Source: Cyclobacteriaceae bacterium
Lineage (GTDB): Bacteria > Bacteroidota > Bacteroidia > Cytophagales > Cyclobacteriaceae
NCBI GenBank assembly: GCA_026989505.1
Contig: JALSJF010000259.1
Span: 1 to 40,259, forward strand
DNA: 40,259 nt
Reading direction: 5' to 3'
The translations under genes were made by a program, and so were the position numbers. This document shows, in pieces, positions 1-40,259 of the stretch. The stretch's first letter is position 1, and every line of letters starts with the position of its first letter. The notes beneath the pieces were generated by a model. It did no database searches. It was not told the DNA's origin and worked only from the letters and a program-made list of their open reading frames with translations.

Positions 1-215
1 AGGTGCGCTAAGGCTTACGCTATGTTCGCTAAGTTTATTGCGTTCTTGGCGCCATCTTGGCGACCTTTGCGGTTAAGAGAATAGAACCGCCAAGTTCGCT
101 AAGGCTTACGCTAAGTGCGCTAAGTTATTTGCGTTCTTGGCGGTTATTTGGCGACCTTTTGCGGTTAAGAGAGGAAGCCCTAAGTTCGCTAGGCCCTTAG
201 CGTTCTTTGTGGTAG
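1..215. repeat. tandem GC-rich intergenic repeat, period about 91 bp
   Basis: Two copies of a unit begin at about 6 and 97; each holds CGCTAAGGCTTACGCT, then a TTGCGTTCTTGGCG block, then TTTGCGGTTAAGAGA. A third, decayed piece lies near 180-215. The same words occur in reverse complement at 11.2-11.75 kb (for example TTCTCTTAACCGCAAAG and CTTAGCGTAA). No coding potential is seen. The unit spacing has no unique spacers, so this is not a CRISPR array. Its function is unknown. Confidence 0.75.
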
Positions 216-268
216 GTATGGAGAGTAAACCACTATTACGTTACCCCGGCCTTCTTGATGGTTAAAAG

Positions 269-697
269 ATTAAAACTAAACCTATTTTCAAGCGCACGCC
301 CAACATACCGCTCGCCCTGCTGGCCATCGCCACCCTGGTAGCCCTCTACCTCTTCCAGCGTTACGACTATGCCCAGTGGGTGATGCCGGCTGCTGCGGAC
401 AGCGCCCGGTTTATCTTTAACCGCACTTTCCGCTATTTCTTTAATGACCTGGCCGTTATCCTCTTACTATGGACCCTGTTTCGCAGCAAAAACCTCATCA
501 AACTAGCCTTTGCTTTGCAATTAGTAGGTCTGGTGGTTGTCCTGCCGGTTTATTTTTACGTGAAACTAACTCTCGAAGGGCCTACTGAAATGTCCTCCCC
601 CTTACTTTCCTTTGTTCACCGTATCGTAGTGAACCCCATCCTTATGCTGCTCCTCATCCCGGCTTATTATTACCAGCAAAAATTACCTAAAAGGTAA
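269..697 (+). CDS. exosortase F system-associated membrane protein (start irregular)
   Basis: Small membrane protein resembling the exosortase F-associated family of Bacteroidota, which accompanies the XrtF sorting protease. The open frame runs from 266 (just after an in-frame TAA at 263) to 697, about 143 codons, the expected family length. A first hydrophobic segment lies near 311-350, a motif RTFRYFFND follows, and two further membrane segments end in PAYYYQQ. No ATG opens this frame: the first GTG is at 380, which would remove the first membrane segment. An ATG at 258 lies in another frame and would join this frame if the A run at 272-275 had one more A. The start given here is the ATT at 269 as a placeholder. 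Either a rare start codon, a real frameshift or a one-base error explains this. No exosortase gene is seen upstream, where repeats begin. Confidence 0.6.
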   Translation: MKTKPIFKRTPNIPLALLAIATLVALYLFQRYDYAQWVMPAAADSARFIFNRTFRYFFNDLAVILLLWTLFRSKNLIKLAFALQLVGLVVVLPVYFYVKLTLEGPTEMSSPLLSFVHRIVVNPILMLLLIPAYYYQQKLPKR

Positions 698-738
698 AAA
701 GCTTACCGGGCCCCGTCTGCTCTTTGTTTTTCACCCGG

Positions 739-843
739 ATTATTCACGAAAATCGTGAATAATGATGTAAATTAACCGCCAAACGATTGTTTGTCAGTTA
801 ATTACATCAGCCCTGTGGGCGAAAAATTCATATGAATTTTTCG
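739..843. repeat. bimodular palindromic repeat, copy A
   Basis: The left module (739-763) has 10-bp arms ATTATTCACG / CGTGAATAAT around 5 nt. The right module (820-843) is a perfect 24-bp palindrome centred on CATATG with outer CGAAAAATT arms, preceded by CATCAGCCCTG and followed by GGTTAA. The same two modules recur at 24767-24931 and, decayed, at 39750-39804. Between the modules nothing else is recognised. It looks like a dispersed REP/MITE-like element; no mobility gene is attached. Confidence 0.75.
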
Positions 844-858
844 GGTTAAAGAGAGTTA

Positions 859-873
859 GGGCCCACCTGGGCT
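859..873. repeat. 15-bp copy of the tRNA 3' end
   Basis: GGGCCCACCTGGGCT here is identical to 986-1000, which forms the acceptor 3' strand and T arm of the adjacent tRNA. The two copies are direct repeats 127 bp apart. This is what a decayed attachment site or partial tRNA duplication would look like, but no integrase or element lies between them. The stretch 874-940 shows no other recognisable feature. Confidence 0.5.
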
Positions 874-940
874 TCCCGCCTCCCGTATTGCAGTCAGCGG
901 GATAGACTTCCCGCGCAGGTTTTCTTCTGCTTCGCTGCAT

Positions 941-972
941 AAAAAAAGCACCGCAGTAGCTGCGATGCTTTT
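941..972 (-). terminator. intrinsic terminator of the tRNA
   Basis: A long hairpin (arms AAAGCA..CGCAG and CTGCG..TGCTTT, with one mismatch pair and a 3-nt loop) is followed, reading the minus strand, by a run of seven T. It lies 12 nt beyond the 3' end of the tRNA and is in the right orientation to end its transcript. Confidence 0.8.
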
Positions 973-984
973 GTGCCCACTTAG

Positions 985-1058
985 TGGGCCCACCTGGGCT
1001 CGAACCAGGGACCCCTTGATTATGAGTCAAGTGCTCTAACCAGCTGAGCTATAGGCCC
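985..1058 (-). tRNA. tRNA with anticodon CAT (elongator Met or Ile2)
   Basis: A full cloverleaf can be drawn on the minus strand: acceptor GGGCCTA paired with TGGGCCC, D arm GCTC/GAGC, anticodon stem CTTGA/TCAAG with loop CTCATAA (anticodon at 1022-1024), T arm CCTGG/CCAGG, and discriminator A. CCA is not encoded. The CAT anticodon allows elongator methionine or the lysidine-modified isoleucine tRNA. Acceptor pairs C4-G69 and C5-G68 match the determinants known for E. coli TilS on tRNA-Ile2, which argues for Ile2. Bacteroidota sequences may not follow E. coli rules, so identity is left open. It is not the initiator: position 1-72 is paired and the anticodon stem lacks the three G-C pairs. Confidence 0.92.
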
Positions 1059-1109
1059 GGTAAAATGTCTTTTACAACACCTTGAATTTGGGAGTGCAAT
1101 GTTACATAT

Positions 1110-1766
1110 TTGCGTTCTATTTCACAAAAGAAGCGGCCTTTGAAATCAGTATTAGCCCATATTTCCACGATAATTTTTGATCTTGGCGGGGTAATCCTCG
1201 ACCTCGAGCCACAGAAGTCACTGGCCTTATTTGCCCGCTATGCCGGTTTGCCGGAGGCTGCTGTTATGGAGGCCTTTATTAAGGCTTCCTGGCCTGAAGC
1301 TTTCGAAAAAGGGGAACTCGATAGCGCTGCGTTTCGTGACCGGGTACGGCATAGCCTGCAGGCCAACCTTACGGATGCCCGGATTGATGAAGCCTGGAAC
1401 GCTATCCTGGGCGACCTGCCATTGGCCAGGCTTGCGCTGGTAGCCGGATTACGCCCAACCTACCGGACGATGGTGCTGAGCAACACCAATGCCATTCATG
1501 TGGCTGCTTTCCATACTAAGGTGCAGGAAGTTACGGGCGGGCACGGGGTGCATCACTATTTCGACAAGGTTTATTATTCCCATGAAGTTGGTATGCGCAA
1601 ACCCGACAAGGAAATTTATGAGTGGGTAATCCGCACCAATAACCTGCAGCCTGCCAGTACACTTTTTATTGATGACCTGGCCGAAAATATTGTCAGCGCC
1701 CGGGCCGTAGGGCTCAGAACGGTACACCTGACCAATCAAAACGACTTATTTGACCTTTTTTCTTAA
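1110..1766 (+). CDS. HAD-superfamily hydrolase, YihX-like phosphatase
   Basis: Probable sugar- or nucleotide-phosphate phosphatase of HAD subfamily IA. Motif I is FDLGGV with the nucleophile Asp at residue 24 (the +2 position is Gly, as in YihX). Motif II is LSNTN with Ser 124. Motif III is the Lys in RKPDKE (about 164), and motif IV is the acid pair FIDDLAEN (188-189). A helical cap lies between motifs I and II, giving the usual length of about 200 residues. No ATG precedes motif I in frame, so the TTG at 1110 is taken as start; the first 15 residues may not be real. The stop TAATG overlaps the next gene, so the two are probably co-transcribed. The substrate cannot be read from sequence. Confidence 0.88.
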   Translation: MRSISQKKRPLKSVLAHISTIIFDLGGVILDLEPQKSLALFARYAGLPEAAVMEAFIKASWPEAFEKGELDSAAFRDRVRHSLQANLTDARIDEAWNAILGDLPLARLALVAGLRPTYRTMVLSNTNAIHVAAFHTKVQEVTGGHGVHHYFDKVYYSHEVGMRKPDKEIYEWVIRTNNLQPASTLFIDDLAENIVSARAVGLRTVHLTNQNDLFDLFS

Positions 1767-3016
1767 TGGAAAAGCAAACACGCACCCACCTTATACAATT
1801 ATTGCTTTTTGTGGTAACCTTTATTTCTACCACCCTGGCCGGGGCCGAGTGGATGTATGGCGGCTCGTTTATCTATGGCCCGCATCCGATGGGCTGGACG
1901 GAGTTTTGGGGTGGTATGCACTTTTCGGTACCGTTTTTGGCCATCCTCACCTGTCATGAATTTGGTCATTATTTTACTGCCCGGTACCACAGGGTAAACG
2001 TTACCTTGCCTTACTATATGCCCTTGTGGCTGGGGTTTTTGCCTTCCTTTTCCATTGGTACCATGGGGGCCTTTATCCGTATCAGGGAAAGGGTCAATTC
2101 CCTGACCAAGACCTTTGATATTGGCCTGGCGGGCCCCTTGGCCGGCTTTGTAGTGGCCCTGGGCGTTATCTTTTATGGGTTTACCCATTTGCCCCCCAAA
2201 GAAGACATCTTTACTATCCATCCGGAATATGAGCTGTTTGGCGAGAACTATGCCGAATATGTCTATGATGTGGACACGTTTTTCCTGAAAACCGACCTGG
2301 CAAAAATTAACCCCCGGGCGGCCAGCTATTATGAGGCCGACACTATCCGCCTGGGGCCGGGCTATCAGCTCGGGGTACACATGGGGGATAACCTGATATA
2401 TGCTTTTGCCAGGGCTTATATTGTGCCGGAAACAGAGCGGGACAGGATTCCCAACCCCAATGAGATATTCCACAACCCTTACTTACTGGCGGGCTTCCTG
2501 GCCTTGTTGTTTACCGCCATTAACTTGTTGCCCATCGGCCAGCTTGATGGCGGCCACGTGCTTTATGGGTTGATTGGCAGCCGGAAGCACCGGCTGGTGG
2601 CCATGGCGGCTTACATTGCCCTGCTGACGTATTCCGGGCTGGGTACGGGGGTGTTTGGTGTATTCAACCCTTTTGACCTTACCCAGGATATGCCGGATAT
2701 CCTGATTGCAGTGGTGGCCTATGCTTTTTTCCTCTTTTATCTACTGGGGAAAACAGGCTACTCCAACCAGCAGAAGCTCATTATCAGCCTGGGGATCATT
2801 GCTTTGCAGGAATTTCTGTTACTGACTTTCCCGGGCATTGAGGGCTATGGTGGCTGGATGCTGTTTGCTTTTATCATCGGCCGCTACCTTGGGGTCTTTC
2901 ATCCCCCGGTTGCCATAGAAGAGCCGCTGACACCCGGGCGCAAGGTTTTGGGGTGGCTGGCCCTGATTATCTTTATCTTAAGTTTTAGCCCGCAGCCACT
3001 GGTTATCAGCATCTAA
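1766..3016 (+). CDS. site-2 protease family (M50) zinc membrane metalloprotease
   Basis: Intramembrane protease of the M50/S2P family, which cleaves membrane segments of substrates such as anti-sigma factors or leftover signal peptides. HEFGH at residues 64-68 supplies two zinc ligands and the catalytic Glu. NLLPIGQLDGGH at 253-264 supplies the third ligand (Asp 261). About eight hydrophobic segments are present, with a roughly 100-residue extracytoplasmic insert between 145 and 240 and no PDZ domain recognised. The start codon overlaps the stop of the HAD gene by one base. The 3' end overlaps the convergent gene at 3013 by 4 nt, so no terminator separates them. The substrate is unknown. Confidence 0.9.
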   Translation: MEKQTRTHLIQLLLFVVTFISTTLAGAEWMYGGSFIYGPHPMGWTEFWGGMHFSVPFLAILTCHEFGHYFTARYHRVNVTLPYYMPLWLGFLPSFSIGTMGAFIRIRERVNSLTKTFDIGLAGPLAGFVVALGVIFYGFTHLPPKEDIFTIHPEYELFGENYAEYVYDVDTFFLKTDLAKINPRAASYYEADTIRLGPGYQLGVHMGDNLIYAFARAYIVPETERDRIPNPNEIFHNPYLLAGFLALLFTAINLLPIGQLDGGHVLYGLIGSRKHRLVAMAAYIALLTYSGLGTGVFGVFNPFDLTQDMPDILIAVVAYAFFLFYLLGKTGYSNQQKLIISLGIIALQEFLLLTFPGIEGYGGWMLFAFIIGRYLGVFHPPVAIEEPLTPGRKVLGWLALIIFILSFSPQPLVISI

Positions 3017-4887
3017 TTGTTCAAGACTACTTTATGTACTTCACGCTGGCCATTATACTCAATAATTACCAGCAAAAGCCCTTGCCGGCCTCCGGTAAAC
3101 CGTAGTTGTGTTTGTGCCGGGCCAGTAGCCGTGTGTTGGTAAGGTACCTGACGGCCGGTGATGTCAACCACGGTCAGCCGGTCATAGCGGCCATCGATAA
3201 AAATCCTGTCGGTAGCGGGGTTGGGATAGATGGCCAATTGTCTTTGTTCTTCGTTAATGCCGGTAACAAAGCCGGTGGTAAAGTGCGGCCTGATCATCAA
3301 GCTACCACGGATATCAGTGTTTTGTTGCCAGGTGCCGTCCACACTGTAATAAATTTTATCCCCGCTGTCGGTGTTTTTATCCAGGCCGATAGCCGTCCAT
3401 AACCCATCATCCGCCAGGTTGCGAAAGCCAATGTAGAAGGTGTCTTTCACTTGGATTGACCTGGAAAAATAATAGGAAACAAACTCGTTGATGCCGGTAT
3501 GCTGAATGGAGCCCGTGGTCAATGCCAGGTAGGGGTTCTGAATGTCTCTGAGCTCCTGCAAGACGAATATTTCCATAGGGCTGCCTGCCTGGTTACGGCT
3601 GATGTTGGGGAAGTAGATATCCACCCGGTCGATGAACAGGCTGCTGTTGCTGAAAAACTCGTAGGCAATGCGGCCATCACGCTGGTTGATGCCGGCCCCG
3701 TACTCGGCCGAGCCGTCATCATAGGCAAAATAATCATGGAGGGTAACATACGAGCGGACGGTATCGTTTACCCGTAAATTTATATTGGCATAGAAAGCCG
3801 TGTCGGCCCCGGCATTGTAAATAGAATCCACCAGGTTTTTATCCCCGGTATTGACAAAATACTTGATTTCCAGGAATAAAGAATCGGCATTTAAGTCAAA
3901 AATGGCCGGGTTGGGCACATTGCTCAGGGCTTCTTTGATGTCGTTGGGAAATAAAACAAGCTCCTGGTCATTGGCAATGGTTTCCAGCACCACATCATTC
4001 AGCGTATCTGTGATGATGGCCGAATACTTTACCGGTTGCACATCATTTTCCAGGTTTTTGATCCAGGTGCTTGAGTTGGTAAGGAAGGCTGCATGTTCGT
4101 TATTCCAGACAAATTCTTTAAAAGGCACTGCGGTATAACCATTCAAAATAGATTTGGGCGGATAAACCAGGGCCCGGTCGAGGAAAGAATTATCATTGGC
4201 ATGTCTTCGCTTATCCATATAGACGTAATCGATATTCCAGTTATCATACCAACCGTTTTGCCGGCCAAAGGCCTGAAACTTAAACTGAAAATGGTCGTGA
4301 AAAAAGGCGGTATCGTTGGGTACATGGACTAGTTTTTGGGTAAAAACCGTTGGGTCTTGGGGGATGACATCGCCTGCAAGCGGCCACATTTTTTGCCAGC
4401 GGCCATCTGATTTTTTAAAGTAAAGCAACAGCGAATCTTCCGGCTCCGGCTGGTTGCCCTGGCCTTTTACCTGAAAGAAGAAACTTAAATACACGGTATT
4501 ACGCAAACTTACCGGCACCTGGGTGAGGTCAATGGGGCGGGAAACCAGGCTGTCGGTGGGGCCATCGGTATCGGTGGGCGAGTAGGGGTTACCATTGGCA
4601 TCTACGCCATCAAAGGTGACCACATTCAGGGTTGGCGGCAAAATGCCATTGCCCGGGCGGGCCAGAATCTGGGCCTGGCTGGCCGGCAGCCACCAGGCGG
4701 TATCTAAGCGGCCGGTACTGGTGGAAAAATCATCCCAAAAGGGTAGGGTAACAGGGGTAACCCCTTGCAAACGGCTATTGGCAGATGGGGCAGGGGGCAG
4801 CCGGTATTGGATAGGGATTTCCCGTAATTGTGCCCATGCGGCCGGGGCCATCAGCACCAAAGAAAAATATACCGCTACTCTTTTCAT
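3013..4887 (-). CDS. secreted T9SS type A sorting domain protein, function unknown
   Basis: A 624-residue exported protein. It begins with a signal peptide (MKRVAVYFSLVLMAPAAWA) and ends with a type IX secretion sorting domain, recognisable from IYPNPATDRIFI at about 555 through the last 70 residues with a glycine-rich turn and terminal beta strands. Such tails direct outer-membrane translocation and cell-surface attachment in Bacteroidota. The body is rich in aromatic and Asp/Asn residues and looks like beta-sandwich domains; no catalytic motif was recognised. It starts 3 nt after the PASTA gene stop, so it is likely the last gene of a ddl-PASTA-cargo operon. Confidence 0.85.
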   Translation of the reverse strand: MKRVAVYFSLVLMAPAAWAQLREIPIQYRLPPAPSANSRLQGVTPVTLPFWDDFSTSTGRLDTAWWLPASQAQILARPGNGILPPTLNVVTFDGVDANGNPYSPTDTDGPTDSLVSRPIDLTQVPVSLRNTVYLSFFFQVKGQGNQPEPEDSLLLYFKKSDGRWQKMWPLAGDVIPQDPTVFTQKLVHVPNDTAFFHDHFQFKFQAFGRQNGWYDNWNIDYVYMDKRRHANDNSFLDRALVYPPKSILNGYTAVPFKEFVWNNEHAAFLTNSSTWIKNLENDVQPVKYSAIITDTLNDVVLETIANDQELVLFPNDIKEALSNVPNPAIFDLNADSLFLEIKYFVNTGDKNLVDSIYNAGADTAFYANINLRVNDTVRSYVTLHDYFAYDDGSAEYGAGINQRDGRIAYEFFSNSSLFIDRVDIYFPNISRNQAGSPMEIFVLQELRDIQNPYLALTTGSIQHTGINEFVSYYFSRSIQVKDTFYIGFRNLADDGLWTAIGLDKNTDSGDKIYYSVDGTWQQNTDIRGSLMIRPHFTTGFVTGINEEQRQLAIYPNPATDRIFIDGRYDRLTVVDITGRQVPYQHTATGPAQTQLRFTGGRQGLLLVIIEYNGQREVHKVVLNN

Positions 4888-4890
4888 AAA

Positions 4891-5682
4891 CTATTCCTGC
4901 TGCAATAAACTGTCTAAGGGCGCCAGTTCTGCCGGGTCACCCAGCCAGATATCTACCGTGCGGCCAACCCTTACCGTGAGGCCCTGCCGTGGGCTTTGCT
5001 TAACTACCACGGCATCGTCAAAGGTCAGGGAGTCTTCATTAAAAACGAGCCCGGGCTGCAAATTATTACCCCGGATGATAACATTAGCTTCGGCAACCGG
5101 TAAACCACGCAAATCGGGCATCTCAAACAGCCGGATACCATGGCCGTCACCGCGTACCATATCAATTACCGAACCTTTGGGCAGGGGGGTATTGGGCTCA
5201 ATGGGTTCACCCTGGTAAAGTTGTTCAATCACATTGCGAAAGGGGTCGGGTTTAAGGGTAACCTTGCCGGGTACCAGTTCGTAGCTGCGGAGGATGAGTT
5301 CGGCATTTTTCAGGGTCTTGTCGCGGATGTCGGGCATCAGGGTGGTAGGCGGGTTAACGCTGTTGAGGGAAATGAATATCTTGCGGTTTTCCTTAACCTT
5401 GCTGCCCGGTTTGGGGAACTGGCGGGTAACTGTGAGGGGGGGCAGGTCGGCCGAATATACGGAGTCCACCACCTCGTAGCGGAGGTCGCGTTCTACCAGG
5501 AACTCCTGCAGTGCCTTGATGGAAATACCCTGTAAGTCGGGCACCGTAACCGATTCTCCGTGGTTGGTTATGATGGGCAGATAGACATAAAAAAAGGTCA
5601 GGGTGATTATGGTGCCCAGTCCGGTAGCAATACCGAGGTGTTTCACTACATCAAGCCAACTGTTAAACTTTAATTTAAGCAT
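4891..5682 (-). CDS. membrane-anchored PASTA domain protein
   Basis: A single N-terminal membrane segment (about residues 15-37) is followed by three PASTA repeats (about 44-108, 113-184 and 187-250), each opening with a 'VPDLQG'-, 'MPDIRD'- or 'MPDLRG'-like strand. PASTA domains in other proteins bind peptidoglycan stem peptides or beta-lactams. Here no kinase or penicillin-binding domain is attached, a stand-alone form common in Bacteroidota. Placement between D-Ala-D-Ala ligase (54 bp upstream) and a surface protein suggests a cell-wall link, which is inference. Confidence 0.88.
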   Translation of the reverse strand: MLKLKFNSWLDVVKHLGIATGLGTIITLTFFYVYLPIITNHGESVTVPDLQGISIKALQEFLVERDLRYEVVDSVYSADLPPLTVTRQFPKPGSKVKENRKIFISLNSVNPPTTLMPDIRDKTLKNAELILRSYELVPGKVTLKPDPFRNVIEQLYQGEPIEPNTPLPKGSVIDMVRGDGHGIRLFEMPDLRGLPVAEANVIIRGNNLQPGLVFNEDSLTFDDAVVVKQSPRQGLTVRVGRTVDIWLGDPAELAPLDSLLQQE

Positions 5683-5736
5683 AGTTTACTTTCTTGTCGG
5701 GCCATACGAAGATCATGCGCTAAAATATCAAAAATA

Positions 5737-6807
5737 TCAGAGGAGGGTAGTATAATCGGTGGTTATTCGCCTGCTTTGCCGGTGCCGTTCCAGGGCCATC
5801 TCCAGCAGCCGGCTAATCAATTCCTGATAACCAATACCCGCATGCCTGATTAACGCCGGGTACATGCTAATATTGGTAAAACCGGGGATGGTATTTATCT
5901 CATTGATAAGAACCTCGCCATTCGCTTTCACAAACAGGTCAACACGGGCCAGGTCCTGGCAATTGAGCAGAGTATAGGCTTGCAACGAAAGTTCTTTTAC
6001 TTTTTCATGGATAGCTTCCGGCATATCGGCCGGAATAGTAAGGGTTGCGGAGTCCGGGTCTTCGTATTTGGCCGTAAAAGAATAAAATTCATATTTTTTG
6101 GCCAGGATTATCTCTCCGGCTACCGAAACCACCGGCTTATCATTGCCAAGGAGGGCACATTCTACCTCCCGGCCGTCAATATGCTCCTCAAAAAGCACGG
6201 TCTGGTCATAGTTGAAAGCTTCTTTTACCGCCCCGGCAAATTCTTCTTCGCGGTGGATGACGGACACCCCGACCGAAGAGCCCAGGCTTACCGGTTTGAT
6301 AACAAAGGGCAGGCCAAGGTCTGCCGCCAGTTGCCGGAAGCTGAGCTGCTTTTGTTGGTTGTAGGTGCAGGCAGCAAAGGCGGCAACCGGCAGGCCGGCT
6401 GAACGTAACACCCGTTTGGTGAGTAGCTTGTCCATGGCGGCTGCCGAACCCAATACGCCTGAGCCCACATAGGCTATGTTCATCGTTTGCAGCAGGCCCT
6501 GCACCGAGCCGTCTTCACCATCGGTGCCATGCAGTACCGGGAAAATCACATCCGGCCTTATTTGTTGGTCCCCGGCAGCGAAATACGGTTTCCGGGCATC
6601 CAGCTTGAGCAACAGGGGCGTGCCTGAGTGCATGGGTTGGTCAAGATCGGCACCTGAATACCAGCAGCCGTCTTTATCAATGGCCAGCAGGTGCACGGTA
6701 AACTGTTCCCGGTCGATGTTTTGCAGGATGTTTTTTGCCGACCGTAATGAGATGTCATGTTCTACTGACCTGCCTCCGTATAAAATGCCTACCTGCTTTT
6801 TTGCCAT
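5737..6807 (-). CDS. ddl: D-alanine--D-alanine ligase
   Basis: Makes the D-Ala-D-Ala dipeptide for peptidoglycan precursors using ATP. Signature pieces in order: GGRSVEHDIS near the N-terminus, HGTDGEDGSVQG at about 95, the ATP-grasp loop KPVSLGSSVGVS at about 170, EEHIDGREVE, the AKY motif with the Tyr that favours D-Ala over D-lactate, and the metal-binding NEINTIPGF near residue 305. The length of 356 residues is normal. It is the first gene of a minus-strand run with the PASTA and T9SS cargo genes. A -7 box TACTTTTG lies 15 nt upstream of the ATG. Confidence 0.96.
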   Translation of the reverse strand: MAKKQVGILYGGRSVEHDISLRSAKNILQNIDREQFTVHLLAIDKDGCWYSGADLDQPMHSGTPLLLKLDARKPYFAAGDQQIRPDVIFPVLHGTDGEDGSVQGLLQTMNIAYVGSGVLGSAAAMDKLLTKRVLRSAGLPVAAFAACTYNQQKQLSFRQLAADLGLPFVIKPVSLGSSVGVSVIHREEEFAGAVKEAFNYDQTVLFEEHIDGREVECALLGNDKPVVSVAGEIILAKKYEFYSFTAKYEDPDSATLTIPADMPEAIHEKVKELSLQAYTLLNCQDLARVDLFVKANGEVLINEINTIPGFTNISMYPALIRHAGIGYQELISRLLEMALERHRQSRRITTDYTTLL

Positions 6808-6821
6808 AAATGTAGTTTTTC

Positions 6822-6829
6822 CAAAAGTA
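6822..6829 (-). promoter_or_regulatory. -7 promoter element of ddl
   Basis: TACTTTTG on the minus strand matches the Bacteroidota -7 consensus TAnnTTTG. It sits 15 nt upstream of the ddl ATG, predicting a leader of only about 10 nt. A TTG that could serve as the -33 element lies about 24 nt further upstream, a slightly long gap. Confidence 0.55.
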
Positions 6830-6900
6830 AAAATTATTGTCTGCCCTGCCCAGCAATCCGGTAGTTAAAATAAGTTGATCATAAATGTGGCCTGGCGGGG

Positions 6901-9876
6901 CTATTGCGTGGTGACCATAATCCGGCTGACACCGGTAAATTCCGGGCCAATAGCTTGCAGGATGTAGAGGCCGCTACGGTTAACATTTAACTCAACCGGA
7001 TACGTTTGGTTGAGCACGTTGGTAAAGACCTGATCGCTGACTACCTGGCCGCGCATATCCAGCACCCGCACCCGGATATCCTGCTTTTCACGCAGGTTAA
7101 ATGTGATGTTGGTGCTGGCATCGGTGATGGGATTGGGGTACACCGCCAGTTCGTCCATCTCAATAAGGATGGGGGCCGGGCCATCGGCTACAAAAAATTC
7201 AATATCATCTATATAAATATTATTGCCATCGCCATCAATAGCTTCAAAAGCTACCAAAACACTCTCCTCTCCGGTAAATTCGCCCAGGTCGATGAGCAGG
7301 TCCTGCCAGTCGGAATTGCTGCCTGGCAGCCACTCAACGTTGGCAATTGCCGTGCCCATGTCCACACTGGTCAACGATTTCAGCAGATAGTCGAAACTCA
7401 GGCCATTATTGGTTGATACCCAAATGCGTAAAACTTCATTGTTCAGGTCGTTTTCGGCATAGGCCAGCTTGAATTGCATAGCTGCTTCTTTTGCCCGGCT
7501 GAAATCAAGCGGAGGTAATACCAACCAGTTATGCAAGCCGGTATTCCCCTGGGGGAATGCCCGGTAATAAATAAAACCGCCCCCGGTATCGGTTTGCCAG
7601 GTAATCGTGTTCACCGGTGAAGTTATCGTCCAGCGGCCGGCATCGTTCCAGGTGGCCGTGGTAAACTGCTCACGGAAGGGGATAGGCTCTGCCGCCTCAA
7701 GGAGGTTAAGGGTTGTGGTCAGGGAATTGTTGTCCGCTTTGCCATCAATAAAGTTGACGGTGAACGAAACTTGCTGGCTGCCCGGCTGAAAGACATTGGG
7801 CAGGTAAACCGTTTGCCGGCTGCCGGGGGCAAGGCCAAGGTCATAAAACCCTTCGGTAAACATAGGTTCGCCTTCCCTGCTTACAGCTATTTCAAGGGTG
7901 TTGATTAGGGTAGTACCGCTATTCCCTACAAGCAAGCCAATGGTGTTGCTGCTCAGGGCGCCTGCCTCGTTGAGCATGCCTTTGAGGCTGATATCTTTAT
8001 AGCCCTGGTCAACTACCACAAAATTATCTAAGTAAATATTGTTGCCTCCGTCAGACCGGCCAATAAAACCGAGTTGGATGGGCTGGGAAAGGTAGTTCGA
8101 TAAATCGAGAACGACCGTTTGCCAGTCAACCGGGCCGGAGGGGGTAAACCGGGCCGGCACCTGGGTGGTGGCCAGGTTGCTGCCGGACTTAAAGAAGAGG
8201 GTATCGGTAAAATTAACCCCGCAATCGGTAGAAACCACTACCGCCAGCTCGTCTGCATAGCCCTGCAACTCGCCATAGGCATAATCAAACAGCAAATAGG
8301 GTGCGGTAAAGGCCGAGAGGTCGATGGAGGGGGTAATCAGGTGATCGGGGAAGGCCGAATACTGCTGATAATAATTGAGTACGGCTGCCGTGTTGGTAAT
8401 TTGCAGGTTAGGGGCTTGCGAAAAATTCCACTTGGTTACCGGGGCATCGGAACGTACCGACCAGGACCCCGGCCAACTGGTAAAGTCTTCGTTCAGGGCG
8501 GTTACCACCTCACCGAAAAACACCTGCTTGGTAAAGTTATTATTTCCGGCCAGGCTATCCTGGGTGCCATTTACGGTATAGATGACGGCTGAAATATAGG
8601 AGTTGCCGAATTGGGTCAGGTTAAATTGCGGTAGCGCCAGGGTAGTGTCCTGGTACGGGTTAAGGTTAAGCGCAAACAACTGCCGGGCAGCTTCGGTATT
8701 GTTGAGCAGCAAGGCAATTTCGGCCTCGGTGATTAGCGTAGTACCGGTATTCATGAGGGTTACCGTAGGGCTAAGCTGGTTGGTGCAGGTACCTTCTGCC
8801 GGGCTGGGGATGGCCGTTACGGCCAGGTCGAGCGATGGCGGTAAATCCAGACCGGGCGAGGTGAGCAGGCTAAGCCTGCGCGGGCTATTGTTGATAACAA
8901 TGACCATGCGGTCTTTTTGTCCCAGGCTGAACATATTCATGCAATCATCATCAACATATTCCATATAATTCATAAACATGGAGTTCTCGGCATTACAGGA
9001 GTTGACGAAGCTGCCCACAGGAGGACAATTATAATAGGGGTCTTTGGTCTTGGGGGTGTCGGCTACAAAGTCATCCACATCGCAACCGCCATCACCCCAG
9101 ACATGGCGCAGGCCGAAAAAATGCCCGACTTCATGGGTGGTAGTACGGCCCAGGTTGAATTTGGGCAGGTAATCGCCCTGCGGATATAAGTCAGCATCGC
9201 CAAATGCCCTGGTCGTAATTACCACACCATCAGTTAACGGGTCGTTGTCGGCTACATCATTTACCCCGGCAAGGAGGGTAGAAGTAGGAAACTCCGCCCA
9301 GCCAAGCAGGCCATTGCCCAGGGGTGCCACCCAGATATTAAAATAATTTGTTGATGACCAGTAGCTGAGCGATTTGAGGTTACTGTTGTCGGCCATGGTC
9401 CAGTCGGTGCGGTTGCCATCGGTGCGGGTAATGCCGGTGGTGGGCAGGCCGGCCGGGTCGCGCCTGGCAAGGACAAACTCAAAGCCAATATCGGCCATAA
9501 AGGGTTGGAATTCGGCCGGGGTATTAACGCTGTCGCCATTCAGATGGCGGAAATCACGGTTCAGGGCAGCAATCTGGGCGGCAATTTGTTCGTCAGGGAT
9601 ATTATAGCCCACCCCGTAAGGCTCTCCGGTATGGATAATATGCACCACTACCGGAATAGTGTAAATGGTGGTGCCGCCTACATGTTGCAAAGCACTGTTG
9701 TTGGCCATAGTGGCTTTTTTTTGCAACAACCATTCCTCAAAGGCCTGATGTTTTTGCTGTACTTTGGCGGGGGTACTGTTGAGCAGTTCCAGATCGGTGG
9801 TGCCACAGGTACGCTGGGCCCTGGCGGTAAACACCACGGCCATGAGCAGTACAAAAGGCACAACTTTCTTCATCAA
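6901..9876 (-). CDS. secreted M43 (pappalysin-like) zinc metalloprotease with T9SS sorting domain
   Basis: A 991-residue exported protease. The signal peptide covers about 1-20. The catalytic metzincin motif HEVGHFFGLRH lies at 248-258 with Glu 249 as base, and a Met-turn-like NYMEY follows near 305. After the protease come repeated beta domains of about 150-160 residues resembling MAM/choice-of-anchor J modules; the phrase 'NIYLDNF'/'NIYIDDIEFF' occurs in two of them. The C-terminus from about 915 (VYPNPITD) is a type IX sorting domain. Role: extracellular proteolysis, substrate unknown. Start is one of two consecutive ATGs at 9876 or 9873. It is flanked by 90-bp gaps, so probably monocistronic. 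Confidence 0.9.
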   Translation of the reverse strand: MMKKVVPFVLLMAVVFTARAQRTCGTTDLELLNSTPAKVQQKHQAFEEWLLQKKATMANNSALQHVGGTTIYTIPVVVHIIHTGEPYGVGYNIPDEQIAAQIAALNRDFRHLNGDSVNTPAEFQPFMADIGFEFVLARRDPAGLPTTGITRTDGNRTDWTMADNSNLKSLSYWSSTNYFNIWVAPLGNGLLGWAEFPTSTLLAGVNDVADNDPLTDGVVITTRAFGDADLYPQGDYLPKFNLGRTTTHEVGHFFGLRHVWGDGGCDVDDFVADTPKTKDPYYNCPPVGSFVNSCNAENSMFMNYMEYVDDDCMNMFSLGQKDRMVIVINNSPRRLSLLTSPGLDLPPSLDLAVTAIPSPAEGTCTNQLSPTVTLMNTGTTLITEAEIALLLNNTEAARQLFALNLNPYQDTTLALPQFNLTQFGNSYISAVIYTVNGTQDSLAGNNNFTKQVFFGEVVTALNEDFTSWPGSWSVRSDAPVTKWNFSQAPNLQITNTAAVLNYYQQYSAFPDHLITPSIDLSAFTAPYLLFDYAYGELQGYADELAVVVSTDCGVNFTDTLFFKSGSNLATTQVPARFTPSGPVDWQTVVLDLSNYLSQPIQLGFIGRSDGGNNIYLDNFVVVDQGYKDISLKGMLNEAGALSSNTIGLLVGNSGTTLINTLEIAVSREGEPMFTEGFYDLGLAPGSRQTVYLPNVFQPGSQQVSFTVNFIDGKADNNSLTTTLNLLEAAEPIPFREQFTTATWNDAGRWTITSPVNTITWQTDTGGGFIYYRAFPQGNTGLHNWLVLPPLDFSRAKEAAMQFKLAYAENDLNNEVLRIWVSTNNGLSFDYLLKSLTSVDMGTAIANVEWLPGSNSDWQDLLIDLGEFTGEESVLVAFEAIDGDGNNIYIDDIEFFVADGPAPILIEMDELAVYPNPITDASTNITFNLREKQDIRVRVLDMRGQVVSDQVFTNVLNQTYPVELNVNRSGLYILQAIGPEFTGVSRIMVTTQ

Positions 9877-9946
9877 GTGCTTTCAGGTTTCCCTATTAAA
9901 CGGTAGTTGACCGTAAATTGATACGGTTTAACCGGTTAATGTAACT

Positions 9947-9968
9947 TTAAAAGCCAAGCGGTTGGCTT
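9947..9968 (-). terminator. possible terminator of the Mrp gene
   Basis: Inverted repeat AAGCCAA-CCGC-TTGGCTT on the minus strand overlaps the stop codon of the Mrp gene and is followed by a short T run (four T, then A). The T run is weak, so termination efficiency is uncertain. Confidence 0.45.
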
Positions 9969-11082
9969 AGACACTGCAACCGGCCCCGTCTTTAATCTCC
10001 ACGATTTTCGTTTTTTCTTTGGTTGCATTGCGTATGGCCACCTGGCTGGCCACATTTTCGGCCAGTGATTTAAAGGCCTCGGCCAGCACGCCTTCTTTCA
10101 GGGCAGCCGGATAACCGTTATCGCCACTTTCGCGAATGCTTTGGACCAAAGGAATCTCGCCCAATAAGGCCACCTCCTTTTCTTTGGCCAGGTCTTTGCC
10201 GCCCCCTTCACCAAAGATATAATATTTGTTATCGGGCAGTTCTTCCGGGGTAAAGTAGGCCATATTTTCCACAATACCCAGGATAGGTACATCTACACCG
10301 CCCTGCTGAAACATCGAGAAACCCCTGCGGGCATCGGCCAGGGCTACTTTTTGCGGGGTAGTAACAATTACCGCCCCGGTAACCGGTACGGTTTGCACCA
10401 GGGTAAGGTGGATGTCGCTGGTGCCGGGGGGCAGGTCGATGAGCATATAGTCAAGGTCGCCCCAGTCGGCATCCGACATAAACTGCTTAAGGGCGGAAGT
10501 AGCCATGGGGCCGCGCCAGACAATAGCGCCTTCGGTGGGGGCCAGGAAACCGATAGACAACAACTTAACCCCGTATTGCTCAATGGGTTTGATTAGTTGC
10601 TTGCCTTCTACCGTAGTCACGGTAGGCTTCTCCGTTTCGCAGTTAAACATGGTAGGAACCGAAGGGCCGAAGATATCGGCATCGATAATGCCCACTTTGG
10701 CGCCCGTTTGTGCCAGGGCTACGGCCAGGTTGGCGGTTACGGTTGACTTGCCTACCCCGCCTTTACCACTGGCAATGGCAATAATGTTCTTTACCCCGGG
10801 CATTAGTTGTGCCCCGGTAAGGCGTGAGGTAGTTACCGATGAACCAAAGGTGATGCTGAGTTCAAAGCCTTCGCCAAACATTTCGGTCAGGGCTTTTTCG
10901 CAATCCTTGCGCATGACCTCCTTCAGTGGGCAGGCCGGGGTAGTCAGCTCAATTTCAAAACTGATTTTGTTGCCTTTCACCACAACATCTTTGATCATGT
11001 TAAGGCTTACAAGGTCTTTGCCTAAATCGGGGTCCAGTACATTTTTCAGGGCCTCGAGTACTTTTTCTTTGCTGATATCCAT
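9967..11082 (-). CDS. Mrp/NBP35-family P-loop ATPase, Fe-S cluster carrier
   Basis: Iron-sulfur cluster carrier of the ApbC/Mrp type. Residues 1-90 form a DUF59/MIP18 domain with LDPDLGKDL and the reactive-type TPACPL cysteine. Residues 98-350 are the deviant Walker A ATPase: ASGKGGVGKST at about 106, followed by the DADIFGPSVPTM switch and LPPGTSD. The CxxC that bridges a 4Fe-4S cluster in E. coli Mrp would lie after VENMAYFTPE, but no cysteine is present there. A lone Cys sits three residues from the C-terminus (GAGCSV). Loss of CxxC appears common in Bacteroidota homologues, as I recall. It is 780 bp from dnaG with repeats between. Confidence 0.93.
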   Translation of the reverse strand: MDISKEKVLEALKNVLDPDLGKDLVSLNMIKDVVVKGNKISFEIELTTPACPLKEVMRKDCEKALTEMFGEGFELSITFGSSVTTSRLTGAQLMPGVKNIIAIASGKGGVGKSTVTANLAVALAQTGAKVGIIDADIFGPSVPTMFNCETEKPTVTTVEGKQLIKPIEQYGVKLLSIGFLAPTEGAIVWRGPMATSALKQFMSDADWGDLDYMLIDLPPGTSDIHLTLVQTVPVTGAVIVTTPQKVALADARRGFSMFQQGGVDVPILGIVENMAYFTPEELPDNKYYIFGEGGGKDLAKEKEVALLGEIPLVQSIRESGDNGYPAALKEGVLAEAFKSLAENVASQVAIRNATKEKTKIVEIKDGAGCSV

Positions 11083-11119
11083 AGTAGTACGGTTGTTCTG
11101 TATATTGGTGTTAATTATA

Positions 11120-11127
11120 CAAAAGAA
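11120..11127 (-). promoter_or_regulatory. candidate -7 element of the Mrp gene
   Basis: TTCTTTTG on the minus strand, one mismatch to TAnnTTTG, lies 38 nt upstream of the Mrp ATG. There is no clear -33 element. Weak candidate. Confidence 0.3.
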
Positions 11128-11224
11128 ATGGATTTGCCGGACTTTCTGTGTATTTTGGGGTACAAAACTGCCGGGGTTTACTATTTGCCTTGTCGGGCAA
11201 CAACCCTATTAATGTAAAGAGCGA

Positions 11225-11745
11225 AAAACACTTAGCGCACTTAGCGTAAACCCTTAGCGCCCTTGGCGGTTCTATTCTCTTAACCCTGTCTTGTTGCTTT
11301 AAACGCTATGAAACCCTGCCTAGCCGGCTTTGCTCCGCTGAAGCTACGCGGAAGCGAGACAGGCAGGCGCAGAGAACGCAAAGATGGCGCAAAGAGCGCA
11401 AAAGGCTTAGCGAGCTTAGCGTAAACCTCAGCGCCCTTGGCGGTTCTATTCTCTTAACCGCAAAGAACGCCAAGAAACTGCAAAGGGCGCAATAAAAGGC
11501 TTAGCGAGCTTAGCGTAAACCTTAGCGAACTCAGCGGTTCTATTCTCTTTACCCTGTCTTGTTGCTTTAAACGCTATGAAACCCTGCCTAGCCGGCTTTG
11601 CTCCGCTGAAGCTACGCGGAAGCGAGACAGGCAGGCGCAAAGAACGCCAAGATGGCGCAAAGAGCGCAAAAGGCTTAGCGTACTTGGCGTAACCCTTAGC
11701 GCCCTTGGCGGTTCTATCTTTCTTAACCCTGCCTTGCCGGCTTTA
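11225..11745. repeat. GC-rich intergenic repeat array with two 130-bp near-identical copies
   Basis: Copies at 11283-11412 and 11551-11680 differ at only two of 130 positions and start 268 bp apart. Each contains an imperfect hairpin bounded by CCTGCCT and AGGCAGG. A shortened third copy begins near 11727. Between them lie blocks such as CTTAGCGTAA, CCTTGGCGGTTCTATTCTCTTAACC and GAACGCCAAGA. These blocks are the reverse complement of words in the array at 1-215. Open frames here are composed of the repeat and are not believed. With flanks, this fills the 11083-11863 gap, which otherwise shows only promoter regions for the genes on each side. Confidence 0.8.
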
Positions 11746-11863
11746 CTCCGCTGAAGCTGCACGAAAGCGATGCAGGCATAATTTTTTTAGCGGATACCCC
11801 GCTAATTAGCCGCTAATATCCGAATTTTGAGGTTACATTTATCTGCCCGGAACCCATAGCAGC

Positions 11864-13780
11864 TTGATTCCCGAGAGTACCATAGCCGACATTAAAAACC
11901 GCCTCGATATAGAGGAAGTGGTGGCTGATTTTGTGTCCCTGAAGCGCAAAGGGCAAAATTTATGGGCCTGCTGCCCCTTCCATAACGAGAAGACCCCCTC
12001 GTTTTCGGTTTCCCCGGCCAAAGGTTTTTACAAATGCTTCGGTTGTGGCCGTGGTGGCGATGCCATTGATTTTGTAATGGAGATTGAGAAGTTGAATTAC
12101 CTTGAGGCCTTGCGCTACCTGGCCAAAAAATACGGCATAGAAATCAAAGAGGAAGAACTGAGCGAGGGTGAACTGCGGGCGCAGAGTGAGCGGGAAAGCC
12201 TGTATATTGCCCTCAACTTTGCCAAAGATTATTTCCGCCAGAACCTGTTAACAACTGCCGAAGGCAAGAATATCGGCCAGAGCTATTTTAAGGAGCGGGA
12301 AGTGGCGGATGAGATAGCCGATAAATTTGCCCTGGGCTATGCGCAGGATCAATGGGATGGCTTACTGAAAGCCGCCCAGGCGGCAGGTCATACGGTGGAA
12401 ATCCTGGAAAAAGCCGGCCTGGTGATCCCCAAAGATGAGCGCCACTACGACCGTTTCCGCGGGCGGGTAATCTTCCCTATCCATAATGTCAGCGGCCGGG
12501 TAGTGGCTTTTGGCGCCCGGGCGCTGAAAAAAGACGACAAGCCCAAGTACATTAATTCCCCGGAAACCCCGGTGTATCAGAAAAGCCAGGTGCTTTACGG
12601 CCTGTATCAGGCCAAACAGGCCATCCGGCAGCAGGAAAACTGCTATCTGGTAGAGGGCTATACCGATGTTACCCGCCTGCACCAGATCGGCATCGAAAAT
12701 GTAGTGGCTTCTTCGGGTACTTCGCTCACCACCGGGCAGGTGCAATTGGTAGGCCGCTTCAGCAAGCAACTTACCGTACTTTACGATGGCGATGTAGCCG
12801 GTTTGCAGGCTTCGTTGCGGGGGATTGACATCATCCTGGCCAATGGCCTGGATGTAAAAGTGGTGTTATTCCCCGAAGGCCATGACCCCGATAGCTATGC
12901 CCGGGCGGTGGGCGCCAATGAATTTAAGGTGTTTCTAACGGACAATGCCCGTGATTTTATTCATTTCAGGCTCGACCTGGTAAAAGAACAGGTAGGTAAA
13001 GACCCCTTGAAAAAGGCCGCTGCCATTAAGGATGTAGTGGCCAGCATTGCCCAGATACCCGACCATGTGAAGCGGCTGGTGTATGTGAAGGAAGCCAGTG
13101 AAATCCTGGAGATGGAAGAACGGGTGCTGGTGGGTGAGATGAACAAGGTGTTGCTTAAAGCCAGGCAAACACCACCGGCCGCGTCAGAGGTGCCGCCCCT
13201 GCCCGCAACTGTAGCCCCTGCCGAGGAAGAAATTACCGGTACCTTCGACATCAATAACCTGATCGCTTTTCAGGAGCGGGAGAGCATCCGCCTGTTGTTG
13301 CAATATGGTTTTGATAAGCTGGCAGAAGGGAAGCCTTTGTATGAGTTCCTCTTCCACGAACTGGATGATGTGGTGTTTACCAATCCGGTGCATGCCGAGA
13401 TCCTCAGGGAGTATAAAACCCTGCTGGGTAGCGGCAAAGTGGCCGATGCCCAGTACTTTATCGACCATGGCAGCCCGGAAGTGCGCAAGGCGGTAATCGA
13501 TATTGTGCACACCCGCCATCAGATCAGCAACAACTGGTTAGACAAGTATAAAATAGCCATTCCGGTTGAGTCAGACAGCTACCGGCTGCAGAAGGTAGTT
13601 TATAGCAATATTATGCGCCTTAAACAACGGGTGGTACGTAAACTGCTGGCCGATAACTTAGAGAAAATAAAAGCGGCCGCAGACACGGCTGAGCAGGCCG
13701 AACTGCAGATGGTGCACCGTGCGTTAAAGCAGGCCGAAAAGGAAATTGCCGCCCACCTCGGCAATGTAATCCTGAAATAA
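11864..13780 (+). CDS. dnaG: DNA primase
   Basis: Synthesises RNA primers at the replication fork. The N-terminal CHC2 zinc finger has CPFH at about residue 37-40 and CFGCG about 20 residues later. The catalytic core holds the RNA-polymerase-like domain and a Toprim fold with VEGYTD (about 264) and the metal-binding YDGD (about 308). A C-terminal helical region of about 200 residues would bind the DnaB helicase. The start is TTG at 11864 (M-I-P-E-S-T), which matches the usual beginning of the family; no in-frame ATG lies before the zinc finger. Length 638 is normal. A near-consensus -7 box GAATTTTG at 11822-11829 is a possible promoter. Confidence 0.96.
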   Translation: MIPESTIADIKNRLDIEEVVADFVSLKRKGQNLWACCPFHNEKTPSFSVSPAKGFYKCFGCGRGGDAIDFVMEIEKLNYLEALRYLAKKYGIEIKEEELSEGELRAQSERESLYIALNFAKDYFRQNLLTTAEGKNIGQSYFKEREVADEIADKFALGYAQDQWDGLLKAAQAAGHTVEILEKAGLVIPKDERHYDRFRGRVIFPIHNVSGRVVAFGARALKKDDKPKYINSPETPVYQKSQVLYGLYQAKQAIRQQENCYLVEGYTDVTRLHQIGIENVVASSGTSLTTGQVQLVGRFSKQLTVLYDGDVAGLQASLRGIDIILANGLDVKVVLFPEGHDPDSYARAVGANEFKVFLTDNARDFIHFRLDLVKEQVGKDPLKKAAAIKDVVASIAQIPDHVKRLVYVKEASEILEMEERVLVGEMNKVLLKARQTPPAASEVPPLPATVAPAEEEITGTFDINNLIAFQERESIRLLLQYGFDKLAEGKPLYEFLFHELDDVVFTNPVHAEILREYKTLLGSGKVADAQYFIDHGSPEVRKAVIDIVHTRHQISNNWLDKYKIAIPVESDSYRLQKVVYSNIMRLKQRVVRKLLADNLEKIKAAADTAEQAELQMVHRALKQAEKEIAAHLGNVILK

Positions 13781-13832
13781 CAAGCTTGCAGAAGCAATTG
13801 CCGATAAAAAAGGTTTTCTTTCAGCGTATTAT

Positions 13833-13840
13833 TACTTTTG
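13833..13840 (+). promoter_or_regulatory. -7 promoter element of ribBA
   Basis: TACTTTTG is a perfect match to TAnnTTTG, 18 nt before the ATG at 13859. It predicts a leader of about 12 nt, too short for an FMN riboswitch, and none is seen. The TTG inside the box explains why a longer frame opening at 13838 should not be used. Confidence 0.6.
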
Positions 13841-13858
13841 CACAAAATAAAAGAGAAT

Positions 13859-15076
13859 ATGGCGCAAATAAAGCTGGATACCATCGAAGAGGCGATTGAG
13901 GCAATAAAAGAAGGTGCGGTGATTATCGTGGTGGATGATGAAGACAGGGAGAATGAAGGTGATTTTATTTGTGCTGCCGAGAAAGTAACCCCGCAGATCA
14001 TCAATTTTATGGCTACCCATGGCCGTGGGCTGATTTGTGCCCCGTTGATTGAGGGCCGTTGCGATGAACTGGAACTGGAACTGATGGTGGGCAAAAATAC
14101 CGCCCTGCATGAAACCCCGTTTACGGTGTCGGTAGATCTGATTGGCCACGGTTGTACTACCGGCATCTCGGCCAGCGACCGTGCCAAAACCATACGGGCC
14201 CTGGTTGACCCGGCAACGAAGCCGGAGGATTTGGGTAAACCCGGCCATATTTTCCCTTTAAAAGCCAAAACCGGTGGGGTGCTGAGGCGTACCGGCCATA
14301 CCGAGGCGGCCATTGACCTGGCCCGGCTGGCAGGGCTGCAACCGGCCGGGGTGCTGGTGGAGATTATGAATGAAGACGGCTCCATGGCCCGGCTGCCCGA
14401 TTTAATAAAAGTGAAAGAGCGCTTTAACCTGAAGCTGGTTTCAATCAAAGACCTGATTGAGTACCGCATCCAGCGCGATTCGTTGATAAACCGTGAGGTA
14501 ACCGTAAAAATGCCCACTGAGTTTGGTGATTTTGACCTCACCGCTTTTGAGCAAAAAACCACCGGGGAAGTACACCTGGCGCTGACCAAAGGCAGTTGGG
14601 AGAAGGACGAACCGGTACTGGTACGGGTACATTCTTCCTGTGCCACAGGCGACATCTTTGGCTCCTGCCGCTGTGACTGTGGCCCGCAACTGCATGAAGC
14701 CCTGCGGATGGTGAATGAAGCCGGCAAAGGGGTGGTAGTGTACATGAACCAGGAAGGCCGCGGGATTGGTTTGCTGAACAAGTTGCACGCGTATAAACTG
14801 CAGGAAGAAGGCCGGGACACGGTAGAGGCTAACCTGGAACTTGGCTTTAAAATGGACCACCGCGACTATGGCGTGGGGGCACAGATTTTACGAAGCCTGG
14901 GCGTGCGTAAGATAAAACTCATCTCCAATAACCCCAAAAAAAGGGCCGGCCTGATGGGGTATGGCCTGGAAATTGTGGATACCGTACCGATTGAAATAAC
15001 ACCGAATAAGCACAATATGGACTACCTGCTGACCAAGCGCGATAAAATGGGCCATGATATTCTGAAAAAAGGATGA
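13859..15076 (+). CDS. ribBA: bifunctional 3,4-dihydroxy-2-butanone-4-phosphate synthase / GTP cyclohydrolase II
   Basis: Catalyses both entry steps of riboflavin synthesis. The RibB half (about 1-205) has the metal-binding [11 protein letters not shown] and [10 protein letters not shown]. The RibA half (about 206-405) has the zinc cluster [17 protein letters not shown], the NQEGRGIGL catalytic segment and SNNPKK. ATG at 13859 is chosen because the -7 box lies just upstream. The stop overlaps the next start (ATGA), giving an operon with the unknown secreted protein and probably surE. The 405-residue length is typical of fused RibBA. Confidence 0.96.
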
Positions 15077-15672
15077 GACCTACCGCTATTTTATGTTTTG
15101 CCTTGCTGTGGCACATGGCTGCCATAGCCCAGCGGTTTCCTTCAGAGATCTGGCATGACGGCAAGCTGGTGCTGGCTTCGGAGGATACAATTGAGGGTAA
15201 ATTGAAATACGATTTAAGCCAAAACCTGGTGCAAATGCAGGTGGGGGAGAAGCTTTATGCCTATAGTGCCAAAAGTATCTTTTATTTTGAAATTTTTGAT
15301 GTAACCACCGAATCGTACCGGGAGTTTTATGTGCTGCCTTACGGGCTGTTAAGCAGTTATAAAATCCCGGTGATCTTTGAAGTGCTGGTGGAGGGCAGGG
15401 TTACTTTGCTTAGCCGTGAGGCCGTGGTTACCCGGAATATCCAGGACCCGTTTTCTTATGGTACCTATACCCAGGATGTACTGGTTTATGATTACTTCTT
15501 TCTTGACCATGAAGGCAATATCACCCGGTACACGATGAAGAAGAAAGACCTGCTGGAGGCCCTGTCGAAACGGTATAACCAGGTAGCCGAGTATATGAAG
15601 GCCAACCGGTTACGGGCCGATGAACGTAATGACCTGGTGCGTATCATTGCTTTTTATAACGCACTTTTTTAG
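15073..15672 (+). CDS. conserved exported protein of unknown function
   Basis: A 199-residue protein with an N-terminal signal peptide ending near AIAQ (residue 20). The mature part begins [18 protein letters not shown] and resembles a small beta-rich domain of the kind often annotated as hypothetical in Bacteroidota; no catalytic motif was recognised. The start codon overlaps the ribBA stop by 4 nt and surE begins 6 nt downstream, so the three are translationally coupled or at least co-transcribed. No direct link to riboflavin is visible. Confidence 0.8.
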
Positions 15673-15677
15673 CAGAT

Positions 15678-16451
15678 ATGGGCAAAAAACCACTGATATT
15701 GGTGTCGAATGATGACGGTATTGCCGCAGCCGGCATCCGTCATCTGGTGGAGGTAATGACCAAAATAGGCGATGTGGTGGTCGTAGCCCCCGATGGCCCG
15801 CAGTCGGGTATGGGGCATGCCATAACCATTGGCAACACCTTGCGCCTGCAGGAAGTGGACATTCTGCCGCAGGCCGATGCCTACGAGTGCTCAGGCACTC
15901 CGGCCGATTGTGTAAAGATTGCCAAACACTTTGTGCTCAAAGACCGCAGGCCCGACCTGGTGGTAAGCGGTATTAACCATGGCAGCAATACCTCCATCAG
16001 TGTGTTGTATTCCGGCACTATGTCGGCTGCCCTTGAGGCCTCGCTGGAGGGGATGCCGGCCATCGGATTTTCGTTATGCGATTATGCGGCTGATGCTGAC
16101 TTCTCCCATACCCTCGACTATGTGGAAAATATTGCCCGGCAGGCCCTGGCGAAAGGAATGCCCAAAGGGGTGGCGCTGAATGTAAACTTTCCGCCCCGGC
16201 AAAACGAGCCCCTGAAAGGGATTAAGGTTTGCCGTCAGGCCAATGCCAAATGGCAGGAGGAATTTGATGTGCGCTACGACCCCCATGGCCGCAGGTACTT
16301 CTGGATGGCCGGTAATTTTGTTAACTTTGATAAGGGGGAGGACAATGATGAATGGGCCATTGCCAACAATTTTGTTTCCATTGTGCCGGTGAAGTATGAC
16401 CTTACCGCCCACCATGCTATTATGACGATTAATGAGGATTGGGATTTATAG
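15678..16451 (+). CDS. surE: 5'/3'-nucleotidase SurE
   Basis: Metal-dependent phosphatase acting on nucleoside monophosphates, cytoplasmic. The N-terminal LVSNDDG (about residues 7-13) supplies the metal-binding Asp pair. PDGPQSGMG, YECSGTPADC, VVSGINHGSN and YSGTMSAALE follow in family order. Length 257 is normal. It lies 6 nt after the secreted protein and converges on the TonB receptor gene at 16585. Confidence 0.95.
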   Translation: MGKKPLILVSNDDGIAAAGIRHLVEVMTKIGDVVVVAPDGPQSGMGHAITIGNTLRLQEVDILPQADAYECSGTPADCVKIAKHFVLKDRRPDLVVSGINHGSNTSISVLYSGTMSAALEASLEGMPAIGFSLCDYAADADFSHTLDYVENIARQALAKGMPKGVALNVNFPPRQNEPLKGIKVCRQANAKWQEEFDVRYDPHGRRYFWMAGNFVNFDKGEDNDEWAIANNFVSIVPVKYDLTAHHAIMTINEDWDL

Positions 16452-16536
16452 TTTATAAAAAGTTGCTGTAAGTAGAACCGCAGCAATAATCCGGTTTCCG
16501 TAGCAAAGAAATTTCCGGCCTGTTTGGGGTAACCCT

Positions 16537-16578
16537 GATGTCCCGTGGGTGAAAAACCCTTATGAATCTGCCGGGTTA
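16537..16578. repeat. decayed right module of the palindromic repeat
   Basis: The sequence GATGTCCCGTGGGTGAAAAA, then TATGAAT and CGGGTTA, aligns with the right half of the bimodular repeat at 805-847, but the central palindrome is broken. It fills most of the surE/TonB-receptor convergent gap. No T-rich terminator was found in this gap. Confidence 0.4.
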
Positions 16579-16584
16579 CCTCTT

Positions 16585-18993
16585 TCAACCGGAAGGGCGG
16601 CCCTCTTTAAACATAAGCGGCACAGTTATCTTGAAACTGATATTCCTTCCCATGTTAAAAACCCCGGCCCTGCCGGTAAGCGGGTTACCCGGGGCATATT
16701 TTAAACGGTTTAAATGGCTTTGATAGCCGGTGTTAAGCAGGTTGCTGGCCAAGAGGGCTACTTGCAGGATAGTACCGCCTTTTGCGTTGCGGAGGGTTGT
16801 GCCCAGGGCAGCGCCAAACAAGCCGTAGGCCGGGGTTACCGTTTCTGTGTTATATGCAGCAAAAATCCTGTTTTGGGCAAAATAGTATTCCCATTCAACC
16901 TTTATATAATTGGCGGTAAATACCTGATGGCTGAGGGCAAAATTCACCCGTAGCTCCGATTTGAATTTTGGTGCCGGAATGAAAGGCAAGTACTTCATGC
17001 TGTCAGGCTGGTTCGTTTGCCGGGCCATAACGAAAGAAAAACTGTTCTCAAAATGTAACCAGTGGAATGGGTGCGGATGGATATCGAGACCTGCTTCACC
17101 ACCAAAGAGGTTAGCTGTGTTTTGTACATATTGGTAGGCGATAGCACCACTTTCCGGGTCAGGGATGCTGTCGGCACCCTGGGCGTTTTGTAGTTTATGC
17201 AGATAGGTATAATTGTTGATGTGGTTGTAGAAAGCGGCTATCTGCAGTGTGGTGTGTTTCGTTTCCAGGTCTATGCCCAAATCGCCCTGCAGGCTTGTTT
17301 CCGGTTGCAGGTTGAGGTTGCCGTATTCATACCGGAAAGAGCCTTCGTGAACCCCGTTGGAACTTAGCTCGGCCAGGGTAGGGGCCCTGAACCCCCGGGC
17401 GATGTTCAGTTTCAGGTTCCATGCTTTGGCCGGCCGGTAGCTGATGCCGGCACTGGCGCTAAGGTTGAAAAAGTTTTTGGTAAAGGCGGCAAATTTTGTT
17501 TGCGGCAGGCCGTTGTTGTTGATAATCAACGGGTAGGCGTTGATTATTCTGTTGTCAAACCTTATCCCCCCGCTGAGCATAACGTTGGCAAAGTTTTTTT
17601 GTGTGAGCAGATAAACGCCAAAGTCAAATAAGGTATAATCAGGGATTAGGGCTTCTGCGCCCAGGTTGGCATTTTTTTGGTGCATACCGTTAACCCCTGT
17701 AGAAGTTTGCCAATGGTTAACTTCCGGGAAAAAATATTTTATATTGTAATTGAAGGTGTTCAGTTTAAAGTATAGCTCTTGCTTTTCCGGGTTAACGATA
17801 TCCCCAAACTCCTCGCGCTGGCTGAGTTGGTAGTCGGCTTTGATCATCAGGCTCGATTTATCAAAAAAGAGGGTATTGGAGGAGCCAAGCCTGAAATGCC
17901 GTACACGCTGGTAAGGAATGCCAATCGTATATCCTTTGAGGTCAGACGGCAAAACGGTTGCGGTTGTGGGCAGGCCGTCAGTACCGATTATTGGTTTTAC
18001 GAAATTGCCGTTGGCATCTCTTTGGCCTTCAACCAGGCCCAGCTGCTGGTTAAACTTACTGGCATATACGTGGCTAAAGCCCCATTGTTTGTTGAGCCCC
18101 ACCTGGGCGCTCCAGTCCAGTTCGTTGAACCCGGAATTATAAACCTTGCCATCGTAGCGGTTCTGGTAATTACCCGCTTGTTTGCCGGTAACCCTAAGCC
18201 GCCAGTTAATCCCCTTTATATTGCCGGCAGTGGCCCCCGACAGGTGGTATTGGTTATTATTGGTTTGAAAACCGGCATCGATACTGCCGGAAACAGTCCC
18301 TTCTTCTGTGGCATGTGGGGTTAAGAAGTTGATAACTCCGGCCATAGCATCGGAACCGTAGGCGATACTCCCCGGCCCTTTTATAATCTCTACTTTGTCA
18401 ATAGAAAATTCATCTACTTCAATGCCGTGTTCATCTCCCCATTGCTGGCCTTCTTGGCGAAGCCCGTTATATAATGTGAGCACCCGGTTGGCCCCCAGGC
18501 CACGAATAACCGGTTTGGCAATGGCCGGCCCGGTGGTCATTTGCGTAATACCCGGTTGGCTGCTGAGGGCATCGATAAGGTTGGTGCCCGGTACACGAAA
18601 CAAATGTTGCCGGTTGGTTAACATGGCGGGCATCGGGCTGTGCTTTAATTCTGTTGCCTGCGACAGGCCGGTAACAATGACTTCGCGCATTTCTTTCAGA
18701 TCGGGCGCCAGGGCTATGTGGATTACCGTATCGGCCGCTATATGCAGGTGCAGGACTTTTGTTGTGTAGCCTATAAAACCAAACGCTGCATTGAAACTGC
18801 CTTTGGGAACCTGGCTGATACTGAACCTGCCGTTGATATCACAGGTAGTGCCTTTATGCAGATCGGGAAAGTAAATCGTAGCCCCGATGAGGGGCTCTCC
18901 GGTTTCACTGTCTTTAAGGGTACCGGATACGGTGAATTGGGCCATAGCCGGGCTGGCGAGGATACTGGCAAATAGTATGCAAAGGGGTTTCAT
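16585..18993 (-). CDS. TonB-dependent outer-membrane receptor, probably metal or metal-chelate uptake
   Basis: An outer-membrane beta-barrel transporter. The signal peptide MKPLCILFASILASPAMAQ is followed by a carboxypeptidase-regulatory-like domain (about 25-100), then a plug containing PVIRGLGANRVLTLYNG, QQWGDEHG and VEIIKGPGSIAYGSDAMAGVINF, then the barrel. The plug signature matches receptors grouped near zinc/copper/siderophore transporters, but the ligand is inferred. The ATG at 18993 is preferred over one 21 nt upstream because the signal peptide begins there. It is downstream of a small His-containing exported protein (51-nt gap), a common pairing around metal receptors. Confidence 0.88.
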   Translation of the reverse strand: MKPLCILFASILASPAMAQFTVSGTLKDSETGEPLIGATIYFPDLHKGTTCDINGRFSISQVPKGSFNAAFGFIGYTTKVLHLHIAADTVIHIALAPDLKEMREVIVTGLSQATELKHSPMPAMLTNRQHLFRVPGTNLIDALSSQPGITQMTTGPAIAKPVIRGLGANRVLTLYNGLRQEGQQWGDEHGIEVDEFSIDKVEIIKGPGSIAYGSDAMAGVINFLTPHATEEGTVSGSIDAGFQTNNNQYHLSGATAGNIKGINWRLRVTGKQAGNYQNRYDGKVYNSGFNELDWSAQVGLNKQWGFSHVYASKFNQQLGLVEGQRDANGNFVKPIIGTDGLPTTATVLPSDLKGYTIGIPYQRVRHFRLGSSNTLFFDKSSLMIKADYQLSQREEFGDIVNPEKQELYFKLNTFNYNIKYFFPEVNHWQTSTGVNGMHQKNANLGAEALIPDYTLFDFGVYLLTQKNFANVMLSGGIRFDNRIINAYPLIINNNGLPQTKFAAFTKNFFNLSASAGISYRPAKAWNLKLNIARGFRAPTLAELSSNGVHEGSFRYEYGNLNLQPETSLQGDLGIDLETKHTTLQIAAFYNHINNYTYLHKLQNAQGADSIPDPESGAIAYQYVQNTANLFGGEAGLDIHPHPFHWLHFENSFSFVMARQTNQPDSMKYLPFIPAPKFKSELRVNFALSHQVFTANYIKVEWEYYFAQNRIFAAYNTETVTPAYGLFGAALGTTLRNAKGGTILQVALLASNLLNTGYQSHLNRLKYAPGNPLTGRAGVFNMGRNISFKITVPLMFKEGRPSG

Positions 18994-19044
18994 GGTGTTA
19001 TATCTTAAATACAAAAAAAACTACAGGTAATACCGGGGAACAGG

Positions 19045-19398
19045 TTATACCGGGGAGCCTTTGTTTAAGATATTAACAGCGGGTGGGTCAGCGGGGTTTA
19101 CTGGTGCCGGTATTGGGTTATCAGGATAGGCCAATACCGGCAAAGTGGGTTGGGCCGGGGTGAGAAAAAAGGCCTGGTTAATCAGGTTGAGGTATTGCTC
19201 AAAAGCGCAAGCGGTATTATTGGCTATTGTATGGGCCCCATCCGGGTGAAGGGCCCGGGGAAATAATTTATTTTGCAGTTCGGGGGATGTGCCGCTGTGG
19301 TAGTGCAGATAGCCAAATGGCAGCAAACGCATGGCCATCAGCAAGAGAAGTATTGCGCCTATCCTGTTATTGACAACCCGGTTATGTGAGAACAGCAT
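19045..19398 (-). CDS. small exported or membrane-anchored His-containing protein
   Basis: A 117-residue protein beginning MLFSHNRVV with one hydrophobic segment (about 13-26), then LHYHSG and HPDGAH...ACAFEQY, and a proline-rich tail. The histidines and single Cys could bind metal; this is speculation supported only by its position just upstream of a TonB receptor in the same transcript. A TTG 24 nt upstream could open a longer frame, but it lies inside the -7 box TATTTTTG, so the ATG at 19398 is chosen. No known family was recognised with certainty. Confidence 0.65.
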   Translation of the reverse strand: MLFSHNRVVNNRIGAILLLLMAMRLLPFGYLHYHSGTSPELQNKLFPRALHPDGAHTIANNTACAFEQYLNLINQAFFLTPAQPTLPVLAYPDNPIPAPVNPADPPAVNILNKGSPV

Positions 19399-19419
19399 AA
19401 TCTTATTCTTTGTACCGGG

Positions 19420-19427
19420 CAAAAATA
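19420..19427 (-). promoter_or_regulatory. -7 promoter element of the small protein/TonB receptor operon
   Basis: TATTTTTG on the minus strand, a perfect TAnnTTTG match, lies 22 nt before the ATG at 19398 and sets that start. Confidence 0.55.
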
Positions 19428-19436
19428 CCGTATAAG

Positions 19437-19455
19437 CAGGTATAATAAAAACCTG
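19437..19455. promoter_or_regulatory. operator-like inverted repeat upstream of the TonB receptor operon
   Basis: CAGGT-N9-ACCTG lies 9 nt upstream of the -7 box, between the -7 and -33 regions, a position suited to a repressor or a MerR-like activator. The responsible regulator is not in view. A 5-bp arm pair can arise by chance. Confidence 0.35.
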
Positions 19456-19464
19456 TGCGGCCGG

Positions 19465-19716
19465 TCAGGTAAACTTCTTTTTTGCCTCCCAAATGAGGGC
19501 CCCGGCCAGGAGTACCCAGGGGGTGCCGTGGAGGACCAGGTCGAACCAGTCCATTGGCTGCATGCCTGCCGCCCCGCCCAGGAGCCAGCGCACTTTGCCG
19601 ATAATATGGGGCTCGGGGTAAAAAGGGGCTAACCCCAGGGTTAAACTGAAAATAAGGAAACGCAGAATATTGGCTGGTTTCTTTTGCGGCATGCTAGTTG
19701 GTTTGCTGCTACTCAT
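19465..19716 (-). CDS. small conserved membrane protein
   Basis: An 83-residue protein from the ATG at 19716 (another ATG at 19692 gives 75). It has two hydrophobic segments and the conserved-looking string APFYPEPHIIGKVRWLLGG followed by GMQPMDWFDLVLHG. Similar small proteins occur widely in Bacteroidota, sometimes labelled 'RND transporter' without support. A frame open to 19818 exists, but its first 34 codons cross the terminator of the upstream gene and overlap that gene's end, so the shorter start is preferred. Function unknown. Confidence 0.7.
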   Translation of the reverse strand: MSSSKPTSMPQKKPANILRFLIFSLTLGLAPFYPEPHIIGKVRWLLGGAAGMQPMDWFDLVLHGTPWVLLAGALIWEAKKKFT

Positions 19717-19729
19717 TTGCGGGTAAATT

Positions 19730-19766
19730 AAAAAAATACCATTCCGCAGCACAGGCCACGGAATGG
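19730..19766 (-). terminator. intrinsic terminator of the persulfide dioxygenase gene
   Basis: Arms CCATTCCG and CGGAATGG (8 bp, 12-nt loop) are followed on the minus strand by TATTTTTTT, 27 nt past the stop codon at 19793. Confidence 0.75.
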
Positions 19767-19792
19767 CAAAAAAATCGGTGTTAAAAAAATGG

Positions 19793-21205
19793 CTACAACA
19801 TAGTTGTAGGACACACATATTCAGTCATTTGCAGACCTTTTTCTTTCATGGCATTAAAACCGCCATTAATGTCAATTACCTTATCAATACCATTGGCTTT
19901 GAGTATGGAAGCCGCAATCATAGAGCGGTAGCCGCCAACACAATGCAGGTAATACTCCTGGTCTTTATCATACTCTGCCAGGTTTTCATGGATGAAGTCG
20001 AGCGGGCGGTTTACCACCATGTCGGTATCGAGGCGCTCAGCGTAGAATTCCGAAGCTTTGCGTACATCCACAATATTCACTTTACCGATCATCTTCATTT
20101 TCAGTTCTTCGGGCGAAATGGATACGATAGAATCAACCGGGCGCCCTGATTCCCTCCAGGCCTCAATGCCGCCTTTCAGGTAGCCGATGGTATTGTCATA
20201 GCCAACACGGGCCAGGCGGGTAACCACCTCTTCTTCGCGGCCTTCATCGGCTACGAATAATATAGGGGTGTCGATATTTTCAATCAGCGTGCCTACCCAG
20301 GGGGCAAAATTATCATCGATATTAAAGTTATAGCTGCCGGGGATGAAACCGTCTTTAAAAACTTGCTCATGCCGGGTATCCAGGATAACGGCACCTTTTT
20401 CCCTTGCCAGGGCTTCAAACGCTTCCGGTTCGTGGGCTACTACCCCGGTAGCAATAATATCGGCATAGCTGGTGTTAATGCCCTTGTTCATCATGGCATT
20501 TTTAGGGAAATACTGCGGAGGTTTCACCAAACCGGTCAATACTTCTTCAATAAATTCTTCTTTGGTCATGTCGGCCCGCAGGGCGTAATTCACTTCTTTC
20601 TGATGACCAAGGGTGTCCCATGTTTCTTCGCTCATGTTCTTGCCACAGGCAGAACCGGCCCCGTGGTTAGGGTAGATGATGATATCGTCCGGCAACTTCA
20701 TCAATTTATTGCGCAAGGAATCGTATAAATGCCCGGCCAGGTCCTGCTGGGTAAGATCCGACTTAACAGCGAGGTCAGGGCGGCCAACATCACCGATAAA
20801 TAAAGCGTCTCCGGTAAAGACACAATGTTGCTTGCCCTCTTCGTCAATCAGCACATAAGAAGATGATTCCATGGTGTGGCCGGGGGTATGCAATAATTTC
20901 AGGGTAATGTCACCGATTTTAAATTCCTCGTTGTCGGTACCTTCGTGGAAATCAAATTCCGCTTTGGCCGTAGGGCCAAAAACAATGGTGGCCCCGGTTT
21001 TTTTCGCCAGGTCTACATGCCCCGAAACAAAATCGGCATGGAAGTGGGTGAGGAATACGTATTTAATTTTGGCGCCATTCTCAGTGGCTTTTAAGATATA
21101 GGGGGTAGTCTCCCGCAGGGGGTCAATAATGGCGGCTTCGCCATTCGACTCAATGTAATATGCTGCCTCAGCAAGACATCCGGTATAGAGTTGTTCTACT
21201 TTCAT
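19793..21205 (-). CDS. persulfide dioxygenase (ETHE1-like MBL fold) fused to two rhodanese domains
   Basis: Oxidises glutathione- or protein-like persulfide to sulfite and can move sulfane sulfur through its rhodanese part. The MBL domain (1-235) has THFHAD (His 54, His 56, Asp 58), His 110 in HTPGH, Asp 133 and His 181, the ligand set of ETHE1 mononuclear iron enzymes, including the GRPDL segment. Rhodanese domain 1 (about 250-355) has VADEGR where the catalytic Cys loop should be, so it is probably inactive. Rhodanese domain 2 (about 365-465) keeps the active Cys at 422 in HCVGGYRS. Its promoter has a CRP-like site exactly 21 nt before a -7-like box. Confidence 0.93.
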   Translation of the reverse strand: MKVEQLYTGCLAEAAYYIESNGEAAIIDPLRETTPYILKATENGAKIKYVFLTHFHADFVSGHVDLAKKTGATIVFGPTAKAEFDFHEGTDNEEFKIGDITLKLLHTPGHTMESSSYVLIDEEGKQHCVFTGDALFIGDVGRPDLAVKSDLTQQDLAGHLYDSLRNKLMKLPDDIIIYPNHGAGSACGKNMSEETWDTLGHQKEVNYALRADMTKEEFIEEVLTGLVKPPQYFPKNAMMNKGINTSYADIIATGVVAHEPEAFEALAREKGAVILDTRHEQVFKDGFIPGSYNFNIDDNFAPWVGTLIENIDTPILFVADEGREEEVVTRLARVGYDNTIGYLKGGIEAWRESGRPVDSIVSISPEELKMKMIGKVNIVDVRKASEFYAERLDTDMVVNRPLDFIHENLAEYDKDQEYYLHCVGGYRSMIAASILKANGIDKVIDINGGFNAMKEKGLQMTEYVCPTTML

Positions 21206-21251
21206 GATGAATATTTATTGAATTATACAGATTTTTAAATTAGTTTAACCA

Positions 21252-21296
21252 CAATGATAGGGCTATCTTTTACCGCTGTCAGTGATATTTGTTACA
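21252..21296 (-). promoter_or_regulatory. CRP-like operator and -7 box of the persulfide dioxygenase gene
   Basis: On the minus strand the palindrome TGTAACAAATATCACT (21281-21296) is followed after exactly 21 nt by TATCATTG (21252-21259), one mismatch to TAnnTTTG. The operator centre would lie near -42, the class II activator position. The operator overlaps the stop codon of sulP by 3 to 5 bases. Four other promoters in the window share this architecture. Confidence 0.6.
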
Positions 21297-22989
21297 TAAG
21301 TGGTTTTTCCTGTGCATGATGCTGATCGAAGTGGTTGATGGCCGTTTCTATATCAACAAAACTTTTATCGGCTTCGCCAACCTGGTCGATACCTGACCGG
21401 TACAGGAAATCGCGGGTAGGGCCGATTAAGTTGCTGAAGTAAAAAACGATGTTTTGTTGCGCCAGTTCGTTAATCAGGTCGGTGAGGGCCAGGTAGGCGG
21501 TGGAATCGATGTGGGCGATGCTGTTGGCCTGTAAAATAACCAGGCGCAGCGCAGCCCCTTTTTTGGCAGCCTCTTTTTTAACCGAATCGATAAAATGATT
21601 GGTGTTGGCAAAATAAAGGTTGGCATCGTACCGGATGATGAGGACATCATCGCGGACAATCAGGTTAGCATAGCGCTCAATATTGCGGTACACGCGGCTG
21701 TCGGGGAAGCGGCCTAAAACGGCATAATGCGGTTTGGTGGTACGGTAAATCATGGCCACCAGCGACATGGCCACGCTGATACCAATGCCTTCTTTGATGC
21801 CCACGCCCAGGGTCACGGCAAAGGCAGTCAGCAGCATGAGAAAGTCTTCTTTACGGGTTTGCCAGAGAAACCGGGGGTACTGCAGGTCAATCAGGCCAAA
21901 CACCGCCACCATAATAATAGCTGCCAGGATTGATTTAGGCAGGTAATAGAATAAGGGGGTAAGAAACAGCAGGGTTAAGGCTACCAGGGCGGCACTGATA
22001 AGGCCGGCCATGTTGGTTTTGGCCCCGGCTTGCTCGTTTACTGCCGAACGGCTGAACCCCCCGGTGGTAGGAAAGCTGCCGAAGAACGAGCCTGCCACAT
22101 TGCCCAGCCCCAGGCCGATCAATTCCTGGTTGGCGTCAAGGGTATATTCATCCTTATGTTTGGCCTGAATGGCTTTGGCCACCGATACGGCTTCCATAAA
22201 AGCAATTAAGGCCAGGGTGAGGGCGGCCGGAATTAGTTCCTGCAGGTGGGGGCTGTTAACCTGCGGCACGGCAAACGCGGGGAGGCCCCGGGGTACCACC
22301 CCGACAATCGGTACCCCGGCTGCATCAAGGTGGAGGAATTGTACTGCCAGGATGCCCAGCACCACGGCCACCAGCGCCCCGGGTACCGCCTTATGTAGTT
22401 TTTTGATGTATTTAAGGATGATAATACCCGCCAGGCCAATAATCAGGGGGATAAAATTAAGGGCCGGTAGTTGCTGTACGGCCTCGTAAAGGATAATAAA
22501 AATATTGTTGTTGCGGGCAATGTCAACGCCCAGCAAATGTTTTAACTGGTTGAGGCCGATAATCAGGGCGGCCGCTGAAGTAAACCCGCTGATGACCGGT
22601 TTGGATAAAAAATTTACCAGGAAGCCCATGCGCATCAGGCCGAGGAGCAACTGTACCAGGCCCATCATAAAGGCCAGTAACAAGGCCAGGGCAATATAGT
22701 AGTCGCTGCCCACCTGGGCTATGGTAGTGAGGGCTGCAGCTACCAGCAGGGAGTCCATGGCCACCGGGCCAACCGCCAGTTGCCGGGAGGTGCCAAAAAT
22801 GGCGTAAACAAGCTGCGGTACCATGGCGGCATACAGCCCGTACACCGGGGGCAGGCCGGCAATCATGGCGTAGGCCATGCCCTGCGGGATAAGCATTACC
22901 CCAACGGTAAGGCCGGCCGTTAAATCTTTACTCAGCCAGGCCTTCTTATAGCCGGGCAGCCAGGTGAGAATAGGCAAATACTTTTTCAA
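21292..22989 (-). CDS. SulP/SLC26-family anion transporter with STAS domain
   Basis: A 565-residue inner-membrane transporter, sulfate being the commonest substrate; bicarbonate is an alternative in this family. The N-terminal signature GLTVGVMLIPQGMAYAMIAGLPPVYGLYA lies at about 27-55 and GSFFGSFPTTGGFSRSAVN at about 300; about ten to twelve membrane segments follow the SLC26 pattern. The C-terminal STAS domain (about 440-550) has HIDSTAYLALTDL. It has its own operator/-7 promoter (23018-23062) shared back-to-back with the rhodanese lipoprotein gene. Export of the sulfite or sulfate made by sulfide oxidation would fit the context but is inferred. Confidence 0.92.
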   Translation of the reverse strand: MKKYLPILTWLPGYKKAWLSKDLTAGLTVGVMLIPQGMAYAMIAGLPPVYGLYAAMVPQLVYAIFGTSRQLAVGPVAMDSLLVAAALTTIAQVGSDYYIALALLLAFMMGLVQLLLGLMRMGFLVNFLSKPVISGFTSAAALIIGLNQLKHLLGVDIARNNNIFIILYEAVQQLPALNFIPLIIGLAGIIILKYIKKLHKAVPGALVAVVLGILAVQFLHLDAAGVPIVGVVPRGLPAFAVPQVNSPHLQELIPAALTLALIAFMEAVSVAKAIQAKHKDEYTLDANQELIGLGLGNVAGSFFGSFPTTGGFSRSAVNEQAGAKTNMAGLISAALVALTLLFLTPLFYYLPKSILAAIIMVAVFGLIDLQYPRFLWQTRKEDFLMLLTAFAVTLGVGIKEGIGISVAMSLVAMIYRTTKPHYAVLGRFPDSRVYRNIERYANLIVRDDVLIIRYDANLYFANTNHFIDSVKKEAAKKGAALRLVILQANSIAHIDSTAYLALTDLINELAQQNIVFYFSNLIGPTRDFLYRSGIDQVGEADKSFVDIETAINHFDQHHAQEKPLM

Positions 22990-23017
22990 GCGGCAACTGT
23001 TAAATGCGTAAAGCCGA

Positions 23018-23062
23018 CAAAACTAGGCAAAGGTAAGCAGGCTGTTTGTGATCTCTGTTACA
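23018..23062 (-). promoter_or_regulatory. CRP-like operator and -7 box of sulP
   Basis: On the minus strand TGTAACAGAGATCACA (23047-23062) is followed after exactly 21 nt by TAGTTTTG (23018-23025), a perfect TAnnTTTG. The ATG at 22989 lies 28 nt past the box. Confidence 0.65.
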
Positions 23063-23080
23063 ACCGGCAAAATAAAGATT

Positions 23081-23125
23081 TGTGACCTGCGGTACATTAT
23101 CCATCTAAAAATAATCATAATTTTG
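23081..23125 (+). promoter_or_regulatory. CRP-like operator and -7 box of the rhodanese lipoprotein operon
   Basis: TGTGACCTGCGGTACA (23081-23096) is followed after exactly 21 nt by TAATTTTG (23118-23125), a perfect TAnnTTTG. The promoter-proximal half-site GTACA is the weakest in the set. The ATG at 23187 lies 61 nt past the box. The sulP operator lies 34 bp further upstream on the same face-to-face intergenic region. Confidence 0.6.
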
Positions 23126-23186
23126 TGGTTCTCTGAACAACTATTGTAAAGTAGGTGTTTTTGTTTCAACCGTAAATAGTGCACAA

Positions 23187-23618
23187 ATGAAAAAATTGAT
23201 TGTTCTGACCCTGGTGTTATCCTTACCTGTTTTATATGCATGCACCCGTTCTAATTCGCAACCCCAATCGGCAACTACAGAAGTACAACAAACTGTTATA
23301 GCAAAAAATGTAGCTGCGGAAGATTTTGAAAAATTGATAAAAAGTAAGGAGAATGCTATTTTGCTCGATGTACGTACCCCCAAGGAAGTTGCCGAGGGCC
23401 ATATCGCCAACGCTACCAACATCGATTATTTCAGCCCTGAATTTAAGGCCGAACTGGCCAAACTTGATAAAACCCGGCCGGTGCTGGTCTATTGCCATTC
23501 GGGCAGGCGCAGTGGCAATACCATGGCGGCTTTGCAGGAAATGGGCTTTAGCGAAGTTTATAACCTGGAAACCGGTATTGTTGGCTGGGAAGCAGCCGGC
23601 CTGCCTATTGAAAAATAA
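23187..23618 (+). CDS. rhodanese-like lipoprotein
   Basis: An exported single-domain sulfurtransferase. A lipobox (VLYAC, Cys 19) closes the signal peptide, so the protein is probably lipid-anchored facing the periplasm. The rhodanese domain covers about 42-142 with DVRTPKEVAEGHI and the active loop CHSGRRS (Cys 103). It likely accepts sulfane sulfur from thiosulfate or persulfides outside the cytoplasm. It is the first gene of an operon with a small Cys-containing membrane protein (2-nt gap) and a hydroxylase-like protein. Confidence 0.92.
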   Translation: MKKLIVLTLVLSLPVLYACTRSNSQPQSATTEVQQTVIAKNVAAEDFEKLIKSKENAILLDVRTPKEVAEGHIANATNIDYFSPEFKAELAKLDKTRPVLVYCHSGRRSGNTMAALQEMGFSEVYNLETGIVGWEAAGLPIEK

Positions 23619-23620
23619 CC

Positions 23621-23845
23621 ATGCAGAAATTTTTTAACGGCTGGAATTTTTTCCGGGTATTTCGTTTACTTGCCGGCCTGGCCCTCGTAAGTTATGGCTA
23701 TACGAAAGGCGACTGGTTACTGGCCGGCCTGGGGGCCATGTTCAGCTTTATGGCGATGGCCAACACCGCTTGCGGGCCGTTTGCCCGGGATTGCAAGGTA
23801 GAGTATAAGGAGACCAAAGAAGATGGGGCTGGGGGAGATCATTAA
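23621..23845 (+). CDS. small DUF2892/YgaP-like membrane protein
   Basis: A 74-residue protein with two membrane segments (about 13-29 and 33-48) and the sequence NTACGPFARDC, which places two cysteines at the end of the second helix. Proteins of this kind sit next to or are fused to rhodaneses (as in E. coli YgaP), where they may guide sulfur species at the membrane. It lies 2 nt after the rhodanese lipoprotein and overlaps the next gene by 23 nt. Confidence 0.78.
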   Translation: MQKFFNGWNFFRVFRLLAGLALVSYGYTKGDWLLAGLGAMFSFMAMANTACGPFARDCKVEYKETKEDGAGGDH

Positions 23846-24692
23846 AAATGCTTATACCGGGTATTGGAACTACCTGGTGTACGAAATAACCCACCCGGGC
23901 TGGCATAACTATTTTTATATGCTGCTGGTGTTGTCGGTGCTGGTCTGGGTATTGGAGATTGTCTTTCCCTGGCGCCAGCAGCAGGGCCTGTTTCGTAAGG
24001 ATTTCTGGTTGGATGCCTTTTATATGTTCTTCAACTTCTTCCTGTTTTCGCTGGTAGCCTATAATGCCCTGTCGAATGTGGCCGTTGAGGCTTTTAACAG
24101 TTTTCTGGGCTGGTTTGGGATTACCAATATTGTTGCTATCCGGGTGGCGGAAGCCCCGCTGTGGGCGCAGTTTTTGCTGATGTTTGTGGTGGCTGACTTT
24201 ATTCAGTGGCTGGTGCATATCATGCTGCACCGGGTGCACTGGCTGTGGCAGTTTCATAAGGTGCACCACTCGGTGCGGGAGATGGGCTTTGCCGCCCACC
24301 TGCGCTTCCACTGGCTGGAAACCATTGTTTACAAGTCAATCCTGTATGTACCCCTGACCATGATTGGGTTTGGGATAGACGATTTCTTTGTACTGCACGC
24401 TTTCACTGTCTTAATCGGCCACCTGAACCATGCCAATGTGCCGCTTACCTACGGTCCCTTAAAATATCTGTTGAATAACCCGGCCATGCACATCTGGCAC
24501 CATGCCAAAAAAATGCCGGCTTCGCACCCCTATGGCATAAATTTCGGCATTTCGCTAAGCCTCTGGGATTACATCTTTGGCACCGCCCACATCCCCTGCG
24601 ATGGCCGTGATATCGAGTTGGGCTTTGATGGGGTAGAAAACTACCCCGAGGGGTTTATTGCCCAGGTGCTGGAGCCGTTTAAGCGTAAATAG
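23823..24692 (+). CDS. sterol desaturase/fatty acid hydroxylase superfamily membrane protein
   Basis: An integral-membrane di-iron oxygenase of the fatty-acid-hydroxylase superfamily. Four or five hydrophobic segments surround the His boxes HIMLHRVH, HKVHH, HLNHAN and HIWHH, which together would bind two irons. The substrate is unknown; lipids such as sphinganine, carotenoids or ornithine lipids are typical for this superfamily. The 23-nt overlap with the DUF2892 gene and lack of an intervening promoter make it the third gene of the rhodanese operon, an unexpected partner for sulfur metabolism. Confidence 0.9.
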   Translation: MGLGEIIKNAYTGYWNYLVYEITHPGWHNYFYMLLVLSVLVWVLEIVFPWRQQQGLFRKDFWLDAFYMFFNFFLFSLVAYNALSNVAVEAFNSFLGWFGITNIVAIRVAEAPLWAQFLLMFVVADFIQWLVHIMLHRVHWLWQFHKVHHSVREMGFAAHLRFHWLETIVYKSILYVPLTMIGFGIDDFFVLHAFTVLIGHLNHANVPLTYGPLKYLLNNPAMHIWHHAKKMPASHPYGINFGISLSLWDYIFGTAHIPCDGRDIELGFDGVENYPEGFIAQVLEPFKRK

Positions 24693-24766
24693 ATAGCACA
24701 CCCGGAAAGGAGGCGTATTGTTGTTAATCTCACCCGGTTTATTGGTGAAAAAATGCCTTACCCCGG

Positions 24767-24931
24767 ATTATTCACGAAAAGCGTGAATAATGATGAGGAC
24801 AAAATATTTTACCCTCAAATTCGGGTCATGCTTAATCTTAGGTTCATCCTGTATTTTGTGCATAACATGTTGTTTTACATTATTTTGCAGTTCATCAGCC
24901 CTGCGGGCGAAAAATCCATATGAATTTTTCG
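24767..24931. repeat. bimodular palindromic repeat, copy B
   Basis: The left module (24767-24791) has the same ATTATTCACG / CGTGAATAAT arms as copy A. The right module (24908-24931) is the same CATATG-centred palindrome with one arm mismatch, again preceded by CATCAGCCCTG and followed by GGTTAA. The modules are 116 bp apart here against 56 bp in copy A, with unrelated sequence between. Together with flanks this fills much of the 24693-25238 gap. The remainder is AT-rich with a weak -7-like TTACTTTG at 25146-25153. Confidence 0.75.
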
Positions 24932-25238
24932 GGTTAAGGCGGTGCCTTAGATTGTAATAATCCAGGCCTTCATCCTGTTGGCGAAAACAAATTTTAGTAT
25001 TCTCTTGCAATAAAGCCCGGTTTGGATACGGTCTGTTTTAACTGGAAAAGTCGTCTAACAGTCGGAAAAATAACTGTAAAGGAAGTTTTGCTGCCAACTC
25101 ATTTTTTTTTACTGAAAAAGGCAACGTAAAAACCTGTTTATGCGTTTACTTTGGGAAATTTTATAACGATTGAACAAAGATTAAAGTTTTTTATTTATTT
25201 AACCGTTAAAACGTATGTTAATCCAAATTTCTGCAACT

Positions 25239-25961
25239 ATGAAAAGGTTACTTTTATTCACGACCCTTGTGGTCTTTTCGTATGGCTGTAAAAAAAACGC
25301 CACTGAAGACCCGGCTCCGGTGAAATGCCTGCCGGTGAAGGTTATTTTTGAGGGAGACGAAACCTATGTGTACGATTTCGATGACACCGGGCTGATATCG
25401 TTGATTACCCTGGACCCGGGCAACGGGCTGGCAGAAACTTACGCCTACACCTGGCAGGATGGCAGAATAGCCAATATCGTATATACCGACAGCGCGGACA
25501 ACTCCACTTTACAACTCGTTCCCGAATACGATGGTGCCCTGATTACCAAGATTTCGGCTGCGGATCTCGGTGAGCTCCGACTGAATTACAACGGTGAACA
25601 ACTTACCAGTGCCGGATTCTGGGTAATAGATGGCAACCAAATTTTGCAAACCATGGAATACAACTTTTCGTACGATGCCAATGGCAACCTTAGCCGTTCG
25701 GAAATGAGTTTTCCCCAGGCACCCAATGATCCTCCGACAGTTACCGAGTATGAATACACCGGACTAACCGGGGAAAACCCGATGTATAATACTTGGTTTA
25801 TAGATTTTCTGGATATGTCTCTGGCCATGAACTTTCCCACGAAAATTACCAAATATTCGGTTACGGAGACTTTTACCATAACCCTGAACGAAGAAGGACT
25901 ACCGGAGAGAATGGAAGGCGACAAAGGCACACTGATAACAGTGGTGTACAACTGCAACTAA
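25239..25961 (+). CDS. putative lipoprotein of unknown function
   Basis: A 240-residue exported protein from ATG 25239. An upstream ATG at 25215 would put eight residues before the signal peptide and is less likely. The lipobox is VFSYGC (Cys about 17), followed by KKNATEDPAP. The rest is beta-rich with repeating YDFDDTG, YTWQDGR and FSYDANGN motifs about 20-25 residues apart, reminiscent of YD-repeat/DUF4595-like surface proteins. No catalytic motif is seen. It has its own strong terminator. Its role in relation to the sulfur genes on both sides is unknown. Confidence 0.75.
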   Translation: MKRLLLFTTLVVFSYGCKKNATEDPAPVKCLPVKVIFEGDETYVYDFDDTGLISLITLDPGNGLAETYAYTWQDGRIANIVYTDSADNSTLQLVPEYDGALITKISAADLGELRLNYNGEQLTSAGFWVIDGNQILQTMEYNFSYDANGNLSRSEMSFPQAPNDPPTVTEYEYTGLTGENPMYNTWFIDFLDMSLAMNFPTKITKYSVTETFTITLNEEGLPERMEGDKGTLITVVYNCN

Positions 25962-25988
25962 GGGTAGTTTGCCTGATAAATGGCTCAC

Positions 25989-26018
25989 AGCCGCCCTTTT
26001 GCAGGGCGGCTTTTTTAT
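25989..26018 (+). terminator. intrinsic terminator of the lipoprotein gene
   Basis: Perfect 8-bp arms AGCCGCCC / GGGCGGCT with a 7-nt loop, followed by TTTTTTATT, start 28 nt after the stop codon. Confidence 0.9.
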
Positions 26019-26028
26019 TGGATTGAAA

Positions 26029-26064
26029 TTAACCTGAAAAATTTTTGTGAATTTTTCAGGTTAA
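26029..26064. repeat. 36-bp perfect hairpin between convergent genes
   Basis: Perfect 15-bp arms TTAACCTGAAAAATT / AATTTTTCAGGTTAA flank a 6-nt loop. The arms resemble the right module of the palindromic repeat (CTGAAAAATT versus GCGAAAAATT) and could be a relative. It may also act as a barrier for minus-strand transcripts from the dipeptidase operon. Confidence 0.6.
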
Positions 26065-26125
26065 CCTTCTTGTCAATCCCGGGGGTGAAACATGCGGGCA
26101 GGGCCATGCCCCGGGCAACGGCCGG

Positions 26126-26635
26126 TTATTGCCGGGCGGCCACCATTTTTTTGATCCCGGCCTGCACCAATACCGTGATTACCGAAAACAAGGCAAATAA
26201 GGCGGTCACCCATTTCAGGGTGGTAAACATACCCATAACAGTGCCCAGGCCGATGTGGGTTGCGGGCAGTTCATTCAGCAGGTATAATTGGGTGAGGTTT
26301 TCGGCATAATCGAACAAAAAGGCAGCAAACACAGCCGTGATGAACACCCTTTTGAAAAGTGCATGGGTAACTAGTAGCTGCCCCATGAGGAAGAGAAAGG
26401 CCGTATAAATTACCGGATAGACATAATCCCACAACATCATTTTTTTGTAAGCCGGTATTTTCCCCGGGGCTAATTTCAGGAAGAAATTTTCATAAACAGC
26501 CTGGCCATCATAGGCGAAGGTAATGTCCGGTACCTGTAAATTTTCGTTCTCCCGGCCGGTTGTGGTGGGCTTGAGGATTACGGTATTGAACAGGACAATC
26601 ACCAGGAACAGCAGGGTGGCCACTGTTTTTTTCAT
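26126..26635 (-). CDS. four-helix membrane protein of unknown function
   Basis: A 169-residue protein with four predicted membrane segments (about 5-21, 74-92, 96-112 and 137-160) and a roughly 45-residue loop after the first that contains the only polar stretch. No family was recognised. It starts 4 nt inside the end of the dipeptidase gene (ATGA), so the two are coupled. Confidence 0.75.
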   Translation of the reverse strand: MKKTVATLLFLVIVLFNTVILKPTTTGRENENLQVPDITFAYDGQAVYENFFLKLAPGKIPAYKKMMLWDYVYPVIYTAFLFLMGQLLVTHALFKRVFITAVFAAFLFDYAENLTQLYLLNELPATHIGLGTVMGMFTTLKWVTALFALFSVITVLVQAGIKKMVAARQ

Positions 26636-27807
26636 GACTTTGGCAGGTTAAGTAAAAGGAAATCGCGGATGTTACCGCCCATAATCTTTTTAATTTCCTC
26701 GGGGTTAAACCCTTCTGCGAGCAAGGCTTCTACCAGCAAAGGCAGGCCGGTAACATCAAAATGCATGGCAATTGCCCCGTCAAAATCACTACCCAGGGCC
26801 ACATGGTCAACGCCAATTAAATCAGCGGCATACCGTATGGCCCTGGCGGTGGCCCGGGCATCGGTACCGCAAACGGCCGGCTCAAACAAGGCAATGCCCA
26901 CCAGCCCCCCGCCAGCGGCAATTCTGCGCAGGTGGGCATCCGATAGGTTACGCACGTTGTTGCAGGTGCCTTTTACCCCCGTATGCGAAACGATCAGCGG
27001 CCGGGTAGCGATGGCCAGGATGTCGTCAATCAGTTGGGGGGAAGCGTGGGCCAGGTCCACAAGCATGTGTTTTTCTTCCATGCGTTGGATAACCTTGCGG
27101 CCAAAGTCTGTTAGCCCGCCTTTACTTACCCCGTGGGCCGAGCCGCCAAGCTTATTGTCGAAAAAATGTACCGGGGCCATCATGCGGATACCGGCCTGGT
27201 ACATCACCTCCACGTTGTCAAGTTCGCCTTCCAGCACCTGCATGCCTTCAACCCCCAGGAACCCTGCCGTAAGTTGCGGGTTTTGCTGGCGGTCGTTTAT
27301 CAGCTTACCCAGTTCACGGGCAGAGGTAACCACTCTGAACTGCCCTGCCGATTCTTCGGCAAAGCCGTATAAGGCCCGGCATTGTACCAGCGCCCTTTCC
27401 TTTAAGCTGAACCATGATTTCACCGGCCGGCCTTCGGCAATATACAGGGTGGTAATATTATCGGTATCCCCGGTATTATGGTCGAAGTTCATGTTTTTGG
27501 GTGTTTTACTAACGATAGTAAAGGCCTGCAGGGCCATGTTGGCCGCAAGCATACGGGGTATATCTATATGGCCGTAGTCATGTTTTTGCAGCAGGTTGCG
27601 CTGCCATAGCAGGGCATCGCAATGCAGGTCGGCAATAAAGGGCAGGGTTTGATAAATCTCCTGTGCCTGCGTTGAAACGTTATACGGGGGCAGCAGGGTA
27701 GAGGTGTTGTATTTTCTGTCTACAATGGGTGGTACAATAAAAATGGTGCCGAGGTAGAGCACCAGAATTGCCGCTATACCATAGGAAAAAAAACGGATTA
27801 TCTTCAT
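26632..27807 (-). CDS. membrane dipeptidase, peptidase family M19
   Basis: Zinc dipeptidase of the renal dipeptidase family, hydrolysing dipeptides, often those with a C-terminal D-residue. An N-terminal membrane anchor (about 7-27) faces the catalytic domain outward. Metal-site motifs appear in order: IADLHCD (about 58-64), the bridging Glu in FLGVEGM, VDLAHAS, VSHTG and GSDFDG. The length of 391 residues is normal. It starts 24 bp after the crp gene stop and overlaps the following gene by 4 nt, making a crp-dipeptidase-membrane-protein run. Cleavage of Cys-Gly is a known activity of this family and would fit a thiol context, but is not shown. Confidence 0.92.
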   Translation of the reverse strand: MKIIRFFSYGIAAILVLYLGTIFIVPPIVDRKYNTSTLLPPYNVSTQAQEIYQTLPFIADLHCDALLWQRNLLQKHDYGHIDIPRMLAANMALQAFTIVSKTPKNMNFDHNTGDTDNITTLYIAEGRPVKSWFSLKERALVQCRALYGFAEESAGQFRVVTSARELGKLINDRQQNPQLTAGFLGVEGMQVLEGELDNVEVMYQAGIRMMAPVHFFDNKLGGSAHGVSKGGLTDFGRKVIQRMEEKHMLVDLAHASPQLIDDILAIATRPLIVSHTGVKGTCNNVRNLSDAHLRRIAAGGGLVGIALFEPAVCGTDARATARAIRYAADLIGVDHVALGSDFDGAIAMHFDVTGLPLLVEALLAEGFNPEEIKKIMGGNIRDFLLLNLPKS

Positions 27808-27831
27808 TTGTTCAGCGCAACTGTGGAGGTT

Positions 27832-28464
27832 TCAAATATTGATTATTTTGATGCGGTTTCTGCCCAGGCGGATGTATCCGTTGGTTTCCAGTTTCTTGAG
27901 CAGGCGGCTTACGGCTTCCCGCGATGAGTTAAGTTCCTGGGCGATTTGCTGGTGGGTGATATGAAACTCGCGGGTATGCAGGGCCTGTTCCCGGTCGGAG
28001 AGGTATTTCAGCAGGCGGTTATCGAGGCTCTCGAAAGCCACCGAGTCAAGGGCCGCCAGCATCTCCTCAAAGCGGGCCGAGTAGGTTTGCAGGATAAAAT
28101 TACGCCAGGAGCGGAAGTTGCGCATCCATTCGTCCATGTAATGAAAAGGGATCAGCAGCAGGTGGGTGTCGATTTCGGCAATGGCCTTGATCTTGCTTTT
28201 TTCCTGCTTCATGCAGCAGGTTACGGTCATTACGCAGGTGTTGCCGCCATCAAGGTAGTAGAGTAATATTTCATGGCCATCGTCATCCTGGCGGACGATT
28301 TTAAGGAGTCCTTTGGTAATAAGCGGGGTGCTTTTAATGAATTCCCCGATTTTAATTATGGAATCCCCTTCGTTTACGCGTACTTCCTTGGCTACATTGG
28401 CAATAGCATCTACCAGTTCCGGTTCCTTAAAGAAGGGAAAATGTTGATGGATCAGATCATGCAT
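27832..28464 (-). CDS. Crp/Fnr-family transcriptional regulator with clustered cysteines, candidate sulfide sensor
   Basis: A 210-residue regulator with an N-terminal cyclic-nucleotide-binding-like beta barrel (about 20-115), a dimer helix, and a C-terminal winged helix with recognition helix SSREAVSRLLKKL (about 173-185). The barrel carries Cys 77, Cys 83 and Cys 84 in GNTCVMTVTCC. The Arg-Ser phosphate-binding motif for cAMP is not apparent, so it probably does not sense cAMP. The cysteines could react with persulfides, an inference. It lies next to sqr, and five CRP-like operators occur in the surrounding sulfur genes, making it the best candidate for their regulator. No such operator was found at its own start. 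Confidence 0.9.
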   Translation of the reverse strand: MHDLIHQHFPFFKEPELVDAIANVAKEVRVNEGDSIIKIGEFIKSTPLITKGLLKIVRQDDDGHEILLYYLDGGNTCVMTVTCCMKQEKSKIKAIAEIDTHLLLIPFHYMDEWMRNFRSWRNFILQTYSARFEEMLAALDSVAFESLDNRLLKYLSDREQALHTREFHITHQQIAQELNSSREAVSRLLKKLETNGYIRLGRNRIKIINI

Positions 28465-28473
28465 GGTGCAAAT

Positions 28474-28509
28474 ATTTTAGGCTTCCGAAAAATTTCGGAA
28501 GCCTAAAAT
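28474..28509. repeat. 36-bp near-perfect palindrome at the crp start
   Basis: Seventeen-base arms beginning ATTTTAGGCTTCCGAAA flank two central A. It lies 10 nt upstream of the crp ATG and 22 nt after the sqr stop. The orientation (T-rich outer 5' arm, A-rich outer 3' arm) does not give a T tail on either strand, so it is not a standard terminator. It may be an mRNA hairpin shielding the crp start, or a processing or attenuation element. Confidence 0.7.
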
Positions 28510-28531
28510 TAAACTAATTCGGCTTAAAATA

Positions 28532-29878
28532 TCAGAAATTATAACCTTTTAGCATCATGTTCCAATACATAAAAGGCAGGCCGTAGCGTTTCAGCAACCA
28601 CATCGGGTAACTGGCTTTGCCGGTATCGAAAAATTTGCTCAGCAAGGGATCGGAACTGCGCACATTGTCATACTTAAACTCAGCCAGCAGCATGCGGTTG
28701 TGGGCCACTACCAGCGGGCATGATGAATAGCCGTTGTACCCTTCATAAGCGGCATCTTTGCCATCCATTACAGCCAGCAGGTTTTTCACAATGGTTGGGG
28801 CTTGCTTACGGATAGCGGCCCCGGTGCGGGCGGTGGGCAGGTCGGTAACATCCCCGGCACCAAAAACATTTTTATAAAACCTGCTTTGCAGGGTGTGCTT
28901 GTCCACGGCCATCCAGCCTTTATCGGGCCCATCCGGGTTGGCCAGCTTGGTTTTCCGGAACCAGCCCGGGGCCGATTGCGGGGGCGCCAGGTGCAGCATG
29001 TCATATTTTATCACAAACCTTGCACCCTCTTTCAATTCGTTTAAAGGGCCGTTTGCTTCTGCAAATTCAACTATTTGGCCGTTTTCCGGGTAATAACCTT
29101 TAAAGCCGGCACGGTTGGTGTCATCGTTGTGCACATAATCGGTGCGCCCTTCGGGCAAGGCCAGGCGTTCATAATGCGCCTCTTTCTTCTCGCCATCAAT
29201 TTTCACCAGCTTATAGCCATACCGCTGGGCTACGTCATACACCTCGTTAACATAATGTTTAAGTTCGGTTTTAAAGGGCTCGGTGCCAAAAATCACCGTG
29301 CCCGGGGTGGCAAAGACTATGGTGGTTTTGTCTTCCAGTTTATTTCTGCGGATATGGTCGGCTGTGAGGTACATGATTTTTTGCGGGGCCCCGGGGCATT
29401 TTATCGGGGTGGCCGGTTGGGTAAACAAGGCCACGCCACCTTTAAAGTTTCGCAATACCTCCCAGGTATAATCGGGGTCAATATAGTTTGAGCACACCCC
29501 GTTTTTGCCGTAGGCCTCTTTCAGCCCCTCTATGCCATCGAGGTTGATTTGTATGCCGGGGGCCACAATCAGGTACTCATAGGCTACCACATCGCCACTG
29601 CGCAAAATTACCTCCATGCTGTCAGGGTCAATAGTCTCAACATAGTCCTTTATCCAGGTAGCTTTTTTGGGTATCTGCCTTTTTTCTTTTCTTACCGTGG
29701 CCGATTTTTTCATCAGGCCGGCCCCTACCAGGGTATAGGCCGGTTGGTAATAGTGCTCTTCCGAGGGTTCGATGATGGCTACGTCAAGTCCTTTACGGGC
29801 CCGCAGCAGTTGGGCAGCTACCATTATGCCTCCGGTACCACCACCAATTACAACTATTTGATGTTTGTGCGTTGTCAT
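28532..29878 (-). CDS. sqr: sulfide:quinone oxidoreductase, mitochondrial-SQOR-like type
   Basis: FAD enzyme at the inner membrane that oxidises sulfide to a persulfide/polysulfide and reduces quinone. The FAD-binding IGGGTGG lies at 11-17. Redox cysteines: Cys 129 (NGVCSNY), Cys 161 (IKCPGAPQK) and Cys 387 (SSCPLV). The last two motifs match those of human SQOR almost word for word. A second FAD contact is FGAGDVTDLPTA at about 339. The C-terminal amphipathic tail with aromatic residues (MYWNMMLKGYNF) would touch the membrane. It is divergent from thioredoxin over a 128-bp region with a shared operator. Confidence 0.94.
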   Translation of the reverse strand: MTTHKHQIVVIGGGTGGIMVAAQLLRARKGLDVAIIEPSEEHYYQPAYTLVGAGLMKKSATVRKEKRQIPKKATWIKDYVETIDPDSMEVILRSGDVVAYEYLIVAPGIQINLDGIEGLKEAYGKNGVCSNYIDPDYTWEVLRNFKGGVALFTQPATPIKCPGAPQKIMYLTADHIRRNKLEDKTTIVFATPGTVIFGTEPFKTELKHYVNEVYDVAQRYGYKLVKIDGEKKEAHYERLALPEGRTDYVHNDDTNRAGFKGYYPENGQIVEFAEANGPLNELKEGARFVIKYDMLHLAPPQSAPGWFRKTKLANPDGPDKGWMAVDKHTLQSRFYKNVFGAGDVTDLPTARTGAAIRKQAPTIVKNLLAVMDGKDAAYEGYNGYSSCPLVVAHNRMLLAEFKYDNVRSSDPLLSKFFDTGKASYPMWLLKRYGLPFMYWNMMLKGYNF

Positions 29879-29943
29879 TTCTCTTTGCTTTAAAGGTGAT
29901 AAATTTTATTGCTATAAATATCGCCAAAAAAAAATGATATCTT

Positions 29944-29988
29944 TGTGACAAACATCACCTATGGGAAGGCCCGGACTCACTTCCTTTG
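29944..29988 (+). promoter_or_regulatory. CRP-like operator and -7 box of thioredoxin, shared with sqr
   Basis: TGTGACAAACATCACC (29944-29959) is followed on the plus strand after exactly 21 nt by TTCCTTTG (29981-29988), one mismatch to TAnnTTTG. The thioredoxin ATG lies 18 nt past the box. On the minus strand the same palindrome lies 23 nt before TATTTATA (29913-29920), a poorer box for sqr, with a run of nine T in the spacer. One dimer could therefore serve both genes. Confidence 0.6.
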
Positions 29989-30006
29989 TAAAAAAAATAA
30001 GAAGTA

Positions 30007-30369
30007 ATGGCGACAATTAAATTGACCACAGAGGATTTCAAAAACAAGGTTTTTGACTATACTAAACATAACGAATGGAAATATGCAGGGGACAAACCGG
30101 CCCTGATTGACTTTTATGCCGATTGGTGCGGCCCTTGTAAAATGGTAGCGCCAATTTTGGAGGAATTATCGGAAGAATACGGAGATAAGCTGTATATTTA
30201 CAAGGTAGATACCGAGGCCGAACAAGAATTATCGGCCGTATTCGGCATCAGGAGTATTCCCAGTATGCTGTTTATTCCGGTAAACGACCAGCCGAAAATG
30301 CAGGCCGGGGCTTTGCCGAAGAATGTATTGAAAGAGATTATTGACAAAGAACTGCTGCAAATAGCTTAA
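30007..30369 (+). CDS. thioredoxin
   Basis: A 120-residue cytoplasmic thiol-disulfide oxidoreductase with the classical active site WCGPCKM (Cys 41, Cys 44) and the cis-Pro segment IRSIPSM. It is slightly longer at the N-terminus than E. coli TrxA. Its position opposite sqr, under a shared operator, suggests a role in reducing persulfides or releasing sulfide from them; housekeeping thioredoxin function cannot be excluded. A strong terminator follows. Confidence 0.94.
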   Translation: MATIKLTTEDFKNKVFDYTKHNEWKYAGDKPALIDFYADWCGPCKMVAPILEELSEEYGDKLYIYKVDTEAEQELSAVFGIRSIPSMLFIPVNDQPKMQAGALPKNVLKEIIDKELLQIA

Positions 30370-30398
30370 GAAAACCAATTTAGGTTGTTGTTTGATTG

Positions 30399-30444
30399 AG
30401 ACAGCCCTTGGACGCTTCCCGCGGACAAGTGGCTGTCTTTTTTT
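30399..30444 (+). terminator. intrinsic terminator of thioredoxin
   Basis: Arms AGACAGCC(CTTG) and (CAAG)(T)GGCTGTCT close a loop of about 15 nt and are followed by TTTTTTT, 30 nt after the stop codon and just before the end of the convergent C-S lyase gene. Confidence 0.85.
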
Positions 30445-30446
30445 GG

Positions 30447-31628
30447 CTAAAGGCTACGGACTGCCGTGGCCAGTTGGGCCATCCCCTGGCGGATCATTTT
30501 CCTGGGCGAAGCAATGTTCATGCGGGCAAAGCCGTCTCCTCCCGGGCCATAGGTGTAGCCCTGGTTGAGGGCCAGGCCGGCCTTTTCAACGAGGAATTTT
30601 TGCAGCTCGTCATTGCTGAAGCCTAACGGCCGGAAGTCAAGCCAGATTTGGTACGTGCCCTCGGGCACAGGGAAACGGATGGCCGGGATTTCTGCCGCCA
30701 GGTAGCTGGCTATATAGTTTATGTTTCCTTGTAAATACGTCAGCATTTCATCTAACCAGGCATCGCCTGCGGTAAACGCAGTTTGCAGGGCAATGTTGGC
30801 AAAGGCATTGCTTTTATCGAGGTGGTAGCGCTCAATCTGCTTTTTAATGGCCTTGTGGTAGGCCCTGTTGGGGGTGAATACAAAGGAGTCAACCAGGCCG
30901 GGCATACCAAACGTTTTGCCTGCCGAAGAAACCATGATGATAGTATCGCTGTACCGGGCATAAACGGTAAGCATGCCGAGGTACTGGTGGGGGGGATACA
31001 CGATATCGCCATGGATCTCATCGGTGATTACCAGAACATTATGGCGGGTGCAGATAGCGGCAATCCTGGCCAGCTCTTCTTCCTGCCATACCCGGCCCAC
31101 GGGGTTATGCGGGCTGCATAAGAGCAATATTTTGGTGCCGGGTTCTTTGGCCACGCCCTCGAGGTGATCAAAATCAATTTCGTAGCGGTTGCCGGCAAAT
31201 GTTAAAGGGTTGTTGACGATTTTCCGGCCCAGGGACTTGATGATCCCCATAAAAGCCTGGTACACGGGGGGTTGAATAATTACGCCTTCCCCGGGAGCCG
31301 TAAATGCATCGATGATGGCCGCTATACTGGTGTTGACACTGGGCGTAAACAACAACCCTCTGGGGTTGAGCTGCAGGTTGTACCTGCGCAGGTACCAGGC
31401 AGCCAGGGCTTCTTTAAGGCGGGGCGATTTGGTTTCGTAGCCAAACAGCCCTTTTGCTGCGCGTGCCGACAACGCCTGTACCAGCTCAGGCATTACCCTG
31501 AAATCAGTGTCGGCTACCCAAAAAGGCAGCAGCTCCTCCTGGCCAAATACGGCCTTCAGGAAAGCCGGGTTATAGCGGACAAAGTTTTGGCGGTCGGTTT
31601 CCGGGTATTCATCAAAATTAACAGGCAT
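30447..31628 (-). CDS. MalY/PatB-type PLP-dependent C-S lyase (cystathionine beta-lyase)
   Basis: Fold-type I aminotransferase-like enzyme of the MalY/PatB group, which splits cystathionine or cysteine to thiol or sulfide, pyruvate and ammonia. Motifs: FWVADTDFRVMPEL near the start, CSPHNPVGRVW, ITDEIHGDIVY, and the PLP-lysine loop SSAGKTFGMPGL. GDGFARMNIASPR near the C-terminus holds the carboxylate-binding Arg. The ATG at 31628 (MPVNFDEYP) is preferred; a further ATG at 31694 adds 22 residues not expected in the family. It could be a source of sulfide for the neighbouring oxidation genes, which is inference. Confidence 0.92.
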   Translation of the reverse strand: MPVNFDEYPETDRQNFVRYNPAFLKAVFGQEELLPFWVADTDFRVMPELVQALSARAAKGLFGYETKSPRLKEALAAWYLRRYNLQLNPRGLLFTPSVNTSIAAIIDAFTAPGEGVIIQPPVYQAFMGIIKSLGRKIVNNPLTFAGNRYEIDFDHLEGVAKEPGTKILLLCSPHNPVGRVWQEEELARIAAICTRHNVLVITDEIHGDIVYPPHQYLGMLTVYARYSDTIIMVSSAGKTFGMPGLVDSFVFTPNRAYHKAIKKQIERYHLDKSNAFANIALQTAFTAGDAWLDEMLTYLQGNINYIASYLAAEIPAIRFPVPEGTYQIWLDFRPLGFSNDELQKFLVEKAGLALNQGYTYGPGGDGFARMNIASPRKMIRQGMAQLATAVRSL

Positions 31629-31769
31629 AAGCAATAAGATTTTGGGCTGAAGGTAGTGATTTAGCCCGGGAAATTCATCAGTTTTTGCTGACAAATTTTA
31701 CGCTGAAATAGCGGCCGTCCGGGAATCTGGCAGACCCCGGGCGAAATAATAGCAAAAAATACCGGCTTA

Positions 31770-31814
31770 TGTGATACTGTTCACGTTTACCCCGGTAAAA
31801 TAGCCGTTGCTTTG
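31770..31814 (+). promoter_or_regulatory. CRP-like operator and -7 box of the single-domain rhodanese
   Basis: TGTGATACTGTTCACG (31770-31785), the best-matching palindrome of the set, is followed after exactly 21 nt by TTGCTTTG (31807-31814), one mismatch to TAnnTTTG. The ATG at 31849 lies 34 nt past the box. On the other side, toward the C-S lyase gene, no good box occurs at that distance. Confidence 0.62.
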
Positions 31815-31848
31815 CAGCTATAATAAAAATTAAGAACCAAAATATACT

Positions 31849-32136
31849 ATGGATTTAAGAGAACTTATTAATCAACCGACAACTACGGTGGTAGATGTAC
31901 GTTCGGAATTTGAGTTTATGGCCGGTAATGTTGAGGGGTCAGTAAATATCCCTTTGCATGAGGTACCGGAAAGAGTTGAAGAGTTTAAAAACATGCCGGG
32001 CAATATTGTGGTATGTTGTGTGTCCGGGGCCCGTAGTGGCCAGGCGGTAGCCTTTTTGCAGATGCATGGCGTAGAGAATATTGTTAACGGGGGTAGTTGG
32101 ATGGATATCAACTACCTGAAATACAACGCAGCGTAA
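31849..32136 (+). CDS. single-domain rhodanese
   Basis: A 95-residue cytoplasmic sulfurtransferase (GlpE/PspE size, no signal peptide). VVDVRSEFEFMAGNVEGS is the CH2A-like segment and CVSGARSG the active loop with Cys 57; an extra Cys 56 adjoins it. It likely carries persulfide sulfur between SQR, low-molecular thiols and the dioxygenase. It is monocistronic, with its own operator-containing promoter and a terminator. Confidence 0.92.
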   Translation: MDLRELINQPTTTVVDVRSEFEFMAGNVEGSVNIPLHEVPERVEEFKNMPGNIVVCCVSGARSGQAVAFLQMHGVENIVNGGSWMDINYLKYNAA

Positions 32137-32160
32137 AGCTGGGAGTTTAGGTGAATGGTT

Positions 32161-32197
32161 AAGGCCGCCTTATGTGTAGGGCGGCCTTATTTTTTTA
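32161..32197 (+). terminator. intrinsic terminator of the single-domain rhodanese
   Basis: Arms AAGGCCGCC and GGCGGCCTT with a 10-nt loop are followed by ATTTTTTTAT, 25 nt after the stop codon. Confidence 0.88.
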
Positions 32198-32262
32198 TGG
32201 CCCGCCTATAACCTGAAAAGCCAGCAGGATTTTTGATGCTCCCGGGCCCCAGGATACCGGGG

Positions 32263-32763
32263 CTAAATCCTTTTGTTTTTGCTGGCATTGCGTAAAATTG
32301 CTTTGGTGATGGCCCGGTGAAAGGGACGGATGATAGCCATGTATAATTTGCCGAAATGGTTGTTATAGTGTACCAGGGTGCTGATAAATAGCTCATCGCC
32401 CTGTTTTAATACCGATACCCGGAAGTTAAGGTGCTTGTCATCTTCGCCTGCAATAATTTCATGTTCCTCCATACTATAAATTTTGAAAAGACCTGTTTTC
32501 TCCCCAACCTTCAGGTTCTGTAGGGTAAATTCACCCGGGTCTTTGTAAGTATCCAGGCCAAATACCCCAACTATTTTATTGCGCAGGGCGAGCAGGGTGT
32601 TAATCCATTGCGGGCTATGGGCAAAGATGTTCAGGTATATTTTTTCAATGGGCATAGCGGTATGGTGCAGCTTTATCTTGTAGGAATCCTGATAATTTAC
32701 AGAGGTAATATAATTTTTACCTGCACTGGCTGCAGGAAGCCGGGTAGTAAGTATTCTGACCAT
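32263..32763 (-). CDS. DUF2867 domain protein
   Basis: A 166-residue soluble protein matching the DUF2867 pattern: YQDSYKIKLHH at the start, FAHSPQWINTLLALRNKIVGVFGL (about 48-71) and a C-terminal HRAITKAIL. The biochemical role of the family is unknown; a lipid- or polyketide-cyclase-like fold has been suggested. It is divergent from a TetR regulator and its -7 box lies inside an operator-like repeat, so it is likely repressed by that regulator. Confidence 0.85.
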   Translation of the reverse strand: MVRILTTRLPAASAGKNYITSVNYQDSYKIKLHHTAMPIEKIYLNIFAHSPQWINTLLALRNKIVGVFGLDTYKDPGEFTLQNLKVGEKTGLFKIYSMEEHEIIAGEDDKHLNFRVSVLKQGDELFISTLVHYNNHFGKLYMAIIRPFHRAITKAILRNASKNKRI

Positions 32764-32774
32764 TATATTATAAT

Positions 32775-32821
32775 TTAGGTCAAATATACTAATTTATATT
32801 TAATTAGGTCACATTTACTAA
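32775..32821. promoter_or_regulatory. tandem TetR operator-like repeats
   Basis: Two direct 18-bp copies, TTAGGTCAAATATACTAA (32775-32792) and TTAGGTCACATTTACTAA (32804-32821), are identical at 16 of 18 positions, 29 bp apart, each bounded by TTAG/CTAA. The first contains, on the minus strand, the DUF2867 -7 box TATATTTG (32781-32788), 18 nt before that ATG. The second ends 8 bp before the TetR gene -7 box. Confidence 0.65.
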
Positions 32822-32829
32822 AAATTATA

Positions 32830-32837
32830 TACTTTTG
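32830..32837 (+). promoter_or_regulatory. -7 promoter element of the TetR gene
   Basis: TACTTTTG, a perfect TAnnTTTG match, lies 8 bp beyond the second operator-like repeat and 110 nt before the ATG at 32948, leaving an unusually long leader of about 105 nt in which no small gene or riboswitch was recognised. Confidence 0.5.
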
Positions 32838-32947
32838 CAGTATCCCTGAGAGGGCCATAAGGGATGAACCCAAAGCCGGTATAAGCTGGCATTCGTTGAT
32901 TTTGTCCTCTTCGGCAGGCCGGGAAGAAACGTATAGATTGACCATGC

Positions 32948-33580
32948 ATGAAAAACACCAGGGAAAAAATATTAAACACGGCTTTAACGCTTTTTAATAC
33001 CTACGGCCTGGCAAAAGTTACGTTAAGGACGATTGCCACCACCATGGGGATTAGCCAGGGTAATTTAAACTACCACTTTAAGAAACGTGAGGAGATTATT
33101 GAGGCACTTTATTTTCAGTTGGTACGGCAAGTTGATGATGTCTTTGCTGCTATGCCGCGTACAGACAATGATTTATCGGAACTTTTTACGATGGCTAAGG
33201 CGATCATGGAAAACTTTTATGCCTACCGGTTTTTTCTGCTTGATTTTGTACAGGTGGTGCGTGACAACACTAAAATAAGAAAGCATTATGCCAAATTATC
33301 CGCCTTGAGGGAAGCACAATTCAAGGCCATATTTTCGTCATGGGTTGCTGCAGGCTTCCTGCGTAAGGAAATCCTTCCTGGGGAATATGCCAGTTTATAC
33401 CAGCGGCTGCATATATTGACAGACTTTTGGCTTTCGGCCGCGGCCCTGCAAACGCCAGTCCTTACCGGTAAATCAATTCAGCGGTATGCCACGGTGATCA
33501 ACCGGGAGATATTCCCTTACTTAACCGGCAAGGGGCGGGAGGCGTATTTCAGGCTGCATTTATCGGCTGAATCCGGTTAG
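32948..33580 (+). CDS. TetR/AcrR-family transcriptional regulator
   Basis: A 210-residue repressor-type regulator. The N-terminal helix-turn-helix (about 1-50) reads TREKILNTALTLFNTYGLAKVTLRTIATTMGISQGNLNYHF in pieces typical of the family, with recognition helix GISQGNLNYHFK. The C-terminal ligand domain (about 60-205) resembles the TetR subgroup often labelled DUF5017-like or BetI-like in Bacteroidota; the ligand is unknown. It is divergent from the DUF2867 gene with tandem operator-like repeats between, implying autoregulation and control of that gene. Confidence 0.9.
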   Translation: MKNTREKILNTALTLFNTYGLAKVTLRTIATTMGISQGNLNYHFKKREEIIEALYFQLVRQVDDVFAAMPRTDNDLSELFTMAKAIMENFYAYRFFLLDFVQVVRDNTKIRKHYAKLSALREAQFKAIFSSWVAAGFLRKEILPGEYASLYQRLHILTDFWLSAAALQTPVLTGKSIQRYATVINREIFPYLTGKGREAYFRLHLSAESG

Positions 33581-33618
33581 CTTTTTTTTCCTTGGTGGGC
33601 AACATCAGAATCATTCCC

Positions 33619-34287
33619 CTATTTGCCAATTAATTTTTTTGCAACCCGAAACTTGTCCTGGGAAAGGACAATTATGCCTTGCTTAAAATCTGTATCGCCC
33701 TGGCTGGCCCCGGCTTCAACCACCAAAAAGATATGGCTGGCCGATTGGTATTCCTGACTTACCCTTACCTGAAAATCAGGATCACCAGGGTAGGCTTGCT
33801 GGTAGTCAAGGTATTCGGCAAACCATGGGATATAATTACCGATATATTGACGGGACACAAGTTGTGTTTCATTTTCTTTATTGTTTAACATCAAGCCTTC
33901 GTTGCCGAGTTTGAAAGTTAACCCGGTAAAATTTTTTGCATAAATAAGGCTTGCCTTCTTTTTCCGGAGATAGCCAATAATATCAAGCTGGTTAGTAAAC
34001 CTGTCGCAGTGTTGCCAGTTACCGTTGCCGTCTTCGTCAATGTTTTCAACTACCCGTAATACTACCTTTGCCAAAACCTTACCACTGCCAAGTGATTTTT
34101 CCAGCAGAAACACTGAATCAACGGCATAGTAGTAATTGCCATTGATATGCCTATAGGCCTTAAGCGTATAAAAATTGTATTCGTTGGCACCAAGGAGGGT
34201 TTCGTTTTCCCAAATGGCTTTTTCCGGGGAAAAAACCTGGCCTGAAAAAAGTAGATTAAGCAAGGCCAGGGTAATAAAGGATTTCAT
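33619..34287 (-). CDS. exported protein of unknown function
   Basis: A 222-residue protein with a probable signal peptide (MKSFITLALLNLLFSGQVFS). The body is beta-rich and polar, with ENIDEDGNGNWQHCDRF near the middle and no recognised domain. It is convergent with the TetR gene (38-bp gap) and divergent from the TonB receptor gene. Function cannot be stated. Confidence 0.72.
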   Translation of the reverse strand: MKSFITLALLNLLFSGQVFSPEKAIWENETLLGANEYNFYTLKAYRHINGNYYYAVDSVFLLEKSLGSGKVLAKVVLRVVENIDEDGNGNWQHCDRFTNQLDIIGYLRKKKASLIYAKNFTGLTFKLGNEGLMLNNKENETQLVSRQYIGNYIPWFAEYLDYQQAYPGDPDFQVRVSQEYQSASHIFLVVEAGASQGDTDFKQGIIVLSQDKFRVAKKLIGK

Positions 34288-34463
34288 TTTTCTAGTGTAC
34301 GTTTTTCAGTAGGGAAGAAGTGCAGATAAAGCTATCGTTTTTTGCCACATTTTCAAAAGAGGTGTCATTATTTATACCGTAAACTACAGTTCATCCCCAT
34401 AATTCAACAGTTCGGTAACCTTTATTTTTAAAAGCGCCCGCCAGGTTAATTCTTTGTGTGGTG

Positions 34464-36635
34464 ATGAAAAAAACAATACAACTCATAACCGCATGTTTCC
34501 TGCTGGCCACCTCCCTGGCCGCTCAAACTACGGTGTCCGGTACGGTTGCCGATACCAAAGGCGACCCCCTGACAGGCGCCAATGTGTACCTTGCGGGTAC
34601 GTATGACGGGGCCAGTTCAGGTATTGACGGCAGCTTTACCTTTACTACCGGTGAGCAGGGAGACAAAACCCTGGTAGTCAGCTTTATTGGCTATGAGGAA
34701 CTTGCCTTACCCGTAAGGCTGGTGGGTAAACCGCTTACCCTTACCCTTACCCTGAAAGAAGCGATTGATAAAATTGGTGGCGTGGTCATCACCGCAGGCA
34801 GTTTTCAGGCCGGGGGTGAAACCAAGCGCGAGGTGTTGAAACCCCTGGATATTGTGACCACGGCCGGGGCTACAGCCGATATTGCCGGGGCCTTAAATAC
34901 ATTGCCCGGCACGCAAACCGTGGGCGAGGAAGGCCGGCTGTTTGTACGCGGGGGAGATGACTATGAAACCCAAACCTTTATTGACGGCCTGCTGGTGTTT
35001 AAACCCTACGGTACCACTGTGCCGGCTACCCCCACCCGCGGCCGTTTTTCCCCGTTCATGTTTAAAGGTACCAGCTTCAGCACCGGGGGCTACTCGGCCG
35101 AGTACGGGCAGGCCCTGTCGTCAACCCTCAACCTGACCACCAAGGGCACGCAAACCCAGTCCCGAACCGACCTCAGCATCATGTCGGTAGGGCTGGAGGC
35201 AGCCCACGCTTACAGTGGCGCCAACAGCTCACTGGCCGGTAAGTTGGGCTATACTAACCTGCAACCCTATTTTGCCGTGGTGCCCCAGCAAATCGACTGG
35301 CGGAACGGGCCGGTAGCGCTGGAGGCCAATGCCGCTTACCGATACACCTTTGGTAATGAGGGTACGCTGAAGGCCTACGCCAAATATGCGGTTTCCGGGA
35401 TGGAGTTTAACGACTACCCAGTAGATGCCCCGCAACTGCCGGTGCCCACCACGATTAGCAATGATTATTTCTACGGCAATGTTTCGTACCGCCAGTTGCT
35501 GTCGGCCAAATGGTCGCTCATGACCGGGGCTGCGGTAACCTATAACCAGGATGCCTACACTATTGATGGTGATAAAATTATCGAAGACCTTACCGGCACC
35601 CATGCCAAACTTACCTTTTTTGGCGACCTTACCCGCCACTTATCGTTGCATACCGGTATCGAAACCATCATCCGGGAGAGCGGCCAGTACTTTCAGCGGT
35701 TGAGCGATGGCTTTACCAACCGTTGGGGCTTTAACGAAACCCTGGTGGCCGGGTTTGCCGAAGCCGACATCTACTTTACCCATAACCTGGTAGCCCGGCT
35801 TGGCGCCAGGGTAGAGGGTAGCAGCCTGTTTAACCGGGGGTTTGTTAGCCCCAGGGTTTCCATGGCCTATAAAGTGGCGGAGTATGGCCAGTTCTCGGTG
35901 GCCACCGGCAGCTACCGCCAGGCGCCCCGGGATGAATACCTGTGGGTAGCCCCGCAACTGGATTATGAACGGGCCAACCATTATATCCTCAACTATCAGT
36001 TTTTAACCGACCAACGTACCTTCAGGGTAGAGGCGTATTACAAGGAATATAAGGCGCTGGTGAAATTTGACCCTGACCGGTTTTTTGACCCCGCAGTGTA
36101 CAATAATAAGGGGGCCGGTTATGCCCGGGGCATTGACCTCTTCTGGCGCGATAACCAGACGATTGAAAATGCCGACTACTGGGTTTCGTATTCTTATCTT
36201 GATACCGAGCGGGATTACCAGGGGTTTCCGTATGCCGCCCGGCCAGCCTTTACGTCACGGCATAACCTGTCGGTAGTTTATAAGCATTTTGTGCCGGCCT
36301 GGCAGACCCAGTTCAGCGCTACCTATACTTTTGGCTCCGGCCGGCCTTATAACGATCCTAATACTACCGTTTTTAACGGGGCCGAAACCCCGGATTACCA
36401 TGACCTGAGCCTCAGCATCAGCTACCTGGTTAGTCAAAATATTATTATTCACGGCAGTGTTACCAACGTAGTGGGCCGCAACAATATTTTTGGCTATGAA
36501 TATGCCCGCCAGCCGGCTGCCGATGGCACCTATGCCGGCCGGCCCGTGGAACTACCGGCCCCACGCTTTATCTTCCTCGGAATTTTTATCACCCTGAGTA
36601 AGGAGGGCACCCTGAACCAACTGCAATCACTTTAA
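34464..36635 (+). CDS. TonB-dependent outer-membrane receptor
   Basis: A 723-residue transporter from the ATG at 34464; two GTG codons just upstream are in frame but would only add residues before the signal peptide. Signal peptide MKKTIQLITACFLLATSLAAQ, a carboxypeptidase-regulatory-like domain (about 22-100), a plug with GRLFVRGGDDYETQTFIDG and GGYSAEYGQALSSTLNL, then the barrel ending in a hydrophobic strand (FIFLGIFITLS). The ligand is unknown. It heads a five-gene plus-strand run with DUF2141, an unknown exported protein and a LytS/LytTR pair, an arrangement I recall from other Bacteroidota. Confidence 0.9.
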   Translation: MKKTIQLITACFLLATSLAAQTTVSGTVADTKGDPLTGANVYLAGTYDGASSGIDGSFTFTTGEQGDKTLVVSFIGYEELALPVRLVGKPLTLTLTLKEAIDKIGGVVITAGSFQAGGETKREVLKPLDIVTTAGATADIAGALNTLPGTQTVGEEGRLFVRGGDDYETQTFIDGLLVFKPYGTTVPATPTRGRFSPFMFKGTSFSTGGYSAEYGQALSSTLNLTTKGTQTQSRTDLSIMSVGLEAAHAYSGANSSLAGKLGYTNLQPYFAVVPQQIDWRNGPVALEANAAYRYTFGNEGTLKAYAKYAVSGMEFNDYPVDAPQLPVPTTISNDYFYGNVSYRQLLSAKWSLMTGAAVTYNQDAYTIDGDKIIEDLTGTHAKLTFFGDLTRHLSLHTGIETIIRESGQYFQRLSDGFTNRWGFNETLVAGFAEADIYFTHNLVARLGARVEGSSLFNRGFVSPRVSMAYKVAEYGQFSVATGSYRQAPRDEYLWVAPQLDYERANHYILNYQFLTDQRTFRVEAYYKEYKALVKFDPDRFFDPAVYNNKGAGYARGIDLFWRDNQTIENADYWVSYSYLDTERDYQGFPYAARPAFTSRHNLSVVYKHFVPAWQTQFSATYTFGSGRPYNDPNTTVFNGAETPDYHDLSLSISYLVSQNIIIHGSVTNVVGRNNIFGYEYARQPAADGTYAGRPVELPAPRFIFLGIFITLSKEGTLNQLQSL

Positions 36636-36647
36636 CCTTAAAAACAA

Positions 36648-37100
36648 ATGAATACTAAACCAAACTACAGAATGATGAAAAATTTAATGTTGATTACCAT
36701 TACCCTGGCCCTGGCCTGGGGGCGTACAGCCGCGCAAACCAATAACCGTATAATTGTTGAAGTTGAGAACATCAAATCATCAGAGGGTACCCTTAACGTG
36801 GGGGTTTTTAACAGTGAAAAAACCTTTTTGGAAGAGCCCTGGCTAAGCCAGAAAAAAAAGGCCGTAGCCAATACGCTCATGGTGTTTGAGTTTACCGGGG
36901 TGCCGGATGGCGCTTATACGGTAAGTGTTTATCATGATATAAACGGCAATGGTGAGCTGGATACAAACTTTATCGGTATCCCGGATGAGCCCTATGGTGT
37001 CTCGCGGGAAGGCCGCAATATGTTTGGCCCGCCAAGCTATGCCGATGCCGTGTTTACCCTTGATGGTGATAATGTACGTTTGCGCATCACCCTTGAGTAG
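36648..37100 (+). CDS. DUF2141 exported protein
   Basis: A 150-residue exported protein of DUF2141: SEGTLNVGVFNSE, PDGAYTVSVYHDINGNGELDTN and GIPDEPYGVS are the family's landmarks, giving a single beta-sandwich domain after a signal peptide (cleavage near TAAQ). The ATG at 36648 puts eight residues before the usual start; one of the two ATGs at 36672/36675 may be used instead. It lies 12 nt after the TonB receptor, probably co-transcribed. Its biochemical role is not known. Confidence 0.88.
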   Translation: MNTKPNYRMMKNLMLITITLALAWGRTAAQTNNRIIVEVENIKSSEGTLNVGVFNSEKTFLEEPWLSQKKKAVANTLMVFEFTGVPDGAYTVSVYHDINGNGELDTNFIGIPDEPYGVSREGRNMFGPPSYADAVFTLDGDNVRLRITLE

Positions 37101-37279
37101 GAAAAAGGATGCGCCTGAACTTTAACCTTGACTTGCTGCAAAGGATGCCCCGGAGGTTACCAGGGGCCTGCAAGGAATACGGCCCTTTTGCCATGTAATG
37201 AAACTTGCCGGTTGCGTGTCTGCGTGACTAAGTGAGGGCATAGTTAGGAAACCTGAACAATCATCAAAAACCATAGCCC

Positions 37280-37921
37280 ATGAAAACGAAAAACCTGGTA
37301 TTGTTATTACTTGCTTTCAGCCTCACCTCTTTTTATCAGGGAGGCTATGAAACTGCCATGAAAAATACCCTGGCACAGTTGGGGCAGGCCACCACCCGGG
37401 AGGCCTTGCTAACCGTGGCCAACAAGTTCGAACGGATCGGCCGGGCAGAAAAAGACAGATGGCTGCCCTTCTATTATATGGCTTTTGCCAAAACCATTGC
37501 CGCTACCCTGGAGGAAAACCCGGCCAGCCGCGACAACTACTTAGATGAGGCTGATGCTGCCGTTGATAACCTGAAGGGTTTGGCCTATGATAAAGCAGAG
37601 GTACTGGCCTTGCAGGCTTTTATCAGGATGATCCGTATTTCGGTTGATCCGGCTACCCGTGGGCAGCACTATGCCATGCAAGCCGCCAGCTTGCTCGAAG
37701 AGGCCAGCGCCATTTCGGCCGACAACCCGCGGGTGGTACTGATGATGGCCCAATTGCAGTACGGCTCGGCCCTGTTCTTTAATGCCGATACCGGGCCGGC
37801 CTGCGACCGTTTCAAACAGGCGCTGGCCCTGTTTGCCCGCCAAAAAGCTAAGGCCGGCCCCCTGGCCCCGGCCTGGGGCAGGGCCGAAGCAGAAAAGATG
37901 CTGGCCAAATGTGGCGGATAA
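37280..37921 (+). CDS. exported protein of unknown function, helical repeats
   Basis: A 213-residue protein with a signal peptide (about 1-18) and an alpha-helical body. Alternating alanine/leucine-rich helices (for example RWLPFYYMAFAKTIAATLEENP, then ALALFARQKAKAGPLAPAWG, in pieces) look like TPR-type repeats, with cysteines only near the end. No catalytic motif. A 179-bp gap before it, without a clear terminator, leaves the operon link to DUF2141 uncertain; the histidine kinase begins 27 nt after it. Confidence 0.78.
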   Translation: MKTKNLVLLLLAFSLTSFYQGGYETAMKNTLAQLGQATTREALLTVANKFERIGRAEKDRWLPFYYMAFAKTIAATLEENPASRDNYLDEADAAVDNLKGLAYDKAEVLALQAFIRMIRISVDPATRGQHYAMQAASLLEEASAISADNPRVVLMMAQLQYGSALFFNADTGPACDRFKQALALFARQKAKAGPLAPAWGRAEAEKMLAKCGG

Positions 37922-37948
37922 TCCTTAACTTAGCCCCTGCCTTGGCCT

Positions 37949-38959
37949 ATGAAGTGTAACCGTAAAATAGGGGAGTTGTTATTGGTGGTAGCGCTGGCTA
38001 CGGTGATGGCCCTGCTCATGTGCCCCGGTTGCCTGCGCAACTTCAGCTATGCCTGGCAGATGGAGGTTATTATGCTCTCTATCTGGCTGGTGATGTGGTA
38101 TGGCAACGGCTATGTGTCGCACTTTATCGACCGCTATGTTACCTGGTTGGATAACCCGGCCAAACGGTTTGGCCTTGGCGTGGTGGGCACGGTAGTTTAC
38201 TCCACCATCGCCATCCTGGCCCTGGCCTTTTTGTTCGACCATTTGTTTGCCGTTAATATTGGCAACAAATGGCAACTGGTCTGGTTAAGTATTGGCATCT
38301 CGGTCATTGTACTCCTGTTCATCCTTGCCCGTACGTTTCTTTACGCCTGGCGCGACCTGGCCCTGCGGGAAGAAAAGATGCGCAATGAGTTGCTGGTGGC
38401 GCGCTATGAAGTGTTGAAAAACCAGATTAACCCGCATTTTATGTTTAACAGCCTAAATGCCTTGTCAACCCTGGTGTATGAAGACCAGGATTTGGCCGTG
38501 CAGTACATCAGCCAGTTGTCGAAGGTCTTTCGTTATGTGCTGCAGGCCGGCAAGCAGGAGGTAGCTGACCTGGCGGGGGAGATAGCGGTGTTGCAGTCGT
38601 ATGTCTTTTTGCAAAAGATTCGTTATCATGATAATTTGCATGTTGATATAGCCCTTAATGGCCATCAGGACAAATTCTATGTGGCCCCCCTGGTGTTGCA
38701 GATGTTGTTTGAGAATGCCATCAAACACAACGAAATTACCACGGAAAACCCCTTGACCATCAGCCTGGCTATAGAAAAGGGTTACCTCGTGGTGCGCAAT
38801 AACCGGCAACCTAAGGATATACCGCTGCAGGAATCAACCGAAGTTGGCCTGGAAAACATTAAGGAGCGCTATAAATCGCTGACTAATAAGGAAGTAATCG
38901 TCACCGAATCGGCCCGCGAATATAAAGTGGCCATTCCCCTGATCACCGTAAGCAAATGA
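37949..38959 (+). CDS. LytS-type sensor histidine kinase
   Basis: A 336-residue membrane kinase of the His_kinase (PF06580) class. Four hydrophobic segments (about 8-28, 36-52, 78-98 and 108-130) are followed by a short coiled linker and the kinase domain: NQINPHFMFNSLNAL with the phospho-accepting His 163, LFENAIKHN as the N box (about 255) and an abbreviated ATP lid. No separate sensor domain, so sensing is probably within the membrane. The stop overlaps the regulator start by 4 nt. Confidence 0.93.
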   Translation: MKCNRKIGELLLVVALATVMALLMCPGCLRNFSYAWQMEVIMLSIWLVMWYGNGYVSHFIDRYVTWLDNPAKRFGLGVVGTVVYSTIAILALAFLFDHLFAVNIGNKWQLVWLSIGISVIVLLFILARTFLYAWRDLALREEKMRNELLVARYEVLKNQINPHFMFNSLNALSTLVYEDQDLAVQYISQLSKVFRYVLQAGKQEVADLAGEIAVLQSYVFLQKIRYHDNLHVDIALNGHQDKFYVAPLVLQMLFENAIKHNEITTENPLTISLAIEKGYLVVRNNRQPKDIPLQESTEVGLENIKERYKSLTNKEVIVTESAREYKVAIPLITVSK

Positions 38960-39717
38960 AAAAAGTGATTATTGTTGAGGATGAAATGCTGGCCGCCAAA
39001 CGCCTGCAACGGTTGCTGGCCGGGCAGGAAGAGGAGTTTACGGTGCTGGCCATCCTCGATTCGGTGAAGAATACCGCCCGTTGGCTGGCCACAAACCCGC
39101 CCCCCGACCTGATGTTTATGGATATCCAGTTGGGGGACGGCCTGAGTTTCGAGGTTTTCGAGATTGTTGAGGTTGCCTGTCCGGTGATTTTTATTACGGC
39201 TTATAACGAATATGCCCTCGAGGCGTTTAAGTTGAACAGCATTGCTTATTTACTCAAACCCATAACGCCCGGTGACTTGCAGCAGGCACTGGCAAAATAC
39301 GGGGAGATGGCCCGGTTGTTTACGGCCGTCCGCCAGCAGCAGCAGGTAGCCGAAATCAGGAAAAGTTTGCTTGACGGTTATAAAAAGCGGTTTATGGTTA
39401 AGGTAGGCGACCACATAAAATCGGTAAATACCGGGGATATAGCTTGTTTTTTCAGCCGCGACAAGGCCACCTACCTTAAGACCTTTGCCGGCCGTAATTT
39501 GCCGGTGGATTACCCCCTGGAACAATTGCAGGAGATGGTTGACCCTTTACAATTTTACCGGGTCAACCGTAAGTACCTGGTCAACATCAACGCCATTGAA
39601 GATATTGTGGCCTACACCAACAGCCGGTTGGAGTTGCACCTGCCCCACCCGGAGGACGGGCCGGTTATTGTTAGCCGCGAGCGCGTTGCCGGCTTTAAGC
39701 AGTGGTTGGACAGGTAG
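38956..39717 (+). CDS. LytTR-family response regulator
   Basis: A 253-residue DNA-binding regulator partnered with the overlapping LytS-type kinase. The receiver domain (1-120) has acidic pocket EDE (8-10), phospho-accepting Asp 56 in FMDIQLGDG, Thr in FITAYNEYALEAF, and Lys in YLLKPI. The LytTR domain (about 145-250) begins RFMVKVGDHIKSV and contains FYRVNRKYLVNINAIEDI. Likely target is the TonB receptor operon upstream, by analogy with location only; no operator pair could be identified. Confidence 0.94.
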   Translation: MKKVIIVEDEMLAAKRLQRLLAGQEEEFTVLAILDSVKNTARWLATNPPPDLMFMDIQLGDGLSFEVFEIVEVACPVIFITAYNEYALEAFKLNSIAYLLKPITPGDLQQALAKYGEMARLFTAVRQQQQVAEIRKSLLDGYKKRFMVKVGDHIKSVNTGDIACFFSRDKATYLKTFAGRNLPVDYPLEQLQEMVDPLQFYRVNRKYLVNINAIEDIVAYTNSRLELHLPHPEDGPVIVSRERVAGFKQWLDR

Positions 39718-39749
39718 GACTTCCCCCTCCGCTCAACGCCTGCACCCCG

Positions 39750-39804
39750 ATTATTTACGAAAGCCGTGGATAATTACATTATCCCGGAAAATTCATATGA
39801 ATTT
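39750..39804. repeat. decayed bimodular palindromic repeat, copy C
   Basis: The left module (39750-39774) has ATTATTTACG and CGTGGATAAT arms with two changes relative to copies A and B. The right module (from 39784) keeps CCGGAAAATTCATATGAATT but loses the outer arm. Only about 10 nt separate the modules. The rest of 39718-39939 is AT-rich with no gene seen. Confidence 0.55.
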
Positions 39805-39939
39805 AGCCAAACACATTGCCGGGTCTATTGGGTAGGGCGGTTACACACGCAGCCGATAAAAAAATTAATTTTATGGGATTTCACAGATTTTATATAACTT
39901 TATATTTCTATTAGTCTGGCATGTTAGCTAAAACCGTAC

Positions 39940-40259
39940 ATGCAAGCAACCAAAACATACCGTGTGGCCCTGTTTGATGAAAACATTGTATCCCGCAGAG
40001 GGTTGCAGGGGCTGATAAATGATTTAGCGGATTTTAAGGTAGTAGTAGCCGGTGGCGGGTTAGATGTTGCTACTGTCAGGGCCACGGAAACCGATGTGGT
40101 AGTTTATGCCCCCCAAACGGCTTCCCGGGAAGTGTTGAGCCTGCTGGCCAATTATCGGGATACTTGTGCGGTGCCGATTGTTATGTTCACCACTACGTTT
40201 GACCGGCAGGGGAGAGCTGACATTTTGGCCCTGGGGGTTAAGGGGTTGGTAGGCCAGGG
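39940..40259 (+). CDS. receiver-like domain protein, truncated by the window end
   Basis: The frame opens at ATG 39940 (MQATKTYRVALFDENIVSRR) and is still open at the last base, 106 codons. The pattern is a NarL-type receiver: acidic DEN at 13-15 after a hydrophobic strand, DVVVYAP at 52-58, IVMFTTTFD at 80-88 and LALGVKGLVGQ at 96-106. The phospho-accepting Asp position (five residues after Asp 52) is Ala 57, and the conserved Lys near the end is replaced by Gln. It therefore looks like an atypical, non-phosphorylated receiver. Whether a LuxR-type DNA-binding domain follows lies outside the window. Confidence 0.72.
   Translation, partial: MQATKTYRVALFDENIVSRRGLQGLINDLADFKVVVAGGGLDVATVRATETDVVVYAPQTASREVLSLLANYRDTCAVPIVMFTTTFDRQGRADILALGVKGLVGQ

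Follow-up and report, generated by a model that had tools for sequence, protein, structure and literature searches.

The sulfur genes of a 40,259-nucleotide Cyclobacteriaceae contig (the window) have promoters that quite probably belong to one sulfide/persulfide regulon, run as a class II activator by a three-cysteine Crp/Fnr protein encoded among them (27832-28464, minus strand; Pfam HTH_Crp_2 and cNMP_binding). A first-pass annotation had described five TGTRA-N6-TCAC palindromes before these genes, each exactly 21 nt from a TAnnTTTG-like -7 box, two of the boxes being perfect and three having one mismatch. All five palindromes, the gap and the box quality were read directly in the sequence. 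The consensus was refined to TGTRAC-N4-GTYACW; the free columns of the motif gained a C (0.90) and a G (0.89), neither of which was in the seed.

Promoters and genes of the window

On the minus strand, the operator of the persulfide dioxygenase promoter (21281-21296, TGTAACAAATATCACT) lies 21 nt from its -7 box (21252-21259, TATCATTG). The gene (19793-21205, minus strand) encodes a metallo-beta-lactamase domain with two rhodanese stretches (Pfam Lactamase_B and Rhodanese), domains from which we infer persulfide as the probable substrate; no dioxygenase model exceeded its cutoff with this protein in an NCBIfam search. The minus-strand sulP promoter combines an operator at 23047-23062 (TGTAACAGAGATCACA) with a perfect box at 23018-23025 (TAGTTTTG) and precedes a SulP family permease with a STAS domain (21292-22989, minus strand; TIGR00815 over cutoff, PF00916). 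The third operator (23081-23096, plus strand, TGTGACCTGCGGTACA), also with a perfect box (23118-23125, plus strand, TAATTTTG), serves a plus-strand operon of a rhodanese (23187-23618, PF00581) that is probably a lipoprotein, with a signal-like start and LYAC read from the translation, a small membrane protein that is DUF2892-like by eye and had no Pfam or NCBIfam match (23621-23845), and, as third gene, a fatty acid hydroxylase family protein (23823-24692, PF04116).

A single operator at 29944-29959 (TGTGACAAACATCACC) is common to a thioredoxin on the plus strand (30007-30369, TIGR01068 over cutoff; -7 box 29981-29988, TTCCTTTG) and to sqr-crp on the minus strand. The sulfide:quinone oxidoreductase-like gene (28532-29878, minus strand, Pyr_redox_2) stands directly upstream of crp on the same strand; the top NCBIfam model for its product was the SQR type III subtype, at 197 bits and under its cutoff of 525. 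A possible -7 box on the sqr side (29915-29922, minus strand, GATATTTA) has two mismatches and is poor and unconserved: in the relative G056 a box with one mismatch lies one nt further out, and the relative G092 has none at the corresponding place. The weakest of the five operators (31770-31785, plus strand, TGTGATACTGTTCACG), with its box at 31807-31814 (plus strand, TTGCTTTG), precedes a single-domain rhodanese (31849-32136, plus strand, PF00581).

Spacing and frequency of the composite motif

The palindrome without a box was tried as a signal and dropped, as it was not enriched in window or genome: at one mismatch or fewer it matched 10 times in the window (9.6 expected, that is, chance level), and exact matches in the genome numbered 22, with 21 for the reversed pattern. 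The composite of palindrome, gap and box is far beyond chance. At one mismatch or fewer, it matched 10 times in the genome and its reversed pattern not once, with 4 of the 10 inside the 40-kb window (binomial P 3.4e-6); at two or fewer there were 23 matches, 5 of them inside the window, versus 12 for the reversed pattern. Because the motif was derived from the window, these own-genome counts are partly circular, and the independent tests are a family-wide gap scan and a matrix built from sites of other genera.

With half-sites and box held perfect and the gap left free over 31 values, 98 genomes of the family gave 149 matches, of which 67 fell at the window's spacing (a count that misses at least locus L183), 10 one nt longer, 6 one nt shorter and 66 over the remaining 28 values, a background of about two matches per other spacing. 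Around crp orthologues, 79 named loci (L209, of the same genus, being excluded) held 124 composite sites versus 1 in the control. Perfect matches in these loci lay at the window's spacing in 59 of 70 cases, with 6 one nt shorter, 2 one nt longer and 3 elsewhere, and the reversed control gave 0. In the genome of Maribacter orientalis DSM 16471, a cultured relative, the composite matched 12 times, every match falling in a 25.5-kb part of a single contig, versus 1 match for the control. The family-scan sites were also placed as promoters would be: a gene start lay within 60 nt of the box at 52 of 66 family-scan sites (the 67 minus the window's own) versus 5 of 30 off-spacing controls, and only 3 of the 66 fell inside frames of at least 150 codons, versus 17 of the 30. 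The controls were taken from 66 off-spacing places, and three of them (L178, L183 and L186) were not clean, since each was itself a composite match with the spacing of the window, free of mismatches in L183 and with one in the other two.

The matrix, trained on the 124 sites from other genera, was used to score the window over about 80,000 positions. It ranked the rhodanese lipoprotein operon first (28.5), the persulfide dioxygenase promoter second (21.1, scored as 21252-21296), sulP third (19.8), the thioredoxin side of the common operator fifth (11.3) and the single rhodanese eighth (5.1). The sqr side of the common operator ranked fourth (16.0), adding a promoter to the five originally claimed. 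Every window site scored under the mean of the training sites (34.3, sd 5.9), and those of thioredoxin and the single rhodanese under the lowest of them (15.1). The site at 31770 was undistinguished by score, as position 11120 reached 6.4; it is supported by homologues of the single rhodanese (71% and 60% identical) that stand behind composites in G056 and G092. A check of homologous promoters found the composite kept before thioredoxins in the relatives G056, G092 and G014, before persulfide dioxygenases in G092 and G014, and also in other families. For 9 of the 18 own-genome composites outside the window, the three nearest relatives had no homologous gene preceded by a composite.

Genes behind the composite in other genomes

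Elsewhere the composite precedes genes for persulfide dioxygenase, rhodanese, TauE, SulP, YgaP-like protein, thioredoxin and sometimes the regulator. Gene content was evaluated for the 66 family-scan sites and for 122 genes from the named loci, with Pfam families counted among the best 25 of 31 and the best 25 of 30, respectively. Among the families so listed, rhodanese stood behind 21/66 and 38/122 sites, the MBL fold behind 17/66 and 35/122, TauE behind 4/66 and 16/122, and SulP behind 1/66 and 13/122; searched gene by gene, all 20 of the 30 controls that had an open reading frame lacked all four. The fatty acid hydroxylase family supplied the first gene at 6/66 and 6/122 sites elsewhere, and crp relatives stood behind 3/66. 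The composite is thus concentrated before sulfur genes and not unrelated ones, which supports the common control first proposed for the window. By predicted sites, this is a sulfide/persulfide detoxification regulon, as in persulfide-responsive regulators, and it extends beyond the window, with own-genome composites before sufB and, judged by eye, before genes for a YgaP-like protein, a thioredoxin-TPR protein and OsmC proteins, among others. Cytochrome- and porin-like genes (by eye) near palindromes that lacked the spacing, at L007, L016 and L017, were set aside as probably belonging to another regulator.

The proposed Crp/Fnr regulator

Within the class of the window's genome, all 42 genomes with the Crp had the motif, and none of the 7 that lack the Crp did; the Fisher value for this split ignores kinship. 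Outside the class it did not clearly follow the regulator, being present in only 9 of 21 genomes with the Crp (11 matches versus 5 in the control). The family genome G071, without the Crp at E 1e-25, had 4 motif matches versus 0 in the control. A composite lay within 10 kb in 58 of the 79 named crp loci and was absent, at one mismatch or fewer, from the other 21. On the basis of the in-class co-occurrence, the linkage, the sites before crp genes and the agreement of the recognition helix, the neighbouring Crp/Fnr most probably works the operators.

The protein falls within the CRP/FNR superfamily (PF13545, PF00325 and PF00027 over cutoffs), and its AlphaFold model (mean pLDDT 89) had Crp proteins as best fold matches. 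In the recognition helix, R182-E183-x-x-S-R187 aligns with SRETVGR of CRP. Across relatives, glutamate at residue 183 went with 81 G and 37 A at the variable half-site base, and valine with 25 G and 243 A. Fisher's test made this covariation look decisive; the tree gave 2 changes, or 3 with more rows, and at most 3 independent pairs, and contrasts were not significant. With so few changes, the covariation is given as consistent with recognition only.

Cysteines 77, 83 and 84 are the protein's only ones. In 113 aligned rows (118 loci minus 5 with two Crp genes; 23 of the 113 without a site to score), Cys77 was kept in 113, Cys83 in 111 and Cys84 in 107, so that C77 and C83 form a conserved pair of the kind found in persulfide-responsive regulators. 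C77 and C83 (with C84) align with the region of the cAMP-CRP ligand-binding cassette. cAMP-CRP has a phosphate-binding cassette with GE..RS, and in alignments to CRP chains its Glu and Arg positions were not kept in the window protein, which scored 47.6 bits with the CRP equivalog model (cutoff 266). Nor is the protein an FNR, which binds its [4Fe-4S] cluster through four cysteines, of which three lie near the N-terminus: the window protein has 77, 83 and 84 only, and reached 26.1 bits with the Fnr model (cutoff 228).

Proposed mechanism and alternatives

Class II activators bind operators centred at -41.5. In mapped promoters of F. psychrophilum the sigma-A -7 box lies at -12 to -5 (PMC9723704), from which the fixed spacing gives a calculated operator centre of -41.5, in agreement with the value near -42 first suggested, and hence the operator-to-box distance of a class II promoter. 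A Crp dimer would bind TGTRAC-N4-GTYACW-like palindromes, covering the site where a -33 element would stand, and would act as class II activator of the vegetative sigma factor at the TAnnTTTG box. Sulfane sulfur (persulfide or polysulfide) would probably be sensed through C77 and C83 (with C84), making this a probably persulfide-responsive member of the Crp/Fnr family. Gene content and cysteines point to persulfide as the probable signal, with oxidants, NO or haem as alternatives. As output, Sqr would oxidize sulfide, the dioxygenase would oxidize persulfide and rhodaneses would transfer sulfur, alongside SulP and thioredoxin, and as crp is downstream of sqr, the circuit would include feedback.

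The chance-level frequency of the lone palindrome would suit an origin of palindromes and AT-rich box-like sequences by chance, an explanation to which the spacing peak, the controls and the conservation before homologous genes leave almost no probability. The sulfur genes might instead be just one part of a general redox or anaerobic regulon under Crp/Fnr control, as SufB, 1-Cys peroxiredoxin, cytochrome bd oxidase, a universal stress protein, c-type cytochromes and, judged by eye, OsmC proteins are also among the targets. We consider this rather unlikely, since rhodanese, MBL-fold dioxygenase-like proteins, TauE and SulP make up the biggest groups of targets, and some of the remaining targets are sulfur-linked too.

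It is also unlikely, and somewhat more so, that the operators are mainly used by a Crp/Fnr paralogue on contig C39, or by both proteins in turn. The paralogue has a similar helix (TAREVISR) and stands directly upstream of a composite driving a small membrane protein that looks YgaP-like by eye, an arrangement kept in G056; however, it lacks C83 and C84, other families have many composites close to their orthologues of the window's Crp, and the window's crp sits between its targets. The paralogue may nevertheless share the sites. Alternatively, the Crp could be a repressor that occludes the -33 region until cysteine persulfidation releases it, like CstR or SqrR/BigR, which are repressors. The right half-site does overlap the place of the -33 element, taking the usual element spacing, but a repressor would not need a distance fixed to within a nucleotide, the rigid centre at -41.5 is that of class II activators, and where the TTTG of a -33 element would lie, the pattern, by the way it was built, fixes the AC of the operator itself. 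Repression is accordingly improbable, and we favour activation by the window's Crp.

Three-cysteine Crp/Fnr proteins across this class, perhaps beyond, could equally well prove to be an undescribed class of sulfane-sulfur sensors or not; such proteins would be class II activators of whole sulfide regulons at a nucleotide-fixed distance, with E or V at residue 183 setting TGTG or TGTA. If so, binding specificity would be traceable by natural covariation. If the regulon is as proposed, sequence data alone would suffice to predict the sulfide regulons of many Bacteroidota by a single motif, a three-cysteine candidate regulator would be named and an activator-dependent TAnnTTTG promoter type gained, and genes so far unexplained (fatty acid hydroxylase, DUF983, OsmC, YgaP-like) would be tied to a sulfide response. 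Little is known about how transcription is controlled in Bacteroidota, and, to our knowledge, the persulfide regulators described so far belong to protein families other than Crp/Fnr. No Crp/Fnr sulfide regulon of Bacteroidota was among the literature matches listed, in a search that could not handle the slash in Crp/Fnr and whose coverage mostly excluded subscription papers.

Comparison with known systems

In E. coli CRP/FNR class II promoters, a dimer operator centred at -41.5 replaces the upstream promoter element. The window's system shares the operator position, the Crp fold and the SRE..R recognition helix, and differs in its TGTRAC half-site with N4 and the Bacteroidota -7 box TAnnTTTG; unlike CRP, its regulator lacks the GEL..RS cassette residues and has three conserved cysteines instead.

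The best sequence and fold match of the window's Crp was PDB 3DV8, a Crp/Fnr protein of Eubacterium rectale, outside Bacteroidota, which has cysteine at the C77 and C83 positions and Ile at that of C84. Within Bacteroidota, PgRsp of Porphyromonas gingivalis is, in the accessible part of its description, a Crp/Fnr protein outside the named families that was modelled on 3DV8, has Cys76 and a redox phenotype, controls its own gene, reportedly binds haem and acts on hmu and bcp (PMC6955866). Up to the control of its own gene, this is close to what is proposed for our regulator, a likeness by description and not by sequence. The haem binding and the action on hmu and bcp set PgRsp apart, as does the sulfide regulon, of which that part of the PgRsp paper describes none (PMC6955866).

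By conserved cysteines and by targets of the sqr, persulfide dioxygenase, rhodanese and TauE or YeeE type, the window's system is like those of CstR, SqrR/BigR and FisR. CstR and SqrR are persulfide-responsive regulators. FisR and BigR are described likewise, BigR as a repressor (PMC7315123). CstR has a CsoR fold, SqrR/BigR an ArsR fold and FisR is a sigma-54 activator, whereas the window's regulator has the domains and fold of Crp, none of these three, and would act at promoters of the vegetative sigma factor.

Composite promoters of the window

Direct reading of the window sequence bore out the first-pass annotation on all five palindromes, all five -7 boxes and the 21 nt that separate them in every case. 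Behind the boxes were a persulfide dioxygenase-like MBL-rhodanese protein (palindrome at 21281-21296), a SulP permease (23047-23062), a rhodanese operon (23081-23096) comprising a rhodanese, a small membrane protein and a fatty acid hydroxylase, a thioredoxin (29944-29959) and a single rhodanese (31770-31785), with sqr (28532-29878, minus strand) and the Crp/Fnr gene (27832-28464, minus strand) on the opposite side of the thioredoxin operator. Homologues of the dioxygenase, thioredoxin and single rhodanese lay behind a composite (palindrome, 21 nt, TAnnTTTG; up to one mismatch) in one or more of the three nearest relatives, and the composites of sulP and the rhodanese lipoprotein were conserved in one of these (G092) with two mismatches each. 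A PatB-family C-S lyase between the thioredoxin and the single rhodanese (30447-31694, minus strand; TIGR04350 above cutoff) had no composite before it at up to two mismatches.

A scoring matrix built from 124 composites near crp orthologues of other genera, with the same-genus record omitted, placed the window promoters at ranks 1, 2, 3, 4, 5 and 8 among about 80,000 positions. No training site scored as low as those of the thioredoxin and the single rhodanese. Rank 8 was the single rhodanese, whose homologues in G056 (same genus) and G092 stand behind a composite, and rank 4 was the sqr side of the thioredoxin operator. Because the sqr-side box has two mismatches, lies one nucleotide further in G056 and is missing at the corresponding place in G092, sqr is not a secure member of the fixed geometry. 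Mirror boxes (up to one mismatch) are otherwise uncommon, occurring at 11 of 124 operators versus 1.3 on average at shifted positions.

The composite against chance

The palindrome alone was not enriched in the window or in its genome, a 3.5-Mb draft of 273 contigs. The full composite stood far above its control, the reversed pattern: at up to one mismatch it matched 10 times versus 0 in the own genome and 426 times versus 105 in the 98 family genomes (own included), with matches exceeding control in 71 genomes and falling below it in 16. Leaving the gap free over 31 values at zero mismatches gave 149 matches in the family genomes, peaking at the window's spacing (67, against 10 one nucleotide longer, 6 one shorter and 66 for the remaining 28 spacings together). 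All but one of these 67 sites lie outside the window; a gene started within 60 nt of the box at 52 of these 66 versus 5 of 30 off-spacing sites, and only 3 of the 66 fell inside frames of at least 150 codons versus 17 of the 30.

Sulfur-gene families made up the largest classes behind the composites. Pfam matches listed for the genes behind the 66 sites included Rhodanese (21), MBL fold (17), Thioredoxin (8), fatty acid hydroxylase (6), TauE (4), MFS (4) and Crp HTH (3), whereas 20 off-spacing control genes had no Rhodanese, MBL, TauE, SulP or Crp match, and their sole AhpC-TSA/Thioredoxin match belonged to a locus (L183) with a perfect composite of its own at the window's spacing. Around crp orthologues in other genera, 58 of 79 loci held the 124 composites versus 1 control match, and 59 of 70 perfect matches had the window's spacing. 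Going by record titles, composite-bearing loci included Flavobacteriaceae, Reichenbachiella, Fulvivirga, Lewinella, Aureispira, Chitinophagales and Prolixibacteraceae; none was found within the flanks in Saprospiraceae (L253), Marinilabiliaceae (L277) or Carboxylicivirga (L249), though the L249 genome has 3 composites elsewhere. A gene started within 60 nt at 103 of the 124 (frames running over the site included), and the 122 with a gene to scan yielded, among the Pfam matches listed, Rhodanese (38), MBL (35), TauE (16), SulP (13), YgaP-like (8), fatty acid hydroxylase (6), DUF983 (6), Pyr_redox_2 (5) and Crp HTH (3). All 12 composites of the Maribacter orientalis genome fall within 25.5 kb of one contig.

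The fatty acid hydroxylase family gene of the window (23823-24692) is of a type that recurs as a target of the sulfide operator elsewhere (6/66 and 6/122 sites). One locus (L163, G027:C79:1-9245) packs four perfect composites into about 6.3 kb, and each precedes a different gene; by eye these encode TauE, an MBL-rhodanese, a universal stress protein and an MFS transporter. Another (L132, G077:C46) has a perfect composite before a gene whose product resembles, by eye, an ArsR-type regulator, which may link the regulon to SqrR/BigR-like control.

The predicted regulon outside the window

At up to two mismatches the own genome held 23 composites, 18 of them outside the window. The genes at 9 of these 18 sites have homologues (44-91% identical) that likewise follow a composite, at no more than one mismatch, in one or more of the three nearest relatives; named by eye from translations, they are a YgaP-like gene beside a second Crp (C39), a thioredoxin-TPR protein (C87), sufB (C171), a NifX-like protein (C209), an MFS transporter (C251), a Cys/Met-metabolism PLP enzyme (C1), two OsmC proteins (C78, C201) and a function-unknown protein (C214). 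The remaining 9 lacked such a counterpart in these relatives and include an outer-membrane-like gene (C171), malate dehydrogenase (C2) and matches inside genes. Similar palindromes lacking the 21-nt spacing lay before genes that look by eye cytochrome-like or porin-like at three further loci of the own genome (L017, L007 and L016 on C248, C96 and C244), and probably represent another Crp/Fnr regulon.

The proposed regulator

That the Crp/Fnr protein encoded among these genes regulates them is supported by co-occurrence within the class, linkage, sites before crp genes and agreement of the recognition helix. A relative (E to 1e-25) was present in 90 of the 98 family genomes, which held 419 composites versus 100 control matches; the 8 genomes without it held 7 versus 5. 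One of these eight, G071, had 4 composites versus 0, pointing to either another regulator or a missed gene. Across 198 genomes of the phylum (E to 1e-40; refined composite), the composite occurred inside the class in 42/42 genomes with the Crp (153 matches, 23 control) and 0/7 without, and outside it in 9/21 with (11 matches, 5 control) and 25/128 without (27 matches, 20 control). Motif and regulator are therefore associated in the class, and the association weakens beyond it, possibly since promoters differ in other classes; the Crp relatives (E 1e-40 or better) of the 21 other-class genomes came with no clear composite excess. Two other Crp-like genes of the own genome (C241, C168), and a match below the family cutoff (C65), had no composite within the loci examined. 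Directly after crp lies a gene that is membrane dipeptidase-like by eye (26632-27807, minus strand), an order kept in G056, G092 and G014 (L104, L105, L106).

Motif columns outside the seed gave C (0.90) following TGTRA and G (0.89) preceding TYAC, the refined consensus of the palindrome being TGTRAC-N4-GTYACW, and the recognition helix of the window's Crp aligns with that of CRP. Half-sites covaried with position 183 (E in 30 loci: G 81, A 37; V in 60 loci: G 25, A 243), at a base pair that E181 of CRP contacts. E and V interchange only 3 times on the tree, and the covariation therefore agrees with binding but is no proof of it.

Proposed activation and comparison with known systems

Counted from the -7 box, the palindrome is centred at -41.5, which is the class II position, and its right half overlies the position of the -33 element. 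The count uses the sigma-A box TAnnTTTG at -12 to -5 reported for Flavobacterium psychrophilum (PMC9723704). Cysteine is found at just three positions in the window's Crp, and among 113 aligned rows C77 is kept in 113, C83 in 111 and C84 in 107. In its structural model (mean pLDDT 89; 61 for residues 81-90), a short helix at 80-84 is predicted to include C83 and C84, with C77 immediately preceding it; this region aligns with the cAMP cassette of CRP, whose key residues are not kept. Because of the conserved cysteines and the gene content, sulfane sulfur would be the likeliest signal.

Class II activation by CRP/FNR proteins is already known, as are regulons that respond to persulfide. Within an incomplete coverage of the literature we found no published Crp/Fnr protein running a sulfide/persulfide regulon in Bacteroidota, and the accessible portions of a RedB paper (PMC9603854) and a paper on CRP/FNR evolution (PMC12531629) describe none. 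Persulfidation of a Crp-like protein is reported in Acinetobacter baumannii (PMC7315123), and PgRsp (PMC6955866), by its description, may be a relative.
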